A DNA stretch of 64,000 bases. Source: Advenella sp. S44. Lineage in GTDB: Bacteria; Pseudomonadota; Gammaproteobacteria; Burkholderiales; Burkholderiaceae_B. Under the pieces are notes generated by a model, which saw only the letters and a program-made list of their open reading frames with translations, was not told the origin of the DNA and did no database searches. Both the position numbers and the translations under genes were made by a program. Below, piece after piece: positions 1 to 64,000 of the stretch. The stretch lies in contig NZ_NEXS01000001.1 in assembly GCF_002810445.1 (NCBI RefSeq), forward strand, positions 310,001 through 374,000, written 5' to 3'. Position 1 is the first letter of the stretch, and every line of letters begins with the position of its first letter.

Positions 1-786
1 CTGCCGTACACGCTGCTTGCGCATGCCCTGTTCCTGGCGCTGACGTTCAAGCTTGCGCTCACCGAGGTTTTGTAGGGCGTTCTGCCGTTCGTGTGCCTTA
101 GTCTCGGCATAAAATGAGTAATTGCCCCCGTAGCTGTGCAGTCCCTGGGAAGACAATTCCACGATACATTCCATGGACTCCAACAATTGCCTATCATGAC
201 TGACCACAATCAGCCCACGTGGCCAGCGTTGTAGTTGTTCGATCTGAGCCTGTCGGTTCGGTCGGTCGAGATGGTTGCTGGGCTCATCAAGAATCAAGAA
301 GTCTGCATCCGAGAGCATGGCACCAATCAGGGAAACTCGCATCACCTCACCGCCGCTCAGAATGCTGGCAGGTGTATCTGCTTCAAGGTGGCTCAAGTTA
401 TTGCGCTCAAGTTCATAACGGAGTCGCTGGTGTATGTCCCAGTGATCTCCCACGGTATCGAAATCCGCCGGTGCTGTACTGCCTGACTCAATACGTGCCA
501 GCGCATCTAGCGTGTGATTTACCCCCGCCAAGTCGGCCACTGTAGAACCCTCAGGATGAACCACTTGCTGGGCGAGGTAATGCACGCTGCCGGAACGCTG
601 GCAACGGCCGGTGGTTGGTTGTAACGACCCAGCCAGGATGCGTGCTAGCAAAGTTTTGCCGACACCATTGCGTCCGACCAGTCCCGTTGAGCGCATATCG
701 AACTGCTTGTGAAGGTCGGAGAAAAGAGTTCTGCCGTCTGGCAGAACGTAGGACACGTCTTTTAGTACGAGATGGGTATTCGTCAT
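1..786 (-). CDS. ABC-F family ATPase (partial, N-terminal part)
   Basis: Reads leftwards from ATG 786 and is still open at base 1, so 262 N-terminal residues are seen. ABC-F proteins are soluble twin-ATPase translation factors, some giving antibiotic resistance, with no membrane domain. Visible in the first cassette: Walker A GRNGVGKT (about residue 37), signature LSGGE, Walker B with DEPSNHLD, and an H-switch VVSHD. After it comes an Arg/Gln/Lys-rich stretch that fits the interdomain linker. The second cassette lies outside the window. The exact subfamily (Uup, YheS or YbiT-like) cannot be decided from this half. Confidence 0.85.
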   Translation of the reverse strand, partial: MTNTHLVLKDVSYVLPDGRTLFSDLHKQFDMRSTGLVGRNGVGKTLLARILAGSLQPTTGRCQRSGSVHYLAQQVVHPEGSTVADLAGVNHTLDALARIESGSTAPADFDTVGDHWDIHQRLRYELERNNLSHLEADTPASILSGGEVMRVSLIGAMLSDADFLILDEPSNHLDRPNRQAQIEQLQRWPRGLIVVSHDRQLLESMECIVELSSQGLHSYGGNYSFYAETKAHERQNALQNLGERKLERQRQEQGMRKQRVRQ

Positions 787-1414
787 GCTCTATTCCAAAG
801 ATGCCAAGAACTCCCCTGTACTGGGGGCTGGTGGAGACTGGCCGTCATAACAACGGCGGCATCAATGGCGCATTGGACAAACACCTCATATTGGAATGGA
901 TAGGCCAAATATTGTACAAGCCCTTGTAGAAATGGACAATGCAGTAATTTCAACTAATTGAACTTCCAAACTCATGACCGAAATGCCCGACAACATTCGG
1001 CACCTGCGCGAATAGCAGGTGCCGGGCTGAAAAGCCACCGACGATGAAATACACTTTCAGGCGGACGCGCACGATTCCGTTGCTTGAGAGGAATGCGGTG
1101 GTGGAGAAGACGGTACGGGACATCTTCAACGCCGGCGCTGAGTGCCTGTTACGGGTGCCGGACTTCGCAGAAAAATTCAACGATGGGATTGATCTGTTAA
1201 CCATCTGAGGGTGGTATCAGATTGATGGCGTGAGAGTGTCCCATCAACCAATAAATCTGCATACCCCTTATAATTCGGGATAACCCAGCGGTGGCGCTCA
1301 TGGTAGCGGCGATCTTTATTGTGCTGCATTGCAGCAATATTGAAGCGCCTATAATGGGACCACCTCCGTTTATGGGACCACATCCGTTTTCAATCAGGCG
1401 ATAGAGGAGCAAAC
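787..1414. other. Gene-free stretch with a hairpin and possible gene debris
   Basis: No convincing gene. A perfect 10-bp stem (998-1007 with 1015-1024, 7-nt loop) has no T-tract. The plus strand from about 1085 to 1207 reads like the end of a broken protein (residues such as NAGAECLLRVPDF, then a stop), but no family was recognised. The end of the stretch carries the promoter region of the HIT gene. Confidence 0.4.
1354..1389 (+). repeat. Two tandem 18-bp repeats upstream of the HIT gene
   Basis: Units 1354-1371 and 1372-1389 share ATGGGACCAC(C/A)TCCGTTT with one mismatch and end 25 bp before the HIT start codon. The position suggests a promoter or leader element, but no known regulator motif was recognised. 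Confidence 0.6.
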
Positions 1415-1834
1415 ATGGCCTACGATAATCAGAATATTTTCGCAAAGATTCTCCGCGCAGAAGCGCCGTCCTTCAAGATATATGAAGATGACAAGACGTA
1501 TGCCATGATGGACATCATGCCGCAGACCAAAGGCCATTTGCTTATTCTGACCAAGGAAGAGGCAGAAACGTTGCTCGATTTGTCGGTGGAAGGTGCCCAG
1601 GCGTGTATGGCGACTGCAAAAAAAATCGCGCCAGCGCTGCTGGAAGTGACCAAAGCCGATGGATTTATCCTGTCACAGTTCAATAACGAGATTGCCGGAC
1701 AAACCGTTCATCATGTGCATTTTCATCTGGTTCCCCGGTATATTGGCCAAAAAGTAGAGCGCCATGGTCGGGTAAAGGGGGATATGGACGAGATTGCTGA
1801 GCTTGGCCGGCAAATTGCTGCGGCAATTCAATAA
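1415..1834 (+). CDS. HIT family hydrolase
   Basis: 139 aa, the usual size of a single-domain histidine-triad protein. The triad is plain: H100-V-H102-F-H104 in HHVHFHLVPR. Proteins of this family hydrolyse or transfer nucleotide monophosphates (HinT-type phosphoramidase, Ap4A hydrolase-like) in the cytoplasm. The start ATG 1415 has an AGGAG ribosome site 7 nt upstream. It stands alone, with no clear operon partner. The substrate cannot be deduced. Confidence 0.93.
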   Translation: MAYDNQNIFAKILRAEAPSFKIYEDDKTYAMMDIMPQTKGHLLILTKEEAETLLDLSVEGAQACMATAKKIAPALLEVTKADGFILSQFNNEIAGQTVHHVHFHLVPRYIGQKVERHGRVKGDMDEIAELGRQIAAAIQ

Positions 1835-2698
1835 TCTATTTCACCCCGACATGCAATTGAACTGTCGGCGCTATACGTTCGGCGCAATAAGGTCGACAAG
1901 GCCCATAAAAAGCGTTTCCCAACACAGCAACTGCCCAATAGAATCGCCGTCCGAGGGCAGTCCGGCATAACAGCCGCCCAACAAAACCCATCGGGTGTGT
2001 TTCTTATCAAACAAACCTGCAACATCTGACGACTGCGCTAACCGAAACTACCCCGTTACTGACAGCGCCGACAGAATCCAGACAGGATCATGTTGGCACT
2101 GGCTGATCTTGGGCGACCTGGCGGGCGAGTCGGTTTGGGTCCTTTATTTTTGTAGCTGGTCTTCAGAAGAAGATCAGGGGGATTGAGATGTTTCGGCGAC
2201 AGAGAAAAATTTAATAATATTTCAATTGAAATATTATTAAATTGGTTCAAGGTTGTGAAGGGCAGTGAAGGGCGGTTATGTTGTATGTGCTGTCATGTGA
2301 TGTTATCGACTGGCATACGAATTTCGCTTATCGCCCGTGATGACGGCTTGGAACGTTTCCGTGGCGCACTGAACCGGCCGGCGACCACGGTGGCCTGGAG
2401 GATCAGACGGCAAAGCGCATTTACGGCTTCAGCTATTTGCTGAGCGTACACACCCAATTTCGGCAAATGGCTGGCCTATTTCACGTGCCGGTGCTATCTC
2501 AGCCAACGTCAGCTATCACAGTTATCACGGTTTTCTTCAAACTATTTACACCTCAGTCTATAATCTTATCTGTCGTGAAATTGCGTCAGATAAAGTAATG
2601 CGCATCGGGAGATCAATAGTATTTGCAGGCATCCCATGCCGGTTTGTCGGCTGCACGACATGGTCGGTTCAAGGGCATAGTTGGAAGGGCACACGCCT
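1835..2698. other. 864-bp stretch without a convincing gene
   Basis: Short open frames on both strands have no recognisable motif and atypical composition. The only strong signal is the 36-bp palindrome at 2208-2243. Plus-strand residues around 2400-2590 look vaguely protein-like but carry no start and no family signature. Possibly decayed DNA. Confidence 0.4.
2208..2243. repeat. 36-bp perfect palindrome
   Basis: Two uninterrupted 18-bp arms meet at 2225/2226 with no spacer, and all but four bases are A or T. The core ATTTCAATTGAAAT recurs upstream of gyrB at 45205-45218, with 17 identical bases counting flanks. A spacer-free palindrome this long could be an operator, a recombination site or a cruciform. 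No T-tract follows that would make it a terminator. Confidence 0.85.
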
Positions 2699-4210
2699 TT
2701 ATGTCCTTGCATTATCCGTCGGCGTTGGCGTCGCTTGTGACTTGCGGTCGGATCGGCTGCCCGATTTGCGACGACGTTTGAATCTGATCCGGTTTTTTCG
2801 TTCCTTGTGTACGGTAATTCCTTCGCCAGCTTTGGGATCAAGTTTATAAAACCAGTAAGCGGCGACGATGGACAAGAGTCCGATTACCCAGAACCCGGTA
2901 TGAATATCCCCAATTGAAACGTGGCTGGCGCCTCTCAGTTGCATGCTCAGATCCAGCGTGACTGTGGCAATACCCATGCCCAGGCTGATGCCGATCTGTT
3001 GCGCGGTGGCAGAAAAAGAGCTTGCCTGACTCATTTGTTCCGGCTCGATATCCGCGAATGCCAGGCTATTTACACCGGTGAACTGCAATGAGCGGAAAAA
3101 GCCCCCCATCAGCAGTACGGTGCCCATAAGCAGTATCGGCGTACTCTGGATGAAAAATGCATTTGTGATTGTCATTAGGCCGGTAAGTGTGCCATTTACC
3201 AGAAGTACCGTGCGAAAGCCCCACCGGCCGAATACCGCAGTTGCAATGAATTTCATCATCAGCGATCCGATGGCCATCGAAAAGGTGATCATGCCGCTGG
3301 CTAGCGGCGAGTAGCCAAACCCAACCTGAAACAGCAGGGTAAGTAGAAACGGCATTGCCCCAACCGACAGCCGCGTCATATTGCCGCCAATGACAGCAGC
3401 TGAAAAGGTGGGAATTTTAAGCAGCGACAGATCGATAATGGGTTCTGGGTGACGCCTGGCATGGCGCTTGTACAGCAATGTGCATACCAGTCCGGTGGTC
3501 AAAAGCAGCAGCGGATACCGATACCCATGGGTATGGTTGCCGATGGCTTCAATACCAATAACAAACGTCGCCATGCCCACGCCAATGAGCAGAAAACCGA
3601 GCCAGTCAAGCCGAGGTTTTCTCTCGCTGCGATACTCAAGTACATATCGGAGCACCAATGCAATGCCGATAATAGCGATTGGGATATTGATGAGAAATAT
3701 CCAGTGCCACGAGGCATAGGTCACCAGAAACCCGCCCAGGGGCGGGCCCAAAATCGGGCCGAGCAGGGCGGGAATGGAAAGAAATGATGTGGCTTTCAGA
3801 ATCTGGTTACGCGGTATTGTTCGCAACATGATAATACGGCCTACCGGAACCATCATTGCACCTGCAATACCCTGGATGAATCGGGACACCGTCAGGGAAG
3901 TCAGATCCCACGATAACGCGCAGGTGAGCGACGTTAAAGCAAACAGGGCAATGGCAAAGAGAAACAGGCGTTTGGCCCCGAAGCGATCGGCGGCCCAGCC
4001 GCAGATCGGGACAAACACCGCCACTGCCAGCAAATACGAGGTGATAGCCACGTTCATGCGAACCGGGGTAGATTGCAAAGAAACTGCCATCATCGGAAGG
4101 GCGGTTGCCACCACAGTGGCGTCGAGCATTTGCATGAACAATGCGCACCCGACGATAAATGGTATTAATTTGACGGCAATATCTTGCTGGACGGGATCGC
4201 GACTTTTCAT
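2699..4210 (-). CDS. MFS transporter, DHA2 (14-TM EmrB/QacA-like) family
   Basis: 503 aa inner-membrane exporter, probably proton-driven drug or metabolite efflux. The N-terminus MKSRDPV is followed by a helix with LDATVVATALP, the DHA2 version of the conserved Asp-containing TM1 motif; GWAADRFGAKR matches MFS motif A and GPILGPPLGGF matches motif C. The open frame runs further upstream, but ATG 4210 overlaps the preceding gene's stop in an ATGA junction, so this start is chosen and translational coupling is likely. The C-terminus ends in a basic tail of about 40 residues. The substrate is unknown. Confidence 0.88.
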   Translation of the reverse strand: MKSRDPVQQDIAVKLIPFIVGCALFMQMLDATVVATALPMMAVSLQSTPVRMNVAITSYLLAVAVFVPICGWAADRFGAKRLFLFAIALFALTSLTCALSWDLTSLTVSRFIQGIAGAMMVPVGRIIMLRTIPRNQILKATSFLSIPALLGPILGPPLGGFLVTYASWHWIFLINIPIAIIGIALVLRYVLEYRSERKPRLDWLGFLLIGVGMATFVIGIEAIGNHTHGYRYPLLLLTTGLVCTLLYKRHARRHPEPIIDLSLLKIPTFSAAVIGGNMTRLSVGAMPFLLTLLFQVGFGYSPLASGMITFSMAIGSLMMKFIATAVFGRWGFRTVLLVNGTLTGLMTITNAFFIQSTPILLMGTVLLMGGFFRSLQFTGVNSLAFADIEPEQMSQASSFSATAQQIGISLGMGIATVTLDLSMQLRGASHVSIGDIHTGFWVIGLLSIVAAYWFYKLDPKAGEGITVHKERKNRIRFKRRRKSGSRSDRKSQATPTPTDNART

Positions 4211-5250
4211 GTCAGTTGATATCTTTTTGAGAGTAGTCGGTATAGCGGTCCGGTAACGAGCAACACAAATACCATTCGTGATACATGGAAGGCGGTAACA
4301 ACAGGGGGACTCAATTGCAGCACTTTTGCCGTAATGGTCATTTCCGCGATGCCGCCGGGACTGTTTGCCAGATACAGAGTTGCCAGCGGGATATCGGAAA
4401 TCAGCGACAGCAGGCCGCAAAAAATCAGGGCCAGACACAGGGATCCGATGCAGACTAGCGCCACCACGCCCAGATATTTTGGTGCACGCCTGAAAAAATC
4501 CGGTCCAAATTTGTCACCAAGCGACCAGCCAATAAACATTTGCCCGGCGTGCTGTACTTCCGGAGGAATGATAGATAGCGCTATATGGTTGCTCGTCAGC
4601 ACCGTCATAATAAATAGCGGGCCAAGCACCCAGGGGTTTGGAATACGCAGTTTGCCGAAAACAAAGCCAAATGCGCAGGTAAGGGCAATCATCTGAAAAA
4701 AGCCGCTGTAGGAGAACGCGATAGCAGCCGTTGTGTTTACGGTCAGGCCATGCAATCCAAGAAACTTATAGACAAAGGGAACCGTTACTACGACAAGCAA
4801 AACACGCAGGCTATGGGCAGAGGCCACCCGATCTATCCGGGCATTATTGCGTTCGGCAAGATTGGCCATTTCGCTCGCGCCACCGATAGCCGAGGCGAAC
4901 CAGGCAGTTTTGAAGTCCACATCTGCCCAGCGGCGCAGGACAAAAGCCCCTGCGCCGCCCAGAAACAAGGCGAACAGCATGCCCAGCACAATAGCAAATG
5001 TGTTATCCAGGACAATATGCAGTACTTCTTCGGTGAAATAGAGTCCCAGGGATGTACCAATCACCCATTGGCCCATGCTTCGGAATGCCACATGCGATTG
5101 CGTGCGGGCCCCGCGCAACTTGCTTATAGCGGTGATAAGCAGCGGCCCGATCATCCAAGGTAAGGGTAGATGCAGCCAGTTTGCCATTAGAGCACCAGCA
5201 AGTGCGAACAGAAATCCGGCTAAATAACGCTGCATCATATTCCAAGACAA
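4207..5250 (-). CDS. AbrB-type duplicated membrane protein
   Basis: 347 aa, about ten hydrophobic segments arranged as two similar halves, each opening with a GALMANWLHLPLPWMIGPLL or WVLGPLFIM type motif. This matches the AbrB_dup family (COG3180), integral membrane proteins often called AbrB regulators or ammonia monooxygenase-like but without proven function. It is unrelated to the small DNA-binding AbrB. First gene of a two-gene unit with the DHA2 transporter, joined by ATGA. Start ATG 5250; M5 or M6 is also possible. Confidence 0.85.
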   Translation of the reverse strand: MSWNMMQRYLAGFLFALAGALMANWLHLPLPWMIGPLLITAISKLRGARTQSHVAFRSMGQWVIGTSLGLYFTEEVLHIVLDNTFAIVLGMLFALFLGGAGAFVLRRWADVDFKTAWFASAIGGASEMANLAERNNARIDRVASAHSLRVLLVVVTVPFVYKFLGLHGLTVNTTAAIAFSYSGFFQMIALTCAFGFVFGKLRIPNPWVLGPLFIMTVLTSNHIALSIIPPEVQHAGQMFIGWSLGDKFGPDFFRRAPKYLGVVALVCIGSLCLALIFCGLLSLISDIPLATLYLANSPGGIAEMTITAKVLQLSPPVVTAFHVSRMVFVLLVTGPLYRLLSKRYQLT

Positions 5251-5475
5251 TTGACATAATTTAAGCGTTCATTGTACGTTTTCAAATGAAAAAATGCGAA
5301 GGAAAACTGTTTATATTTGAAAGTCTTATATAAGACTTGTGTCATAACGTCGTTTACATGCCATGAAGCGGGCCCTTCGAAACCCAATACAACTGCGGGG
5401 GTCGTGTCGCACTGCAAGTGCGGCTCGCATCGCATCTGTGACGGCCGCAAGCGCCGCGGTGGCCGATCACATCGA

Positions 5476-6381
5476 TCATCGTCCTGCCGGCGAGGCGGCA
5501 TCGTTGATGTGCTGATGTTGTGAGCACTGAACGATAAATTGAATAAGCTGGCGCACCGGTTGGGCCAGGGCTTGTTCCTGCCTGTGAAGCAATCCTGTCT
5601 CACGATAGAATGTATGAGCGCCTAAATCAATGGCGCGAACTTTCGCAGGCCAGCGCGCGAAAGCGGCGGTTTGCGGAAAGAGCGCGACTCCTGCACCATT
5701 AGCCACAAGCTTGACAATTGTTTCAAGTTCATCACATTCGCAAATTTCCTGCAGGCTCACATGCATCTTGCGCAGGAAACGATCAACCAGCCGCCCACCG
5801 AACGAGGCGCGGTCGTAGCGGATGAACGGCTGCTCAGACAGCAAGGGGGCCCAGTCGCTTCCGGTGATATGAGAAGGAACGATAAGCCTGAAGGGTTCGC
5901 GTGCCAGCGTTTGCCATTGCAGTTCACTTTGCAATTGAAAAGGCGGGCGAACAATGGCTGCCATGTCTACATCACCCGCGTCCACCAGATTCACCATGTC
6001 CATGGATACACCAGGAATGATGCGGGTATGGCAGCCCGGGCAGGCTTTGTGAAAGTCGGCCAGCGCATAAGGCAATACCGTCCGTTGTAGCGTTGCAATG
6101 GCGCCGACGTTGATATGCATGGCTTTAGCGTTGGCGACAGGCGCAGCACCCAGATTGCTGTAAAGTTGAATTAGTTCTTGTGCCTGCAAAAGTAACTGTT
6201 GTCCCTTTGCATTGATTTTCGCCGAACGTCCCTGCCGGTCAAACAGTAAAAATCCCAATTCAGCCTCCAGACGCTGCATCTGGGCACTGACTGCCGCCTG
6301 GGTAAGGCCGATTTTCTGCGCGGCGGCGGCAAACGTACCCTCGCGCGATACCGCGACAAACGTTTTGAGTTCCCGGATCAT
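5476..6381 (-). CDS. LysR-type transcriptional regulator
   Basis: 301 aa, normal LTTR length. N-terminal winged helix: RELKTFVAVSREGTFAAAAQKIGLTQAAVS with recognition helix QAAVSAQMQRLE, residues 3-60. The rest is a two-lobed effector domain (about 90-290). Divergent from the VOC gene at 6570, with an AT-rich 188-bp region and an inverted repeat between them, the usual LysR arrangement. It may also influence the AbrB/MFS pair lying downstream on the same strand. Confidence 0.92.
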   Translation of the reverse strand: MIRELKTFVAVSREGTFAAAAQKIGLTQAAVSAQMQRLEAELGFLLFDRQGRSAKINAKGQQLLLQAQELIQLYSNLGAAPVANAKAMHINVGAIATLQRTVLPYALADFHKACPGCHTRIIPGVSMDMVNLVDAGDVDMAAIVRPPFQLQSELQWQTLAREPFRLIVPSHITGSDWAPLLSEQPFIRYDRASFGGRLVDRFLRKMHVSLQEICECDELETIVKLVANGAGVALFPQTAAFARWPAKVRAIDLGAHTFYRETGLLHRQEQALAQPVRQLIQFIVQCSQHQHINDAASPAGR

Positions 6382-6402
6382 CGTATTCCCAATACATCAA
6401 TA

Positions 6403-6425
6403 ATATTTGTATATATTACAAATAT
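6403..6425. promoter_or_regulatory. Inverted repeat, candidate LysR operator
   Basis: Perfect 9-bp arms ATATTTGTA and TACAAATAT separated by 5 bp, 22 bp before the LysR start and upstream of the divergent VOC gene. It satisfies the T-N11-A pattern of LTTR sites. Assignment to this regulator is inferred from position. Confidence 0.6.
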
Positions 6426-6569
6426 ATATTGATTTTAGTTTTTCAACACTGAGCCTACAATAAAAATTCGGTCCCGGCTCTCGCACGCTGGATCATCCAA
6501 AGTGCGATGGCATTGCAATAAACGTTACCAATACCGACGCAGCCAACCTTACATTTTTCAGGAAAACCA

Positions 6570-6995
6570 ATGAGCTTGTCACCTTTTCATTTAGCTATCC
6601 CCGTCTATGACCTGGCGGCTGCCCGCCATTTTTATGGCGAGGTGTTCGGCCTGTCCGAAGGACGTTCAAGCGAGCAATGGGTCGATTTCGATTTTTACGG
6701 ACACCAACTGGTCATTCACGAACATCCGCAAACGGCGAGCCAGCAACAAGCGCACACCAATGCCGTAGACGGCCACAACGTGCCGGTGCCGCACTTTGGC
6801 ATCGTGCTTGAATGGGGTCAGTGGGAAGCGCTATCGGAACGCCTCAAAGCGCTTAATACCAAGTTTGTAATAGAACCTGGCATCCGCTTTAAAGGTCAAG
6901 TGGGTGAACAGGCCACCATGTTTCTGTTTGATCCCTGTGGAAACGCGTTGGAATTCAAGGCGTTCCGAGACATGAACCAGTTGTTTGCGAAGTAA
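6570..6995 (+). CDS. VOC family (glyoxalase/bleomycin resistance-fold) protein
   Basis: 141 aa single-domain VOC protein. The N-terminus [24 protein letters not shown] has the metal-binding His (H7) and the classic first beta-alpha-beta, and the C-terminal [13 protein letters not shown] supplies the Glu ligand. Such proteins are metal-dependent lyases, dioxygenases or resistance proteins. The His/Glu ligands look intact, so it is probably active. Divergently transcribed from the LysR gene, its probable regulator. The substrate is unknown. Confidence 0.87.
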
Positions 6996-7332
6996 AAAGA
7001 ATCGAGTCCCGCGATAGGTCTGGCCGCGGCCGCAAGCAAGAGCGCTGATATTTCATGAATCAGCCGCTCTTGTATTGACGCAAGTCCCGGCCTTGCAGGG
7101 CCGTTCAGCGAAGGCTGAGAGCGCCGCGCCATCCAGCGTGAGCCACGTCCGGCGGGAAAGGGCGTGCTTGCCAATGGACGTGTTCAAACAAGCGTAAGAT
7201 GACCCGCTACCGGAGTGACTGGTCTACACCGCGATTATTAACCACTGCGACCATCAACCGCTGCACCACGCACTATTTGGTGCCTGGAAGAAACCCGCAT
7301 CCGTGCATATCCGGCCGCTTTCTGACGCGATC

Positions 7333-7956
7333 TTAGGTGTTGAGGCGGCTGATGTGCCGTTCTATCAGTTTGACGGACAGCTCGGCATCGCGCGCTTCAA
7401 GTGCCGCGACAATATCCATATGATCCAGCGCGCTCTGCAGCAGGGCATCGCGTGATTGCCATACGGCCTGAGAAGAGCCGCCAAGGCGTTGTCTTAAATC
7501 TTCGATCATCCCTTCAATGACCGGGTTGCCGCTGCAGGAAAAGAGCAAAATATGAAACCGGTTGTTGATTTCATTTTGTTCACTGCGCGTGCCGTGATCG
7601 GCGGCATGACGAAATTCTTCGGCCAGCATTTTGAGCTGATGTAATGTGTCCTGATCAATGTTCTTGACGACGTTGCGAATGCTTTCTTTTTCTAAAAAAA
7701 CACGGGCTTCGCGGACATGGCGGATAGTTTCGGCATCGGGCGCATAGACGCGATAGCCGCGGTTGGGCGCATGTTCAAGAACCTGACGCAGCACGAGTTC
7801 GGACAAGGCGCGACGTGCGTCGAAACGCGAGGCTTTGAAGCGCTCTTCGATATCGCTCAGGCGTATCCACTCACCGGGCCGAAAGCCGCCATTACGTATT
7901 TCCAGTGCAATTTCGTCACCCAGCATACGGGGCACTTTACCTCGTACTTTTGCCAT
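7333..7956 (-). CDS. GntR family regulator (FadR/FCD subfamily)
   Basis: 207 aa. N-terminal winged helix (residues 3-66: EIALEIRNGGFRPGEWIRLSDIEERFKAS, then RRALSELVLRQVLEHAPNRGYRV), then an all-helical FCD-type effector domain. The frame can extend to a TTG at 7992, but ATG 7956 has an AAGGA site and is preferred. Divergent from the hydrolase/transporter operon starting at 8092, which it probably represses until a metabolite releases it. A 14-bp palindrome lies in the shared promoter region. Confidence 0.9.
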   Translation of the reverse strand: MAKVRGKVPRMLGDEIALEIRNGGFRPGEWIRLSDIEERFKASRFDARRALSELVLRQVLEHAPNRGYRVYAPDAETIRHVREARVFLEKESIRNVVKNIDQDTLHQLKMLAEEFRHAADHGTRSEQNEINNRFHILLFSCSGNPVIEGMIEDLRQRLGGSSQAVWQSRDALLQSALDHMDIVAALEARDAELSVKLIERHISRLNT

Positions 7957-8060
7957 ATGGCTGTTTTCCTTCTGCGCTAACAAGAGCCGCAATCTGTTGT
8001 TGTGTGATTACATTATACCTTGTATGGACGCATTTTTGTGCGTATACTTTGTGCATATAG

Positions 8061-8074
8061 TTTATGCGCATAAA
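8061..8074. promoter_or_regulatory. Palindrome TTTATGCGCATAAA, candidate GntR operator
   Basis: Perfect 14-bp palindrome between the divergent GntR gene and the hydrolase, 18 bp before the hydrolase start. A related half-site TGTGCATATAG lies immediately upstream. The position would let a bound dimer block the operon promoter. Confidence 0.6.
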
Positions 8075-8091
8075 TATGAGGAGCAGTAAAT

Positions 8092-8967
8092 ATGTCTGTA
8101 GCAACCGCAGAAGCGACCCCGGAATTACGCGGGGAAAATATGTATGATTTGGGGCACACGACGATTTTTTCCTGCCACAAGGATCCTCGTTTCAGCTTCT
8201 GTATGTATGTGCCACGCTCGGTTCAGCAGGCCGGTCCGGCGCCTGAACTGGTTGTCGCGGTGCATGGAACCGGGCGAACTATTACAGAATATCGCGATGC
8301 TTTCAGCCATTTTGCGCGGTGGAACAATTGCGTCATCTTGTGTCCATTGTTTCCTGTCGGCGTGCAGGGCGATGACAATCGTAATGGCTACAAATATATC
8401 AGTGAAGGCGATATTCGATATGATCTGGTGGTGCTCGATATCGTCGAGCAAATCAACCAACGCTACGGCTTCAATTTCAAGGATTTCGGACTTTTCGGAT
8501 TTTCAGGCGGCGGCCACTTTACTCATCGATTCACGATGCTGCATCCGTCCCGGGTCTGGGCAGCCTCTGTGGGTGCGCCGGGCTCCGTCACGTTGCTGGA
8601 TCCAAAACAGGACTGGTGGGTCGGTACTGGCAATGTAGCGGAACTGTTCGGCATTGAAATTGACCTGGATGCGCTGGCGCGTGTGCCGGTGCAAATGATT
8701 GTTGGTGATGCAGATACTGAAACCTGGGAAATAACGCATAAACCAGGTGGCCGACATTGGATGGAAGGCGCCAATGATGCGGGACGCACGCGTCCCGAGC
8801 GCCTGGATACGCTGCGTCGCTCTTTCGAAGCCGCAGGCGTCAAGGTCAGGTTCGATGTCGTGCCAGGCGTTTCCCATCGCTGGGAGGACTGCATCGATCA
8901 GATTACTGACTTTTTTTCCGACGTATTGGTGCAGCGCCGCGCATCGGCCCGCGCTCAAATAGGTTGA
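8092..8967 (+). CDS. Alpha/beta hydrolase
   Basis: 291 aa alpha/beta-hydrolase fold. VVAVHGTGRT is the oxyanion-hole region, GFSGGG (about residue 143) is the nucleophile elbow with the catalytic Ser, VGDADTE is a likely acid position and VPGVSHRWE carries the His. No signal peptide is seen, so it is cytoplasmic. AGGAG lies a few bases upstream of ATG 8092. First gene after the GntR divergent promoter, followed by a peptide-type ABC transporter and a C45 amidohydrolase, so it likely cleaves an ester or amide in the imported compound. Confidence 0.85.
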   Translation: MSVATAEATPELRGENMYDLGHTTIFSCHKDPRFSFCMYVPRSVQQAGPAPELVVAVHGTGRTITEYRDAFSHFARWNNCVILCPLFPVGVQGDDNRNGYKYISEGDIRYDLVVLDIVEQINQRYGFNFKDFGLFGFSGGGHFTHRFTMLHPSRVWAASVGAPGSVTLLDPKQDWWVGTGNVAELFGIEIDLDALARVPVQMIVGDADTETWEITHKPGGRHWMEGANDAGRTRPERLDTLRRSFEAAGVKVRFDVVPGVSHRWEDCIDQITDFFSDVLVQRRASARAQIG

Positions 8968-9031
8968 CAACAAATCGGGCCAGAAGTTGTAAGCCTGTCT
9001 TTTCTTTCGTGAAAATGGAGCTGTGCATAAT

Positions 9032-10570
9032 ATGAAAAAATATCTGCTTTCCCTTTTTTCCCTGGCTGGCTTCTTTGTCGCGGGCGCCAGCGCCCAGACT
9101 TTGAATGTCCAGATACCGGCCGATCTACGCAGTTCACAACCTGGCGTCAATCGTGACAGCACGGCTGATATGGTTGTCTCGCACATGGTCGAGGGACTGG
9201 TCGCGTTCGATAATGTGGGCACGGTAAAACCGTTACTGGCCGAACGCGTCCAGGAATCCGACGACGGCCTCACTTATACGTTCTTCCTGCGCAAGGGCGT
9301 CAAGTTCCATAATGGTGAGCCGTTGACGGCGCAGGACGTTCTGTGGAGCTGGAAACATTATATGGATCCTGATGTGGGCTGGCGCTGCCGGGCCGAATTC
9401 AGCGGTCGCAATGGCACCAAGGTCACCGACGTGTCGGCACCGGACGACATGACGGTGAAAGTCGTCATTGACAAGGCCGATCCCATGTTCCTGAGCACAC
9501 TGGCGCGTCCCGATTGCGGCATGACCGGGATTTTGAACAAGGCCTCGGTCAAGGAAGACGGCAGCTGGGACAAGCCCGTAGGCACCGGACCATTCAAGCT
9601 CGGAACCTGGAGCAAAGGGTCCTATGTTGAGCTGCTCAGCTTCAAGGATTACGCAAGCATGGATGGCGCCGCGGATGGCTATGTCGGCAACAAGCAGTCA
9701 TTGGTCGAACGCGTCAAGTTCCTGGTGGTGCCAGATGCTTCTGCGGCAAAGGCAGCACTGGTGCGTGGTGATCTGGACCTGATTCCGGACATTACCAGTT
9801 CCGATTATGAAGAGCTCAAGCAAAATACCAATCTGCAAATATCACATAGTTATACGGCAAGGCGCAATACGCTTCTGATCCAGACTGCCGATCCTTTGAT
9901 GACAAAGCCGATGCGTCGTGCTATTGCATCTGCAATAGACATCAAATCGCTGGTCGAGATGGTGACCAATGGACTGGGCAAACCGAATAATTCTGTCATT
10001 CCCACAGGCACGCCGTCCTATACATCCGTGCAGCAGACAGGCTGGAAGTATGATCTGAATGAAGCCAAAAAATTGCTCCAGGAAGCCGGATATCGGGGAC
10101 AACAAATCTCCCTGATTACGAACAAGGATTATCCATCCATGTATAACGCGGCCATTCTGACTCAGGCCATGCTGCAGCAGGCGGGCATCAATGTGAAACT
10201 GGACGTGATGGATTGGGCGACTCAGCTGGACCGCTATAACTCTGGAAAATACCAAATGATGGCGTTCTCATACTCGCCACGTTTTGACGATGCCTTGCTG
10301 TACGAACATTTCATGGGTGACAAAAAGGTCCAGAAACGCAAGGTGTGGGATAACCCCGCCGATCTGGAGCTTCTCGCACAGGCACTGGCTACCGGCGACA
10401 GAGCCAAACGACAGCCCTTACTTGACCAATTGCACAAAGACTTTCTGGAAGACGTGCCTATGGTGATGCTCTATAACGGCATTACGATTGATGCGACCTC
10501 CAACAACGTGCAAGGTTATACAAGCTGGCCAGGTTCGGCGGCCCGCTTGTGGCAGGTAAGTAAAAAGTAA
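9032..10570 (+). CDS. ABC transporter substrate-binding protein, family 5 (DppA/OppA type)
   Basis: 512 aa periplasmic receptor. Signal peptide MKKYLLSLFSLAGFFVAGASA then QTLNVQIPADL; body has the family 5 hallmarks VKFHNGEPLTAQDVLWSWKHYMDP and GTGPFKLGTWSKGSYVEL. An in-frame GTG at 9023 is too close to the GGAG site (9017-9020), so ATG 9032 is chosen. It supplies ligand to the permeases and ATPase encoded downstream. Family ligands are oligopeptides, opines, glutathione or related compounds; the exact one is unknown. Confidence 0.9.
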   Translation: MKKYLLSLFSLAGFFVAGASAQTLNVQIPADLRSSQPGVNRDSTADMVVSHMVEGLVAFDNVGTVKPLLAERVQESDDGLTYTFFLRKGVKFHNGEPLTAQDVLWSWKHYMDPDVGWRCRAEFSGRNGTKVTDVSAPDDMTVKVVIDKADPMFLSTLARPDCGMTGILNKASVKEDGSWDKPVGTGPFKLGTWSKGSYVELLSFKDYASMDGAADGYVGNKQSLVERVKFLVVPDASAAKAALVRGDLDLIPDITSSDYEELKQNTNLQISHSYTARRNTLLIQTADPLMTKPMRRAIASAIDIKSLVEMVTNGLGKPNNSVIPTGTPSYTSVQQTGWKYDLNEAKKLLQEAGYRGQQISLITNKDYPSMYNAAILTQAMLQQAGINVKLDVMDWATQLDRYNSGKYQMMAFSYSPRFDDALLYEHFMGDKKVQKRKVWDNPADLELLAQALATGDRAKRQPLLDQLHKDFLEDVPMVMLYNGITIDATSNNVQGYTSWPGSAARLWQVSKK

Positions 10571-10637
10571 ATACCGCAAGCGCGCAATCATGGCGCTTTA
10601 TTGAACAAAACCGATCAGCACGTAGTGAGATTGAGAT

Positions 10638-11735
10638 ATGCATAACGATAATATATTGCCGTTTGTCAGGATCAGCGGCGGTCCACGTGAAAGAGGGCGC
10701 CAGCATGGTGAGCAGGCGAAGGATCGTATCCGGCAAGCGGCAGAGTTTTATGTTGGCTTGCTGGAAAAACGTGATATCAGTCCGGCTCGCCTGCAAACGC
10801 TGACACAGGCGTTTCTGCCAGCCATCGAGGCCTTTGACGCCAGTTATGTTGAAGAGATGCGTGGCATTGCCGAAGGCGCAGACGTACCGTTCGAGCACAT
10901 CGTAGTAATCAACGCCAGGCGTGAATTGCTGATGTACGCCCGTATGCAGCCTGATACACTGGCGCCGGACGGATGCACGGCAGCGGTGGTCTTGCCGGAG
11001 ATGAGCGCCGACGGGGTGTTGATGCACGGGCAGAACTGGGACTGGCGGGTCGAATGTGCACAGACTTGTATCGTGATGCACATTGTTCGGGATGACGGGC
11101 CCGATATCCTGGTATTTACCGAGGCGGGGCAGCTTGCGCGCTCAGGATTCAATGCGGCGGGTATCGCGATTACGGGTAATAACCTTGAATCGGATCGCGC
11201 TGGCATGCGCAACGGAATCCCGTTGCCTCTGATTCGGCGCAAGGCGCTGGAAACATCACACTATGCCCATGCCATCCGGGCCGTATATCACAGTCCCAAA
11301 TCGGTGGCCAACAATATGATGCTCAGCCACTGTGAGGGCGAGGCCATCGATATCGAGTGCGCCCCGGATGAGAGTTTTCTGCTGCATCCTGAAAATGGCC
11401 TGTTGATCCATGCCAACCACTGGGAAAGCCAGGTAGCGCTTGTCAAACTGCGGGAGCTGCTGCCCAGCCCCGATTCGGTGTACCGGGGACGGCGCGTCCT
11501 GCGGCATCTGACCAAAGATGGCGGGAAAATCGATTTCGAGACGTTCAGGCAGGCCTTCATGGACCGGTTCGGCTACCCCTATGCCGTTTGCCGGCCTCCC
11601 CAAAAAGCCACGTCGGGCGATCATTTGAGTGCGACTGCCGCCACTGTGCTGATGCGTCCTGCTGAAGGGGTCATGGAAGTGGCTATTCTGCCGGCAGTCC
11701 AGCCAGCCTTTCAGCGGTTTACGCTGTCCGTTTGA
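10638..11735 (+). CDS. C45 family autoproteolytic acyltransferase/hydrolase
   Basis: 365 aa, related to isopenicillin N acyltransferase/peptidase C45 (Ntn-hydrolase fold). The predicted self-cleavage site and nucleophile is C113 in PDGCTAAVV; HGQNWDW follows at about residue 135, as in the family. These enzymes hydrolyse or form amide bonds of N-acyl amino acids or beta-lactam side chains. Placed between the substrate-binding gene and the permeases of one operon, so it probably works on the imported substrate. No export signal is seen, so action is probably cytoplasmic. The exact reaction is not deducible. Confidence 0.82.
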   Translation: MHNDNILPFVRISGGPRERGRQHGEQAKDRIRQAAEFYVGLLEKRDISPARLQTLTQAFLPAIEAFDASYVEEMRGIAEGADVPFEHIVVINARRELLMYARMQPDTLAPDGCTAAVVLPEMSADGVLMHGQNWDWRVECAQTCIVMHIVRDDGPDILVFTEAGQLARSGFNAAGIAITGNNLESDRAGMRNGIPLPLIRRKALETSHYAHAIRAVYHSPKSVANNMMLSHCEGEAIDIECAPDESFLLHPENGLLIHANHWESQVALVKLRELLPSPDSVYRGRRVLRHLTKDGGKIDFETFRQAFMDRFGYPYAVCRPPQKATSGDHLSATAATVLMRPAEGVMEVAILPAVQPAFQRFTLSV

Positions 11736-11751
11736 CATAGGGTAGGACACC

Positions 11752-12696
11752 ATGTTTCGGTTTATATGTGCCCGTGTGGCGATGTCGATTCCCACGCTAT
11801 TGATTGTCGGCGTCACAGTATTCATGCTGATTCGCCTGATTCCGGGCGACCCTGCAGCGCTTATGCTTGGCGACATGGCCGATCCGGCCAGCCTGGAAGA
11901 GTTACACAAGCAATTGGGCCTGGACCGTAGCCTGCCCGAGCAGATGGCGATCTGGTTCGGCAATGTGCTCAGCGGAGACCTGGGCGTCTCCATCTCGACA
12001 GGCGAATCGGTCACATCGCTGGTGTTACAGCGGTTTACCATCAGCGCACCGATTGTGTTATGTGCCGTGGTATTTGCCAGCCTGGTTGCTGTGCCCGCCG
12101 GGATGATTGCCGCCTGGCGCCAGAACAAACTGACCGACACGGTGCTCGTTAGCACCGCAACGCTTCTGCTTTCGATTCCGACTTTCTGGTTGGGCCTGTT
12201 GTTTCTGCTTTTTTTTGGACTTCATCTTGGCTGGTTGCCGGTAGTTGGCTACGTCTCTCCCATGGAAGACTGGCGCGGCGGATTACTGTATCTGATCATG
12301 CCGATTACTACCTTGTTCCTGCACGAGATCGGGGTCGTTCTCAGGATGGCGCGGGCCTCGACACTCGATGTCTTGCGGCTTGATTATGTGACTCACGCAA
12401 GGGCCAAGGGGTTGTCGGAACGCGTGGTGCTTTGGCGCCACACGTTCAAGAACGCTTTCGGCCCCACCTGGACGCTGATCGGTCTGGTGCTGGGTAATCT
12501 GCTGGGTGGCGTGGCGGTGGTCGAGACGGTGTTCACCATCCCCGGACTGGGACGCCTACTGGTTGATGCGATTTTCGCGCGCGACTATCCAGTGATCCAA
12601 GGCTGTATGTTGTTCATTGCCCTGATCTACGTTCTGGTCAACCTTCTGGTCGATCTGTGTTACCCCATTTTCGATCCGCGAGTTACCGTGTCATGA
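11752..12696 (+). CDS. ABC transporter permease, DppB/GsiC type
   Basis: 314 aa inner-membrane permease with about six helices. Contains the BPD_transp motif RMARASTLDVLRLDYVTHARAKGLSE (EAA loop, about residue 200-225) and the typical N-terminal IPTLLIVGVTVFMLIRLIPGDPA. Start ATG 11752, 16 bp after the C45 gene. The stop overlaps the DppC-type partner by ATGA. Confidence 0.93.
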   Translation: MFRFICARVAMSIPTLLIVGVTVFMLIRLIPGDPAALMLGDMADPASLEELHKQLGLDRSLPEQMAIWFGNVLSGDLGVSISTGESVTSLVLQRFTISAPIVLCAVVFASLVAVPAGMIAAWRQNKLTDTVLVSTATLLLSIPTFWLGLLFLLFFGLHLGWLPVVGYVSPMEDWRGGLLYLIMPITTLFLHEIGVVLRMARASTLDVLRLDYVTHARAKGLSERVVLWRHTFKNAFGPTWTLIGLVLGNLLGGVAVVETVFTIPGLGRLLVDAIFARDYPVIQGCMLFIALIYVLVNLLVDLCYPIFDPRVTVS

Positions 12697-13514
12697 AATT
12701 AAACGCCAACACCAATCTATTGCTCGGTTCCCTGCTTTGCGGAACGATTCTGGTGGCCGCCCTGCTGGGTGCGGTCTGGACTCCGTTTGATCCTATGACG
12801 CCCGATTTCGCCCATCGACTGCATGCCCCGGACAGCACTTACTGGCTGGGCACCGATGAGTTCGGTCGCGACACATTCAGTCGTATCCTGTATGGCGCGA
12901 CCACCAGTGTTGGCATCAGTTTCATGACCGTATTGATCGCCATGGTCGCAGGAACCGTGCTCGGGCTAATTGCCGGTTACATGCGGGGATGGGTCGATCG
13001 CATCATGATGTGTTTTACCGACGCCTTGCTCGCATTTCCGGGTATCTTGCTGGCACTGGGTCTGCTGGCGGTCGTGGGCGCCAACAAATACGGGATTATC
13101 GTGGCACTGGGTATTGCCTACCTGCCTTCGGTTCTGCGGCTGGTGCGCGGCAGCGTGCTGCCCTTGCGGGAAAGGGAATTCGTCCACGCGTCCCGCATTA
13201 TGGGTAACTCCGAAATTTTCATCCTGTTTCGCCATATTCTGCCCAACTGCTTTGGTCCCATGATGGTGCTGGCCACATCAATGTTTGGCTGGGTACTGCT
13301 GGCCGAAAGCTCGTTAAGTTTCCTGGGATTGGGTGTGCCACCGCCGGCGCCTACCTGGGGCAATATGCTGGCCGGGAGCCGCCCGTTTATGATGCAAGCC
13401 GCCTGGCTAGGCATCTTTCCTGGCGTGTGTATATCCTTGACCTTACTTGGTATTAATTTGCTGGGCGATGCATTGCAGGACAAGCTTGATCCATACTCTA
13501 AGGGGAAATCATGA
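12693..13514 (+). CDS. ABC transporter permease, DppC type
   Basis: 273 aa second permease. Starts at ATG 12693 inside the ATGA overlap with the DppB-type gene; the frame's longer upstream extension is rejected. Carries the conserved DEFGRDTFSRILYGATTS region and the EAA loop ER EFVHASRIMGNS (about residue 160-175), and ends DKLDPYSKGKS. Its own stop overlaps the ATPase start, again ATGA, so the three are stoichiometrically coupled. Confidence 0.93.
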   Translation: MKLNANTNLLLGSLLCGTILVAALLGAVWTPFDPMTPDFAHRLHAPDSTYWLGTDEFGRDTFSRILYGATTSVGISFMTVLIAMVAGTVLGLIAGYMRGWVDRIMMCFTDALLAFPGILLALGLLAVVGANKYGIIVALGIAYLPSVLRLVRGSVLPLREREFVHASRIMGNSEIFILFRHILPNCFGPMMVLATSMFGWVLLAESSLSFLGLGVPPPAPTWGNMLAGSRPFMMQAAWLGIFPGVCISLTLLGINLLGDALQDKLDPYSKGKS

Positions 13515-15154
13515 ACGCGGCGCCGCTTTTGGAGGTGAATCACCTGCAGCTTGAAACCCGTCATGGTGCGAAACGGGTGGTTGACGATATTGGTTTTTCT
13601 ATGATGCGCGGCCAGATTGTCGGCATCGTTGGCGAATCGGGCTCGGGCAAGAGCATGACGGCGCGTGCCATCATGCGCCTGGAGCCGCCGGCAATCCAGC
13701 GGATTGCGGGTCGCATACTGTTTGATGGCCACGACGTGACGACGATGCCGCCAAAACAATTGCGTCAGATGCGCGGTGCCAAGGTGGGAATGGTATTTCA
13801 GGAACCCATGACGTCGCTGAATCCATCCATGACCATTGGCCGTCAACTGGACGAAGGGCTGGCGCTTCACAGCGACTATACAGCCGCCAGACGCCATGAA
13901 CTGACATTGCAGATGCTCACGCGCATCGGAATCCAGGATCCCGAAAAATCACTCACGGCCTATCCGCATCATTTCTCCGGAGGCATGCGACAGCGCATCA
14001 TGCTGGCGGCTGTCATGCTGGTCAGACCGGCACTGCTGATCGCAGACGAACCGACCACCGCACTGGATGCGATTGTTCAGCGTGATGTTCTGGAATTGAT
14101 GGTCGAGCTCACGCGCGAGCAACAGACAGCAGTCTTGCTGATCAGCCATGACTTGCCCATGGTTGCCCGCTACACCGACAAGATCATTGTGATGGAACGG
14201 GGCCGCATCGTTGAACAGGGTTCCACTGCCGAGATTATCGCCACGCCGAAGCACCCTTACACCCGAAAACTGCTGTCTTCCCTGCCTAGCCGCGTCCCGG
14301 CCAGGCAGATTGACCGGGGCCTGACGCCCATCGTAAAGGCAAAGCAAATCGTGGTCGATTATCCCGGTCGCGGCGCTCTATTCAGAAAAAATCCGAGTGT
14401 CAGGGCCTTGCACGGGATTGATCTGGAGATTCATCCTCGCGAGGTACTGGCACTGGTTGGCGGTTCCGGATCCGGCAAAACGACATTGGGCTGGACCATT
14501 GCAGGCCTGCTCAAAAAAACCAGTGGTCAGCTCGCATTTGACGGTGATCCTGTTGATCGGGCCAGTGCAACCTGGCAGCGCTACCGACACGATTGCCAGA
14601 TGGTATTTCAGGATCCCTATTCTTCGCTGGATCCAAGAATGACGGTGCGCAAGCTGCTCGAAGAGTCGTTGCGTACTATGCCAGACATGAATGATCGAGC
14701 CAGAAACCGGCGGATTGACGAGGTGCTGGAAGAGGTTGGCCTGCCTGCCCGGGAATATGCCGATCGCTATCCGAATGCACTATCGGGCGGACAGCGACAA
14801 CGAATCGCCATTGCGCGTGCATTGTCCAGACGGCCAAAATTTGTGATTGCCGACGAACCGGTGTCAGCACTGGACGTGACCGTGCGTGCCCAGATACTGA
14901 GCCTGTTTTCGGAACTGCAAAAGCATTACGGCTTCTCTTGCCTGTTTATCAGCCATGACCTGGCTGTCGTGGAGCAGGTTGCCGATCGCGTAGCCGTGAT
15001 GCAAAAAGGAAGGATTGTTGAGCAAGGCAGTCGCGACGACATCTTTGACGCTCCCAGGCACGCCTATACGCGTGAGTTGCTGTCAGCAATTCCACTGCTG
15101 GAAATTACGCCCGCCGGCGGTGTAAAAACACGATGGAGATTCCAGGCCGATTGA
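13511..15154 (+). CDS. Fused dipeptide ABC transporter ATPase (DppD-DppF/GsiA type)
   Basis: 547 aa with two complete ABC cassettes in one chain. Walker A motifs GESGSGKS (41-48) and GGSGSGKT (about 316-323), two signatures (FSGGMRQR, LSGGQRQR), two Walker B/D-loops (ADEPTTALD, ADEPVSALD) and two H-switches (ISHD). Each half ends with the oligopeptide-ATPase tail (HPYTRKLLSSLP, HAYTRELLSAIP). It powers the DppB/DppC-type permeases. Fused cassettes are known from GsiA and YejF, so this is not aberrant. Confidence 0.93.
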   Translation: MNAAPLLEVNHLQLETRHGAKRVVDDIGFSMMRGQIVGIVGESGSGKSMTARAIMRLEPPAIQRIAGRILFDGHDVTTMPPKQLRQMRGAKVGMVFQEPMTSLNPSMTIGRQLDEGLALHSDYTAARRHELTLQMLTRIGIQDPEKSLTAYPHHFSGGMRQRIMLAAVMLVRPALLIADEPTTALDAIVQRDVLELMVELTREQQTAVLLISHDLPMVARYTDKIIVMERGRIVEQGSTAEIIATPKHPYTRKLLSSLPSRVPARQIDRGLTPIVKAKQIVVDYPGRGALFRKNPSVRALHGIDLEIHPREVLALVGGSGSGKTTLGWTIAGLLKKTSGQLAFDGDPVDRASATWQRYRHDCQMVFQDPYSSLDPRMTVRKLLEESLRTMPDMNDRARNRRIDEVLEEVGLPAREYADRYPNALSGGQRQRIAIARALSRRPKFVIADEPVSALDVTVRAQILSLFSELQKHYGFSCLFISHDLAVVEQVADRVAVMQKGRIVEQGSRDDIFDAPRHAYTRELLSAIPLLEITPAGGVKTRWRFQAD

Positions 15155-15341
15155 CCGCACAACGAAGACGGGACGATGCCCGGTGACCCGGGTCGTCAGA
15201 ACGCGGTATCGTCGCGGTATGTTAATAGCAACTGCAATTGCACGAGGAATAAAGATTTCAGGAAATGATGATGACAATAACCCGCAAACTCAGAACCTGC
15301 CCGATCCACTATCGCTCGCAAGCGGGCAGGGAGCAGCACGT

Positions 15342-16589
15342 TTGAAAGCGGATGTCGTTGTACTAGGCGCCGGCATTGTCGGCGTGTCTATTGCCCTGCA
15401 TCTGCAGGCCAGGGGGCGCGATGTTGTGCTGCTGGACAGGCGCGAGCCGGGTATGGAAACGAGCTTTGGCAACGCCGGTCTGATAGAGCGATCCAGTGTT
15501 ATACCGTATGCGTTTCCACGGGATATCCGTCTGCTGCTGTCCTATGCTTTTAACCGGAGGACCGAAGTTCGCTATCAGCCGCTATTTCTGCCGCAAATTG
15601 CAGCATGGCTTGCACGTTACTGGTGGCATTCGTCGCCGCAACGGCTTGCACAGGCTGCAGCGCATATGTTGCCCTTGATTGAACGCAGTGTCGTGGAGCA
15701 CGACGAACTGGCACAAGTTGCGCAAGTGGATCATCTGTTTCGTCGTACCGGCTGGATCGAGTGCCTGCGCAGCCCGGCGTGGCTCGCGCGAGCGCAAGCG
15801 GACGCCGACAAACTGAAACCCTATGGCTTGCGTTATCGCGTGCTTGACCAGCAAGATCTGGCGGCTCAAGAGCCGCATCTGAAGCCGATCATGGCCGGCG
15901 CGATTCACTGGCTGGATCCGGTAACGGTCAGCGATCCCGGCGCCGTGGTCAGCGGTTATGCGGCGCTTTTCGTACAGCGCGGTGGCCGATTGCTGCGGGG
16001 CGATGCGCTCACGCTTGCCAAACGTGAGACGTCTTGGACTGTCGACACGGAAGCCGGCCAATTGCAGGCGCGTGAGGCTGTCATTGCATTGGGTCCGTGG
16101 TCGGGCGATTTGCTCAAACCATTGGGATATCGAGTCCCGGTTGCGGTAAAGCGAGGCTACCATCAGCACTTCAAGGCGCACGATAGCGCTACGCTGACGC
16201 ATCCTGTTGTCGATGTGGAAAACGGCTTTGTGTTATCTCCAATGACAAACGGCATTCGATTGACGACCGGTGTCGAGCTTGCACGCAGGGATGGACGCGC
16301 CTCTCCGGTACAAATGACAAAAGCTCGGATCCAGGCAGCACAGATGCTCAATCTTGGAGAGCCGGTCGAAAAGACGCCCTGGATGGGCGCCAGACCCTGT
16401 CTTCCAGATATGCTGCCTGTCATTGGGGCGGCATATCGCCATCGTGGTTTGTGGATGGCTTTTGGCCATGCCCATCATGGATTTACGCTAGGGCCTGTGA
16501 CTGGCAAACTGGTGGCAGATTTGATGACTGGTCAAGATCCGGGATTTGACGCAGCGCCCTATGATGTAAAGCGGTTCGGGCGCGCGTGA
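15342..16589 (+). CDS. DadA-like FAD-dependent amino-acid oxidoreductase
   Basis: About 415 aa, the normal size of D-amino-acid dehydrogenase-type DAO proteins. FAD dinucleotide motif VVVLGAGIVGVSIALHL at the N-terminus, and C-terminal WMGARPCLPDMLPVIG and GHAHHGFTLGP motifs of the family. The open frame goes back to GTG 15183 and ATG 15219, but TTG 15342 has GGGAG 8 nt upstream and puts the FAD motif at the usual position, so it is preferred; the start remains uncertain. Last gene of the GntR-linked operon, suggesting oxidation of a (D-)amino acid released from the imported compound. Confidence 0.82.
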   Translation: MKADVVVLGAGIVGVSIALHLQARGRDVVLLDRREPGMETSFGNAGLIERSSVIPYAFPRDIRLLLSYAFNRRTEVRYQPLFLPQIAAWLARYWWHSSPQRLAQAAAHMLPLIERSVVEHDELAQVAQVDHLFRRTGWIECLRSPAWLARAQADADKLKPYGLRYRVLDQQDLAAQEPHLKPIMAGAIHWLDPVTVSDPGAVVSGYAALFVQRGGRLLRGDALTLAKRETSWTVDTEAGQLQAREAVIALGPWSGDLLKPLGYRVPVAVKRGYHQHFKAHDSATLTHPVVDVENGFVLSPMTNGIRLTTGVELARRDGRASPVQMTKARIQAAQMLNLGEPVEKTPWMGARPCLPDMLPVIGAAYRHRGLWMAFGHAHHGFTLGPVTGKLVADLMTGQDPGFDAAPYDVKRFGRA

Positions 16590-16633
16590 CAGCGCTGTAG
16601 GGTAGGGCGCACGACACAGACCAGAATACAGGC

Positions 16634-16662
16634 GAAAAAAATGCCCGCACAACGTGCGGGCA
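16634..16662 (-). terminator. Intrinsic terminator facing left
   Basis: Stem GCCCGCAC / GTGCGGGC with a 3-nt loop (16643-16661), preceded on the plus strand by seven A residues, giving a run of seven T on the minus strand. It is therefore a minus-strand terminator, although no minus-strand protein gene lies to its right before 18791. The rest of the 305-bp gap between the DadA-like gene and mnmE holds mnmE's promoter region with a TATAAT at about 16862. Confidence 0.75.
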
Positions 16663-16894
16663 AGTGGCTGAGATTTAATTCTATCACTATTTACAGAAAA
16701 GTCTATGGTTCGCAGGTATAAACCTGTTTCAGAGGTGAAAGCCGCCCATTGCCGGGATGAGAATGAACCGCTGATCGCCTATTACCTTTGCAAGGCATTT
16801 TTCTTTGCCCAACATGCCTGATTTGCCCGCCAGGTTTGAGGATCGGCCCTTCAAATAACCGATATAATAGGCCAACTTCACTGATATTTCGCCT

Positions 16895-18301
16895 ATGTCT
16901 GCACCTGCCAACGATCCTATTGCCGCTATCGCAACCGCGCCAGGACGCGGCGGTATAGGCGTCATCCGTATTTCAGGACCCGATTTGACCGGGCTGATCT
17001 CGCAACTATTTGGGCGCGAGCTGGCGGCGCGCCATGCCTATTTTCTGCCATTTCGCGACAGCAAAGGCGAGCCCATTGACGAAGGCATCGCCCTGTATTT
17101 CCGTGCCCCGCATTCCTATACCGGCGAGGATGTGCTGGAATTGCAAGGGCACGGTGGTCCGGCGGTTTTGAAACGCATACTCGATCGTTGCCTGCAGGTG
17201 GGCGCGTCGCTGCGCATGCGCCACGCCGAGCCCGGCGAATTTACGCAGCGCGCTTTTCTGAACAACCGCCTGGATCTGGCACAGGCCGAAGCCGTGGCCG
17301 ACCTGATTGACGCTTCCTCAGAGGCTGCAGCGCGCAGCGCCATGGCTTCTTTGAGCGGTTCCTTTTCTGCACAGGTCAACAGTCTGGCGGATCAAATCAT
17401 TCATTTGCGCATGTTGGTAGAGGCGACGCTCGACTTTCCCGAAGAAGAAATCGAATTTCTGGAAAAATACCAGGCGCGCGAAACCCTGGGCGGTATTATT
17501 GGCGACATGGCAGAACTGGTGCGGCAGGCGCGCCAGGGCATGATTCTGCGCGAAGGCTTGCACGTTGTGCTGGCGGGCCAGCCGAATGTCGGCAAATCCA
17601 GCCTGCTGAATACCCTGGCAGGCGACGATATAGCCATTGTCACGCCGATTGCCGGCACCACGCGCGACAAGGTCACGCAGCAGATCCATATTGAAGGCGT
17701 GCCCATCCATATTGTCGATACGGCAGGCCTTCGCGACACTGACGACACCGTGGAAAGTATTGGCATCGCGCGCAGTTGGGCAGAGATAGAAAAGGCAAAT
17801 GTGATTATTCACCTGCAGGATGCGCGCACACCAAACGACGAATTGGATGTCGGTATTACACGCAGGCTGCCGCAACGCACCCCTGTGCTGGAAGTCTTCA
17901 ATAAGATCGACCTGCTTGATGACGCGGCGCTAAAAGCGCTGATAGCCCGTCCTTCAGCAAATGGCAACACAGCCAGTACACACGAAGTTTCGCGTATTCT
18001 GATCTCTGCCGTCCATGAAACCGGCCTGGACGTGCTGCGCAGCAAACTGCTACAGATTGCCGGCTGGAACCCGGGTGCCGAATCACCCTGGCTGGCACGC
18101 GAGCGGCATCTGCAAGCGCTGCAAAATGCCGCGCAACATTTGCTTAATGCCAAGGAGCATGCGGCACAAAACGACCGTGTGCTGGATCTGTTCGCCGAGG
18201 AATTGCGGCTGGCGCATGAGTCGCTGTGGAGTATTACGGGCCAATTTTCCAGCGATGATTTGCTGGGTGAAATCTTTTCGAATTTTTGTATTGGGAAGTA
18301 A
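16895..18301 (+). CDS. mnmE: tRNA modification GTPase MnmE
   Basis: 468 aa. With MnmG it makes the 5-(carboxymethyl)aminomethyl group on wobble uridine of certain tRNAs. N-terminal formyl-THF-binding domain ([14 protein letters not shown]), helical domain, then an inserted G domain with G1 GQPNVGKS (about residue 230), DTAGLRDT, and NKID, and the invariant C-terminal FCIGK. All motifs are intact. In most relatives it follows yidC; here it is 21 kb away from yidC and in the opposite orientation, implying rearrangement. Confidence 0.97.
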
Positions 18302-18790
18302 GGTGGGGTCGATGGGAATTCATCGACGTCTGCTGATTTGGCAAGAATCCTCGAAAAATAATAAAAGGGATCTCTGTTTACTGGCGAATTTGGAGATACA
18401 GACTATGTCACCCACTTATGACGCGCAGGCTTGGTTCCAAGTAGGTGGCCTTTTCTTTTCTGGATAAGGCCGTTGTTCCTTGGACGTCGCCTTCATGTCT
18501 TTTCCTTTGCGACGGACATTGATGACAAGCAACCTAAATCCCTGACAGAGCCGGCTGCGCTCAAGAGCACCAGCGGGGGAGAGGCATGAATGCGCCCTAA
18601 CGGCCGATGATCCAGCGCTATTGGCTGACATCAAGCAGCGAGCCCGAGTTCTACGAGACTGGCGATGCACGTCCGAATGATTGGGATGTATCCCAAGACG
18701 ATTCAATCCAGTCATGAGATGACTCCATGGGCGGTCATAAGAATCTCGGCCTTGCGTATGGCGAGCGCAAGTTAATCTTCATTACTGTCT
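18302..18790. other. 489-bp stretch without a recognised gene
   Basis: No convincing coding frame, tRNA or strong terminator. A CTTGGTTCCAAG self-complementary stretch followed by a TTTTCTTTT run at about 18431-18467 could be a weak terminator for mnmE. Confidence 0.35.
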
Positions 18791-19429
18791 TCATGCCACT
18801 CTAGATGCGGCTATGGTAGTGTCGATATTGGTGGCCTGATCGTGCGCAGCCTGCCGTTGTGCTTTAACGATATTTATCTCCAGCGCCATTCCCTGCGCTG
18901 AAAAAAATCGCAGATCGTGCAATCCGATCGTTGCCAGAATGGCTTTCAGATAGGGCGTCAGAAAATCCGGCTGGCGGCTGCGGTCGCTGCCAAAAAATCC
19001 GCCGGATGCAATCGCAATATATACCGGCTTGCTCTTCAACGTACCCACTTTTCCAGCTGGCGTGATAGTGAAACTGCGATTGATGCGCACCACAAGGTCT
19101 ATCCAGGTCTTGAGCGAGGCAGGGACTGTAAAGTTGTGCATCGGCGTGCCAATGACAACCAGATCAGCTTCTTCAAGTTCGCATATCAGTCTTTCTGATT
19201 CTTCCATCGATCCTTCAGATGACGAACGCTCGCCGTTGTTGCCGGCGGCATTGGCCAGTGCGTTGGCATAGTCGGCGTCGATGGCGGATGCGGCGTGCAA
19301 GCGCCAATCGCGCCGGATGATGCGGCTTACCAGGTGCTGGCTGCAGAGCCGATCCACAATGGCCTGGGATAGCTGAGTGCTTTCCGATTCTTCGCCACGC
19401 GGGCTGAACGTTAAATGCAATAATTTCAT
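18791..19429 (-). CDS. azoR: FMN-dependent NADH-azoreductase (AzoR/AcpD type)
   Basis: 212 aa flavodoxin-like fold. MKLLHLTFSPRGEESESTQLSQAIVDRL is the FMN phosphate-binding N-terminus; VVIGTPMHNFTVPASLKTWIDLVVR contains the isoalloxazine-binding PMHNF motif typical of AzoR. It reduces quinones and azo compounds with NAD(P)H in the cytoplasm. GGFFGS is seen in place of the usual SRGG-type loop, so the substrate range may differ. A 14-bp palindrome lies in its upstream region. Confidence 0.85.
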   Translation of the reverse strand: MKLLHLTFSPRGEESESTQLSQAIVDRLCSQHLVSRIIRRDWRLHAASAIDADYANALANAAGNNGERSSSEGSMEESERLICELEEADLVVIGTPMHNFTVPASLKTWIDLVVRINRSFTITPAGKVGTLKSKPVYIAIASGGFFGSDRSRQPDFLTPYLKAILATIGLHDLRFFSAQGMALEINIVKAQRQAAHDQATNIDTTIAASRVA

Positions 19430-19491
19430 AAGCGTTCCGTGTTCGATGCTTGTTAAACAGATGGCTTGGAAGATAGTAATAATAAATCGTT

Positions 19492-19505
19492 ATCACAATT
19501 GTGAT
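19492..19505. promoter_or_regulatory. Palindrome ATCACAATTGTGAT, candidate operator
   Basis: Perfect 14-bp palindrome 63 bp upstream of azoR and 50 bp after the GNAT gene's end (both read leftward). Its size and AT-rich dyad suit a MarR/LysR-type dimer, but no regulator gene is adjacent. Confidence 0.5.
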
Positions 19506-19555
19506 TATTGTAATCCAGAGCTATTTTCTTCATGAGACATATAGACCGAAATGAC

Positions 19556-20065
19556 TTAGCCGACGGCCGATAGCGCCATGCCAAAATGCATGCCGGTGCT
19601 CAACAAACCCTGGCGGAAATAAAATCGCTGTGCAAGCGAATTGGCCAGGCCGGTATCAAGAACAAGACGAGCACACCCCGCATCAATGCCTATGGTCTGC
19701 AGCGCGTGCAGCAGCCTAGCGCCACAGCGCTGGCCTCTGGCTGTGTCCAGGGTAACCAGGTCGTCGACATACAGAAATGGACCGTAGATGAGGTTTTCCT
19801 GCATGCGATAGCCTGCAAGCGCAATCACATCTGTGTTATCCCAGATGGCAAGCATGCGGTAGCCATTTTGCTGCATCCGTTGCACGCGTTCAAGCATATC
19901 TTGCGCATCTGTCAGATGTGGACGCAATTGTTGTACGACAGTAAAGGCCGCAAGAATCTGGTTTTCGTTTTCCAAGTGCGCCAAGCGGGTGGTATCCAAT
20001 TTGCCAGGCGTCTCAGTGGTGTCCGACTTCGGGTTAGCGACGGTGCTTTGAACTGCTTGTGTCAT
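19556..20065 (-). CDS. GNAT family N-acetyltransferase
   Basis: 169 aa. The acetyl-CoA pyrophosphate loop is RGQRCGARLL (about residue 112-121), preceded by the beta-strand FLYVDDLVTL and followed by LDTGLANSLAQRFYFRQGL, the standard GNAT beta5-alpha4 region. An N-terminal extension of about 28 polar residues has no known role. Divergent from the MocR gene at 20165 with 99 bp between. The acceptor is unknown. Confidence 0.85.
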   Translation of the reverse strand: MTQAVQSTVANPKSDTTETPGKLDTTRLAHLENENQILAAFTVVQQLRPHLTDAQDMLERVQRMQQNGYRMLAIWDNTDVIALAGYRMQENLIYGPFLYVDDLVTLDTARGQRCGARLLHALQTIGIDAGCARLVLDTGLANSLAQRFYFRQGLLSTGMHFGMALSAVG

Positions 20066-20154
20066 TTACGAATTCCTTTTCAAATGTGATAGATGTCTTG
20101 GAAGGAATCGTAATACTGTTATGCCATAATCTAAAGAGCCAAGAATTAAAATAC

Positions 20155-20164
20155 GGACTAGTCC
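20155..20164 (+). promoter_or_regulatory. Palindrome GGACTAGTCC abutting the MocR start
   Basis: Ten-base palindrome ending immediately before ATG 20165, occupying the place where a Shine-Dalgarno would be. A TAAAAT -10-like box lies at about 20147. The arrangement suggests a leaderless or very short-leader mRNA, or autoregulation at the start site. Confidence 0.35.
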
Positions 20165-21601
20165 ATGAATCAGACACAGCGCTATGGTTTATCGTCCCTG
20201 GATCCTCAGGCCAGTATGCCTTTGTACCAGCAGATTTATCTGCGTTTGCGCAATGCCATCGCAGATGGATTGATATCGCCGGGCCAGCGGATCCCTGCGG
20301 CGCGTGCGCTGGCAAAAGAATTGGGCCTGGCGCGTGGCACGATTGAGTCTGCCTATAGTTTGCTGGCCTCTGAAGGTTATGTGCAGGCGCGCGGGCAGGC
20401 CGGAACGGTGGTCATGCCCGGGCTCGAACATCTTGGCGGCACACCGTTGCCTGGCAAGCCAGTTTCTATATCGCTGGCCGCCCTGCCACAGTATCCACCA
20501 ATTGCGCCATTTCAGATGGGACTGCCAGCGCTGGACGCCTTTCCGCGCAAAATCTGGGCCCGTCTGGCCGCTCGCTGTGCACGTAGCACGCAGACAGAGG
20601 ACATGGTTTATCCATCCTTAGGCGGCGCCACAACACTACGCGAGGCCATTGCCGGCTATCTGCGAGTGTCGCGCGGCATCGATTGCGTTCCGCAACAAGT
20701 ATTTATTACCTCGGGATATCGGGATACCATCGATCTGGTCTCGCGCACGTTGCTGGTGGCGGGGGACAAGGCGTGGGTCGAAGATCCGGGTTATGGACCG
20801 ACAAAAGATTTACTCAGAAATGCGGGCATCTCGCTGGTCCCGGTCCCTGTTGATGATGAAGGTATCTGTGTAGAACGCGGTAAACAGCTTGCGGCCGATG
20901 CCCGTCTGGCAGTGGTCACGCCTGCGCACCAGAGCCCCTTGAGTGTGTCGCTATCGCTGGCGCGGCGCCTGGCCTTGCTGGACTGGGCCGCGCAAAATGA
21001 TGCCTGGATTATCGAAGATGATTATGACGGCGAGTACCGTTATCTGAGTCGCCCATTGCCCGCGCTCAAAAGCCTGGATGGCGAGGGCAGGGTGATTTAT
21101 TCGGGCACATTCAGCAAGGTCATGTTTCCCGGTCTTCGTCTGGCTTACTGTGTTGTCCCGCAAGGATTGGTGACGCGGTTTGACAACGCAGTGCAGATAC
21201 TGGGAAGCGGCGCACCGGCATTGGTGCAGGCGATTGTTACTGCCTTCATGAAAGAGGGCCATTTCAGTCGGCATATTCAACGTATGCGCCGCTTGTATGC
21301 AGAGCGCCGTGAAGTGGTGGCCGCCGGTTTAATGGACGTATTGGGAGATCAATTGCGCGTGGAGCTGCAGCCGGGCGGCATGCACCTGATTCTGCGCCCA
21401 CGGGACAGTGCGGGTATGCACGACGTGGCGATTGCGCAGAGCATTTGCGAGCAGGGCATGTTTGCGCATGGTCTTTCGGGCTGGTATTTGCAGCCGCCTG
21501 TCACGCATGGCCTGATCGTGAGTTTCACTAATGTCGCCTCGCGCGACGCGGCTCGCCAATTGGGTGAACGTATTCTGCCGTTGTTGCGGGCAGGCTTGTG
21601 A
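20165..21601 (+). CDS. MocR/PdxR-type regulator (GntR HTH fused to aminotransferase-like domain)
   Basis: 478 aa. GntR winged helix at residues 12-80 (MPLYQQIYLRLRNAIADG, ALAKELGLARGTIESAY), then a fold-type I aminotransferase-like domain with EDPGYGPTK, IIEDDYDGEY and the PLP lysine in SGTFSKVMFPGLR (about K318). MocR proteins sense PLP or amino compounds and do not usually act as enzymes. Divergent neighbours are the GNAT gene and, downstream, an AhpD-like gene, either of which may be a target. Confidence 0.92.
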   Translation: MNQTQRYGLSSLDPQASMPLYQQIYLRLRNAIADGLISPGQRIPAARALAKELGLARGTIESAYSLLASEGYVQARGQAGTVVMPGLEHLGGTPLPGKPVSISLAALPQYPPIAPFQMGLPALDAFPRKIWARLAARCARSTQTEDMVYPSLGGATTLREAIAGYLRVSRGIDCVPQQVFITSGYRDTIDLVSRTLLVAGDKAWVEDPGYGPTKDLLRNAGISLVPVPVDDEGICVERGKQLAADARLAVVTPAHQSPLSVSLSLARRLALLDWAAQNDAWIIEDDYDGEYRYLSRPLPALKSLDGEGRVIYSGTFSKVMFPGLRLAYCVVPQGLVTRFDNAVQILGSGAPALVQAIVTAFMKEGHFSRHIQRMRRLYAERREVVAAGLMDVLGDQLRVELQPGGMHLILRPRDSAGMHDVAIAQSICEQGMFAHGLSGWYLQPPVTHGLIVSFTNVASRDAARQLGERILPLLRAGL

Positions 21602-21919
21602 ATCATAGGTGGTTCAGGACAAATCCGTTTGCTGGGCTCGACACGGCTTGTGGCGGATATTGGTTCGTTTGAGCGTGCCAAGGTATCGGCATGGAGTGCA
21701 GCCGGCTGATCGGTCATGGCCTATAGCAAATCATCAATCTTGGCCCTTTTGGCTGGCCGCTTGCTGTTTTACTATGCATCCATAGTGGTCAAGGCATGAA
21801 TTACAGGCAACGTTAGCGGCGCCACGCCGATTATGCCGAATGCCATGGTCAGCTCAGATGGACATACCATTTGCCAATTCTGTATATATCAACTGTCATA
21901 CTCATTCTCGGAGTTCACA
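21602..21919. other. 318-bp intergenic stretch
   Basis: No gene or clear terminator found. The last 90 bases precede the AhpD-like gene and include its GGAG ribosome site at 21910-21913. Confidence 0.4.
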
Positions 21920-22417
21920 ATGCAAGCCCGTTACGATTTTCCCAAAACCGCTCCTGCTGTTTACAAAGCCATGTGCGCGCTGGAAAGCGCCGTCATGCAA
22001 AATCCTGATCTGGATAAATCGCTCATTCATTTGATTAAAATTCGCGCCTCCCAGCTCAACGGCTGCACATTCTGCGTCAATATGCACTTGCAGGAAGCGC
22101 GCGCGGATGGGCTCAATTCGCAACAATTGGATTTGCTGTGCGTCTGGCGCGAAGCGCAGGTTTTCAGTCCGAAAGAGCTTGCGGTTATTGCCTGGGCCGA
22201 AGCGATTACGCTTGTCTCGCAAACGGGTGCTCCCGACGAAAACTACAATGCCATGCGTGAGTTTTTTACCGAGGCACAAATTGCCGGCTATACACTGGCG
22301 CTGGTGGCAATCAATGGCTGGAATCGCCTGGTGCTGACCGCCAGAACTGTGCATCCGGTGGATGCCACTGCCGCTGAAAGTACGGACGCAACTGCTGCTG
22401 CCGTGGCAACTGCCTGA
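21920..22417 (+). CDS. Carboxymuconolactone decarboxylase/AhpD-like protein
   Basis: 165 aa. The redox motif is complete: C49-T-F-C52-V-N-M-H56 preceded by LIKIRASQLNG, as in AhpD-type alkylhydroperoxidases, where the Cys pair reduces peroxides with a lipoyl or thiol partner. ATG 21920 (MQARYDF) has GGAG 6 nt upstream and is preferred to the longer frame from 21833. The C-terminus carries an Ala/Thr-rich tail unlikely to be structural. Confidence 0.88.
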   Translation: MQARYDFPKTAPAVYKAMCALESAVMQNPDLDKSLIHLIKIRASQLNGCTFCVNMHLQEARADGLNSQQLDLLCVWREAQVFSPKELAVIAWAEAITLVSQTGAPDENYNAMREFFTEAQIAGYTLALVAINGWNRLVLTARTVHPVDATAAESTDATAAAVATA

Positions 22418-22775
22418 TTGCGAACCGCCTGCATTGAGTATCATCAATAGCAGGATGTTATTGGCGTGGATCAGCGATGGCTGGCCACGCCATTCTTATT
22501 GCCACTTAACGGCTTGCGGTCACTCGTTTCGGATAAACGGTCTCGGATAAACGGCTTCCGGCCGGCGGTGTCAGCGCAGCGATTTCCAGTCAACAATTTT
22601 CAGTCAGCGCCTGAAAAATTCTGGAAAGGTCCGCGTGGCGGCAGCCACCGCTTATCAGGTTCACGATGCCCATTTCAAGGTGCAGTTTTCAGACTATCAG
22701 CATGCACCATCAAGAGCGCGCCATTGCCGGATAGCCGGCTGACAGTGGGTGGTGTGCTCGCGTTCATTATCCTGC
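22418..22775. other. 358-bp stretch without a recognised gene
   Basis: Nothing that can be supported as a gene. Short direct repeats (GGATAAACGG at about 22532 and 22546; TTTCAGTC/TTCCAGTC) are seen. It separates two convergent units. Confidence 0.35.
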
Positions 22776-23903
22776 TTACAGCTTATTGCGAAATAGCCAC
22801 GCGGCAAGCGGCATGGTCACCAGTGTGATTGCCACAAATGGAATAAAGTCATGCCACAACAGTGTCAGTGGAGCGCCTTCCAGATAAATTCTTCGCACCA
22901 GGTCTATGGCAAAACGAAGCGGATTGGCATATGTGGCCATTTGCATGAAATGCGGCATATTGCTAATCGGCGTCGCCAGTCCCGACAGCAGAGTCAGTGG
23001 CATGATCAGTACAAACGTGTAAAGCATAGCCTGTTGCATATTCGCAGACAAGGCTGAGATCGACAGGCCTATCCCGACGATGGTGATCATGAACATCAGC
23101 ATAGCCAGAAAAAGCGCCCAAAAACTGCCGGCCATGGGAATATCAAACCAGTATAGTGAAATCGTCAGCACCAGCATCGCTTGCGAGAGTCCGATGGCAA
23201 TGGACGGCAGCGCCTTGCCGATCATGATCTGCAGCGGGGTATACGGAGTGACTAGCAATTGATCGAACGTGCCTTGCTCGCGCTCTCGCGCCACGGAAAG
23301 TGCCGCCAGCATAATGGTCTGTATCATGCTGAGTGAGGCGATTAGCGCCGGCACAATATTCCAGCGTGACTCCAGATTCGGGTTGTACCAGGCGCGTGAC
23401 ATGACAGTCACTGCCGGCTTGGCCTGGTCGTGCCCGTCGCGCTGGTTATACGCCGATATGATGGCCTGCAACTGCCCGGCCGCAGTTCCCGCTGTCGTTG
23501 AGTTACGGCCATCCAGAATGACCTGCAAAGGTGTGGTATGGCCGGCCGACAGCAGGCGTTCGAAGTCAGGACTGAAATGCACCACCAGCAGGGCTGAACC
23601 GGTATCGATCACATCTGAAATCTGGCTGGCAGAATCAAGTGTCGCTACCCGATGGAAAACCCCGGTACCGTCAAAACGTGCAATCAACTCCGTTGATGCA
23701 CCACCGCGGCTTTCATCCAGCACGGCATAGGGAACGTTGGTCAGATCGAAATTGGCAGCATAGCCAAACAGCAGACTTTGCAGGATGGGCGGCACGATCA
23801 GAATGACCCGATTGGCCGGATCCTTGAGCACTGCAACGAATTCCTTTTGGCAGAGATTGGCCAAGCGTAGCAGATAGTAAAAAAAGGCCAGCATAGGGTT
23901 CAA
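22776..23903 (-). CDS. ABC-2 type permease (YbhR-like)
   Basis: 375 aa. N-terminal helix (VILIVPPILQSLLFGYAANFDL), a large periplasmic domain of about 130 residues, then five hydrophobic segments with REREQGTFDQLLVTPYTP, the ABC-2 signature before TM2. It forms a heterodimeric efflux channel with the next permease. Start ATG 23903 overlaps the preceding stop (ATGA). Last gene of a four-gene exporter operon. Confidence 0.9.
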   Translation of the reverse strand: MNPMLAFFYYLLRLANLCQKEFVAVLKDPANRVILIVPPILQSLLFGYAANFDLTNVPYAVLDESRGGASTELIARFDGTGVFHRVATLDSASQISDVIDTGSALLVVHFSPDFERLLSAGHTTPLQVILDGRNSTTAGTAAGQLQAIISAYNQRDGHDQAKPAVTVMSRAWYNPNLESRWNIVPALIASLSMIQTIMLAALSVAREREQGTFDQLLVTPYTPLQIMIGKALPSIAIGLSQAMLVLTISLYWFDIPMAGSFWALFLAMLMFMITIVGIGLSISALSANMQQAMLYTFVLIMPLTLLSGLATPISNMPHFMQMATYANPLRFAIDLVRRIYLEGAPLTLLWHDFIPFVAITLVTMPLAAWLFRNKL

Positions 23904-25066
23904 TCCAGTCTCTTGCGGGTGACAAAACGCGCCAGCCCGAGCAGGACGACGGCATAGACCGCCAACACACTGCAGTTTTTGATGATCATGGGCCAGTAAT
24001 TACCGGCAAGGAAAAGCGATTTGACCAGCTCAAGAAAATAGGTTGCCGGAACCAGTTGGCCGATCACGTAAACCGCTGTGGGCACATTGCGCAGATCGAA
24101 GATAAATCCGGTCAGCATCATGGCCGGAAGAAAGCTCGCCAGCAGGGCAACCTGACTGGCCAAAAACTGGTTTTTGGTCATGGCAGAGATCAACAGGCCG
24201 ATGCCCAGGGAGACAAACATGTACAACATGGAGGCCAGTACCAACACCCACATTGATCCGTAAATTGGTACATCGAACAGGACGCGGGCCGTGACCACGC
24301 ACATGACCAGCCCCAGCAGGCCGATAAAAAAATAGGGGATGATTTTTGCGATAAGAATTTCGACAGGATGCACCGGGGTGACAAACAGGGCCTCAATCGT
24401 ACCGCGCTCCCATTCACGAGCCATGACCAGCGCAGTCAAAAAGGTTCCGACCAGCGTCATGATAAGTGCAATAAGACCTGGCACCAGATACCACGTACTG
24501 TTGTTGGCGGCGTTGAACCACATGCGATCGACGATGAGCACCGAACCTTGTGTTGCGGGGCTAAGGCTGCGCGAGGCCTGCTTTTGCCCCCATATGGCTA
24601 CCGCACCGTCCAGATAGCTTCTGATGGCGCTGGCGCGCGTCGGATCTGACCCAAGCAGCAGGGTTTGTACCTGGGCATCGCCGACAGAAAGACGGCGTGC
24701 GAAATCGGACGGAATTCTGAGGATGGCGTCGGTTTCATGCGCTTTCATCATCTCGGTGGCTTCGTGCATGGATGTCACTCTGAGCGGCAAAAAATACTCG
24801 GATAACTCCAGACTGGACACCAGGCTTTGCGCCACGGGCGAGGCGTCTTCCTGCACGATCGCCACACGCGCGTCGCGTACGTCAAAGGTTAGCGCATATC
24901 CAAAAATAAGAATCAGCGCTATCGGCAGGCCGATACCAATCATCAGGTTGCTGGCGTCACGCCACAACTGCCGAAACTCCTTCCGTGTCAATGACACCAG
25001 GCGCAGCCAGAAGCCCCCAGTGCGCCCGGGTTGTGCGGTAGCTGCAGATTGCGACTTTCTGTTCAT
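23900..25066 (-). CDS. ABC-2 type permease (YbhS-like)
   Basis: 388 aa, same architecture as its neighbour: FRQLWRDASNLMIGIGLPIALILIFGYALTFDV helix, periplasmic domain, and REWERGTIEALFVTPVHPVE before the C-terminal helices. Overlaps the ATPase upstream and the YbhR-like gene downstream by ATGA on both sides. Confidence 0.9.
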   Translation of the reverse strand: MNRKSQSAATAQPGRTGGFWLRLVSLTRKEFRQLWRDASNLMIGIGLPIALILIFGYALTFDVRDARVAIVQEDASPVAQSLVSSLELSEYFLPLRVTSMHEATEMMKAHETDAILRIPSDFARRLSVGDAQVQTLLLGSDPTRASAIRSYLDGAVAIWGQKQASRSLSPATQGSVLIVDRMWFNAANNSTWYLVPGLIALIMTLVGTFLTALVMAREWERGTIEALFVTPVHPVEILIAKIIPYFFIGLLGLVMCVVTARVLFDVPIYGSMWVLVLASMLYMFVSLGIGLLISAMTKNQFLASQVALLASFLPAMMLTGFIFDLRNVPTAVYVIGQLVPATYFLELVKSLFLAGNYWPMIIKNCSVLAVYAVVLLGLARFVTRKRLD

Positions 25067-27153
25067 GCCGCCACCTTCTTGCTGTTGCTGCGTTCGCTGC
25101 GTCCCTGCTCGACGATACGGATGAAGGCAGCCTCCATGGTCATTCTGTCAGTCCCGCCTGCCTGCGCACGCACTTGATCAGGTGTGCCATAGGCAACGAG
25201 TTTGCCGGCATCCTGAATAACAATACGGTCGCAATATTCGGCTTCTTCCATAAAATGCGTTGTAATCACAATTGTGGTTCCGCCACCGGCAAGCCGGGTA
25301 ATGCGCTGCCAGAAGCCTCGACGAGCCAGGGGGTCGGTACCACTGGTTGGCTCATCCAGAAACAGCACATCGGGCTCATGCAGCAGCCCGACGGCCATGG
25401 CCAGGCGTTGCTTGATGCCACCCGGCAATTGGCCTGCCGGCATTTTCTCGTAACTTTGCAGTTCGAACTGCCTGGTGACCGCGGCAATGCGCTGGGACAG
25501 CCGCTTGCCCATCAGTCCATAGGCGCGACCGAAAAAACGCAGATTCTCCATCACTGACAGGTTGCCATACAGGGCGAACTTCTGTGAAACATAACCAATA
25601 CGCTGCCGGGCGACGGCGCGCACCTTGCGCATGTCCATACCGGCCACTTCGGCATGACCACTGCTGGCTGGCAGCAGCCCGCAAAGCATGCGAAAGGTCG
25701 TGGTTTTGCCGGCGCCGTTGGGGCCAAGCAAACCAAAAATCTCACCACGTTTGACATTGAAGGTCGTGCTATCCACGGCTGTGAAATCCCCGAATTTTCT
25801 GACCAGATCTTTGACGTCAATCACGATACTGTTGTCTGCTTCAGCGGATGTTGTTCCTGGCTCCGTATGCATGGCTTTCTCTCTGTAAGCGGCATGCTCT
25901 TTATTGGAGATATCTTCCCGGTAAGAGGTCTCGTCCCTGTGAGAAGGTTGCTCCCTATGACCGGCGTGCCCAGTATGAGGGGACTGCGCCATCTGTGTTT
26001 GACCGACCGCGCCCGCAGGTGCCTCCCGGTTTGTCTGCTGGACAGCTTCTGTGTTGCCGGCACTATCAGCTTTACCAGGGGCTGTATTCGGATTTTCGGA
26101 ATGCGTGATGGGCGCGGTGTCGACATCCTCGTTGGCGCCGGTGCGCAGTAAGACCATGAAGCCGTCTTCCAGTCTTGCCTGTGCCGGCTCCAGCTTTCGT
26201 CCGTTCAATTGCAGTTGCGATAGTTCGGATCCGGGGCGCCGAATGACGCGGACATCGCCCGCTTCGGGCACGGCGTCAATGACTGCGGCCGTGTTATCCA
26301 ACAGCTGTGCCTGCAACTGGCGCGGATGCTCATTGTCGGCCGGCGTCACCAGATAGCACAGGTCATGAGCGTGTTCACTGGTCTTTTCAGGTGGACCGCT
26401 GGAAAGCAGCTGGCCTTCATGCAGCACATATACTCGGGCGCAGCGTTCTGCTTCATCCAGATACGCTGTCGTCAACAGTACCGACAGATTTTCCCGCTCA
26501 CGCAATTGCTGCACGATTTCCCATAATTCGCGACGCGACAGCGGGTCCACGCCAACAGTTGGCTCGTCCAATAGCAACAACTGGGGCGATCGGACCAGCG
26601 TGCAGGCCAGGCCCAGTTTTTGTTTCATGCCGCCTGACAGTTTGCCGGCCAGGCGCGCGGTAAACCGCTTCAAATCCGTCATGTCCAGCAGATTGGCAAA
26701 ACGATCCCGGCGCACGTCATGCGCAACGCCATGCAGATCGGCATACAGATCAAGGTTTTCCTGCACACTCAGGTCTTCATACAGGCCGAATTTTTGCGGC
26801 ATATAGCTAATGCGATCCTGCACTGCCTGCGGATTGCGAATAACGTCAATACCCAATACCTGCAAGGCGCCGGTATCAGGGCGCATCAATCCCGACACCA
26901 GCCTGAGAAACGTGGTTTTGCCAGCTCCATCGGGACCGACAATCGCCGTAAGCTGGCCCGTCGCCACCTGCACATCCACGTTGTTCAATGCCTGTACCGT
27001 GGAACCTGTTTCCTTTACCTTGAAACGCTTGCTGATCCCGTCGGCGCTAACGGCAAGATTAGCATTGTGTGCCAGATCGTCTGTCGTTTCGGTAAAGCGA
27101 CCATCCGGTGCTGCGATAGCGTTGACGTCAGTTGCGGGATCGCGGCTGGTCAC
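25063..27153 (-). CDS. Dual-cassette ABC exporter ATPase (YbhF-like)
   Basis: 696 aa with two ABC domains. First: Walker A GPDGAGKT (73-80), LSGGM, DEPTVGVD. Second: Walker A GPNGAGKT (477-484), a deviant signature LPGGIKQRL, DEPTSGTD. Between them is a long hydrophilic linker (about 340-442) containing imperfect hexapeptide repeats. Same order of parts as E. coli YbhF, which drives a multidrug/cation exporter with YbhS and YbhR. The non-canonical second signature suggests one of the two ATP sites may be degenerate. Joined by ATGA to the genes on both sides. Confidence 0.92.
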   Translation of the reverse strand: MTSRDPATDVNAIAAPDGRFTETTDDLAHNANLAVSADGISKRFKVKETGSTVQALNNVDVQVATGQLTAIVGPDGAGKTTFLRLVSGLMRPDTGALQVLGIDVIRNPQAVQDRISYMPQKFGLYEDLSVQENLDLYADLHGVAHDVRRDRFANLLDMTDLKRFTARLAGKLSGGMKQKLGLACTLVRSPQLLLLDEPTVGVDPLSRRELWEIVQQLRERENLSVLLTTAYLDEAERCARVYVLHEGQLLSSGPPEKTSEHAHDLCYLVTPADNEHPRQLQAQLLDNTAAVIDAVPEAGDVRVIRRPGSELSQLQLNGRKLEPAQARLEDGFMVLLRTGANEDVDTAPITHSENPNTAPGKADSAGNTEAVQQTNREAPAGAVGQTQMAQSPHTGHAGHREQPSHRDETSYREDISNKEHAAYREKAMHTEPGTTSAEADNSIVIDVKDLVRKFGDFTAVDSTTFNVKRGEIFGLLGPNGAGKTTTFRMLCGLLPASSGHAEVAGMDMRKVRAVARQRIGYVSQKFALYGNLSVMENLRFFGRAYGLMGKRLSQRIAAVTRQFELQSYEKMPAGQLPGGIKQRLAMAVGLLHEPDVLFLDEPTSGTDPLARRGFWQRITRLAGGGTTIVITTHFMEEAEYCDRIVIQDAGKLVAYGTPDQVRAQAGGTDRMTMEAAFIRIVEQGRSERSNSKKVAA
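25855..25962 (-). repeat. Imperfect hexapeptide-coding repeats in the ATPase linker
   Basis: Residues about 398-433 read as six-residue units: HREQPS, HRDETS, YREDIS, NKEHAA, YREKAM, HTEPGT. The 18-bp periodicity with R-E/D at positions 2-3 indicates internal duplication inside the disordered linker between the two cassettes. Confidence 0.6.
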
Positions 27154-28193
27154 TTGTTAGCTCCGGACGACAGCCGGTTTTGAGTATCCGGTACCGCCTT
27201 GTCAAGTGCAATATTGACGGTAGCCGGCATGCCAAGGCGCAGCCGGTTCTGCGGATCGTCAACTAAAATACGCACTTCGTAGACCAGGCTGGTGCGAAGT
27301 TCTTCAGTCTGTACATTCTTTGGCGTAAATTCTGCCACAGGTGAAATATATCCAACGCGCCCGGAGATGGTTTCATCCGGATGGCTGTCAGTTATGATTG
27401 CAGCTGGCATATCGGGCTTGACATGCCCGAGCTGCACTTCGTTCACATACGCCCGAACCCATTTAGGCGAGGTCAACGCCAGGGTATAGGCGGGCTTGAC
27501 CGGGGAGGCCATATCGCCAGGTTCCAGCAACCGTGCGCGGACAATTGCATTGGTGGGGGATTTCAGGACAGCCAGTGTCAATTGATGTTCCAGCAGCGCA
27601 AGATTGGCTTTTGCCGCCGCCAACTGCGCCTGTGCCTGGGCGATATCCTCATCACGAGGCCCGATCTGGGCCAGCTTGAGGGCCTTGCGCTGATTTTCAA
27701 GCTGAGCCTGGGCGACCTGGGCCGAGGCCAGCGTATCGTCCACTTCCTGTTTACTGATCGCCTGACCACCGGAGCGCTTCGCAATGTCTTTCAAACGGTT
27801 GTGGCGGATCTGCGCTTGCCTGGCTTCGGCCTGCGCAGCCCTCACCTGGGCTTGCAACTGGTCTACTTCCTCGGGGCGGGTGCCGTTTTTCAGTCGCAAT
27901 AAAGCCTGCTCCTGTGCGCCAACCTGCGCCTTGGCCTGATCGGCTTGTAGCGCCAACCGGCGGGTGTCCAGCGTAGCCAGTATCTGACCTGCCTTCACGC
28001 TGTCGCCTTCCTCAACCCGCATTTCACGTACCCGGTCGCTGTTTTCAAAAGCCAGTGAGATCTGCCGGATATCGACATTGCCATAGAGCGTCAAATGATC
28101 GGCTGTCGGGGATGGGCGCCCATAAAACCACCATGCGCCTGCTGCAATGGCGCTTACGGCAAGAACGACTACAACTGCAATTTTTTTATTCAT
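27150..28193 (-). CDS. HlyD-like membrane fusion protein (YbhG-like)
   Basis: 347 aa periplasmic adaptor. N-terminal anchor KIAVVVVLAVSAIAAGAWWFYG, biotinyl-lipoyl half (VEEGDSVKAGQILATLD), a long alpha-helical hairpin rich in Gln/Ala (about 75-190), then second lipoyl half and beta-barrel. Start ATG 28193 (MNKKIAV); the frame extends to 28235 but that would put a non-signal sequence first. First gene of the exporter operon, ATGA-linked to the ATPase, and it connects the inner-membrane exporter to an outer-membrane channel encoded elsewhere. Confidence 0.9.
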   Translation of the reverse strand: MNKKIAVVVVLAVSAIAAGAWWFYGRPSPTADHLTLYGNVDIRQISLAFENSDRVREMRVEEGDSVKAGQILATLDTRRLALQADQAKAQVGAQEQALLRLKNGTRPEEVDQLQAQVRAAQAEARQAQIRHNRLKDIAKRSGGQAISKQEVDDTLASAQVAQAQLENQRKALKLAQIGPRDEDIAQAQAQLAAAKANLALLEHQLTLAVLKSPTNAIVRARLLEPGDMASPVKPAYTLALTSPKWVRAYVNEVQLGHVKPDMPAAIITDSHPDETISGRVGYISPVAEFTPKNVQTEELRTSLVYEVRILVDDPQNRLRLGMPATVNIALDKAVPDTQNRLSSGANK

Positions 28194-28250
28194 GATTGAA
28201 ATAATCCGTCCACACCCAGTGTTGGGCAAGAGCAAATGAGTTATAATTCT

Positions 28251-28266
28251 AATTCAAATTTGAATT
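28251..28266. promoter_or_regulatory. Palindrome AATTCAAATTTGAATT, candidate TetR operator
   Basis: Perfect 16-bp palindrome in the 111-bp region between the exporter operon and the divergent TetR gene, 39 bp before the TetR start. Position and symmetry fit the regulator's own operator controlling both directions. Confidence 0.65.
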
Positions 28267-28304
28267 CTATGTAAAGCACAGTTGTAATATTTCTTACAGA
28301 TATC

Positions 28305-29054
28305 ATGATTGCAAAAAACCGCTACCGCAGCAAAAGCCCCGAATCGGCCGCTTCCTCGACCTTTGCCTCTTCCAGCGTTCGCAGTGGCCGCGCCAGCCGC
28401 AGCGACGGCGATGCAACAGTACGGCATATCATCGCGCAGGCCGGCACGCTGTTTGCCGAACGTGGCTACGCCGATACGACCAGCAAGGCGATCTGCGAGG
28501 CCGCTGGCGTCAACATGGCAGCTGTGAACTATCATTTCGGCAGTCGGGACGGCCTGTATCTGGTCCTGCTCAAGGAAGTGCATCGCGAAGTCATGAGCCT
28601 GGATTTTGTGCGGCAGATCGGCCATAGCGCGGCGCCGCCTTCGGACAAACTCTATCTGTTGATAGAAGGACTGTTGCGCGCGACCTATGATGCCAAAAGC
28701 TGGCATATACGCTTATGGGCGCGAGAGTTGCTGGCGCCATCGCCGCTGTTGTCGCAAATAATGGAAGAAGATACGCTGCCCAAGTTCGAGGTCTTGCGGG
28801 ACGTCATCATGGAATTGACCGGCATGCAGTTGACTGATCCGCAGTTGCTGCGCTCCGTATTGAGTGTCATCGGACCGGTCATCACGCTGCTGATGCTGGA
28901 CCGGCGCATCACGACCCCGATACAGCCACTCTATATGCATACCGTCCAGGACATGGCCCGTCACATGCACACGTTTACGATTGCCGGATTGCAGGCAATA
29001 GCGCGACAGGCTGGCTACGCTGCAGACATCCAGGATAAAGCAGGCAAGCAATGA
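28305..29054 (+). CDS. TetR/AcrR regulator, CecR (YbiH)-like
   Basis: 249 aa. HTH at about residues 38-83 (VRHIIAQAGTLFAERGYADTTSKAICEAAGVNMAAVNYHFGSRDGLY); C-terminal ligand domain resembles DUF1956 of CecR. In E. coli CecR controls ybhG-ybhFSR, and this window keeps the same partners in divergent form. A Ser/Ala-rich N-terminal tail of about 35 residues precedes the HTH; a later start cannot be excluded. Confidence 0.88.
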   Translation: MIAKNRYRSKSPESAASSTFASSSVRSGRASRSDGDATVRHIIAQAGTLFAERGYADTTSKAICEAAGVNMAAVNYHFGSRDGLYLVLLKEVHREVMSLDFVRQIGHSAAPPSDKLYLLIEGLLRATYDAKSWHIRLWARELLAPSPLLSQIMEEDTLPKFEVLRDVIMELTGMQLTDPQLLRSVLSVIGPVITLLMLDRRITTPIQPLYMHTVQDMARHMHTFTIAGLQAIARQAGYAADIQDKAGKQ

Positions 29055-29209
29055 ATCGGCGCAATGCCTGTTTGCATAAGTGTATAAGTGCATAAGTGCT
29101 GCCCTTGCGCCTGATGTCCTCTTGGTGGCCTGTCTCTGGCGAAATCAGCAGGACTGGCTATTTGATGACAATGACGATATGACCACCTTTGCCATACAGG
29201 CTCTGTCTA

Positions 29210-29732
29210 TCACGAGACTTTTAGCACCCCGGCCGCTGCCAGGCGCGCAATCTCGGCGGCCTCGCATCCCAGATCACGCAGTACGTTCTCGGTGTGTTCG
29301 CCTATGCGCGCAATTGGAAGCCGAGGCTACAAACGCTCGCCGTCAATACTAATCGGCAGTAGCGGCATGGGCGTTTCTGATCCGTCTTCCAGTACCTGGC
29401 GGCCGAGCCCAACGCTTTGCTGCAAGTGCGGGTCGTCGAACAACTCTTCAGGCTTAGTGATGTAGGCGAACGGGATTTGCCGCGCCTCAAAAACAGGAGC
29501 AAGCGATTCGGCCTGCATACCTTTGAGCGTTGCTCCCAATTGAGGAATCAGCCAATTTACGCGCGAGCACACGGTCATTATTGGTTTTCAGACGCGGATC
29601 AAGATAAAGATCGGGCCGCTGGAGAATTTCGCACAGCGCTTCCCATGGCGCATCGCCGGTTGCGCGATTGGAATTCTTCATACGCAACGCGGCCAACTCA
29701 TGTCTCCCGACTGTCGGAGGTGCTCCTTGCAC
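29210..29732 (-). pseudogene. CaiB/BaiF CoA-transferase remnant
   Basis: Three minus-strand frames in sequence read as the C-terminal part of a class III CoA-transferase: GDAPWEALCEILQRPDLYLDPRL..TNNDRV (29487-29732), then LIPQLGATLKGM..PFAYITKPEELFDDPHLQQS (about 29327-29560), then PIARIGEHTENVLRDLG..GVLKVS and a stop at 29210. At least two frameshifts, and the N-terminal half (about 220 aa of 400) is missing. It borders the CoA catabolic cluster, where an intact copy would make sense functionally. Confidence 0.8.
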
Positions 29733-29845
29733 AAGATGAGATAGCAGCGTTCACAATCTTTCAAAGCGCAGTTGCCGGGTATGCCTAGAATGGATGCTTA
29801 CATTTGTTCGCGGCCCAATGGCTGCCTTCACATACAAAGCGATCC

Positions 29846-31189
29846 ATGCTCATACACGAACTTGCTCAATACGGTGCCCGAGAAAGCGGAGAACGTACGC
29901 TAACCGCTCCGGTACGTCATCATACGAAACGTGCAGTACTTGACTGGCTGGCAGCCCTGTATCCCGGCGCGCGAATGTCCCCCGGTGTAGAACTGGTCAG
30001 GGCGCATGCCGATGAAGTCGGAGCCGGCCATGCCCGCCTGCCGGGGTTTGGCACCACCACGTTTCCGGCAACAGCGGCGTGGATTAATGGCAGCGTGTCG
30101 CATACAGTCGAGTTTGACGATATTTTCCGTGATGGCGTCTATCACCCGGGTTGCCCTGTTATCTCGGCAGCGCTCGCGGCGGCGGATACGCGAGACTGTA
30201 GTGGGCTGGATTTTATGACAGCCATTGTGGTGGGCTATGAAATATCCACTAGACTGAGCGCGGCGGTTCAGCCGGCGCACTATCGCTATTTTCATACCAC
30301 CGGAACGGTAGGCAGCATTGGGGCGGCAGCAGCTGTGGCAGCATTGTATGCGCCCGGCGATCAGAGCGTGATGCAACACGCCATCGCCACTGCCGCCACT
30401 TTTGCTGCCGGATTGCAACAGGCGTTTCGCTCGGATGCCATGACCAAGGCTTTGCATGCCGGCCACGCTGCTGCCGTGGGTATACGGTCGGGTACAGCGG
30501 CAGCAGCTGGCGTTACCGGTGTGGCTGATATTCTGGAAGGCGAGACAGGCTTTGCCGCGGCATTGGGCGGTTCTCTGAACTTGTCACTCGTAACCGCCGG
30601 TCTTGGCACGGACTATAACATTACGCGCATCACCCAGAAAAATCATGGCTGTTGCGGGCATACCTTTGCTTCCATTGATGCTGCCCTTGCCCTGCAGCAG
30701 GCGCACGGGATACGGGCGGATGATATCGCATCGATCAAGATTGCAACCTATCAAACCGCTATCAACGTTACCGGCAATGCCGACCCGCGGACAGCATTCG
30801 AAGGCAAATTCAGCTTGCCCTATGTGGTTGCTCATGCCTTGCGTCAAGGGTCTGTCAGACTGGACGCCTTCAATAGCGAACGGCTCAATGACAAAGCCAC
30901 GCGTGCTCTCATGAAAAAAATCAATGTGGCTGCCGATGACTCGCTGACCGCCGCGTTTCCACGTCACCGCTCTGCGCGTGTGACGATCGAGATGAACAAC
31001 GGCAAGCGTCATGAGCATTATGCGCAGGACCGCAAAGGCGATCCGGAATGCCCGCTAAGCGACCAGGAACTTAATGATAAATATGATGAGCTGGTGACGC
31101 CGGTACTGGGCTCAGCTCACGCCGTTGAACTCAAGTCTCAGGTCTGGAGTCTTGAAGACTGGCAGGTACGGCAGTTATCGCTACGCTGA
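29846..31189 (+). CDS. MmgE/PrpD family protein
   Basis: 447 aa from ATG 29846 (MLIHELAQ); 2-methylcitrate dehydratase-like fold. Seen: HHTKRAVLDWLAALYPGA N-terminal helix, NGSVSHTVEFDDI region, and CCGHTFASIDAAL. Members dehydrate hydroxy-polycarboxylates (2-methylcitrate, cis-aconitate-type acids, iminodisuccinate). First intact gene of the catabolic cluster, followed after 44 bp by the acyl-CoA synthetase. The substrate is not determined. Confidence 0.87.
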   Translation: MLIHELAQYGARESGERTLTAPVRHHTKRAVLDWLAALYPGARMSPGVELVRAHADEVGAGHARLPGFGTTTFPATAAWINGSVSHTVEFDDIFRDGVYHPGCPVISAALAAADTRDCSGLDFMTAIVVGYEISTRLSAAVQPAHYRYFHTTGTVGSIGAAAAVAALYAPGDQSVMQHAIATAATFAAGLQQAFRSDAMTKALHAGHAAAVGIRSGTAAAAGVTGVADILEGETGFAAALGGSLNLSLVTAGLGTDYNITRITQKNHGCCGHTFASIDAALALQQAHGIRADDIASIKIATYQTAINVTGNADPRTAFEGKFSLPYVVAHALRQGSVRLDAFNSERLNDKATRALMKKINVAADDSLTAAFPRHRSARVTIEMNNGKRHEHYAQDRKGDPECPLSDQELNDKYDELVTPVLGSAHAVELKSQVWSLEDWQVRQLSLR

Positions 31190-31233
31190 CGCCCAGGACA
31201 ATGGCAATTTCACAATAAAGCATTGATAAAACC

Positions 31234-33378
31234 ATGACCCATGATGATTCAAAATACAGTGGCGCCCCATCCAGCAACCGCCGCGCGTTTAACAATGCGT
31301 TGCTCAAGCCAACATCGGTTGCACTGATAGGCGCTTCCAGCAACCCGAACAAAAATACCGCCCGTCCCTTGCGGTTTATGCAGAAACACGGTTTTTCCGG
31401 CGACATTTATCCGGTCAATCCGTCGGCCATGCAGATCGATGGCGTCAAAGCCTGGAGCAGCATTGATCAGCTTCCCGGTAACGTAGATCATGCATTCGTG
31501 ATGATCGAGAGTGCCGGCGTCTCCGGTGTGGTGGAGCAATGCGCCCGCAAGGGTATCGGCATCGTTACGATCTACTCTGATGGGTTTGCAGAAGCGGGTG
31601 ATGAGGGCATTCAAAGGCAACAGGAACTGCGCGCGACTGCAAGGCGCCTGGGCGTGCGGGTGCTCGGACCTAATAGTATCGGCCTGGCCAATGTCCACAG
31701 CGGTGCTGTCATTTCCGTTAATGCCGCATTCGAAATGGACAATCTGACCGCCGGCGATATCGGCATTATTTCGCAAAGCGGCTCAATGATGGGCTCGCTC
31801 ATGTCCCGGGCCGCTGCGCGCGGCTTTGGTTTCTCCCAGCTGGTGTCCGTCGGCAACGAGAGCGATATTTCAGTTGGCGAAGTACTGGATGCCATGGTGG
31901 ACGATGATGCAACCGGCGTGATATTGCTGTTTCTGGAAACCTTGCGGGATGTGCACACATTAAGTTACGCGCTAGAACGAGCGTGCAGCGCCGGCAAGCC
32001 GGTGATTGCATACAAGCTGGGGCGCTCGGAACAAGGCGATGCACTGTCGCAATCGCACACCGGCGCTATCGCCGGCAATGATGCCGCCATGGACGCTTAT
32101 TTCCGTGCGCATGGCGTCATACGCGTCAATATGCTGGAAACCCTTTTTGAAATCGCGCCGCTAGCCTCCCGGTATGCACATTTGCGCCCAAAAGCCCGGC
32201 GCGATACGCCTGCTCGTGTGGCTGTGATTACTACTACCGGCGGGGGTGCCGCCACTGTTGTTGACAACCTGGGACTGCGCGAGTTTGTTGCGGTGGCGCC
32301 GCCTGCACCGTTCATTTCGCATATGGCCTCGCGCGGCTTGAGCATACGCCAGACGCCGGTCATTGATCTGACGCTGGCGGCAAGTAGTGAACAGTATCAG
32401 GATCTGTTGACTGAAATAATGCAGACCGACTGGTGTGACGCGGTGTTATGCATCGCCGGCTCCTCGGCACAATTTCATCCGCAATATGCGGTCCAGCCCA
32501 TACTGAATGCCGTTGCAACAGCGCACGGCAGCAGCAAACCACTGGTGGCATTCTTGTCTCCTGAAGCGCAGGCATCATTGCTGTTGCTGCAAAAAAACGC
32601 CATTGCGGCCTTTCGTACGCCCGAATCATGCGCCGACGCCTTGGCAGCATTTTTTGTACCGCTAGGGCAGCGACTGCCAGAGCAATTGCCGCCTGTGCTG
32701 TTACCTGATGGCTGCCCGGTCAGCGGCAATTTGAGCGAGCCCGAGGCGATGTCGGTCTTTGGCGCACTGGGTATCGATGTCGTTTCGTCTGCCATGGTGC
32801 AGCCGCATGCCACAGACCATTCAATTGAGTATCCAGTGGTACTGAAGGTTGTCTCGCGAGACATTCTTCATAAAACGGACGCCGGTGGTGTGAAGGTTGG
32901 CATTGACTCTGACGAATCCCTGGCCGCCGCGTTGAACGCGATGGCTGATCAAGTCAAGACTCATTGCCCGCAAGCGGCGATTGACGGCTACATGGTGCAG
33001 AAAAAGGAAGATCGCCTGATCGAACTGATGCTGGGCTATCGGCATGACCCGCTGGTTGGTCCGACCGTGATGCTTGGCGCCGGCGGCATCACAGCCGAAC
33101 TCAAGCCAGACTTCTCTTTGCGCCTTGCGCCGGTGTCAGAGCCGGTGGCTTGGGAAATGATTCGTGAGGTGAAGCATACGCAATTGATCCGCGGCTATCG
33201 AAAACTTCCGCAAGGCGATTGCCAAGCGCTCGCGCGCGCCATTGTGGCCTTTTCCCGGCTAGCGCTGATTGAATCGCAGCCGGTGACCGAAGCAGAGATC
33301 AACCCCCTGTTTGTTCGTGATGATGGCGTTGTTGCGGTTGATGCCGTGATCCGCTTGCATGAAATATCACAGACGTAA
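31234..33378 (+). CDS. ADP-forming acyl-CoA synthetase family protein
   Basis: 714 aa. N-terminal CoA-binding Rossmann domain (SVALIGASSNPNKN..RPLRFMQKHGFSGDIYPVNPSA), succinyl-CoA ligase-like flavodoxin domain with the phospho-His in LSQSHTGAIAGND, and a C-terminal ATP-grasp domain (PVVLKVVSRDILHKTDAGGVKVG, EINPLFV). Such enzymes make acyl-CoA from an organic acid, ATP and CoA, giving ADP. It probably activates the acid handled by the neighbouring acyl-CoA dehydrogenase. Confidence 0.9.
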   Translation: MTHDDSKYSGAPSSNRRAFNNALLKPTSVALIGASSNPNKNTARPLRFMQKHGFSGDIYPVNPSAMQIDGVKAWSSIDQLPGNVDHAFVMIESAGVSGVVEQCARKGIGIVTIYSDGFAEAGDEGIQRQQELRATARRLGVRVLGPNSIGLANVHSGAVISVNAAFEMDNLTAGDIGIISQSGSMMGSLMSRAAARGFGFSQLVSVGNESDISVGEVLDAMVDDDATGVILLFLETLRDVHTLSYALERACSAGKPVIAYKLGRSEQGDALSQSHTGAIAGNDAAMDAYFRAHGVIRVNMLETLFEIAPLASRYAHLRPKARRDTPARVAVITTTGGGAATVVDNLGLREFVAVAPPAPFISHMASRGLSIRQTPVIDLTLAASSEQYQDLLTEIMQTDWCDAVLCIAGSSAQFHPQYAVQPILNAVATAHGSSKPLVAFLSPEAQASLLLLQKNAIAAFRTPESCADALAAFFVPLGQRLPEQLPPVLLPDGCPVSGNLSEPEAMSVFGALGIDVVSSAMVQPHATDHSIEYPVVLKVVSRDILHKTDAGGVKVGIDSDESLAAALNAMADQVKTHCPQAAIDGYMVQKKEDRLIELMLGYRHDPLVGPTVMLGAGGITAELKPDFSLRLAPVSEPVAWEMIREVKHTQLIRGYRKLPQGDCQALARAIVAFSRLALIESQPVTEAEINPLFVRDDGVVAVDAVIRLHEISQT

Positions 33379-33416
33379 TAACAATCTAGCCAATCAAATC
33401 AGGAGTAATAATAGAT

Positions 33417-34565
33417 ATGGACTTTGAGCTGAATACAGAACAAAAAGGATTTGAGTCGGCGGTGCGCCGTTTTGCTGAAGATCAATTGCGCGATGGTGCT
33501 GTTGCACGAGCGCATAGCCAGGACTATCCGTGGGACATATCCAGTCGCATGGCTGATCAGGGCCTGCTGGGAATTACGATTGCCCAAGCCGATGGAGGGC
33601 TGGGCGGAACATTGATGGACGCAGTCATCGCGATACAGACAGTGGCGTCTGTATGCCCACGCAGCGCGGACGTGGTGCAGGCTGGTAACTTCGGGGCGAT
33701 TCGTGTATTGGCGGAATATGGCTCGAACTTTCAGAAAGAGAAGTATTTAAAGCCATTATTGGCCGGCAAAGCGCTGATTGCAGTTGGCATGACAGAACCC
33801 GATGCCGGCTCCGCTGTGACCGAGCTCAAGACCACGGCCACCCGCGACGGCAACGGCTGGCGCATTAATGGAACAAAAATCTTCACGACTCACGGGCCAC
33901 ATGCCGACTTCATCCTTGCTTATGTGCGTTTCGGCCCGGGCACCAAAGGTATCGGCTCGGTCATGATTGAGACCAGCGCCGAGGGCATGAAACTGGGTAA
34001 ACGTTCCGCTTTCATGTCGGACGAGGAATGGGTCGAGATCTTTATGGATAACGTCTATGTGCCCGATGAGCAAGTCGTGCTGGGAGAAGGAGGGTTCAAA
34101 AAACAGATTGCAGGCTTCAATGTGGAGCGCCTTGGCAATACGTCACGATCCCTGGCGCTGGGACGATACGCGTATGAAGAGGCCAGGCAGTGGGCGATGC
34201 AACGACGACAATTTGGCAAACTGCTGTGCGAATTCCAGGGCATCCAGTGGAAGTTTGCTGATATGAGAATCAAGCTGGATGCTGCGCAATTACTGCTGTA
34301 CAAGGCGGCCTCGGGTGCCGATAACGGGTTTCCGTCGCCGACAGAGACTGCCATCGCCAAAGCGTACTGTAACCAGGTTGGCTTTGATGTGGCCAATGAC
34401 GCATTGCAGGTAATGGGAGGCATGGGCTACAGCCGGGAATCGCTGGTGGAATATTGTGTGCGCCGCTGTCGCGGATGGATGATCGCGGGCGGCTCTATCG
34501 AAATACTGAAGAACCGGATTGCCGAGGGCGTTTTTGATCGCACATTTTCACAGCGCGCACTCTAG
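33417..34565 (+). CDS. Acyl-CoA dehydrogenase
   Basis: 382 aa, standard length. FAD/substrate motifs GMTEPDAGSAVTELKTTA and FTTHGPHADFILAYVR in the middle beta domain, and the C-terminal helical domain RRQFGKLLCEFQGIQWKFADM with QVMGGMGYSRESLVEY. It oxidises an acyl-CoA to the enoyl-CoA, passing electrons to ETF. 38 bp after the synthetase with an AGGAG-type site, so likely co-transcribed. Confidence 0.93.
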   Translation: MDFELNTEQKGFESAVRRFAEDQLRDGAVARAHSQDYPWDISSRMADQGLLGITIAQADGGLGGTLMDAVIAIQTVASVCPRSADVVQAGNFGAIRVLAEYGSNFQKEKYLKPLLAGKALIAVGMTEPDAGSAVTELKTTATRDGNGWRINGTKIFTTHGPHADFILAYVRFGPGTKGIGSVMIETSAEGMKLGKRSAFMSDEEWVEIFMDNVYVPDEQVVLGEGGFKKQIAGFNVERLGNTSRSLALGRYAYEEARQWAMQRRQFGKLLCEFQGIQWKFADMRIKLDAAQLLLYKAASGADNGFPSPTETAIAKAYCNQVGFDVANDALQVMGGMGYSRESLVEYCVRRCRGWMIAGGSIEILKNRIAEGVFDRTFSQRAL

Positions 34566-34645
34566 GGCGGCCATTGCTACAAGAATGCCTATTTCAATCG
34601 CGATATAGGGTTATCTCCAATGAGCGCTTCGCTCAACAGTGTTTT

Positions 34646-34681
34646 AATATGTATACTAAAGAATGCAATAGAATACATATT
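34646..34681. promoter_or_regulatory. Inverted repeat AATATGTAT...ATACATATT before the aldolase
   Basis: Two perfect 9-bp arms 18 bp apart, ending 17 bp before ATG 34699. GTATAC-like half-sites also lie between them. Looks like an operator for a dimeric regulator controlling the second half of the cluster; which regulator is unknown. Confidence 0.45.
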
Positions 34682-34698
34682 TTAGAGAGGACGAAATA

Positions 34699-35478
34699 AT
34701 GAGCCAGATTCACATAGCCAGTGCACAACAGACATGCAGCCAGGCCGAGTGGCAGGCGCGTGTCGATCTGGCCGCCTGCTACCGGCTGGTGGCGCACTAT
34801 GGCATGTCGGATATGATTGCCAACCACATTTCGCTACGCGTGCCGGACGAGGAAGATGCGTTCCTGATTAACGCCTATGGACTGCTGTACGAAGAAATCA
34901 CGGCATCCAGCCTGCTCAAGATCGACCACAAGGGCAATATATTGAGTTCGCCCGATTTTGGAGACCTCAATTACGGCGTAAACAAGGCAGGCTTTGTGAT
35001 TCACAGCGCGATCCACGAGGCCCGCCCCGAGGTCGCCTGTGTCATTCATACCCACACCTGGGCCGGGATGGCGGTGTCTTCTCTCAAATGCGGTCTGCTG
35101 CCGTTGAATCAGACTGCAATGCGCTTTTTGCGTATCGCTTATCACGACTACCAGGGTGTCGTCCTGGATCTGAGTGAGCAGGAATCTCTGGTGAAGGATC
35201 TGGGCACCTCCGAAGCCATGATCCTGCGCAACCATGGCTTGCTTACCACGGGCAATACGATAGGCGAGGCTTTCAACTGGATGCATCGTCTGGAACTGGC
35301 CTGTCGCGCTCAGATCGCCGCCATGTCCTGCAACACGCCGCTGAACCAGGTCAGTCCAGCTGTGCTTGAACAAACCTACAAGAATTACCAGCCTGGCACA
35401 CGGCGTCCTTACGGGCAGATGGAGTGGCCGGCATTGTTGAGAAAAATGGAAAAGCTGGATGCCAGCTTTATGGACTGA
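34699..35478 (+). CDS. Class II aldolase/adducin family protein
   Basis: 259 aa. Metal ligands are visible: HTHTWAG (about residue 115-117) and RNHGLLTTG (about 178), and the EITASSLLKIDHKGNI active-site region. The family includes L-fuculose/L-ribulose phosphate aldolases and aldolases or decarboxylases of hydroxy-keto acids. AGAGAGG precedes the start. In a cluster with PrpD, acyl-CoA enzymes and a hydroxyacid dehydrogenase it more likely acts on a branched acid than on a sugar phosphate. Confidence 0.88.
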   Translation: MSQIHIASAQQTCSQAEWQARVDLAACYRLVAHYGMSDMIANHISLRVPDEEDAFLINAYGLLYEEITASSLLKIDHKGNILSSPDFGDLNYGVNKAGFVIHSAIHEARPEVACVIHTHTWAGMAVSSLKCGLLPLNQTAMRFLRIAYHDYQGVVLDLSEQESLVKDLGTSEAMILRNHGLLTTGNTIGEAFNWMHRLELACRAQIAAMSCNTPLNQVSPAVLEQTYKNYQPGTRRPYGQMEWPALLRKMEKLDASFMD

Positions 35479-35711
35479 GTCAACGCTTGTGCGTTGCGCA
35501 GTCTGAGCATTGCGGTCGGCTTTGGCGCGGCCGCTGCGCTTATCCGGGCCGGTAGAGAGTCAGGGCAGAAGAATCAGAGTTGAATCTCCCATGCAAGTGA
35601 CGAGAACGCCATTGCGGCGATCCATGGACTTGCATGTTTGTCTGCACCTGTACGCCGGAAAAATCGCCATTACAGATGTAATTACTTCAATGAATACGAG
35701 GAGACAGAACA

Positions 35712-36701
35712 ATGCACAGGCGTTATCCAAAGATCGGGCAGACCGTGATTCTGGCCACTATTTTGGCCATCTATGCGGCCGCCTCGACAGCCCAGGCGCA
35801 AGAGGAATGGCCGGCCAAGCCGGTCAAAACAGTGGTTGCCTTCACTGCGGGTGGCACCACCGATATTATTGCGCGCGAAATAAGCAACGAGCTGGGCAAG
35901 ATGTGGGACCAGAGCGTTGTCGTAGAAAACAAGCCAGGAGCAGCCGGCAACATTGGTACGGGCGCAGTGGTCAGCGCCAAGCCCGATGGCTATACGATCC
36001 TGATGAATTCGATCGGCCCCATCGCTGTTAATCCATACATTTACTCTAAAAGCACCTTTAACACAATGACCGATTTGCGCGCGGTTGCATTGGTCGCGGA
36101 TGTTCCAAATGTGCTGGTAGTGGCGCCGTCGCTGAATATCAAATCAGTGCAGGAACTGACCAAACAGATCGAGGCCAAGCCCGAGACATTCAATTGTGCG
36201 TCTACCGGTGTCGGTACAGCCGCCCATTTATCATGTGCCATGATGGCAAAAACCCGCGATCTGCGCGTGACGCATATTCCCTATAAAGGTGCGGACGCCT
36301 TGAATGACGTCATGTCGGGGCGTGTACAGTTCATGTTCGCCACCTTGCCTTCTGTCATAGGAAGTATCAAGGGCGGAAAACTCATACCGCTGGCGGTATC
36401 TACCGACAAGCGTTCGCCCGCGCTCAAAGATGTACCGACGATGCAGGAAGCCGGCTACAAAGACTTTGCCATGGGCTCCTGGTTCGGATATTTCGCGCCG
36501 GCAAAAACGCCTGACAATGTCATCGAGAAACTGAACAAAGATATCAATGCGGTGCTGCAAAATCCAACGATCAAAACTAAACTATCCAATGAAGGTGCCG
36601 AGCCGGTGGGAGGGTCGGCCGAATCATTCACTCAGTTTGTGAAAGCGGAAAATGCAAAGTGGAAAGCGTTTACTACCGAGATGAATATTTCTGCAAAATA
36701 G
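35712..36701 (+). CDS. Bug family tripartite tricarboxylate transporter receptor
   Basis: 329 aa. Signal peptide of about 29 residues ending STAQAQ, then EEWPAKPVKTVVAFTAGGTTDIIAREI, the Bug ligand-loop signature; GAAGNIGTGAV and DGYTILMNS follow as usual. Bug proteins bind carboxylates in the periplasm and are hugely expanded in Burkholderiales; the TctAB membrane partners are normally encoded elsewhere. Probably imports the acid catabolised by its neighbours. A 233-bp gap before it shows no other feature. Confidence 0.93.
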   Translation: MHRRYPKIGQTVILATILAIYAAASTAQAQEEWPAKPVKTVVAFTAGGTTDIIAREISNELGKMWDQSVVVENKPGAAGNIGTGAVVSAKPDGYTILMNSIGPIAVNPYIYSKSTFNTMTDLRAVALVADVPNVLVVAPSLNIKSVQELTKQIEAKPETFNCASTGVGTAAHLSCAMMAKTRDLRVTHIPYKGADALNDVMSGRVQFMFATLPSVIGSIKGGKLIPLAVSTDKRSPALKDVPTMQEAGYKDFAMGSWFGYFAPAKTPDNVIEKLNKDINAVLQNPTIKTKLSNEGAEPVGGSAESFTQFVKAENAKWKAFTTEMNISAK

Positions 36702-36801
36702 CGGGTTGTTGTACCGAATCTCGCTGATTTCATTCATTATCTCTTAAATGGGGAAGCGCTCCTGCTTGCCCATTTTTATCATCGATTGCGGTAAAGACAT
36801 C

Positions 36802-37806
36802 ATGGCAACACGGGCATTGAACGTACTGATTTCGGCAAGGATTCTTGAGTATGTACGCGAGACGATCAGCTCGCGATATGACCTGGCGCATATTCATTTC
36901 ATACCGTACAGCGGCCATCGACTGGACGACCAGACACTGGCGCAGATTGATATTGCATTTGTGTCCCGCGATATCACGGGGCGCTCAACCAAGTATGTGC
37001 TGGAAGCAAAAACGGACACTTATTACCAGATGATGGAAGACGCGCCCAATTTGCAATGGGTGCATGTTCATTCTGCAGGTGTCGATCGTCCGGTTTATGT
37101 CCGTTTGCGGGACAAGGGCCTGAATGTAACCAGCTCTACCGGAGCGCTCTCGGGTATAGTGGCGCAAAGCGTCCTGGCAGCCGTACTGGCGCTGAATCGG
37201 CGCTTTCGCTTCCTGGAAGCGGCACAGCGCGAGCATGTCTGGGCGCCGCTGCTGGATGATCTGATGCCGGCGGACCTGGAAGGGCAGCATGTGTTGCTGG
37301 CAGGGTGGGGCCCTATAGCACAGACGACACAGCGCTATCTGGCCATGCTTGGCATGAAGGTAACGGTGCTGCGCAATAGTACGGTGACGGGCCATACAGA
37401 CGTTCCCATGGCGTCGTATGACGACTTCCTGCGAATCTTGCCCGAGAGCGATTGGCTCGTCCTGGCTTGCCCGCTAACGGATACAACCCGGGGGCTCGTT
37501 GGCCGCAATGCGCTCAATGCGATGAAGCCCGGCGCTCATATCGTGAACGTGTCGCGCGGCGAAGTGATTGTAGAGTCTGAGCTGATAGAGGCGTTGCGCA
37601 CCGGCAGTATAGCAGGTGCCTACCTGGATGTGGTAGATAAAGAGCCGCTGCAGCCGGAGTCGCCGCTATGGGATATGCCAAATGTCATGATATCTCCGCA
37701 CACTGCCGGCCATTCGACCGGCAATGAAGCACGTGTGGCTGACATTTTTGCGGAAAACCTGAACAACTGGGTCAAGGGGCTGCCATTGAGAAATCTTGCG
37801 CGTTAA
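36802..37806 (+). CDS. D-2-hydroxyacid dehydrogenase
   Basis: 334 aa. NAD-binding loop GWGPIAQTTQRYLAMLGM (about residue 175), the substrate Arg in NVSRGEVI, the Glu in DVVDKEPL and the catalytic His in SPHTAGHS. Reduces a 2-keto acid or oxidises a D-2-hydroxy acid with NAD(P). ATG 36802 (MATRALN) is preferred to the longer frame from 36748. Last plus-strand gene of the catabolic cluster. Confidence 0.9.
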   Translation: MATRALNVLISARILEYVRETISSRYDLAHIHFIPYSGHRLDDQTLAQIDIAFVSRDITGRSTKYVLEAKTDTYYQMMEDAPNLQWVHVHSAGVDRPVYVRLRDKGLNVTSSTGALSGIVAQSVLAAVLALNRRFRFLEAAQREHVWAPLLDDLMPADLEGQHVLLAGWGPIAQTTQRYLAMLGMKVTVLRNSTVTGHTDVPMASYDDFLRILPESDWLVLACPLTDTTRGLVGRNALNAMKPGAHIVNVSRGEVIVESELIEALRTGSIAGAYLDVVDKEPLQPESPLWDMPNVMISPHTAGHSTGNEARVADIFAENLNNWVKGLPLRNLAR

Positions 37807-37913
37807 CACGTATACGCTGTTGCACTATGAAGGAGCTACGTCGCTGGTAATGGCTTTAGCCAATGCAGTGTGTTCGTGCAATGACAGGCGCCATGGCGGT
37901 AGTAAATTAGTTG

Positions 37914-38025
37914 ATCAGCCCATCAGCCCATCAGAGCATCAGAGCATCAGAGCATCAGAGCATCAGAGCATCAGAGCATCAGAGCATCAGAGCATCAGAG
38001 CATCAGAGCATCAGAGCATCAGAGC
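37914..38025. repeat. Octanucleotide tandem repeat, 12 perfect ATCAGAGC units
   Basis: Units start every 8 bp from 37930 to 38025, preceded by two variant ATCAGCCC units (37914-37929) and followed by a degenerate ATCCAGCA. The array covers the stop codon of the LysR gene at 38011 and fills the space between it and the convergent dehydrogenase. Such arrays change length by slippage. Confidence 0.95.
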
Positions 38026-38895
38026 ATCCAGCAGTTCGCGAATCGCCGGCTGCTGCGCGTCAATGGCTTTAACGCACACATAAAATTGCCGTTGCGCCCA
38101 GCTGTCTTCCAGACGCAGCAGCTGCAGCCCCATGGGCTGCAAATAATTGGCAGCGATTTTCTCTGGGACTACGCCGATACCCAATCCTTCCCTGATCATC
38201 CGACATCGGGCTTCGAAATTGGATACCTGCAGGTTCACATTGGGAGGGCGCGACAGGGAAGGCTCGACATAGGCCAGAAAAGAGTCCAGCGAATGGCGGG
38301 GAAAGTAACCGAGCAGATCGTAGTCCAGCGCCTCCTCAAGGAACAAGGACTTGCGCTGCGCCAGCGGATGCCCAGTGGGCACGACCAGACCTACCCGATC
38401 CTGTTTATAAGGATACGAAACGACGCCCGTAGCGGGCTGGTCTGCGTGATAAATGCCGATGTCGCCCGAATCTTGCGCTACCAGTCGTGGCACGTCGTAA
38501 CTGTGGCATTCGACCAGATCAATCCGCAGGCGGCTATGGGTTTTCAGGTACGTCGCCATCTGTTGCGGCAGAAATTGCAAAATGGTTGACGGGTTGGCCA
38601 GCAGTCTCAACTGGGCTTTACCGTCATTGGCAAATTCGTGAATCAGTCTCTCTGTCAGCCGCAAGTTACGCAAAATGGACTTTGCATGCTGGTACAGCAA
38701 CATGCCAGCGGGCGTCGGCTCAACCCCGCGACCATGCCGCGACAGCAGGGTTTTGTTCAGGTGCTGTTCCAGATCAGTAATGCGCTTACTGACAGCAGAT
38801 GTCACCAGATTCTCGCGCTGCGCCGCCCTGGACAGACTTTTTTCTTCTACCGCAGCAACAAAGGCTTCCAACGAGGGGATATCCAGTTTTTTCAT
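38011..38895 (-). CDS. LysR-type transcriptional regulator ending in the octamer array
   Basis: 294 aa from ATG 38895 (MKKLDIPSLEAFVAAVEEKSLSRAAQRENLVTSAVSKRI, HTH residues 4-62), then the effector domain. An upstream extension to 39108 crosses the yidC terminator and is rejected. The last residues DALML and the TGA stop are encoded by repeat units, so the array has replaced or extended the C-terminus. Convergent with the catabolic cluster; it may regulate it. Confidence 0.9.
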   Translation of the reverse strand: MKKLDIPSLEAFVAAVEEKSLSRAAQRENLVTSAVSKRITDLEQHLNKTLLSRHGRGVEPTPAGMLLYQHAKSILRNLRLTERLIHEFANDGKAQLRLLANPSTILQFLPQQMATYLKTHSRLRIDLVECHSYDVPRLVAQDSGDIGIYHADQPATGVVSYPYKQDRVGLVVPTGHPLAQRKSLFLEEALDYDLLGYFPRHSLDSFLAYVEPSLSRPPNVNLQVSNFEARCRMIREGLGIGVVPEKIAANYLQPMGLQLLRLEDSWAQRQFYVCVKAIDAQQPAIRELLDALML

Positions 38896-38973
38896 GCGTC
38901 TCTCTTGTATGTTCCCGGGTAGCAGGCCGGCCCGTGACAGTTGCGCAAAATCATACCATGAACGATCGGGCAC

Positions 38974-39006
38974 AAAAAAACCGCTATGGCAGAGGCAATA
39001 GCGGTT
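38974..39006 (-). terminator. Intrinsic terminator after yidC
   Basis: On the minus strand: stem AACCGCTAT / ATAGCGGTT with a 10-nt loop followed by seven T, about 48 bp past the yidC stop. It ends the rpmH-rnpA-yidD-yidC transcript. Confidence 0.85.
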
Positions 39007-39053
39007 CAGTGTTTCCGGGTGACTAACCGCCAGGCCGAGGGCCTGGCTTATGG

Positions 39054-40733
39054 TCAACCTATGTTGGCGTCGTTGGCGGCCTTGTTCATATTGCGCGTGA
39101 TGAACCACTGCTGGGCAATGGAGAGCACGTTATTGACGCACCAGTACAGTACTAGGCCGGCCGGGAACATGAACATCATGGCGCCGAAGACAAGCGGCAT
39201 GAACATCATGATCTTGGCCTGCATCGGATCCGGTGGTTTCGGATTCAGGCGCATTTGCAGGAACATACTGGCCATCATAAAGATTGGCAAAATGAAGTAG
39301 GGATCATGCACCGACAGGTCATGGATCCAGCCTAACCAGGGGGCGCCGCGCATTTCTACGCTGGCCAGCAGCACCCGATACAGGGTCAGGAAGACGGGGA
39401 TCTGCACCAGGATCGGCAGACATCCGCCCAGCGGGTTGATTTTTTCCTTGCGGTACATTTCCATCATGGCGGCATTGAGCGCCTGACGGTCATTCCCGAA
39501 CTTCTCCTTCATGGCCTGCATCCGCGGCGCGACGTTTTTCATCTTCGCCATGGATTTGTAGCTGGCCGCCGATAGCGGGAAGAAAATCAGTTTGATCAGG
39601 ACGGTAAGTAGAACAATCGTCCAGCCCCAGTTGCCAACAATAGAATGGATCCACTGCATGACCGCAAACATGGGCTTGGCAATGATCGTGAGCCAGCCGT
39701 AATCGACCACGACATCCAGGCCGGGGGCGACAGAAGCCAGGGCATCCTGGTCCTGCGGACCTACCCAAAGTTCAGCATTCGTCGTGATGCTGGCGCCGGG
39801 CTCCAGCGTGCCCAGTGGCTCGACGGTGCTGACTGCGTATAGCCCTTCGGGGGTCTTGCGCAGGTTATAAAGCCGATCCTTGCCTTCGGGCGGCACCCAG
39901 GCGGTGACAAAATAATGCTCGATCATGGCGACCCAGCCGTCTTGGGCCTGCTTGACGTACTCAGCGCTGTTTTTGTCTATGTCAGAAAACGAAAACTTCT
40001 GGAAGCGTCCTTCTTCGGTGTAAATAGCAGGACCGGTAAAGGTATGGTAGAAACTGGATGCGCCTGGCGGGTCGTTGCTGTCGCGGGTAATTTGCAGATA
40101 CTGCGACGGCTGTTGCGGCTCCTGACTGGTGTTGGTGATTTCGTCCCGGACGTCGACGCGATACGTACCCTTGTTGAACGTATAGGTACGTGTCACTTTC
40201 AGACCACCGGATTCGGATTCAAATATAACCGGCAACGTATCGCCGGTCATGGTTGTCTCGGAGGACACCAGCTTGAACGGCTTGTACTGATCCGGATAGT
40301 TTTTCTTTTGACCGGCCGGTGCAACAATACCGCTTTGTACCGTGTAGCGCGAGATCTCATTGTTCTCCAGCAGTACGGCAGACTTGGATTCGTCCGCAGT
40401 ATCGCGGTGCTTGCGCAACTCGGCATGAACCAGTTGTGCACCCATCGTATCAAACTGGATACGGAATTCGTCGGTTTCGATATCAACGATTTCAGATGGC
40501 GCACTTGTCGCTGCCTGGGCCTGAGCCGGCGTGGTTGACGCACCTGGCACCGCTGGTGCAGATGGCGTATCGGCTTGCGGCGTTTCCGAAGCCGGTGCAG
40601 TGTTATCCTGCTGCGCGACCTTGGGCTGTTCGCCAAGAAGAGAGGGATGACCGGTGTAGGTTTGCCAGTTGTTCCACAGCATAAATGCCGAGAAAACAAA
40701 TATCATCCAGAGTATGGTGCGTCGGATATCCAT
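39054..40733 (-). CDS. yidC: Membrane protein insertase YidC
   Basis: 559 aa, Gram-negative length. N-terminal TM (TILWMIFVFSAFMLWNNW), a Pro/Ala/Gln-rich linker, the large P1 periplasmic beta domain (about 70-350), then the conserved five-helix insertase core with WGWTIVLLTVLIKLIFFPLSAASYKSMAKMK, GGCLPILVQIPVFLTLYRVL and the C-terminal VLYWCVNNVLSIAQQWFI. Inserts Sec-dependent and independent inner-membrane proteins. Downstream of yidD, with its own terminator. Confidence 0.98.
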   Translation of the reverse strand: MDIRRTILWMIFVFSAFMLWNNWQTYTGHPSLLGEQPKVAQQDNTAPASETPQADTPSAPAVPGASTTPAQAQAATSAPSEIVDIETDEFRIQFDTMGAQLVHAELRKHRDTADESKSAVLLENNEISRYTVQSGIVAPAGQKKNYPDQYKPFKLVSSETTMTGDTLPVIFESESGGLKVTRTYTFNKGTYRVDVRDEITNTSQEPQQPSQYLQITRDSNDPPGASSFYHTFTGPAIYTEEGRFQKFSFSDIDKNSAEYVKQAQDGWVAMIEHYFVTAWVPPEGKDRLYNLRKTPEGLYAVSTVEPLGTLEPGASITTNAELWVGPQDQDALASVAPGLDVVVDYGWLTIIAKPMFAVMQWIHSIVGNWGWTIVLLTVLIKLIFFPLSAASYKSMAKMKNVAPRMQAMKEKFGNDRQALNAAMMEMYRKEKINPLGGCLPILVQIPVFLTLYRVLLASVEMRGAPWLGWIHDLSVHDPYFILPIFMMASMFLQMRLNPKPPDPMQAKIMMFMPLVFGAMMFMFPAGLVLYWCVNNVLSIAQQWFITRNMNKAANDANIG

Positions 40734-40828
40734 GTAACCTAATTACAAGTGAAAAGCGGTTGGAAAAACGCACTAGTGTAACCTAGTGCCTATCGCGGGG
40801 ATGCGGTTTTGCAGGCAGTCTACTGAAA

Positions 40829-41086
40829 TTATTCACGATTTGCTGTGCTGGTAGTGTCAGGGCACGCCCTTGCGGGCGGTACCGGATCGTAGCCACCCTG
40901 GCTGAAAGGATGACAGCGGCAAAGCCGTTTAGTCCCCAGCCACAGACCTTTTCCGGCGCCATGGGTATGGATGGCCTGCTCCATATAAGCCGAACAGCTT
41001 GGCGTAAACCGGCAGGACTGACCAACCCACGGACTAATAAAATAGCGGTAAAAACGAATGGGTGCAATCAGAAGCTGGCGGATCAT
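40829..41086 (-). CDS. yidD: Membrane protein insertion efficiency factor YidD
   Basis: 85 aa from ATG 41086: [33 protein letters not shown] carries the invariant Cys-containing YidD signature, and [18 protein letters not shown] ends the core. ATG overlaps the rnpA stop by ATGA, the usual tight rnpA-yidD arrangement. An alternative longer frame starting at 41182 would overlap rnpA extensively and is rejected. Confidence 0.96.
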
Positions 41087-41499
41087 GGCTGCGTATTCCT
41101 GACAGCAGGACCGGCAACAGCCCGCGCGAAATGACCATCCACTTCCTGGCGTACACGCTGGCGCAGGATGGTGAGCGAACACGGCTCTATCTTGCCATGC
41201 AGGCGCACCAGGTAGTCGGCGGCGGGTAGCTGAAGACGATAATGACGAAAAGACTCGCGAATCACCCGCTTGATGGTATTGCGGGTTGTAGCCCGCACAG
41301 CGAATCGCTTGGCAACAATCATGCCCAGCCTTGCCGCAGGTTCGGGCAATGGGGGCGTGGGCTGCGCGTGGTTCAAAGTGAACAACGCCCCCCGGGACAC
41401 ACGCCGTCCTTTCAGGACATTCGTGAATTCAGAGGGGCGGTGCAGTCGCGCCGCTTTGGGATAGGTGGCGCTTTGCATGAAACGGACGGGAACCGTCAT
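41083..41499 (-). CDS. rnpA: Ribonuclease P protein component
   Basis: 138 aa basic protein. Contains the RNA-binding signature [22 protein letters not shown] (about residue 65-86) and the N-terminal [20 protein letters not shown]. Works with the M1-type RNA to mature the 5' end of tRNA. M1 or M8 may be the start; the region before M8 is short. Follows rpmH by 41 bp. Confidence 0.96.
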
Positions 41500-41540
41500 C
41501 AGCCTGGTCAGGCGCGATCGGATCGAAGTCCGGATCGCAC

Positions 41541-41675
41541 TCAGACGGCCAGACGTTTACGGCCTTTGGCGCGACGAGCGTTGATCACGGCGCGGCCACC
41601 ACGTGTTTTCATGCGGACACGAAAGCCATGTGTGCGTTTGCGACGAGTTACGGAGGGTTGGTAAGTACGTTTCAT
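41541..41675 (-). CDS. rpmH: 50S ribosomal protein L34
   Basis: 44 aa: begins [20 protein letters not shown] and ends GRKRLAV, the full L34 sequence. Typical first gene of the rnpA operon, facing away from dnaA across the origin region. Confidence 0.98.
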
Positions 41676-42463
41676 GGAAATTCCACCAAAAATAAAGAGC
41701 TAAAGTTAAATACGGCTAATGCCGAACGGTTGTCCGCCGCCGTTTTCAAGACAAAAACATTGATACGGTGACTCTGCCCGGGCCGCCAAACCCCACACTG
41801 GTGGCGTTCTGACTGATGACGGGTTACCGCAAAGGCTGACCGCAGGCTGTCTGGTTGTGTTGTGCCGCAGTGCATGCCGTAAGGGGCAAAGTCATTGGCG
41901 ACTCATCACTTTGTTCTGCGCCGCTCCGGGTACGGGTGTTGCCACCTGTGTTGCCCGTGCGCTGGCTTGCTGCTGGACTCTGGCTGCCAATCAAGGCGTG
42001 ACGGGCTCGGGGCACCCGGCCCATGTACCTGCCAAGGTACCTTTATAACCAAGGGTGTTTTGGATAACTACCAAGGATATTTTCGAACCTGTTTGAAGTC
42101 GGCCCAGCGTCTTTTTACCTATTGCAAAGCCCAAAGTACACCAAAATGCACAGCAGGCGCGTATCGCAATTTTGTAAAGCCTTATATTTCATCAAATTTT
42201 TTGTGGTTAGTCAATGGTTTAGACGGGTTTTTCAATAATATTTGCGTTTCTGTTGTCAAGCCTCGGCTCATTTGCGGCCGGTTTATGCCGGCACCGCCCA
42301 CATTTGAGCTGGAAAATACGCGAAGTAAAGCGAATTCCCCGGATAGTTGCTCAATTTTGTTGCGGATTGGCGGTATCGGTGGAAACTTTGAAACAGGCGG
42401 GCTGCCTGTGGATAACTTTGTCCGAATCAGGGTAAAATAGGATGTTTTCAGATTGACGTCGAT
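41676..42463. other. oriC: Likely chromosomal origin region (oriC) between rpmH and dnaA
   Basis: 788 bp, no gene, bracketed by rpmH and dnaA as in most bacteria. Contains one perfect DnaA box (42407-42415), one with a single mismatch (TTTGGATAA, 42059-42067), weaker look-alikes, and an AT-rich block 42180-42250 that could be the unwinding element. The box number is low by eye; the assignment rests mostly on synteny. Confidence 0.7.
42407..42415 (-). promoter_or_regulatory. Perfect DnaA box (TTATCCACA)
   Basis: TGTGGATAA on the plus strand, 49 bp upstream of the dnaA start. Matches the consensus R-type box exactly; probably serves both initiation and dnaA autoregulation. Confidence 0.85.
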
Positions 42464-43993
42464 ATGCAAGAGTTTTGGCAATCCTGCGTGCATTCCCTGG
42501 CCCAGGAACTCCCTCCCGAACAGATGAAGGCATGGGTGCATCCCCTGTCTTTTCTCAGTTTTGATGAAGAACTGGGCGAAGTTCGCGTGTCCGCGCCAAA
42601 TGCCATCAAGCAGAACTGGGCTCGCACCAACTATACGCAGCGCATCCAGGAGTTGGCCAGCAACTGGTTCAATCGACCAGGTATACGGGTCATTTTTCAG
42701 GTAGCGCGGCGCGATCAGCAGGTATCCCAGGTGCACGGGCCCGCCGTGTCTCCGCCGGCTGGCATGCCGGGCGCTGGGGCCAATGGCGTCTCGGCACCCC
42801 GCGAACATACCGACGGCGTTTCGGTCCCGCTTAACGGCCATGGGGGCCACGGTGCGTCACGCTCCACGGCACAAGCGACGGCAGCCGATGCAGCAACATC
42901 GACCAAGGAACCGGTAGTCATTATCGAAACACTCGGGCAGGCGCCCGAAGACCACGTGTACAAGCGGTCGCACATGAATGCGAACCTGACGTTTGAAAGC
43001 CTGGTCATTGGTAAGTCGAACCAGCTGGCTAACGCGGCGTCGGCACAAATTGTTGAGAATCCCGGTGTCTCTTCGTATAACCCGTTTTTCCTGTACGGAA
43101 GCACGGGCCTGGGCAAGACTCACCTGATGCACGCCATCGGCAATGCGCTATTTAAGGCTGGCAAAGTCAGTCGCGTTCGCTACATCCACGCCGATCAGTA
43201 CTATTCCGATATGGTCAAATCGTTCCAGACCAATACCTTTGATGACCTGAAGCGTTACTATCATTCGCTGGACCTGCTGTTGATCGATGACATCCAGTTT
43301 TTCCGCAAGAAGGAACGCACCCAGGAAGAGTTTTTCCTGCTGTATGAAACCATGGTGCAGCGCGGGCGCCAAATCGTGATTACTTCCGATACATACCCGC
43401 GCGAATTGCAGGACATTAACAGCCGGCTAACGTCGCGTTTCGATTCGGGTCTCACCGTGCAGATTGAGCCGCCCGAGCTGGAAATGCGTGTGGCCATTCT
43501 GCTGCGCAAGGCCGAAGAGAAAACCGCCATCGTCCTTAAGGAAGAAGCGGCTTTCTTCATAGCGAAGCATTTGCGCAGTAACGTAAGAGAGCTGGAGGGG
43601 GCGTTGTCGCGAGTATCGGCTTATGCCGGTTTCCATGGCGTCAAGATTATTACGGTCGAATTTTGTAAGGAAGCCCTCAAGGATTTGCTGTCGGTATCTA
43701 TCGGTCAGATTACCATCGAGAATATCCAGAAAACAGTGGCCGATTTTTACAAGTTGAAGGTTCAGGAGATGTACTCGAAACGCCGGCCGGCCAATATTGC
43801 CATGGCCAGGCAGATCGCCATGTACCTGGCCAAGGAATTAACGCAGAAAAGCCTGCCGGAAATTGGAGATTCGTTCGGCGGTAGAGATCACACAACGGTG
43901 CTGCACGCGGTTCGCAAAATTACCGAACAGCGTGCCAAGAACGCCGAGTTGAATCACCAGTTACACGTATTGGAACAAACCTTAAAAGGATAA
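42464..43993 (+). CDS. dnaA: Chromosomal replication initiator DnaA
   Basis: 509 aa. Domain I MQEFWQSCVHSLAQELPPEQMKAWVHPL; a Gly/Ala-rich variable domain II (about 88-160); AAA+ domain with Walker A GSTGLGKT (about 210) and Walker B LLIDDIQFF (about 272); C-terminal domain IV with FGGRDHTTVLHAVRKI that binds DnaA boxes. Complete. The two-base gap to dnaN suggests co-transcription. Confidence 0.99.
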   Translation: MQEFWQSCVHSLAQELPPEQMKAWVHPLSFLSFDEELGEVRVSAPNAIKQNWARTNYTQRIQELASNWFNRPGIRVIFQVARRDQQVSQVHGPAVSPPAGMPGAGANGVSAPREHTDGVSVPLNGHGGHGASRSTAQATAADAATSTKEPVVIIETLGQAPEDHVYKRSHMNANLTFESLVIGKSNQLANAASAQIVENPGVSSYNPFFLYGSTGLGKTHLMHAIGNALFKAGKVSRVRYIHADQYYSDMVKSFQTNTFDDLKRYYHSLDLLLIDDIQFFRKKERTQEEFFLLYETMVQRGRQIVITSDTYPRELQDINSRLTSRFDSGLTVQIEPPELEMRVAILLRKAEEKTAIVLKEEAAFFIAKHLRSNVRELEGALSRVSAYAGFHGVKIITVEFCKEALKDLLSVSIGQITIENIQKTVADFYKLKVQEMYSKRRPANIAMARQIAMYLAKELTQKSLPEIGDSFGGRDHTTVLHAVRKITEQRAKNAELNHQLHVLEQTLKG

Positions 43994-43995
43994 TC

Positions 43996-45105
43996 ATGCA
44001 ACTGTTACAAGCGAATCGCGATGCGCTGCTCAAACCGCTGCAAACGGTCGCCGGGATTGTAGAGCGCCGGCACACGATGCCGATTCTGGCAAATATTTTG
44101 CTGCGGAAAGAGGGGAACAAAATTGCGTTCGTGGCTACCGACCTAGAGGTTCAGATCACCACGCATGCCGACTTCGGCGTGGGTGACGATGTGGAGTCTA
44201 CAACGGTTGCCGCACGCAAGCTGCTTGACTTTGTACGTGCGCTGCCTGCAGCCAATGAAGTCAAACTCAAACTGCAGGATGGCAAGCTGGGCATCCAATC
44301 CGGCAGAAGCCGTCTGGAGCTGCAAACGCTTAATGGGTCCGAGTATCCGACGGTGTCTGTGCCCGATAGCTGGAACGTGTCTTTCACGATGCCGCAACGG
44401 GCCTTGCGCAAACTGTTTGGCATGGTCCATTTTTCCATGGCGCAGCAGGACATCCGTTATTACCTGAACGGCACACTGATGGTCTTTGAGCCGGGCATGG
44501 TGCGCGCCGTGGCCACAGACGGTCACCGTCTGGCCCATGCCGCTGAAGACATCGAAGGCATCCAGTCTTCCAGCGAAGTCATTCTGCCGCGCAAAACCGT
44601 CCTGGAAGTGCAGCGCCTGCTGGACGACAGCGACGAGCCCGTCAATATCGACGTATCGGCCAGCCAAATCCGTTTTACCTTCGGCGACATCGAGTTGATA
44701 TCCAAACTGGTCGAAGGCAAGTTCCCCGATTTCAAGCGTGTTATTCCGAGCGATTACACTCGTCATTTCAATGTTAATCGCGAAGCGCTGCAAAGCAGTC
44801 TGCATATTGCATCCATTCTCATGACAGACAAGCTCAAAGGCATCAAGCTGAATCTGGAAAACAATCTGCTGCAAATGAAGTATATCAATGCAGACCAGGA
44901 AAATGCCCAGGATGAAATCGAGATCGATTACAGCTTTGAGCCGTTAAGTGTGGGGTTTAACGTGACGTATCTGCAGGACGTGCTGGCCATGGCCAAGACC
45001 GAAGAAGTGATCTGGTCCGTCAAGCCGGATGTCAACGCCTCGGCGCTGATTACCCTGCCAGAAGAAAAGCACTTCAAATACGTTGTTATGCCAATGCGTA
45101 TCTAA
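43996..45105 (+). CDS. dnaN: DNA polymerase III beta sliding clamp
   Basis: 369 aa, family length. Three-fold clamp repeats; MQLLQANRDALLKPLQTVAGIVERRHTMPILANILL at the N-terminus and VVMPMRI at the C-terminus are diagnostic. Two bases after dnaA. Dimer encircles DNA and tethers Pol III. Confidence 0.99.
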   Translation: MQLLQANRDALLKPLQTVAGIVERRHTMPILANILLRKEGNKIAFVATDLEVQITTHADFGVGDDVESTTVAARKLLDFVRALPAANEVKLKLQDGKLGIQSGRSRLELQTLNGSEYPTVSVPDSWNVSFTMPQRALRKLFGMVHFSMAQQDIRYYLNGTLMVFEPGMVRAVATDGHRLAHAAEDIEGIQSSSEVILPRKTVLEVQRLLDDSDEPVNIDVSASQIRFTFGDIELISKLVEGKFPDFKRVIPSDYTRHFNVNREALQSSLHIASILMTDKLKGIKLNLENNLLQMKYINADQENAQDEIEIDYSFEPLSVGFNVTYLQDVLAMAKTEEVIWSVKPDVNASALITLPEEKHFKYVVMPMRI

Positions 45106-45114
45106 AATCGTGAC

Positions 45115-47734
<2,620 letters not shown>

Positions 47735-47745
47735 GTGTCTGTCGG

Positions 47746-47807
47746 TTCTCATAATTAGTGAAAAATTCTCACAATTAATGAAAATCGATTCTCACAATTA
47801 GTGAAAA
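47746..47807 (+). repeat. Three iterons TTCTCA(C/T)AATTA(G/A)TGAAAA
   Basis: Copies begin at 47746, 47766 and 47789, all in the same orientation, spaced 20 and 23 bp. Each contains the short dyad TCAC-AATTA-GTGA or a variant. Closely packed same-direction ~20-bp sites starting a few bases from a TGT terminus is the pattern of TnsB-binding sites at a Tn7-type right end. Confidence 0.75.
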
Positions 47808-47830
47808 AATTTGTAGCTATACAGATCGCC

Positions 47831-47870
47831 AAACAGGCTCCGATGTTTTATCGGAGCCTGTTTTTATTTG
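47831..47870 (+). terminator. Strong intrinsic terminator after gyrB
   Basis: 14-bp stem (47831-47844 / 47850-47863; GGCTCCGAT/ATCGGAGCC core) with a 5-nt loop, followed by TTTTTATTT. Ends gyrB transcription and, because A-rich DNA precedes it, may also work from the other side. It lies inside the iteron side of the putative element, or is the native gyrB terminator if the true boundary is further right. Confidence 0.9.
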
Positions 47871-48217
47871 TGCGGGGGTTTGGGAGGTAGATCACCGACA
47901 GACGACTAGTTGGCATCGCTGCGGTCGGGAATGAGTGATAGATCATATGATGCTGAGAAACAAAAAGTATCAAATTAAATATTTAGTCGTAATTTTTTGT
48001 CTTGTGGATCTTGATTTCAGTCAATTTAAAAAATCTTGATTTCGTTCTTTAACTATATGATTAATAATAAGAAATTATAAAATATTCAATATATGCTATG
48101 AGTTAAATTAATTCATATTAACTATTGATTGTTTTTTGTTGATAGCTTCTAACTTGTTCTCCTGGCCTATATTCATTAGACTAAAAATATACAAAATTCA
48201 ATGGGACGGTTGGGTAC

Positions 48218-48481
48218 ATGGATGCGATCGAACTGAACTATCGATTGAAACGTGCGGGGCACACTCAGGTGAGTTTGGCACGTGAATTGGGTGTGACTCG
48301 CGGAGTCGTCAATGATGTCGTTCATGGCCGCAAATCGGCCTTTCGGGTAGCGTCCCGTGTCGCTGACGCCGTTGGAGTTGACGTTCACGTACTCTGGCCA
48401 GGTCGTTATCGGCAAGAATCGTTAGGCCACCATCCAATAAACAATCGATCTCAACAAAAGGAGAATATGCGACAGAAATAA
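48218..48481 (+). CDS. Ner/Nlp-like winged HTH regulator
   Basis: 87 aa. Resembles phage Mu Ner/SfsB-type DNA-binding proteins: MDAIELNYRLKRAGHTQVSLARELGVTRGVVNDVVHGRKSA (HTH about residues 15-38), then RVASRVADAVGVDVHVLWPGRY. Such proteins repress a transposase promoter from overlapping operators. Set between the element's end and tnsA, so it probably governs transposase expression. Preceded by very AT-rich DNA. Confidence 0.85.
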   Translation: MDAIELNYRLKRAGHTQVSLARELGVTRGVVNDVVHGRKSAFRVASRVADAVGVDVHVLWPGRYRQESLGHHPINNRSQQKENMRQK

Positions 48482-48510
48482 AAAAACCGAACAACTTTTA
48501 CGCTGCTCGG
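48475..48510 (-). terminator. Intrinsic terminator facing left, between ner and tnsA
   Basis: On the minus strand the 9-bp stem (48487-48495 / 48502-48510) pairs fully with G-U wobbles and is followed by TTTTTTTATTT; in the plus direction it has two mismatches and a short T-run. It therefore best terminates a leftward transcript arising upstream of tnsA. The 199 bp up to the tnsA start contains no other recognised gene. Confidence 0.6.
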
Positions 48511-48709
48511 CTTTTGTCTTCAAAGAATGAATATTACGTCTTCGCAAGCATAGTATTCCTTCTTTTGAGGGCTTAAGTCAAGCCGTTTTCCCCTAAAGCG
48601 TAACAATTTTTACCTTGCGCCCAAGCGCTGGGTGGGCACGTTCGCGCCTCTACCCATCATGCTGGGCATAGGTACAGGGGATTTTTTTGCCAAAAAAAGG
48701 AGTACTAAC

Positions 48710-49429
48710 GTGGTTCAAACCAACCCCAATCGATCTGCAAACACCCCACACATCGACCGTGCGCGTACGGTTATCACGCGATCAGGGGCCATCGTACGCG
48801 GTAAATTTTCCAGCAGAAAAAACCAGCGCATGATTCATTACGAAGGCCTCTTGGAGTTGTCGGCCTGCTATATGTTCGAAATGTCATCAAATATCATTGC
48901 GTATCGTGAACAACCGCTGAAAATTCAGTACGCAGACGGAAATCGGCTACGTCGATATATCCCTGATTTCAAAGTGACGCTCAAAACTGGTGAAATCGTA
49001 CTAGTAGAGATTAAACACTCGACGATTCTGGCTCGCATAGAGATACATCACAAATATCGTGAAATTTCAGCTCACATGCAACGGATAGATCAGGCGTACT
49101 GCATTGTCACGGACACTATTATTCGACAGGAACCGCGACTCAGCTCGTTGCGTTATGTCTATGGGCAACTATTGAGGCAAGTACCGACCCAAATTCAACT
49201 GGATACCATAGCATCCGATCTCGCCTCTCATTCCGCGTTCTTGAAGAACGCAAGCATCAAAACCGTTAACTCGCTGTTGAAGCCGTACGGTGTTTCCGCA
49301 TTTGACCTACTAGCAAGTGGTCATCTTGTTTGCGATTTAACACTACCAGTACAGGAATCTACTCAGACTTCCATTAACAAGGAGAACCGTCATGAATGGT
49401 TTCGAATTTCAGAAGAATTGTCGATTTGA
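48710..49429 (+). CDS. tnsA: TnsA-type endonuclease (Tn7-like transposase subunit A)
   Basis: 239 aa from GTG 48710, which has AAGGAG 7 nt upstream; the ATG at 48632 lacks one. Restriction-enzyme-like fold with the catalytic pattern: HYEGLLEL (E45/E49), YIPDF (D86) and VEIKHS (E100, K102), the spacing expected of Tn7 TnsA (E, D, Q/E-x-K). It makes the 5' cuts at the transposon ends so that the element moves by cut-and-paste. Overlaps tnsB by 38 bp, a tight coupling. Confidence 0.9.
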   Translation: MVQTNPNRSANTPHIDRARTVITRSGAIVRGKFSSRKNQRMIHYEGLLELSACYMFEMSSNIIAYREQPLKIQYADGNRLRRYIPDFKVTLKTGEIVLVEIKHSTILARIEIHHKYREISAHMQRIDQAYCIVTDTIIRQEPRLSSLRYVYGQLLRQVPTQIQLDTIASDLASHSAFLKNASIKTVNSLLKPYGVSAFDLLASGHLVCDLTLPVQESTQTSINKENRHEWFRISEELSI

Positions 49430-51374
49430 ACACGATGGAATGGCATATCTGGTCATGAGAATAAATCCTGATAAGAGCATCGTCGCAGAGCGCATCGGCG
49501 ATGGACAAGTTAGCTGCTGGGCTAGTGATGAGTTACTTAAAGCGTTTACTGAAGGCACTCTAAAGTTTCTCGATTCAGTCACAAACGTTGAATTAGGCTC
49601 GTATTATCAACGGCCAATAAATGATTTGAATGAAGATATTAAGAGTGAACTAGAGCGAAGGAAAATTTATGTAGTTGCTATTCGGAAAGCGGCTCCTAGC
49701 GTTAATACACCAGAGACGTTTATACCGATACTTAATGCTGTGGCTCAACGGATAGGAGATCCACGTCCTCCGTCATTCACAACGCTCTATAGGTGGGTAA
49801 GAAAGGCCGCACTACACGGTGAATTTAGGGCGTTGGTTCCTAGATATGATCGCCGAGGTCCACGGCACCGACGCCAGGATACAAGGATCACTGAGTTATT
49901 CGAAGAGGCAGCTCAAAGGGCATTTTCACAAAGCCCTCAAGCAACCATAGGAATGGTGATCGAAGTAGCCAGAACACTTATAACAGAAGAAAATGCGTTG
50001 CGCCCGGCTTCTGGTCTGTACAAGATTCCTAGTGATGCAACATGTTATCGAATGTTTGCGCAGTTAGATCAATATGAACAGACGGTTTTGCGTGAAGGAA
50101 AAAGAATCGCGATGCGAAAATTCAAATTGGCTGGCGCAGGAGCAGTAACGACACGCATACTGGAGCGAGTTGAAATTGATCACACACCTCTTGATCTATT
50201 TCTCATTGATGAAAAGACCTCGTTACCACTAGGTAGACCGACGCTGACTATAGTTCTAGATCACAATAGCCGCATGCCCCTAGGTTATCACCTGGGGTTT
50301 AACGCTCCGTCTACATCGGCTGTTCTAGCCGCGCTTCGCCACGCGATTCTTCCAAAAGAAAAACACAAATCGACCATTGGGCTAGAGATACATGGCGACT
50401 GGCCATGCTACGGAATTCCAGAGAGCATAGTGGTGGATAACGGACTGGAATTTCATGGAAAAGCATTAGAGCAGGTGGCATTTAATTTGGGAATTCAGAT
50501 TCAATTTTGCCCGAAAAAAGAGCCGCAGTTTAAAGGTGTCGTTGAACGCTATTTAAAAACCATCAACTATTCATTTGTACACATGCTTCCAGGGACATCG
50601 TATGCTAAGTATTACCAGCGAGGCGACTATGATCCACAGGAGCACGCGGTTTTGACACTCAGAGAGTTTCGAGAGATCTTCGAAAAATGGATAATTGATG
50701 TGTATGCGAAGAAAGTACATCGAGCTCTCAATACCACACCATTGGAAAAGTGGAATAGTAGTGCGAAATCCTACACTCCCAGGCTACCAAGATCCCTCAG
50801 TCAACTCACGACTGAGATGGTAATACCATGTACAAGGAGACTGCGAAACGACGGGATCATGCTACTTGGATTGCACTATAGTCATGACGACCTGGCCCCC
50901 ATTCTTCGCCGATTTGGGCCAGGCGTACAGGTAACAGTCACTTACGATCCCAATGATTTGGGCACAATTCGCGTTTTTGATCCAGATTCAAATGAAAAAT
51001 CTTATTTTGCGTATGCGAAAAACTTTGAATACGCTAACGGATTGACACTCGATCAGCACCGGCTTATCAGACGCGAGCTGATTCGCCAGGGGCAGTGTGT
51101 AAGCGATTCAATAGCGTTGTCTCAAGAGAAGCAGGCGATTCGTGACAAAGTCAAGGAACTTTCAATCAGTAAAAAACATTCTAAGCGGCGTTACGCTGCG
51201 CGACTTCGTGGGGCGCAAAAAGAAGCCACAGCGAATAAGGTCTCCAGGCCGCATCATCACAAAAATAGCAGGCAAACAGTCGATATATCGCACTTTCTGG
51301 GTAAACCTCTATCTGGTCTGCAGGAGCGATCTCCACTTTCTACCTTCAAAATGCGCAAACCGGGGATAGTATGA
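49392..51374 (+). CDS. tnsB: TnsB-type DDE transposase (Tn7-like)
   Basis: 660 aa. N-terminal DNA-binding helices, then an RNase H-fold core: D263 (EIDHTPLD), D349 (VVDNGLEF) and E385 (GVVERY), giving a DD35E triad, and a C-terminal Mu-type beta-barrel domain. Makes the 3' cuts and joins strands; its N-terminal domains should bind the iterons near gyrB. Start ATG 49392 has AAGGAG even though it lies inside tnsA. The last residues are basic. Full length by motif, so probably intact. Confidence 0.93.
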   Translation: MNGFEFQKNCRFEHDGMAYLVMRINPDKSIVAERIGDGQVSCWASDELLKAFTEGTLKFLDSVTNVELGSYYQRPINDLNEDIKSELERRKIYVVAIRKAAPSVNTPETFIPILNAVAQRIGDPRPPSFTTLYRWVRKAALHGEFRALVPRYDRRGPRHRRQDTRITELFEEAAQRAFSQSPQATIGMVIEVARTLITEENALRPASGLYKIPSDATCYRMFAQLDQYEQTVLREGKRIAMRKFKLAGAGAVTTRILERVEIDHTPLDLFLIDEKTSLPLGRPTLTIVLDHNSRMPLGYHLGFNAPSTSAVLAALRHAILPKEKHKSTIGLEIHGDWPCYGIPESIVVDNGLEFHGKALEQVAFNLGIQIQFCPKKEPQFKGVVERYLKTINYSFVHMLPGTSYAKYYQRGDYDPQEHAVLTLREFREIFEKWIIDVYAKKVHRALNTTPLEKWNSSAKSYTPRLPRSLSQLTTEMVIPCTRRLRNDGIMLLGLHYSHDDLAPILRRFGPGVQVTVTYDPNDLGTIRVFDPDSNEKSYFAYAKNFEYANGLTLDQHRLIRRELIRQGQCVSDSIALSQEKQAIRDKVKELSISKKHSKRRYAARLRGAQKEATANKVSRPHHHKNSRQTVDISHFLGKPLSGLQERSPLSTFKMRKPGIV

Positions 51375-51522
51375 TGGATCGGAAACAATTCTTTAACGCT
51401 CTGCAGGCCTTTGATACCGAGTATGTCAATTTTGCTGCTTTCGGCCATATCATCAAGGAAATGGAAATGGCGCTGGATCTTTATCGACAAACCGGACTGG
51501 TCAGAAATCTTCTGATAACCGG
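51371..51522 (+). pseudogene. tnsC: tnsC (AAA+ ATPase) truncated by the IS3 element
   Basis: Starts ATGATGG overlapping the tnsB stop and encodes about 50 residues: MMDRKQFFNALQAFDTEYVNFAAFGHIIKEM..QTGLVRNLLITG, which ends where the Walker A motif (GPSGSGKS) should follow. The IS begins at 51523, so the ATPase and target-selection functions are lost. The element cannot use its own TnsC. Confidence 0.85.
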
Positions 51523-51561
51523 TGTAAATACCCCATCTTTAATACACCACACACATAGAAT

Positions 51562-52377
51562 TTATAATGTTAATTTATAGTCAATGGGTGTCATGTCATT
51601 GAGTGAATCGTGCGGTCTTTCGGTGTTGTAAATCGTTGTCCAGTGTTCCGTGATGTGTTGAACTTGCTTCAACGACGTAAAAAGATATAAATCTAATACC
51701 TCTTGGCGGTACGTACGATTGAAGCGCTCAATATAGGCGTTTTGATAGGGGCAACCGGGCTGCGTATAATCAATATAAACGCCATGTTGATGTGCCCACT
51801 GAACGAACTCCGCGGAGGTGAACTCGGGGCCATTATCGACACGAACTCTACGTGGGTAGCCGTGCCAAGAGGCCAGCCCATCTAGGTAACGGGTGACACG
51901 AGCAGACGGCAAGCCCGTGCCAATATCGATTCCTAGCAACTCGCGATTGCAATCGTCAATCACATTAAATGTACGAAATCGCACGTTATTTTCTAAGCGG
52001 TCCGACATAAAATCCATCGACCAACACTGACCCGTACTTTTAGGTACGACGAGTGGTTCGGGTTGGCGAGCAGGCACGCGTTGCTTGCGCTTTGTCTTTA
52101 TGTTGAGTCGCAATGCATTATAAACACGCTGTACACGCTTATGATTCCAGCGGTAACCTAAAGCGCGTATGCGCTTAAAACACTTGGGGAACCCCCAACG
52201 TTGATGTCTTTCAACCAGCGTGTTTAGCACTGTAATTACCTCGCTATCATCACAACGTTTAGGCTGATAGTAAAACGCGGTGCGACTCATCCCCGTAATC
52301 ATGCAGCTTAAAACAACGCTGATGTCATGCTGTGCCTGTAGCGCTTTTGCCCAGTCTTTACGCGTCGCAACAGGCAC
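51562..52377 (-). CDS. IS3-family transposase OrfB (DDE domain)
   Basis: 271 aa. HTH_21 region then an rve core with WSMDFMSD, RVDNGPEF and QNAYIERFN (DD35E spacing), ending DSLNDMTPIDYKL. Expressed mainly as an OrfAB fusion by -1 slippage; GTG 52377 is the frame start only. Looks intact. Confidence 0.93.
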   Translation of the reverse strand: MPVATRKDWAKALQAQHDISVVLSCMITGMSRTAFYYQPKRCDDSEVITVLNTLVERHQRWGFPKCFKRIRALGYRWNHKRVQRVYNALRLNIKTKRKQRVPARQPEPLVVPKSTGQCWSMDFMSDRLENNVRFRTFNVIDDCNRELLGIDIGTGLPSARVTRYLDGLASWHGYPRRVRVDNGPEFTSAEFVQWAHQHGVYIDYTQPGCPYQNAYIERFNRTYRQEVLDLYLFTSLKQVQHITEHWTTIYNTERPHDSLNDMTPIDYKLTL

Positions 52378-52637
52378 TACAGCTTTTTTATGATTTCTTC
52401 CTGCAACTGAGACTTCAAACTTAAATCAGCATACATCTGCTTTAAGCGACGATTCTCCTCCTCGAGCTCTTTGAGTCGTTTTACGTCGGAGAGCTCCATG
52501 CCGCCATATTTGGCTCGCCATTTATAAAATGTGGAGTTACCTACATGATGCTTGCGGCACAGCTCTTTAATCGGTATCCCAGCTTCCGCTTCTTTCAACA
52601 TCGCCACAATTTGGCTTTCTGTCATCCGTTTGCTCAT
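52377..52637 (-). CDS. IS3-family transposase OrfA (HTH, leucine zipper)
   Basis: 86 aa: MTESQIVAMLKEAEAGIPIKELCRKHHVGNSTFYKWR is the transposase_8 HTH and GMELSDVKRLKELEEENRRLKQM the coiled coil, IS407/IS51-like. ATAAAAAAGCTG at its end carries the A AAA AAG heptamer for the -1 shift into OrfB. Confidence 0.93.
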   Translation of the reverse strand: MSKRMTESQIVAMLKEAEAGIPIKELCRKHHVGNSTFYKWRAKYGGMELSDVKRLKELEEENRRLKQMYADLSLKSQLQEEIIKKL

Positions 52638-52709
52638 CGTAAAAATCCTTTTTTCTTAGTGTAAGAAAAATTCTACGCTTCAGCTGTATTATTTTAGGGG
52701 ATAGTTACA

Positions 52710-53028
52710 AAAGATTTGTATATGATGTTAATCAAATTGATGTGACTAATTTATCACCGGCATCTCATTGCATCGACGCCTATAAATTTACGGGGGACAT
52801 CTGTATTACTTCCATTAGACTGCGTACTTGGTACAACAAGCTTAATGGATTCCGCTTGCCCCCGATTATGATGTAGAACCGGCGTAGGCAGCATGACCTC
52901 ATCCAGTACATCTTTGTTGATAAAGGCTGGCGATACCATCCTGCAATGGGCATTCGCATCAGATCATCACCAATATCCTCACCCGCTGAGCGCAAGCCAC
53001 TGTAGGCAGCCGTACCACATTACGCCCC
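52710..53028. other. 319-bp stretch right of the IS
   Basis: No recognised gene. A 61-aa minus-strand frame (52754-52939; NKDVLDEVMLPTPVLHH.., ending DAMRCR) looks protein-like but has no known family and is probably debris. No copies of the gyrB-side iterons were seen, so the other transposon end is missing or further away. Confidence 0.35.
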
Positions 53029-53667
53029 TCATCTATTCGTATAATTTCGCCTATATACCTCTTCCCCCATAGCCTGCACCTGCTGCGCGACCTGTGCCCT
53101 GAAGGGCGCCAATAAACGGTCGAAACTTTGCTCAGGTTCAAGCAGCGACAGACTACGCGCAATCGCTTCAATGGTGGACACTGCAGCAGGCTGACTCGTC
53201 TTGCGTATCCGGTATTCCGACGGCATGCCAGGGGGCAGGCTCAGCCGAGGCAGCGTGTCCAGCACCGGGTTCGCGCCCACTATTTTGCGTGCCTTGCGCC
53301 AGGTGCCGTCCGGCACGATGAGCAGCGACGCGGCAGGCTCACCGCAAGAGGAAGTGGAAACGGCAGCAACCTGCGCGCTGCTTGCTTCCCGCTCGGGAAA
53401 GAGCAGTAACACGCGGCCCGATAAGGCAACGATGTCATCCAATTGCGGAAAATGCTCGCCCACCAGCAACTGTGCATTAAGCAGCCCCATTACCGCCAGG
53501 CGGGCGGTATTCAGGGGATGGTTCGCTTCATCCGGGTGTTGTAGCACCAGTACCTGCGTGCGGTTAGGAATGCGACTTATATACGCACACAGGCAATGCG
53601 ATGCAGGCCGCTGGCAATGCTCGCAACGAGGACGGGGCAGCTTTTTCAACTCAGACATGTGCGCCAT
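53029..53667 (-). CDS. tapT: tRNA-uridine aminocarboxypropyltransferase (DTW domain)
   Basis: 212 aa. Cys-rich N-terminus (CEHCQRPASHCLC), the DTW-type catalytic motif VPDGTWRKARKI, and STIEAIARSL near the end match the TapT/YfiP family, which makes acp3U47 in tRNA from SAM. Start M24 or M27 of the open frame (53667 or 53658); no clear ribosome site separates them. Divergent from rlmF with 217 bp between. Confidence 0.88.
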   Translation of the reverse strand: MAHMSELKKLPRPRCEHCQRPASHCLCAYISRIPNRTQVLVLQHPDEANHPLNTARLAVMGLLNAQLLVGEHFPQLDDIVALSGRVLLLFPEREASSAQVAAVSTSSCGEPAASLLIVPDGTWRKARKIVGANPVLDTLPRLSLPPGMPSEYRIRKTSQPAAVSTIEAIARSLSLLEPEQSFDRLLAPFRAQVAQQVQAMGEEVYRRNYTNR

Positions 53668-53884
53668 TATACAAAGCCTGACGCACTGACGAGCGGCTGC
53701 ACTGGCCGCCTGCCCAAGCCCTTTCGGCTTGCACAACGGGCGTCATTTTCGTGACGCTGAGCTCAACCTTATCGCCGGCACTGCGGGCGAGCCCTGATTG
53801 AATTTCAAGCCATTTTTAACCACGTTTCCCGAACTCATTGATATCATGGCCAGATCGTCCACTTCAAAGTAGCCCCAGAACCCA

Positions 53885-54850
53885 ATGCCCACCCTATCCT
53901 CGTTCCATCCCCGCAATCGCCATCAGGGCCGCTACGATTTCCCAGCGTTGATCAAAGGCACGCCGGAACTCGGCGCCTTCGTCCGGGCCAATCCCTATGG
54001 CGACCAAAGCATTGATTTTGCCAATCGCGCCGCGGTTCAGGCGCTTAACGCCGCCCTGCTCAAAACCTGGTACGGTGTGACTCACTGGGATATCCCGGAA
54101 GGCTATTTATGCCCTCCCATTCCGGGCCGGGGCGATTATGTGCACCATCTGGCCGACCTGCTTGCAGAACGCAATGCAGGCGTCATACCCCGTGGTCCGG
54201 CGGTGCATGTGCTGGACATCGGCACAGACGCCAGCGCGATCTATCCGATAATCGGCCATTTCGACTATGGATGGCGTTTCACGGGATCGGACATCGATCC
54301 GGGTGCCGTCAAATCAGCACAAGCGATTATCCAGGCCAATCCACGCATCAGGGGCGCAGCCGAAGTACGCCGGCAGAAATCCCCAGCGCATATATTCAAA
54401 GGCCTGGTCGGCGTCAATGATCGCTTTGACCTGACACTGTGCAATCCCCCCTTCTATAGCTCACCGGAAGAGGCGACAAACAATTCGGAACGCAAATGGC
54501 GCGGTCTGGGCCGAGCAGGAGCCCGGCACAAGCGCTCATTACTTAATTTTGGTGGTCGCGATACCGAGCTGTGGTGCGAAGGTGGCGAGGTCCTGTTCAT
54601 CAACCGCATGGCTGAAGAAAGCACCACCGTCCAGAAACAGGTGCTTTGGTTCTCCACCCTGGTCTCGAAAGAATCAAACCTGTCCGAGGTCTATCGCAGT
54701 ATCAAAAACGCCGGCGCACTCGATGTGCGCACAGTCGACATGGCGCAAGGCCAGAAAAAAAGCCGCTTCGTTGCCTGGACCTTCTTGAACCGTGGGGATC
54801 AAGAAGCATGGCACAACAGACGCAAAGCGAATGCTATACGCAACGGCTAG
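53885..54850 (+). CDS. rlmF: 23S rRNA (adenine(1618)-N6)-methyltransferase RlmF
   Basis: 321 aa. HPRNRHQGRYDFPALIKGTPELGAFV start and the methyltransferase motifs VLDIGTDASAIYPIIG (SAM loop) and CNPPFYSSPEEA (NPPF active site) identify RlmF. Modifies A1618 of 23S rRNA using SAM. Confidence 0.95.
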   Translation: MPTLSSFHPRNRHQGRYDFPALIKGTPELGAFVRANPYGDQSIDFANRAAVQALNAALLKTWYGVTHWDIPEGYLCPPIPGRGDYVHHLADLLAERNAGVIPRGPAVHVLDIGTDASAIYPIIGHFDYGWRFTGSDIDPGAVKSAQAIIQANPRIRGAAEVRRQKSPAHIFKGLVGVNDRFDLTLCNPPFYSSPEEATNNSERKWRGLGRAGARHKRSLLNFGGRDTELWCEGGEVLFINRMAEESTTVQKQVLWFSTLVSKESNLSEVYRSIKNAGALDVRTVDMAQGQKKSRFVAWTFLNRGDQEAWHNRRKANAIRNG

Positions 54851-54911
54851 CCGCAGCTGACACTGGTAACGACATCATTATTCATCGACCCGCAAATCCA
54901 GACGCTGCGAA

Positions 54912-55103
54912 TTGTATTCAGGGGATATGCCCTGCGCACGGGCAGCAAAAACGCTGAATGAGCCAGCTCTCCGACGGCACACTATTGCCGTCACGCCCAT
55001 TTCGATGGTTTGGGCGGCGCATTCTGATCGGGAGCCAACGCCCGAATGGCTGCGTCAACAGGTCGAACCTATCCTGGCGCAGATAGAGGGGGTTACGCCG
55101 TAA
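54912..55103 (+). pseudogene. Possible LysR C-terminal remnant
   Basis: 63-aa frame whose second half (RHTIAVTPISMVWAAHSDREPTPEWLRQQVEPILAQI) resembles the last strand and helix of a LysR effector domain; no HTH half exists upstream. Weak; it could also be chance. Confidence 0.3.
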
Positions 55104-55125
55104 CATAGACTGCTCGCTAATATTG

Positions 55126-55635
55126 TCAAACTGCGTAAGGCGTGGCGATGTTCCGATACTGTCCTTTGAAATACAGCAACGGCTGTAAGCAAGCGCCCTC
55201 CTGCAGCTTCAACGCTTTCACTTGCCCAATAACAATCAAGTGATCGCCGGCGGCGTATTCAGCGTATATTTCGCAATCAAGCCAGTGAAGGCTGCCGGCA
55301 AGGATCGGGCTACCCAGGGGCGACGTCTGCCACTGGACGTCGCGCCACTTGTCCGAGCCGCTCTGGGCAAACTGATTGGAAATCGCCACTTGCTCGTCGG
55401 ACAGAATATTGACAACGAAGCGACCTGCCTGGCGAATTTTGGGATAACTGGCCGAACGTGTCATCACGTTGAACGACACCAGCGGCGGGTCCATAGACAC
55501 GCTATGGAACGACTGGCAGGTAAAGCCAATGGGCTCGTCTTCGAAGTGCGATGTGATCACCGTGATGCCGGAAGCGTAGTGCCCGAGCGCTTCGCGAAAA
55601 CGCAAAGGCTCAATCGCAGTAGTGGAAAGTGACAT
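55126..55635 (-). CDS. Flavin reductase family protein
   Basis: 169 aa from ATG 55635 (MSLSTTAIEPLRFR). HpaC/DIM6-NTAB split-barrel fold: HYASGITVITSHF, GFTCQSFHSVSMDPPLVSFNV, and HWLDCEIYAEYAAGDHLIVIGQV. Supplies reduced FMN/FAD from NAD(P)H. It follows mesD and mesX on the same strand, and oxygen-dependent MesX chemistry would need a reductant, so partnership is plausible. An upstream extension of the frame is not supported. Confidence 0.87.
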   Translation of the reverse strand: MSLSTTAIEPLRFREALGHYASGITVITSHFEDEPIGFTCQSFHSVSMDPPLVSFNVMTRSASYPKIRQAGRFVVNILSDEQVAISNQFAQSGSDKWRDVQWQTSPLGSPILAGSLHWLDCEIYAEYAAGDHLIVIGQVKALKLQEGACLQPLLYFKGQYRNIATPYAV

Positions 55636-55767
55636 GATGCAATTGAAATACTGGATGTAGCTTGAAAGTGCTAAAGAAAGGCAGTCCGGGCGGGTTGCCA
55701 GACGCGCGTCCTTAGCCTGTGCCTGGTTGTCACTAGCGGTTCGCAACGACCAGGCCCCGACAGAAAA

Positions 55768-56808
55768 TCAGTTTGCCAGTTCCCTGCGAACGATGTCCGC
55801 TCCGGCACTCAACGCATTCAGCTTGCCTCTTGCAACGCTACGAGACAATGGTGCCATGCCGCAATTGGTGCACGGATAGAGCTTATCGGCATCAACGAAC
55901 TGCAGTGCTTTTCGCAGCGTATCGGCCACTTCATCGGGTGTTTCAATGGTGTTTGTGGCCACATCAATGGCGCCCACCATCACTTTTTTACCGCGAATCA
56001 GTTCGATCAGATCCATGGGAACGTGCGAGTTTTGGCATTCCAGCGAAACGATGTCGATACTGGACTTCTGCAACTTGGGGAACGCTTCTTCATACTGCCG
56101 CCACTCGGATCCCAGCGTCTTTTTCCAATCCGTATTCGCTTTGATGCCGTAGCCATAGCAAATATGAACCGCGGTTTCACACTTTAGTCCTTCAATGGCT
56201 CTTTCCAGCGTAGCGACGCCCCAATCATTCACCTCATCAAAGAACACATTGAACGCGGGTTCGTCAAATTGGATGATATCGACACCCGCAGCCTCCAGCT
56301 CTTTGGCTTCCTGATTAAGAATCTTGGCAAATTCCCAAGCCAGTTTTTCGCGACTTTGGTAATGGGCATCATACAGAGTATCGATCATCGTCATGGGGCC
56401 CGGTAAGGCCCATTTGATCGGTTGATTAGTCTGTTGTCGCAAAAACCGGGCGTCGTCAACAAACACGGGCTTGCGCCGGGCGACGGCACCCACGACCGTT
56501 GGCACGCTCGCATCATAGCGAGCACGAATTCTAACGGTCTTGCGGTTCTCGAAATCCACACCTTCCAGGTGTTCAATGAATGTTGTCACGAAATGCTGGC
56601 GCGTTTGTTCACCATCGCTAACGATATCAATCCCCGCGTGCTGTTGTTCCTGTAAAGAAAGACGCAACGCATCTTGCTTGCCCTCGATCAATCCCTCATC
56701 CTGCAGTTTCCAGGGGGACCAGAGTTTTTCGGGTTCGGCAAGCCAGGCGGGTTTAGGCAGGCTGCCAGCCGTTGATGTGGGTAATAATTTTTTCACAATA
56801 GTAGTCAT
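55768..56808 (-). CDS. mesD: Core methionine synthase MesD
   Basis: 346 aa, matching only the C-terminal catalytic half of MetE; the N-terminal MetE domain is absent. Zinc ligands are visible: H215-I-C217 (AVHICYGY), E257 (VSLEC) and C316 (PCTNCGMAP). MesD-type enzymes methylate homocysteine without folate and, from work on Acinetobacter recalled here, require MesX and oxygen. The mesX homologue is the next gene upstream, which strongly supports MesD over MesA-C. Confidence 0.85.
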   Translation of the reverse strand: MTTIVKKLLPTSTAGSLPKPAWLAEPEKLWSPWKLQDEGLIEGKQDALRLSLQEQQHAGIDIVSDGEQTRQHFVTTFIEHLEGVDFENRKTVRIRARYDASVPTVVGAVARRKPVFVDDARFLRQQTNQPIKWALPGPMTMIDTLYDAHYQSREKLAWEFAKILNQEAKELEAAGVDIIQFDEPAFNVFFDEVNDWGVATLERAIEGLKCETAVHICYGYGIKANTDWKKTLGSEWRQYEEAFPKLQKSSIDIVSLECQNSHVPMDLIELIRGKKVMVGAIDVATNTIETPDEVADTLRKALQFVDADKLYPCTNCGMAPLSRSVARGKLNALSAGADIVRRELAN

Positions 56809-56823
56809 GGTGTGTTTGAGTTT

Positions 56824-57807
56824 TTAAAGATGGGAATGCGCGGACCATTGCTCAAGAATCGCCCGGTATGGTTTGATGAAATGCTCCTCGGCATACCTTC
56901 CCTGCTCGGCAGCCAGGCGGCTACGTTCCTCCCGATCATAAACAATCCGGGTTAGCGAATAATCCTGGTGCTTCAAACTCGGCTGATAAGATTTGCCTGC
57001 GGTAGAATTTGCGTTGTAAATCTCTGGCCGATAAATTTTCTGGAAGGTGTCCATCGTGCTGATGGTGCTAATAAGCTCAAGGTCCGTATAATCACGCAGC
57101 AAATCGCCGGAAAAATAAAAGGCCAACGGCGCCGCACTATTGGCAGGCATGAAATAGCGGGCCTTCATCCCCATTTTTTTGAAGTACTCGTCAGTCAATG
57201 AATATTCATCTTGGTGGTATTCCACGCCCAACACGGGGTGCTGGTTTTCAGAACGATGATAGGTCTTGCTGCTCGACACGCTTAGGCATATAACTGGCGC
57301 TTTGGCGAAATTATCCTTGTAAGTCTTTGAGTTTACAAAGCACTTGAACAACTTGCCATGCAATTGTCCAAAATCCTCGGGCGCACCAAATTCGGGCTGA
57401 TGCTTGGCGTATTCCGGCAGCAACACACTAAAGTCATAATCTCGCACGTAAGAAGAAAAATTGTTTCCTACCATGCCCTCAATGCATTCGTTGGTTTTTC
57501 GATCAACTACGCTTGTCTTTAATATTTCAATCACAGGCAGGTCGCGATCATTGCTTTGCCCTTCAAAGCGCATTTCAACTGAGATAATGTCAAGGTTGAC
57601 GCTATAGCGATCGCCAGTGGGGTTGTCCCAATGCGCCAGGGCATTAAAACGATTGTCAATCATCTTAAGGGTATTGCGCAGATTCTCTTGCCGGCTCTCG
57701 CCTCTGGCGAGATTGGCAAAGTTGGTAGTGATGCGCGTATTGTCTGAAGGACGATAGTCTTCATCGAAACAAGTGCTCTTAATGGCAAATGTAAACTCTG
57801 TACTCAT
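56824..57807 (-). CDS. mesX: MesX (DUF1852) partner of MesD
   Basis: 327 aa, DUF1852 protein: STCFDEDYRPSDNTRITTNFANLARGESRQENLRNTL at the start and QDYSLTRIVYDREERSRLAAEQGRYAEEHFIKPYRAIL at the end are characteristic. Thought to provide the methyl donor for MesD in an oxygen-dependent reaction. First gene of the operon mesX-mesD-flavin reductase; a MetR-type box lies 139 bp upstream of its start. Confidence 0.85.
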   Translation of the reverse strand: MSTEFTFAIKSTCFDEDYRPSDNTRITTNFANLARGESRQENLRNTLKMIDNRFNALAHWDNPTGDRYSVNLDIISVEMRFEGQSNDRDLPVIEILKTSVVDRKTNECIEGMVGNNFSSYVRDYDFSVLLPEYAKHQPEFGAPEDFGQLHGKLFKCFVNSKTYKDNFAKAPVICLSVSSSKTYHRSENQHPVLGVEYHQDEYSLTDEYFKKMGMKARYFMPANSAAPLAFYFSGDLLRDYTDLELISTISTMDTFQKIYRPEIYNANSTAGKSYQPSLKHQDYSLTRIVYDREERSRLAAEQGRYAEEHFIKPYRAILEQWSAHSHL

Positions 57808-57945
57808 TATGGTGCTGCCTTAATTCCCAGGATAAAACCCACATTTATCTATTTAACGCAGCTCAAATTTTCTTTTTCAATTTCAGCAATCTAGACATTT
57901 GTGATGCAAAGGAGGCAGTCTATATTGCATTAGTCATATTTAAAG

Positions 57946-57958
57946 TGAATTAAATTCA
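57946..57958. promoter_or_regulatory. MetR-type box upstream of mesX
   Basis: TGAATTAAATTCA is an exact TGAA-N5-TTCA match to the MetR consensus and nearly a perfect dyad. MetR activates methionine synthase genes in response to homocysteine. Assignment by motif and gene context. Confidence 0.6.
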
Positions 57959-58471
57959 TTCTCTTGTTGGCTTCATTCATACAATGGCGAGCGCGCCGAT
58001 CGGCACGTCAATGTGCCCCTCTCCTATTCGCTATCTTTTCATTGCCCCACGGCGCACTCATTGTGCAAGAAGGTGTAATGACTCAGTTTTTTAAGCTTAA
58101 CTTGCCTTGCCAATATCAATGCGACAGGCAGGGCCAAAGGCCAGAGGAATGCCGGTGCAGTGCAGGTAATCTCCCGCCGCAAGGGCTGCCGCTTCGATTC
58201 TGGCCCGGGTACCAGCTTAAATTTCCTAGTGTTCAAGGCTCGGTTCTGCCCCATAAATGGGGATGAGTACTCACCAAACACGCTGCTTTAGAAGCCATGT
58301 ATGACTATGCGACCAGGGTTTTGTCGTTGATTTCAATAGCCAAATATAGAAATTGTCGCTCCACGGGTTACCACCTCCCTTACAATAGCGCATGAATTCC
58401 TTTCTTTCGCTCCTCTTTCCGTTTCACCCCCGCATTCAGCACATTTGGTCCCTCCCTCTATCGGCGGTTGC
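57959..58471. other. Intergenic region between mesX promoter and RIO kinase
   Basis: About 510 bp. The minus strand around 58107-58230 reads as a short protein-like tail (GDYLHCTGIPLAFGPACRIDIG) ending in a stop, preceded by a stop codon, so probably a decayed C-terminus. Nothing else recognised; no riboswitch could be identified. Confidence 0.35.
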
Positions 58472-59329
58472 ATGAAAGTGCCCAAGCGGCTTATGCCGCT
58501 TCTTGAAGAAGGCCTTATCGACGAAGTGCTCAGCCAGCTCATGAGCGGCAAAGAAGCCACCGTGTATGTCGTACGCAGCGGCGACGCCACCCGTTGCGCA
58601 AAAGTGTACAAAGACGCCAAACAGCGCAGCTTCCGGCAGGCTGCGTCGTACCGGGACGGCCGCAAGGTACAAAATTCCAGGCAGGCCCGCGCCATGGAAA
58701 AAGGCAGCCGCTACGGTCGCCAGATGCAGGAAGAAGTCTGGCAGAACGCCGAAGTAAATGCATTATTTCAACTGGCCAATGCCGGCGTGCGCGTGCCTCA
58801 GCCCTATATATGCACCGACGGCGTGTTGCTGATGGAACTGGTCGTTGATGCAGAGGGCGATGTCGCGCCGCGACTGAACGACGTGGACCTGACCCAGGAA
58901 CGCGCCCTGCAGCTGCACGCCATGCTGCTCAACCAGGTGGTACGCATGCTTTGCGCAGGCGTCATACACGGCGATCTGTCCGAATACAATATCCTGCTTG
59001 CCGCCGATGGCCCGGTCATTATTGATCTTCCCCAAGCCGTTGACGCTGCCGCGAACACAGAAGCGTGCGCGATGCTGGTTCGCGACGTAAACAACCTCGC
59101 GGCGTATTTCGGGCGCTTTGCTCCAGAGGTTCTGTCGGCCAGCTATGGCAAGGAAATCTGGGCACTTTATGAAGCAGGCGAACTTAACGTGGATGTCGAA
59201 CTGACCGGCTATGTCGAGCCCGACGCCAGCCCCGTCGATATGGACAGCCTGCTGCTGGAGCTGGAAGATAGTCGCCTGGAAGAAGAGGCGCGGATGCGCC
59301 GCGAGCAGCAATTGACCAGCACCCAGTAA
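58472..59329 (+). CDS. RIO1-family protein kinase-like protein
   Basis: 285 aa. GKEATVYVVRSGD is the ATP-binding loop, CAKVYKD carries the Lys, HGDLSEYNILL (about residue 166-176) is the catalytic loop and IDLPQAVD replaces the DFG motif, all as in bacterial RIO kinases of the PA4780 group. Start ATG 58472 (MKVPKRLMPLL) is preferred to the TTG at 58445. The C-terminus is acidic. The substrate is unknown. Confidence 0.88.
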   Translation: MKVPKRLMPLLEEGLIDEVLSQLMSGKEATVYVVRSGDATRCAKVYKDAKQRSFRQAASYRDGRKVQNSRQARAMEKGSRYGRQMQEEVWQNAEVNALFQLANAGVRVPQPYICTDGVLLMELVVDAEGDVAPRLNDVDLTQERALQLHAMLLNQVVRMLCAGVIHGDLSEYNILLAADGPVIIDLPQAVDAAANTEACAMLVRDVNNLAAYFGRFAPEVLSASYGKEIWALYEAGELNVDVELTGYVEPDASPVDMDSLLLELEDSRLEEEARMRREQQLTSTQ

Positions 59330-59427
59330 GTAGACTGCGAAACGACAAACCACATACTCATGGATGATTTCCTTCTCGTTTTTTAGAGTGGGCGTCCGCT
59401 GCGCGGGGAAAAGCCTGGAAATTTAAC

Positions 59428-59685
59428 TCATTTTCTTTTGTGTTTAGCTTCGTCTTCTCGCTCCATGCGATCCAACGAGTGCTCAGTTTCATTTTCGCTG
59501 AGAGATTGTTGTTGCATCATGCATTGATCAAAATTTGCTGATCCAGGCTGGATACCAAGATTTGCGCATTGTTTGCGATATCCCTCTGCTTCCATTTCGT
59601 CTAAGGCCTGGCATCCGCTCAGAGCGCCCATAACAATCAAGCCTACAAATAAAGTCGTTTTTGTGGGAAGGAGCCGATGAATCAT
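59428..59685 (-). CDS. Small predicted lipoprotein
   Basis: 85 aa. Signal peptide LFVGLIVMG then lipobox ALSGC (Cys25), so membrane-anchored after lipidation. The mature part has two further Cys and a very polar, charged C-terminus (REDEAKHKRK). Family not recognised; similar small lipoproteins are common in Burkholderiales. Confidence 0.75.
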   Translation of the reverse strand: MIHRLLPTKTTLFVGLIVMGALSGCQALDEMEAEGYRKQCANLGIQPGSANFDQCMMQQQSLSENETEHSLDRMEREDEAKHKRK

Positions 59686-59954
59686 TTCTTATTCCTTTGA
59701 AAATTGGTAACTGGTATTACTTCATTATTGGCGACTATGGCAATAGATGAGCAATATATGATCATCTTACTAAGATAAATTTGTTCAGGCCTGACATTTA
59801 TCTTTACTTACATCTTTTCTGAATACAGCGCAAGGGTCATGTCGTTTTTAGAAATAGATATATGGCACACTTTGGCAAGGTTTCATTTGGCCCGTGTAAG
59901 CTTTAGGGTCATGTTATTGGCCAAATCTCTCTAAAGTCATATAAAGGGTTTGAA

Positions 59955-60302
59955 ATGAATAAGCGTTTAAAAAAAGTCAGTTCCGCAATTGTGCTTGGAT
60001 TTGCCTTTAGTGTTCCCTTTATCCAAGGATGCGCGTCACAGTCAGATGAAACACGTGTATCGGCCGCAGTCGATGATAAACAATTTATGGCCTGGTTCGA
60101 CAATTTAACGAGTCAAATAAAGGCTGATCCAACCTATAAACGGATACCGATTGAAACGCAAGCGCAGCAAAATGAATTTTTGGGCTGGTTACATGCGGCA
60201 TACCGCAAACAGATCACGAAGAATGAACTGACCCATCGAATTAACAGCAAATACCCAAATCATGAATCTGAAGCCGCGTTCATAGCTTCAAAACTTCCCT
60301 AG
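59955..60302 (+). CDS. Small predicted lipoprotein
   Basis: 115 aa. Hydrophobic signal IVLGFAFSVPF and lipobox FIQGC (Cys26). Mature domain alpha-helical by sequence, with no recognised family. A GGGGTTCTGG-AA-CCAGAATTCC hairpin about 20 bp past the stop may be its terminator, with a weak T-run. Confidence 0.72.
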   Translation: MNKRLKKVSSAIVLGFAFSVPFIQGCASQSDETRVSAAVDDKQFMAWFDNLTSQIKADPTYKRIPIETQAQQNEFLGWLHAAYRKQITKNELTHRINSKYPNHESEAAFIASKLP

Positions 60303-60377
60303 ACTTTGCCAAAGCCATGATCGCCGGGGTTCTGGAACCAGAATTCCGGCTATTTGCGTCCCCTGCCATGCCACTGT

Positions 60378-60815
60378 TTATTTTTCCCGTGTCAGAATCC
60401 CAACATCCTCGTTGATGTTCAGTGGTTTGTCCAATACGTTTAATTTGTCCTCATCCACAGATTGCAGGGTGTCTTTTGATCTGACACCAAAGAGCCAATC
60501 GTCATCCTTTTTATTCTTTGAAATCAGGCGTATAAGGGTATGTTTGCCTTTTATTTCTGTCGTCCAGGCACCATGTTCGGGCTTCTCTACAGCCCCTCCC
60601 GTCAGTAAATATTTACCTTGATTGTCCAGTTTCAGACGAATGTCGTCACCGCCGAATGTGCCGGGTGGAAACGTTGCCTCGGGTTTGGCACTAGTAGTCG
60701 TTATTGCCCTGCTTCCAGCCTGCGTTGACTGAGTTCCAACGGTTTGGGCTAATCCTTGAAACCCCAATAGGCTTAGAGAGCATAAACAAATGGTCTTAAA
60801 GAGACGGTATTTCAT
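60378..60815 (-). CDS. Secreted hypothetical protein
   Basis: 145 aa. Signal peptide of about 23 residues (LCSLSLLGFQGLAQ), then a Thr/Ser-rich linker and a small beta-rich domain (GDDIRLKLDNQGKYLLTGG..HGAWTTEIKGKHTLIRLI) that looks like a lipocalin-type or copper-resistance NlpE-like barrel edge. Function unknown; periplasmic by prediction. Confidence 0.7.
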   Translation of the reverse strand: MKYRLFKTICLCSLSLLGFQGLAQTVGTQSTQAGSRAITTTSAKPEATFPPGTFGGDDIRLKLDNQGKYLLTGGAVEKPEHGAWTTEIKGKHTLIRLISKNKKDDDWLFGVRSKDTLQSVDEDKLNVLDKPLNINEDVGILTREK

Positions 60816-61190
60816 AGATATAGCACTCCTTAGCTGGACGCAATTGTAATAATGGGCAGTTGCGTGCTATTGGTCGTATCGGCAACATTCAGCAATAGCA
60901 TGACAAACGAAATCAACTCTATGGTATCGACATCATCCTGGTCTATCCAGTACCAGTGTCCTGTGTGATACCGCAGCAAACGCATCGGAAGGGGCCGAAT
61001 TTTCAGCATGGATACGCACGTTGTTGAGCAAAGGATCGACCCGATTGAGTCCGTTGGTCATTTCCCCTTTTAAAACCGGGCCTGATTGTTTTTAAGTTGG
61101 TCAATAGTGCTGTAGATTTGATTCAACAGAAAATATGACATATATACTGCCTATTAAACTTGGAATAAAAACGGGATGGGATAGAAAAGA
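60816..61190. other. 375-bp intergenic stretch
   Basis: No gene recognised. The last 60 bases are AT-rich and precede the LprI-like pseudogene, with a weak GGGATGGG ribosome-site region. Confidence 0.35.
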
Positions 61191-61658
61191 ATGCAGCGCT
61201 TTTTGAGATTGAAGATATATATTTCAACGTTGACACTGTTGGCTCCAGGTGCGCTACTCGCGCAGAAAGTTGGCGTGCCCATAACCTCAGTGGAGTATAA
61301 AGCAAATAATAAAGCGCAGCTAATGGACTGCGCTAATGCGATGACGCAATCAGATATCAACCAGTGCGCCGCAGCCGACTACAAAAAGGCGGATTGACAG
61401 CTGAACAAGACTTACAAGGAAATATTTGGCAACGCAGAAGCAGCCCAGCAGACTGCGTTGAAAGCGGCGCAGAATGCCTGAATAAAATTTCGTGACACAG
61501 ATTGTGCGTTTCAGACATCGGCCGTAGAAGGCGGCTCCATGTACGCAGCTGCACTTGCCAGTTGTCTTGAGGATAAAACATCCGCTCGTACCAAAGAGCT
61601 CGCGGCATTGCTGCACTGTAAGGCAGTCGATACGACTTGCGTCCTTTCCGGCAATTGA
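61191..61658 (+). pseudogene. LprI/DUF1311-like gene with two in-frame TGA codons
   Basis: Reads in one frame for 155 codons: signal peptide ISTLTLLAPGALLAQ, DCANAMTQSDINQCAAADYKKAD, then TGA, QLNKTYKEIFGNAEAAQQTALKAAQNA, then TGA at the Trp position of the usual AWIKFRD motif, then FRDTDCAF..GGSMYAAALASCLEDKTSARTKEL. Everything else in the frame is intact. LprI-type proteins inhibit lysozyme. The second TGA replacing Trp is a single TGG-to-TGA change. Recent inactivation is most likely. Confidence 0.85.
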
Positions 61659-61670
61659 GGGTCGATTGAT

Positions 61671-62096
61671 ATGAGATTGGGTACTGAAGGCGTGAACTTA
61701 TCGGCGTTGTACGAGGCAGAGGACGGTTTTTTTAATCAGACACAGGTTCGGGTGTTTTCCTGGTTTGATAAGATACTGGTGCCTCTGTTGGCGCTTGTAG
61801 AGGTTTTGGCGTTATATTTCATACAAGATTATGTCATTTCTCATCTGAAAAAATGGATTCTGTCAGTCATGACCCTTTTCGGCGGCCTTGCTTTTTATTG
61901 GTTTTGGGTGCTCGACGGACGGCTGTATTGGTCGCCAAAGCAAATGCCTATGTTCAAATCGGCTGAGGAACGAGCCTTGCTTCGTACGGAAAGAGCCATT
62001 TATGAACGCCTGCGTGTGGTCGAGCCGCAACAGATTGTTTTTGATCCCGTTTTAGACGGGAAGACATGCTTAACGGTCCGAATATTGTTAATTTAG
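61671..62096 (+). CDS. Hypothetical membrane protein
   Basis: 141 aa. Two hydrophobic segments at about residues 35-54 and 61-82 (ILVPLLALVEVLALYFIQDYV; LSVMTLFGGLAFYWFWVL), with hydrophilic ends. Follows the LprI-like pseudogene by 12 bp and the receptor-like channel comes 82 bp later. No family recognised. Confidence 0.65.
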   Translation: MRLGTEGVNLSALYEAEDGFFNQTQVRVFSWFDKILVPLLALVEVLALYFIQDYVISHLKKWILSVMTLFGGLAFYWFWVLDGRLYWSPKQMPMFKSAEERALLRTERAIYERLRVVEPQQIVFDPVLDGKTCLTVRILLI

Positions 62097-62178
62097 TGAA
62101 CGAGTTTGCAATGGACGACTTACTTAAAACCTATTTTCGATAAATGTCGGGATTTTCTTTTTAAGGAATTTCAACGGT

Positions 62179-63288
62179 TTGTTTAGATTTATATATCCAA
62201 TCATTACACGTTTTATTTTCGCCGCCGGCTTTATATTCGTCTCGGTACTGTTCTCATCGCCAACCCTGGCGCAAGCTGCGCCTACTGCTAGCAAGACGGT
62301 AAAGGTTGGAATATACGAGAGCGCGCCCTTTGTCGTACGGGAAAATGGGCAATATTCCGGTATGGCAATAGAGCTTTGGGAAGAGCTTGAGAGAAAAGTG
62401 GGGCTGTCGTCTACCTATCAAAGCTATCCCTCATTCCATAAATTGATTGAAGCGGTTCAACGCGGTGAAATCGACGCTGCCGTATCGAATCTGACGATTA
62501 CCAGACAACGAGCACAATCCATTGCCTTTACCCAGCCCTGGTATGACTCGGGGCTGAGAATCATGACTAGGAATAAAGGATCGGGGTCGTTCCAAACCGT
62601 ATTTGATGGTCTGATAGATAGTGGACACTTAGCAACCTTTGTCTGGCTGTTGATTCTTGCGCTCTTTGCAACCGCAATTATTACGCTTATAGATCGCAAG
62701 CTCGATAGCGAATTTCCACGAAGGTGGCGAGAAGGTCTGGCGGATAACTTTTTTCATACCGTATCGATCCTGACCACTGGGAAAACCACTCATAAGAATT
62801 TATTTGGCTGGGTTGGCCGAATATGGTCAGCAATCTGGATGGTGATCGGTGTAGGCATTATTGCCTACGTGACCTCCTCTATCACCAGTGTTATGACAAC
62901 CACCTCACTGACCAATCAAATTCATTCTTTGTCGGATCTGTCAGGTAAAACGGTTGGAGTGCTGGGGGGCAGCGTGGCCGAGGACTATATTCAGGAGCTG
63001 AACATTCAAACGCGCAGTTATACAGACATGGACGCATCGGTGCAGGGATTGATGTCAGAGGAGGTCGATGCGCTTGTAGGCGATGCGCCGGTACTGGAAT
63101 ACTTCACCCATTCGCATCCAACACAGCCGGTTCGTGTTGTCGGTAACGTGTTTCACCCAGATAAGTATGGGTTTGGTTTTGCCCTGCAAAGCGATTTATT
63201 ACGGCCAGTCACACTTGAACTGTTAGGGTTGCGCGAGCAAGGGCGCATTCGAGATCTGCGGGTGAAGTATTTCGGTAATACTCGTTAA
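62179..63288 (+). CDS. Prokaryotic ionotropic-glutamate-receptor-like channel
   Basis: 369 aa. Signal peptide about 1-31; ligand lobe S1 (KVGIYESAPFVVRENGQYSGMAIELWEE, 41-135); TM1 150-172; pore loop 188-207; TM2 211-235; ligand lobe S2 from about 250 to the end. The order lobe-TM-pore-TM-lobe is that of GluR0-type channels. The pore reads LTTGKTTHKN, not the potassium filter TVGYG. Start TTG 62179 with AAGGAA upstream. May conduct ions on binding an amino acid in the periplasm. Confidence 0.83.
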   Translation: MFRFIYPIITRFIFAAGFIFVSVLFSSPTLAQAAPTASKTVKVGIYESAPFVVRENGQYSGMAIELWEELERKVGLSSTYQSYPSFHKLIEAVQRGEIDAAVSNLTITRQRAQSIAFTQPWYDSGLRIMTRNKGSGSFQTVFDGLIDSGHLATFVWLLILALFATAIITLIDRKLDSEFPRRWREGLADNFFHTVSILTTGKTTHKNLFGWVGRIWSAIWMVIGVGIIAYVTSSITSVMTTTSLTNQIHSLSDLSGKTVGVLGGSVAEDYIQELNIQTRSYTDMDASVQGLMSEEVDALVGDAPVLEYFTHSHPTQPVRVVGNVFHPDKYGFGFALQSDLLRPVTLELLGLREQGRIRDLRVKYFGNTR

Positions 63289-63524
63289 CCGGCCTGTTAT
63301 GTATCGGCCGACTTGTGATATCTGGTATTAGAGGCCGTTGGCCTAGAAACCGATTGGCCATCTAGACTTTGGGCAGCAGCGTGCTGACCCAAGTGTTGGT
63401 ACTACCCGCTAAGTGCCGGTTGGGTACACTCAACAGACCTAAATGGCTTTACGAGCATTGGGCTTTGTTGTCGCTACACTGAGCGTAATCAGAATACTTG
63501 TCATAGTAGACAGCGTTGATAGTG
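63289..63524. other. Intergenic stretch without recognised features
   Basis: 236 bp between the convergent channel gene and the MFS gene; no strong terminator seen. Confidence 0.35.
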
Positions 63525-64000
63525 TTAGCCGGGTGAGGCTTGGATAGGAGGAGCTATCGGATTTGCGGGAGAAGAGCGCAATAGCACCGCTAGCACCAGG
63601 CTAAGCAGGCTTGTCCAGAAAACAAGATGAAAGCCGTCAATATGGGCAATCACTTGAGATTCACGTGCAATGATACTTGCGATACCATTTAACCCAGAAC
63701 GTGTGCGTTCCACGACCAGCGGCTCACCGGCCTGCACATAGGCGCTCAATGATACATAACTGGTGTCTGCGGCCATACGGAGCCAAGTTGACATGATGGT
63801 ACCGGCCATTACCGGCATCAATACGCGTGCTATTGAGACATACGCACCGAGCGCCACGCCATGCTGCGGATTGAGATTGGTTACGAATGCGACAATTAAT
63901 CCGATGAGCATAATACTCTCGCCAAGCGACTGCATAATCAGGATCGTGATGAATTGATCCACTCGCCAGTTGTGACTGATATGCGTGCCTAGCCATGCTG
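63525..64000 (-). CDS. DHA2-type MFS exporter, C-terminal part (partial)
   Basis: 158 residues are seen, open at the right edge: WRVDQFITILIMQSLGESIMLIGLIVAFV, QHGVALGAYVSIARVLMPVMAGTIMSTWLRMAADTSYVSLSAYV and a last helix HLVFWTSLLSLVLAVLL, matching the end of EmrB/FarB-like 14-TM exporters. The stop is at 63525. The GTG at 63962 is internal, since the frame continues upstream to 64000. Confidence 0.82.
   Translation of the reverse strand, partial: AWLGTHISHNWRVDQFITILIMQSLGESIMLIGLIVAFVTNLNPQHGVALGAYVSIARVLMPVMAGTIMSTWLRMAADTSYVSLSAYVQAGEPLVVERTRSGLNGIASIIARESQVIAHIDGFHLVFWTSLLSLVLAVLLRSSPANPIAPPIQASPG

Follow-up and report, generated by a model that had tools for sequence, protein, structure and literature searches.

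A Tn7-like transposon remnant behind gyrB in Advenella sp. S44 and the probable use of the gyrB 3' end as a homing site in Burkholderiales

The DNA analysed in this work (hereafter, the window) is a stretch of 64,000 nucleotides from Advenella sp. S44, and the feature lying directly behind its gyrB gene is, very probably, what is left of the right-end side of a degraded Tn7-like transposon, one of a group whose members home to the gyrB 3' end, with a TnsD-like TniQ protein (TniQ2) as selector. Direct support comes from the gene order, the ends, the target duplications, the repeated insertion in the same orientation, and the co-occurrence of TniQ2 with gyrB. A broader proposal, which we hold with less confidence and still consider reasonably probable, is that Tn7-type elements throughout the order Burkholderiales home to the gyrB 3' end, the site being shared by three or more lineages whose TnsB-site sequences differ while their long TniQ selectors are related; that the selectivity resides in the C-terminal extension of TniQ and was switched, in sister branches, to class II tRNA-synthetase or SelR/msrB genes; and that the right ends bring their own terminator, which would replace that of the essential gene.

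The host gene gyrB, whose 3' end is the docking site, occupies positions 45284-47734 of the forward strand, on which all the features described below are located unless otherwise indicated; its start codon was set by comparison with relatives (45284, against 45155 given by the ORF tool), and its stop codon is the TAG at 47732-47734. Five bases (GTGTC, 47735-47739) separate this codon from the right end of the transposon (47740-47808), so that the end is placed 5 bp past the stop codon, within the 2-6 bp previously estimated. The right end begins with the terminus TGTCGG and carries three direct repeats resembling TnsB sites (TTCTCACAATTARTGAAAA, about 19 bp) at 47746, 47766, and 47789 (offsets 0, 20, and 43); three matches to this repeat exist in the window, versus the 0.01 expected from shuffled sequences. 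Inside the right end there is a terminator-like hairpin (47831-47863; dG -23.2 kcal/mol, 15 pairs, then a T run), followed by a gene of 87 codons encoding an Xre-type HTH protein (48218-48481), which has a counterpart in the same place in Advenella sp. FME57 (G006; 93%) and a partial one in G236 (residues 1-64, 62%). The product of tnsA (48632-49429; the G006 homologue begins at the equivalent of 48710) matches PF08722 (E 3e-10) and exhibits, as read off the sequence, the E/D/ExK residues, which we take to be catalytic. The next gene, tnsB (49392-51374), overlaps tnsA and codes for a transposase of 660 aa with Pfam matches to Mu-transpos_C and also to rve, the latter below the rve cut-off, and with a profile match to the TnsB of Tn6677 (E 8e-95); since D263, D349, and E385 are invariant in the four TnsBs aligned, it can be assigned to the DD35E transposases. 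The tetranucleotide ATGA at 51371-51374 joins tnsB to tnsC, of which the window retains a 5' fragment of 51 codons (51371-51522), a 98% match to residues 1-51 of the G006 TnsC. The preliminary description of this DNA had already recognized a Tn7-like remnant with its right end towards gyrB, the TnsA residues, the DD35E triad, the overlap of tnsA and tnsB, and the ATGA-linked start of tnsC, and all of these are borne out. It had also described the DNA as AT-rich and unlike its neighbours, which is correct as far as the immediate surroundings are concerned (43-46% GC in 48-53 kb vs. 51-58% in 42-47 and 53-57 kb); however, further stretches of low GC content exist at 57-58 and 59-63 kb of the window, so that this property is not unique to the element.

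The truncation of tnsC is due to an IS3-family element of 1187 bp lying on the reverse strand (51523-52709; ORFs 52377-52637 and 51562-52377). Position 52709, previously regarded as the end of the feature, is the end of this insertion, and the left end of the transposon is found at C16:429116, about 55 kb outside the window. A second copy of the IS3-family element, direct and identical (1187 bp, 100%), is located at C16:426847, and no target duplication is present at any of the four flanks of the two copies. The segment of 64.1 kb bounded by them starts at 52710, continues past the end of the window (64000), and falls within the span of the element without being part of the transposon core; it makes up most of the 71.4 kb of that span (C16:357740-429116). 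When the whole genome was searched for the TTCTCACAATTARTGAAAA-type repeat with at most three mismatches, 12 matches were obtained, 10 of which fall into two clusters on C16, and the reversed control gave none. The second cluster (C16:428985-429189) corresponds to the left end, with four sites oriented -, -, +, and -, to be added to the three putative TnsB sites of the right end; its terminus, CGACA at 429116, is followed by GGTGT and then by another right end (TGTGCG), i.e., a second right end stands behind the element. No tblastn match to TniQ1 or TniQ2 (tniQ/tnsD) was obtained on the fetched stretch of this genome, and the search with the TniQ2 profile was empty genome-wide. The window copy is a remnant of a Tn7-like transposon; an IS-linked rearrangement would account for the loss of most of tnsC and of the two tniQ genes, and the copy is thus probably not autonomous and presumably immobile.

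A complete set of genes (tnsA, tnsB, tnsC, tniQ1, and tniQ2) is present behind gyrB in two genomes of the same genus as the window genome (G000), namely Advenella sp. FME57 and Advenella incenata DSM 23814 (G001), whose TnsBs share 89% and about 47% identity, respectively, with that of the window copy. The TnsC of these relatives is intact (TniB/AAA, PF05621), TniQ1 is 479 aa long in G006 and 440 aa in G001, and TniQ2, which consists of a TniQ core and a C-terminal HTH_17, is 600 and 588 aa long, respectively. G236, a genome from another genus, likewise harbors the five genes (tnsABC and two tniQ) at gyrB. A recognition protein aimed at gyrB had been suggested as a possibility for intact relatives, and TniQ2 is the candidate that they encode. 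Ends of the same type as those of the window copy (type A) are found at gyrB in seven of the ten Advenella genomes (G000, G001, G002, G003, G006, G007, and G008), those of G002 being diverged (up to four mismatches); G005 and G009 have a type-C end at gyrB, and none is visible in G004. The tandem junctions, one each in G000 and G001, read ACA/GGTGT/TGT, and the gyrB side of G006 reads TAGGTGT/TGT, from which a duplication GGTGT can be deduced; a clean 5-bp duplication is missing at the junctions of G002, G007, and G008 and at another one in G001. In the comparison with empty sites, which had been proposed as a check, G005 and G009 were ruled out as clean empty sites, since type-C end repeats (AATAGTTGGCCA) sit after their gyrB. 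End repeats without tnsAB, an arrangement that had been thought to speak against the transposon, were indeed seen in G002, G003, G007, and G008, but in G007 and G008 the repeats at gyrB without nearby tnsAB form right-end/left-end pairs, which are short or decayed elements. A contig scan for relatives of the element returned two loci, both from Advenella, and a scan of viral contigs revealed no relative; in the tblastn search of TnsB against plasmids, the matches listed comprise at least 5000 records, all below 60% identity, at least 22 of them with a query coverage of 80% or more and with the top row at 32%.

The association between TniQ2 and gyrB was evaluated at three taxonomic depths. In the family, a profile built on two TniQ2 sequences matched 21 of 268 genomes, in all of which gyrB was located. 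In 10 of the 21 (G001, G006, G236, G131, G113, G168, G185, G196, G109, and G233), the match shares the strand of gyrB and lies downstream of that gene at a distance of 4.9-14.6 kb; it does not have this position in the others (G007, G092, G096, G122, G140, G141, G160, G187, G191, G205, and G242). Location at gyrB was observed in 10 of the 13 genomes with matches reaching the C-terminal columns of the profile vs. none of the eight with N-terminal matches only (Fisher p 0.001; the two classes were set after the matches were known). In the order, an 11-sequence TniQ profile matched 60 of 399 genomes, again with gyrB located in all of them. Matches with E <= 1e-50, a cut picked post hoc, occur at 18 places in 16 genomes; 14 of the places, in 14 of the genomes, are found 4-27 kb downstream of gyrB and on the same strand (13 of 15 genomes without G059, which is within the profile). 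These are G059, G537, G513, G423, G388, G598, G643, G496, G315, G293, G633, G381, G466, and G421, and the strong matches lying elsewhere are those of G623 (twice), G542, and contig C1 of G293 (the best match of that genome), a match on a different contig of a fragmented assembly being no proof of a different site. Among the 44 genomes with weaker matches, two have one downstream of gyrB, at a distance of 2.6 kb in G022 and of 36 kb in G451. In the class-wide sample, 14 of 369 genomes matched, 12 of them from other orders, and the flanks fetched for 4 of these 12 gave no gyrB match. Only G315, which belongs to the same order as the window genome, fell below 1e-50, and the system therefore looks restricted to Burkholderiales.

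The strong, full-length homologues found at other sites, which had been regarded as a possible objection, do exist; where the neighbouring gene can be named, they lie beside other conserved genes. One of the two G623 copies is located behind a class II tRNA-synthetase gene (D/K/N type), which we take to be lysS, and the neighbourhood of the G542 match contains ORFs 85-100% alike to those of this locus, although no ORF was called there for the synthetase. SelR-domain genes, presumably msrB, precede the second G623 copy and the one on contig C1 of G293. The gene parE, a paralogue of gyrB, was rejected as the site of the off-gyrB homologues, the gyrB protein having matched none of the 45 loci from L199 on. 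In a tree of 44 TniQ rows, the gyrB label requires 4 changes vs. 15.1 in shuffles (none of 500 as low), three rows being labelled as elsewhere without their gyrB located; the location hence tracks the TniQ phylogeny. The gyrB label does not form one clade, and G496 is nested among off-gyrB rows. In the scanned TniQs of types A, B, and C, helices of the HTH_17 or MerR type are found around residues 490-550, and the C-terminus of the gyrB protein is conserved (F..LMG..VEPRR.FIE..A......N[LI]D in 28 sequences); the AlphaFold model of TniQ2 (mean pLDDT 36.6) was too poor for a structure search.

The most likely explanation is a protein-guided homing in which a TnsD-like TniQ2 would read the gyrB 3' end. 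According to this model, TniQ2, with its TniQ core and a C-terminal extension harboring a MerR/HTH_17-type helix-turn-helix, would bind the conserved last codons of gyrB and recruit the short AAA+ TnsC; it would also direct the cut-and-paste reaction of TnsAB to a point between 2 and about 12 bp beyond the stop codon of gyrB, setting the right end and its TnsB-site array beside gyrB and generating a 5-bp duplication. The terminator of the right end would finally end the gyrB transcript, replacing the displaced native one. As for TniQ1, it may serve a second pathway (cf. PMC10293859). The alternative idea that it is the small TniQ1, rather than TniQ2, that picks gyrB would fit its presence in all three complete type-A elements and the second TniQ-like ORF also found in G315, G421, and G633. 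We consider it very unlikely, given that seven gyrB elements (G131, G113, G059, G168, G109, G185, and G196) have one TniQ per operon, that these single TniQs align with TniQ2 over most of the length of the latter (the first five) or over much or parts of it (G185 and G196), and that the gyrB location follows the C-terminal coverage of TniQ2.

An equally low probability is assigned to an RNA-guided homing, in which a CRISPR-associated element would use a gyrB-matching guide, with TniQ1 or TniQ2 acting as adaptor. The closest solved structures for TnsB and TnsC do belong to the I-F3 element Tn6677, the window TnsB matches the PADLOC model of V-K CAST TnsB (E 1e-42), and the type-A elements carry a pair of TniQ genes, like certain CASTs (PMC10293859); however, no Cas family was detected among 10 TnsC/TniQ/cargo proteins (Pfam) nor among 6 G006 cargo proteins (PADLOC), and several gyrB elements carry a single long TniQ.

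Of the 33 end-bearing rows, 30 have a TGT[ACT][GA] motif no more than 22 bp from the gyrB stop codon (it is missing in G185 and G196 and degenerate in G003); the motif also occurs in four of nine other rows (G025, G048, G160, and G242), three of which (G025, G160, and G242) we read as remnant ends at gyrB. Judging by the repeats that follow, the right end begins 2 to about 12 bp past the stop codon in most rows, and in the elements read it faces gyrB, the same orientation recurring again and again. The gyrB site is used by at least three end-sequence types, which differ in their repeats (TTCTCACAATTARTGAAAA in type A, TTTAGATTT/TCTAGA in type B, AGTTGGCCA in type C, plus further variants) and in their TnsBs, that of type A sharing 33-34% identity with type B and 24-28% with type C over the aligned parts. 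The expected 5-bp target duplication is exact in two elements of 12.8 kb from families other than that of the window genome: in G513, which carries tnsABC and one 662-aa TniQ, it is TAAGC and spans the gyrB stop (its TAA), and in G388 it is TGCTT. The duplication is imperfect in G598 (AGAAT flanks, with one base missing on one side) and in the window copy, where the gyrB-side flank, GGTGTC, is one base (the final C) longer than the left-end GGTGT. Left ends were sought by inverted terminus at 14 loci, two of which had no terminus that could be used and at least two of which (G236 and G381) were begun from a wrong TGT; convincing ones were obtained for G513, G388, and G598, those of G388 and G598 being picked by their flanks among two and three candidates, respectively.

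The positions of the ends bear on the possibility that what attracts the elements is the region of the replication origin (dnaA-dnaN-gyrB), or features of replication more generally, and not the gyrB sequence itself. Two ORFs just upstream of gyrB in the window are, we assume, dnaA-like and dnaN-like, and gyrB lies 2.6-5.6 kb from the record start in several one-contig genomes, but a preference of this kind would scatter the insertions, whereas they occur at a fixed point, just a few bp behind the gyrB stop codon, and in the elements read the right end faces gyrB, which makes it even more improbable than the alternatives discussed above. Least probable of all is a single ancient insertion at gyrB, inherited vertically and decaying with no ongoing site-specific insertion, which would agree with the end-like sequences lacking tns genes in the stretch read at gyrB in G003, G005, G009, G025, G160, and G242, but not with the three or more end sequences, the identity of 24-34% that the aligned parts of TnsB show from one type to another, the tandem copies, or the rows without end motif (G004, G019, G187, G191, and G205), and which is contradicted by the exact duplications on two elements from different families.

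The homing of Tn7-like elements behind conserved genes is already known; what appears to be new, judging by the literature searched, is gyrB as the site. Since Tn7017 homes to parE, the gyrB paralogue, a gyrB/parE connection between that element and those described here is plausible by analogy. Tn7017, an I-F3 relative that uses TniQ/TnsD for this homing (PMC11406308), resembles them in its protein-guided homing, in the dual TniQ (type A), and in TnsB and TnsC related to those of Tn6677 (see also PMC10293859), and differs in the target, parE instead of gyrB, and in that no Cas genes were found here among the proteins scanned. In Tn7 itself, TnsD reads the coding end of the essential gene glmS and the insertion occurs behind it, and the likeness extends to TnsA/TnsB/TnsC, the TniQ-family selector, the TGT...ACA ends with TnsB-site arrays, and the 5-bp duplication (PMC2918618). 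Unlike canonical Tn7, which occupies the glmS site, the window element sits behind gyrB, and insertion here takes place at 2 to about 12 bp beyond the stop codon; TnsC has 523 residues in the Tn7 structures vs. ORFs of about 310-380 aa here, and TniQ2 is encoded in the operon, after TnsC or TniQ1. Tn6022 shares with these elements the Tn7 group and a fixed chromosomal site, but it uses TnsF and is inserted in comM (PMC10293859). The preliminary description knew of no gyrB-targeting Tn7 family, in agreement with the literature searched: by titles and starts of abstracts, none of the matches listed suggests a gyrB attachment site for Tn7-like elements, the word gyrB is absent from the main text of PMC10293859, PMC8649781, and PMC11406308, PMC12452197 has it only as a marker gene, and the accessible part of PMC10702557, on Tn7-like elements of Burkholderia, does not mention it. 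If the proposed homing is correct, an essential, conserved attachment gene is added to the short list known for Tn7-like elements, and an island hotspot beside gyrB in Burkholderiales is accounted for. Moreover, related natural selectors seemingly read gyrB and possibly a tRNA-synthetase gene and msrB, different targets that open the TnsD-type protein-DNA code to comparison and domain swaps. From a practical viewpoint, gyrB flanks used for typing or engineering in Burkholderiales should be handled with caution, as they may contain islands.

A last point concerns the terminator-like hairpins, which suggest how an element might insert almost at the stop codon and yet leave the gene unharmed. A hairpin of -12.5 kcal/mol or lower, followed by T residues and not plainly made of end repeats, is present in 25 of the 33 end-bearing rows (raw count); as to the exceptions, G007 and G643 have none, G423, G315, G466, G451, and G233 have only weak ones, and that of G002 consists of end repeats. 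In the window region, the number of terminator-like sites is not above chance (2 vs. 0.9 expected, sd 1.2). A hairpin also occurs in four of the five rows without end motif (G004, G019, G187, and G205, not G191), where it is presumably the native terminator. The case for an element-borne terminator comes from copies that do not lie at gyrB, in that a similar hairpin exists in the second right ends of G000, G008, and G001, and from G388, in which a different hairpin, probably the displaced native terminator, stands directly after the left end. We infer that the right-end hairpins terminate gyrB transcripts. The hairpin of G022 may itself consist of end repeats.

Two further members of the genus carry right-end/left-end pairs at gyrB, spanning approximately 1.15 kb in G007 (locus L063, 3381-~4533) and approximately 2.1 kb in G008 (L064, 3714-~5842), and no recognised tns genes were found inside either of them. 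Judging from these short pairs, it looks as if the gyrB site were also used by non-autonomous elements. Additional clusters of type-A ends, the repeat type of the window copy, lie in Advenella incenata on its contig C1, at 33-70 kb (L060-L062).

Kindred Tn7-like elements at L199, L200, and L202 are placed immediately 3' of a class II tRNA-synthetase gene or 3' of SelR-domain genes, which are candidate additional attachment sites.

Within the span of the decayed transposon, two identical direct IS3-family copies bound a 64.1-kb segment (window position 52710 to C16:426846, C16 being the contig bearing the window), in which, among numerous further ORFs, there are genes for a DTW-domain protein and for an RNA methyltransferase. 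Putative defence genes, PDC-M53A/B, belong to the cargo of the intact element of Advenella sp. FME57 (L058, 11453-19345), as does a restriction-modification gene of type IIG.

The genome of strain S44 also harbors, on contig C2 (L016, 9904-11575), another, distinct Tn7-type TnsA (PF08722 and PF08721), followed 3' by a candidate truncated TnsB, read by eye and without a Pfam match; a ParA-like gene, likewise read by eye, adjoins the pair.
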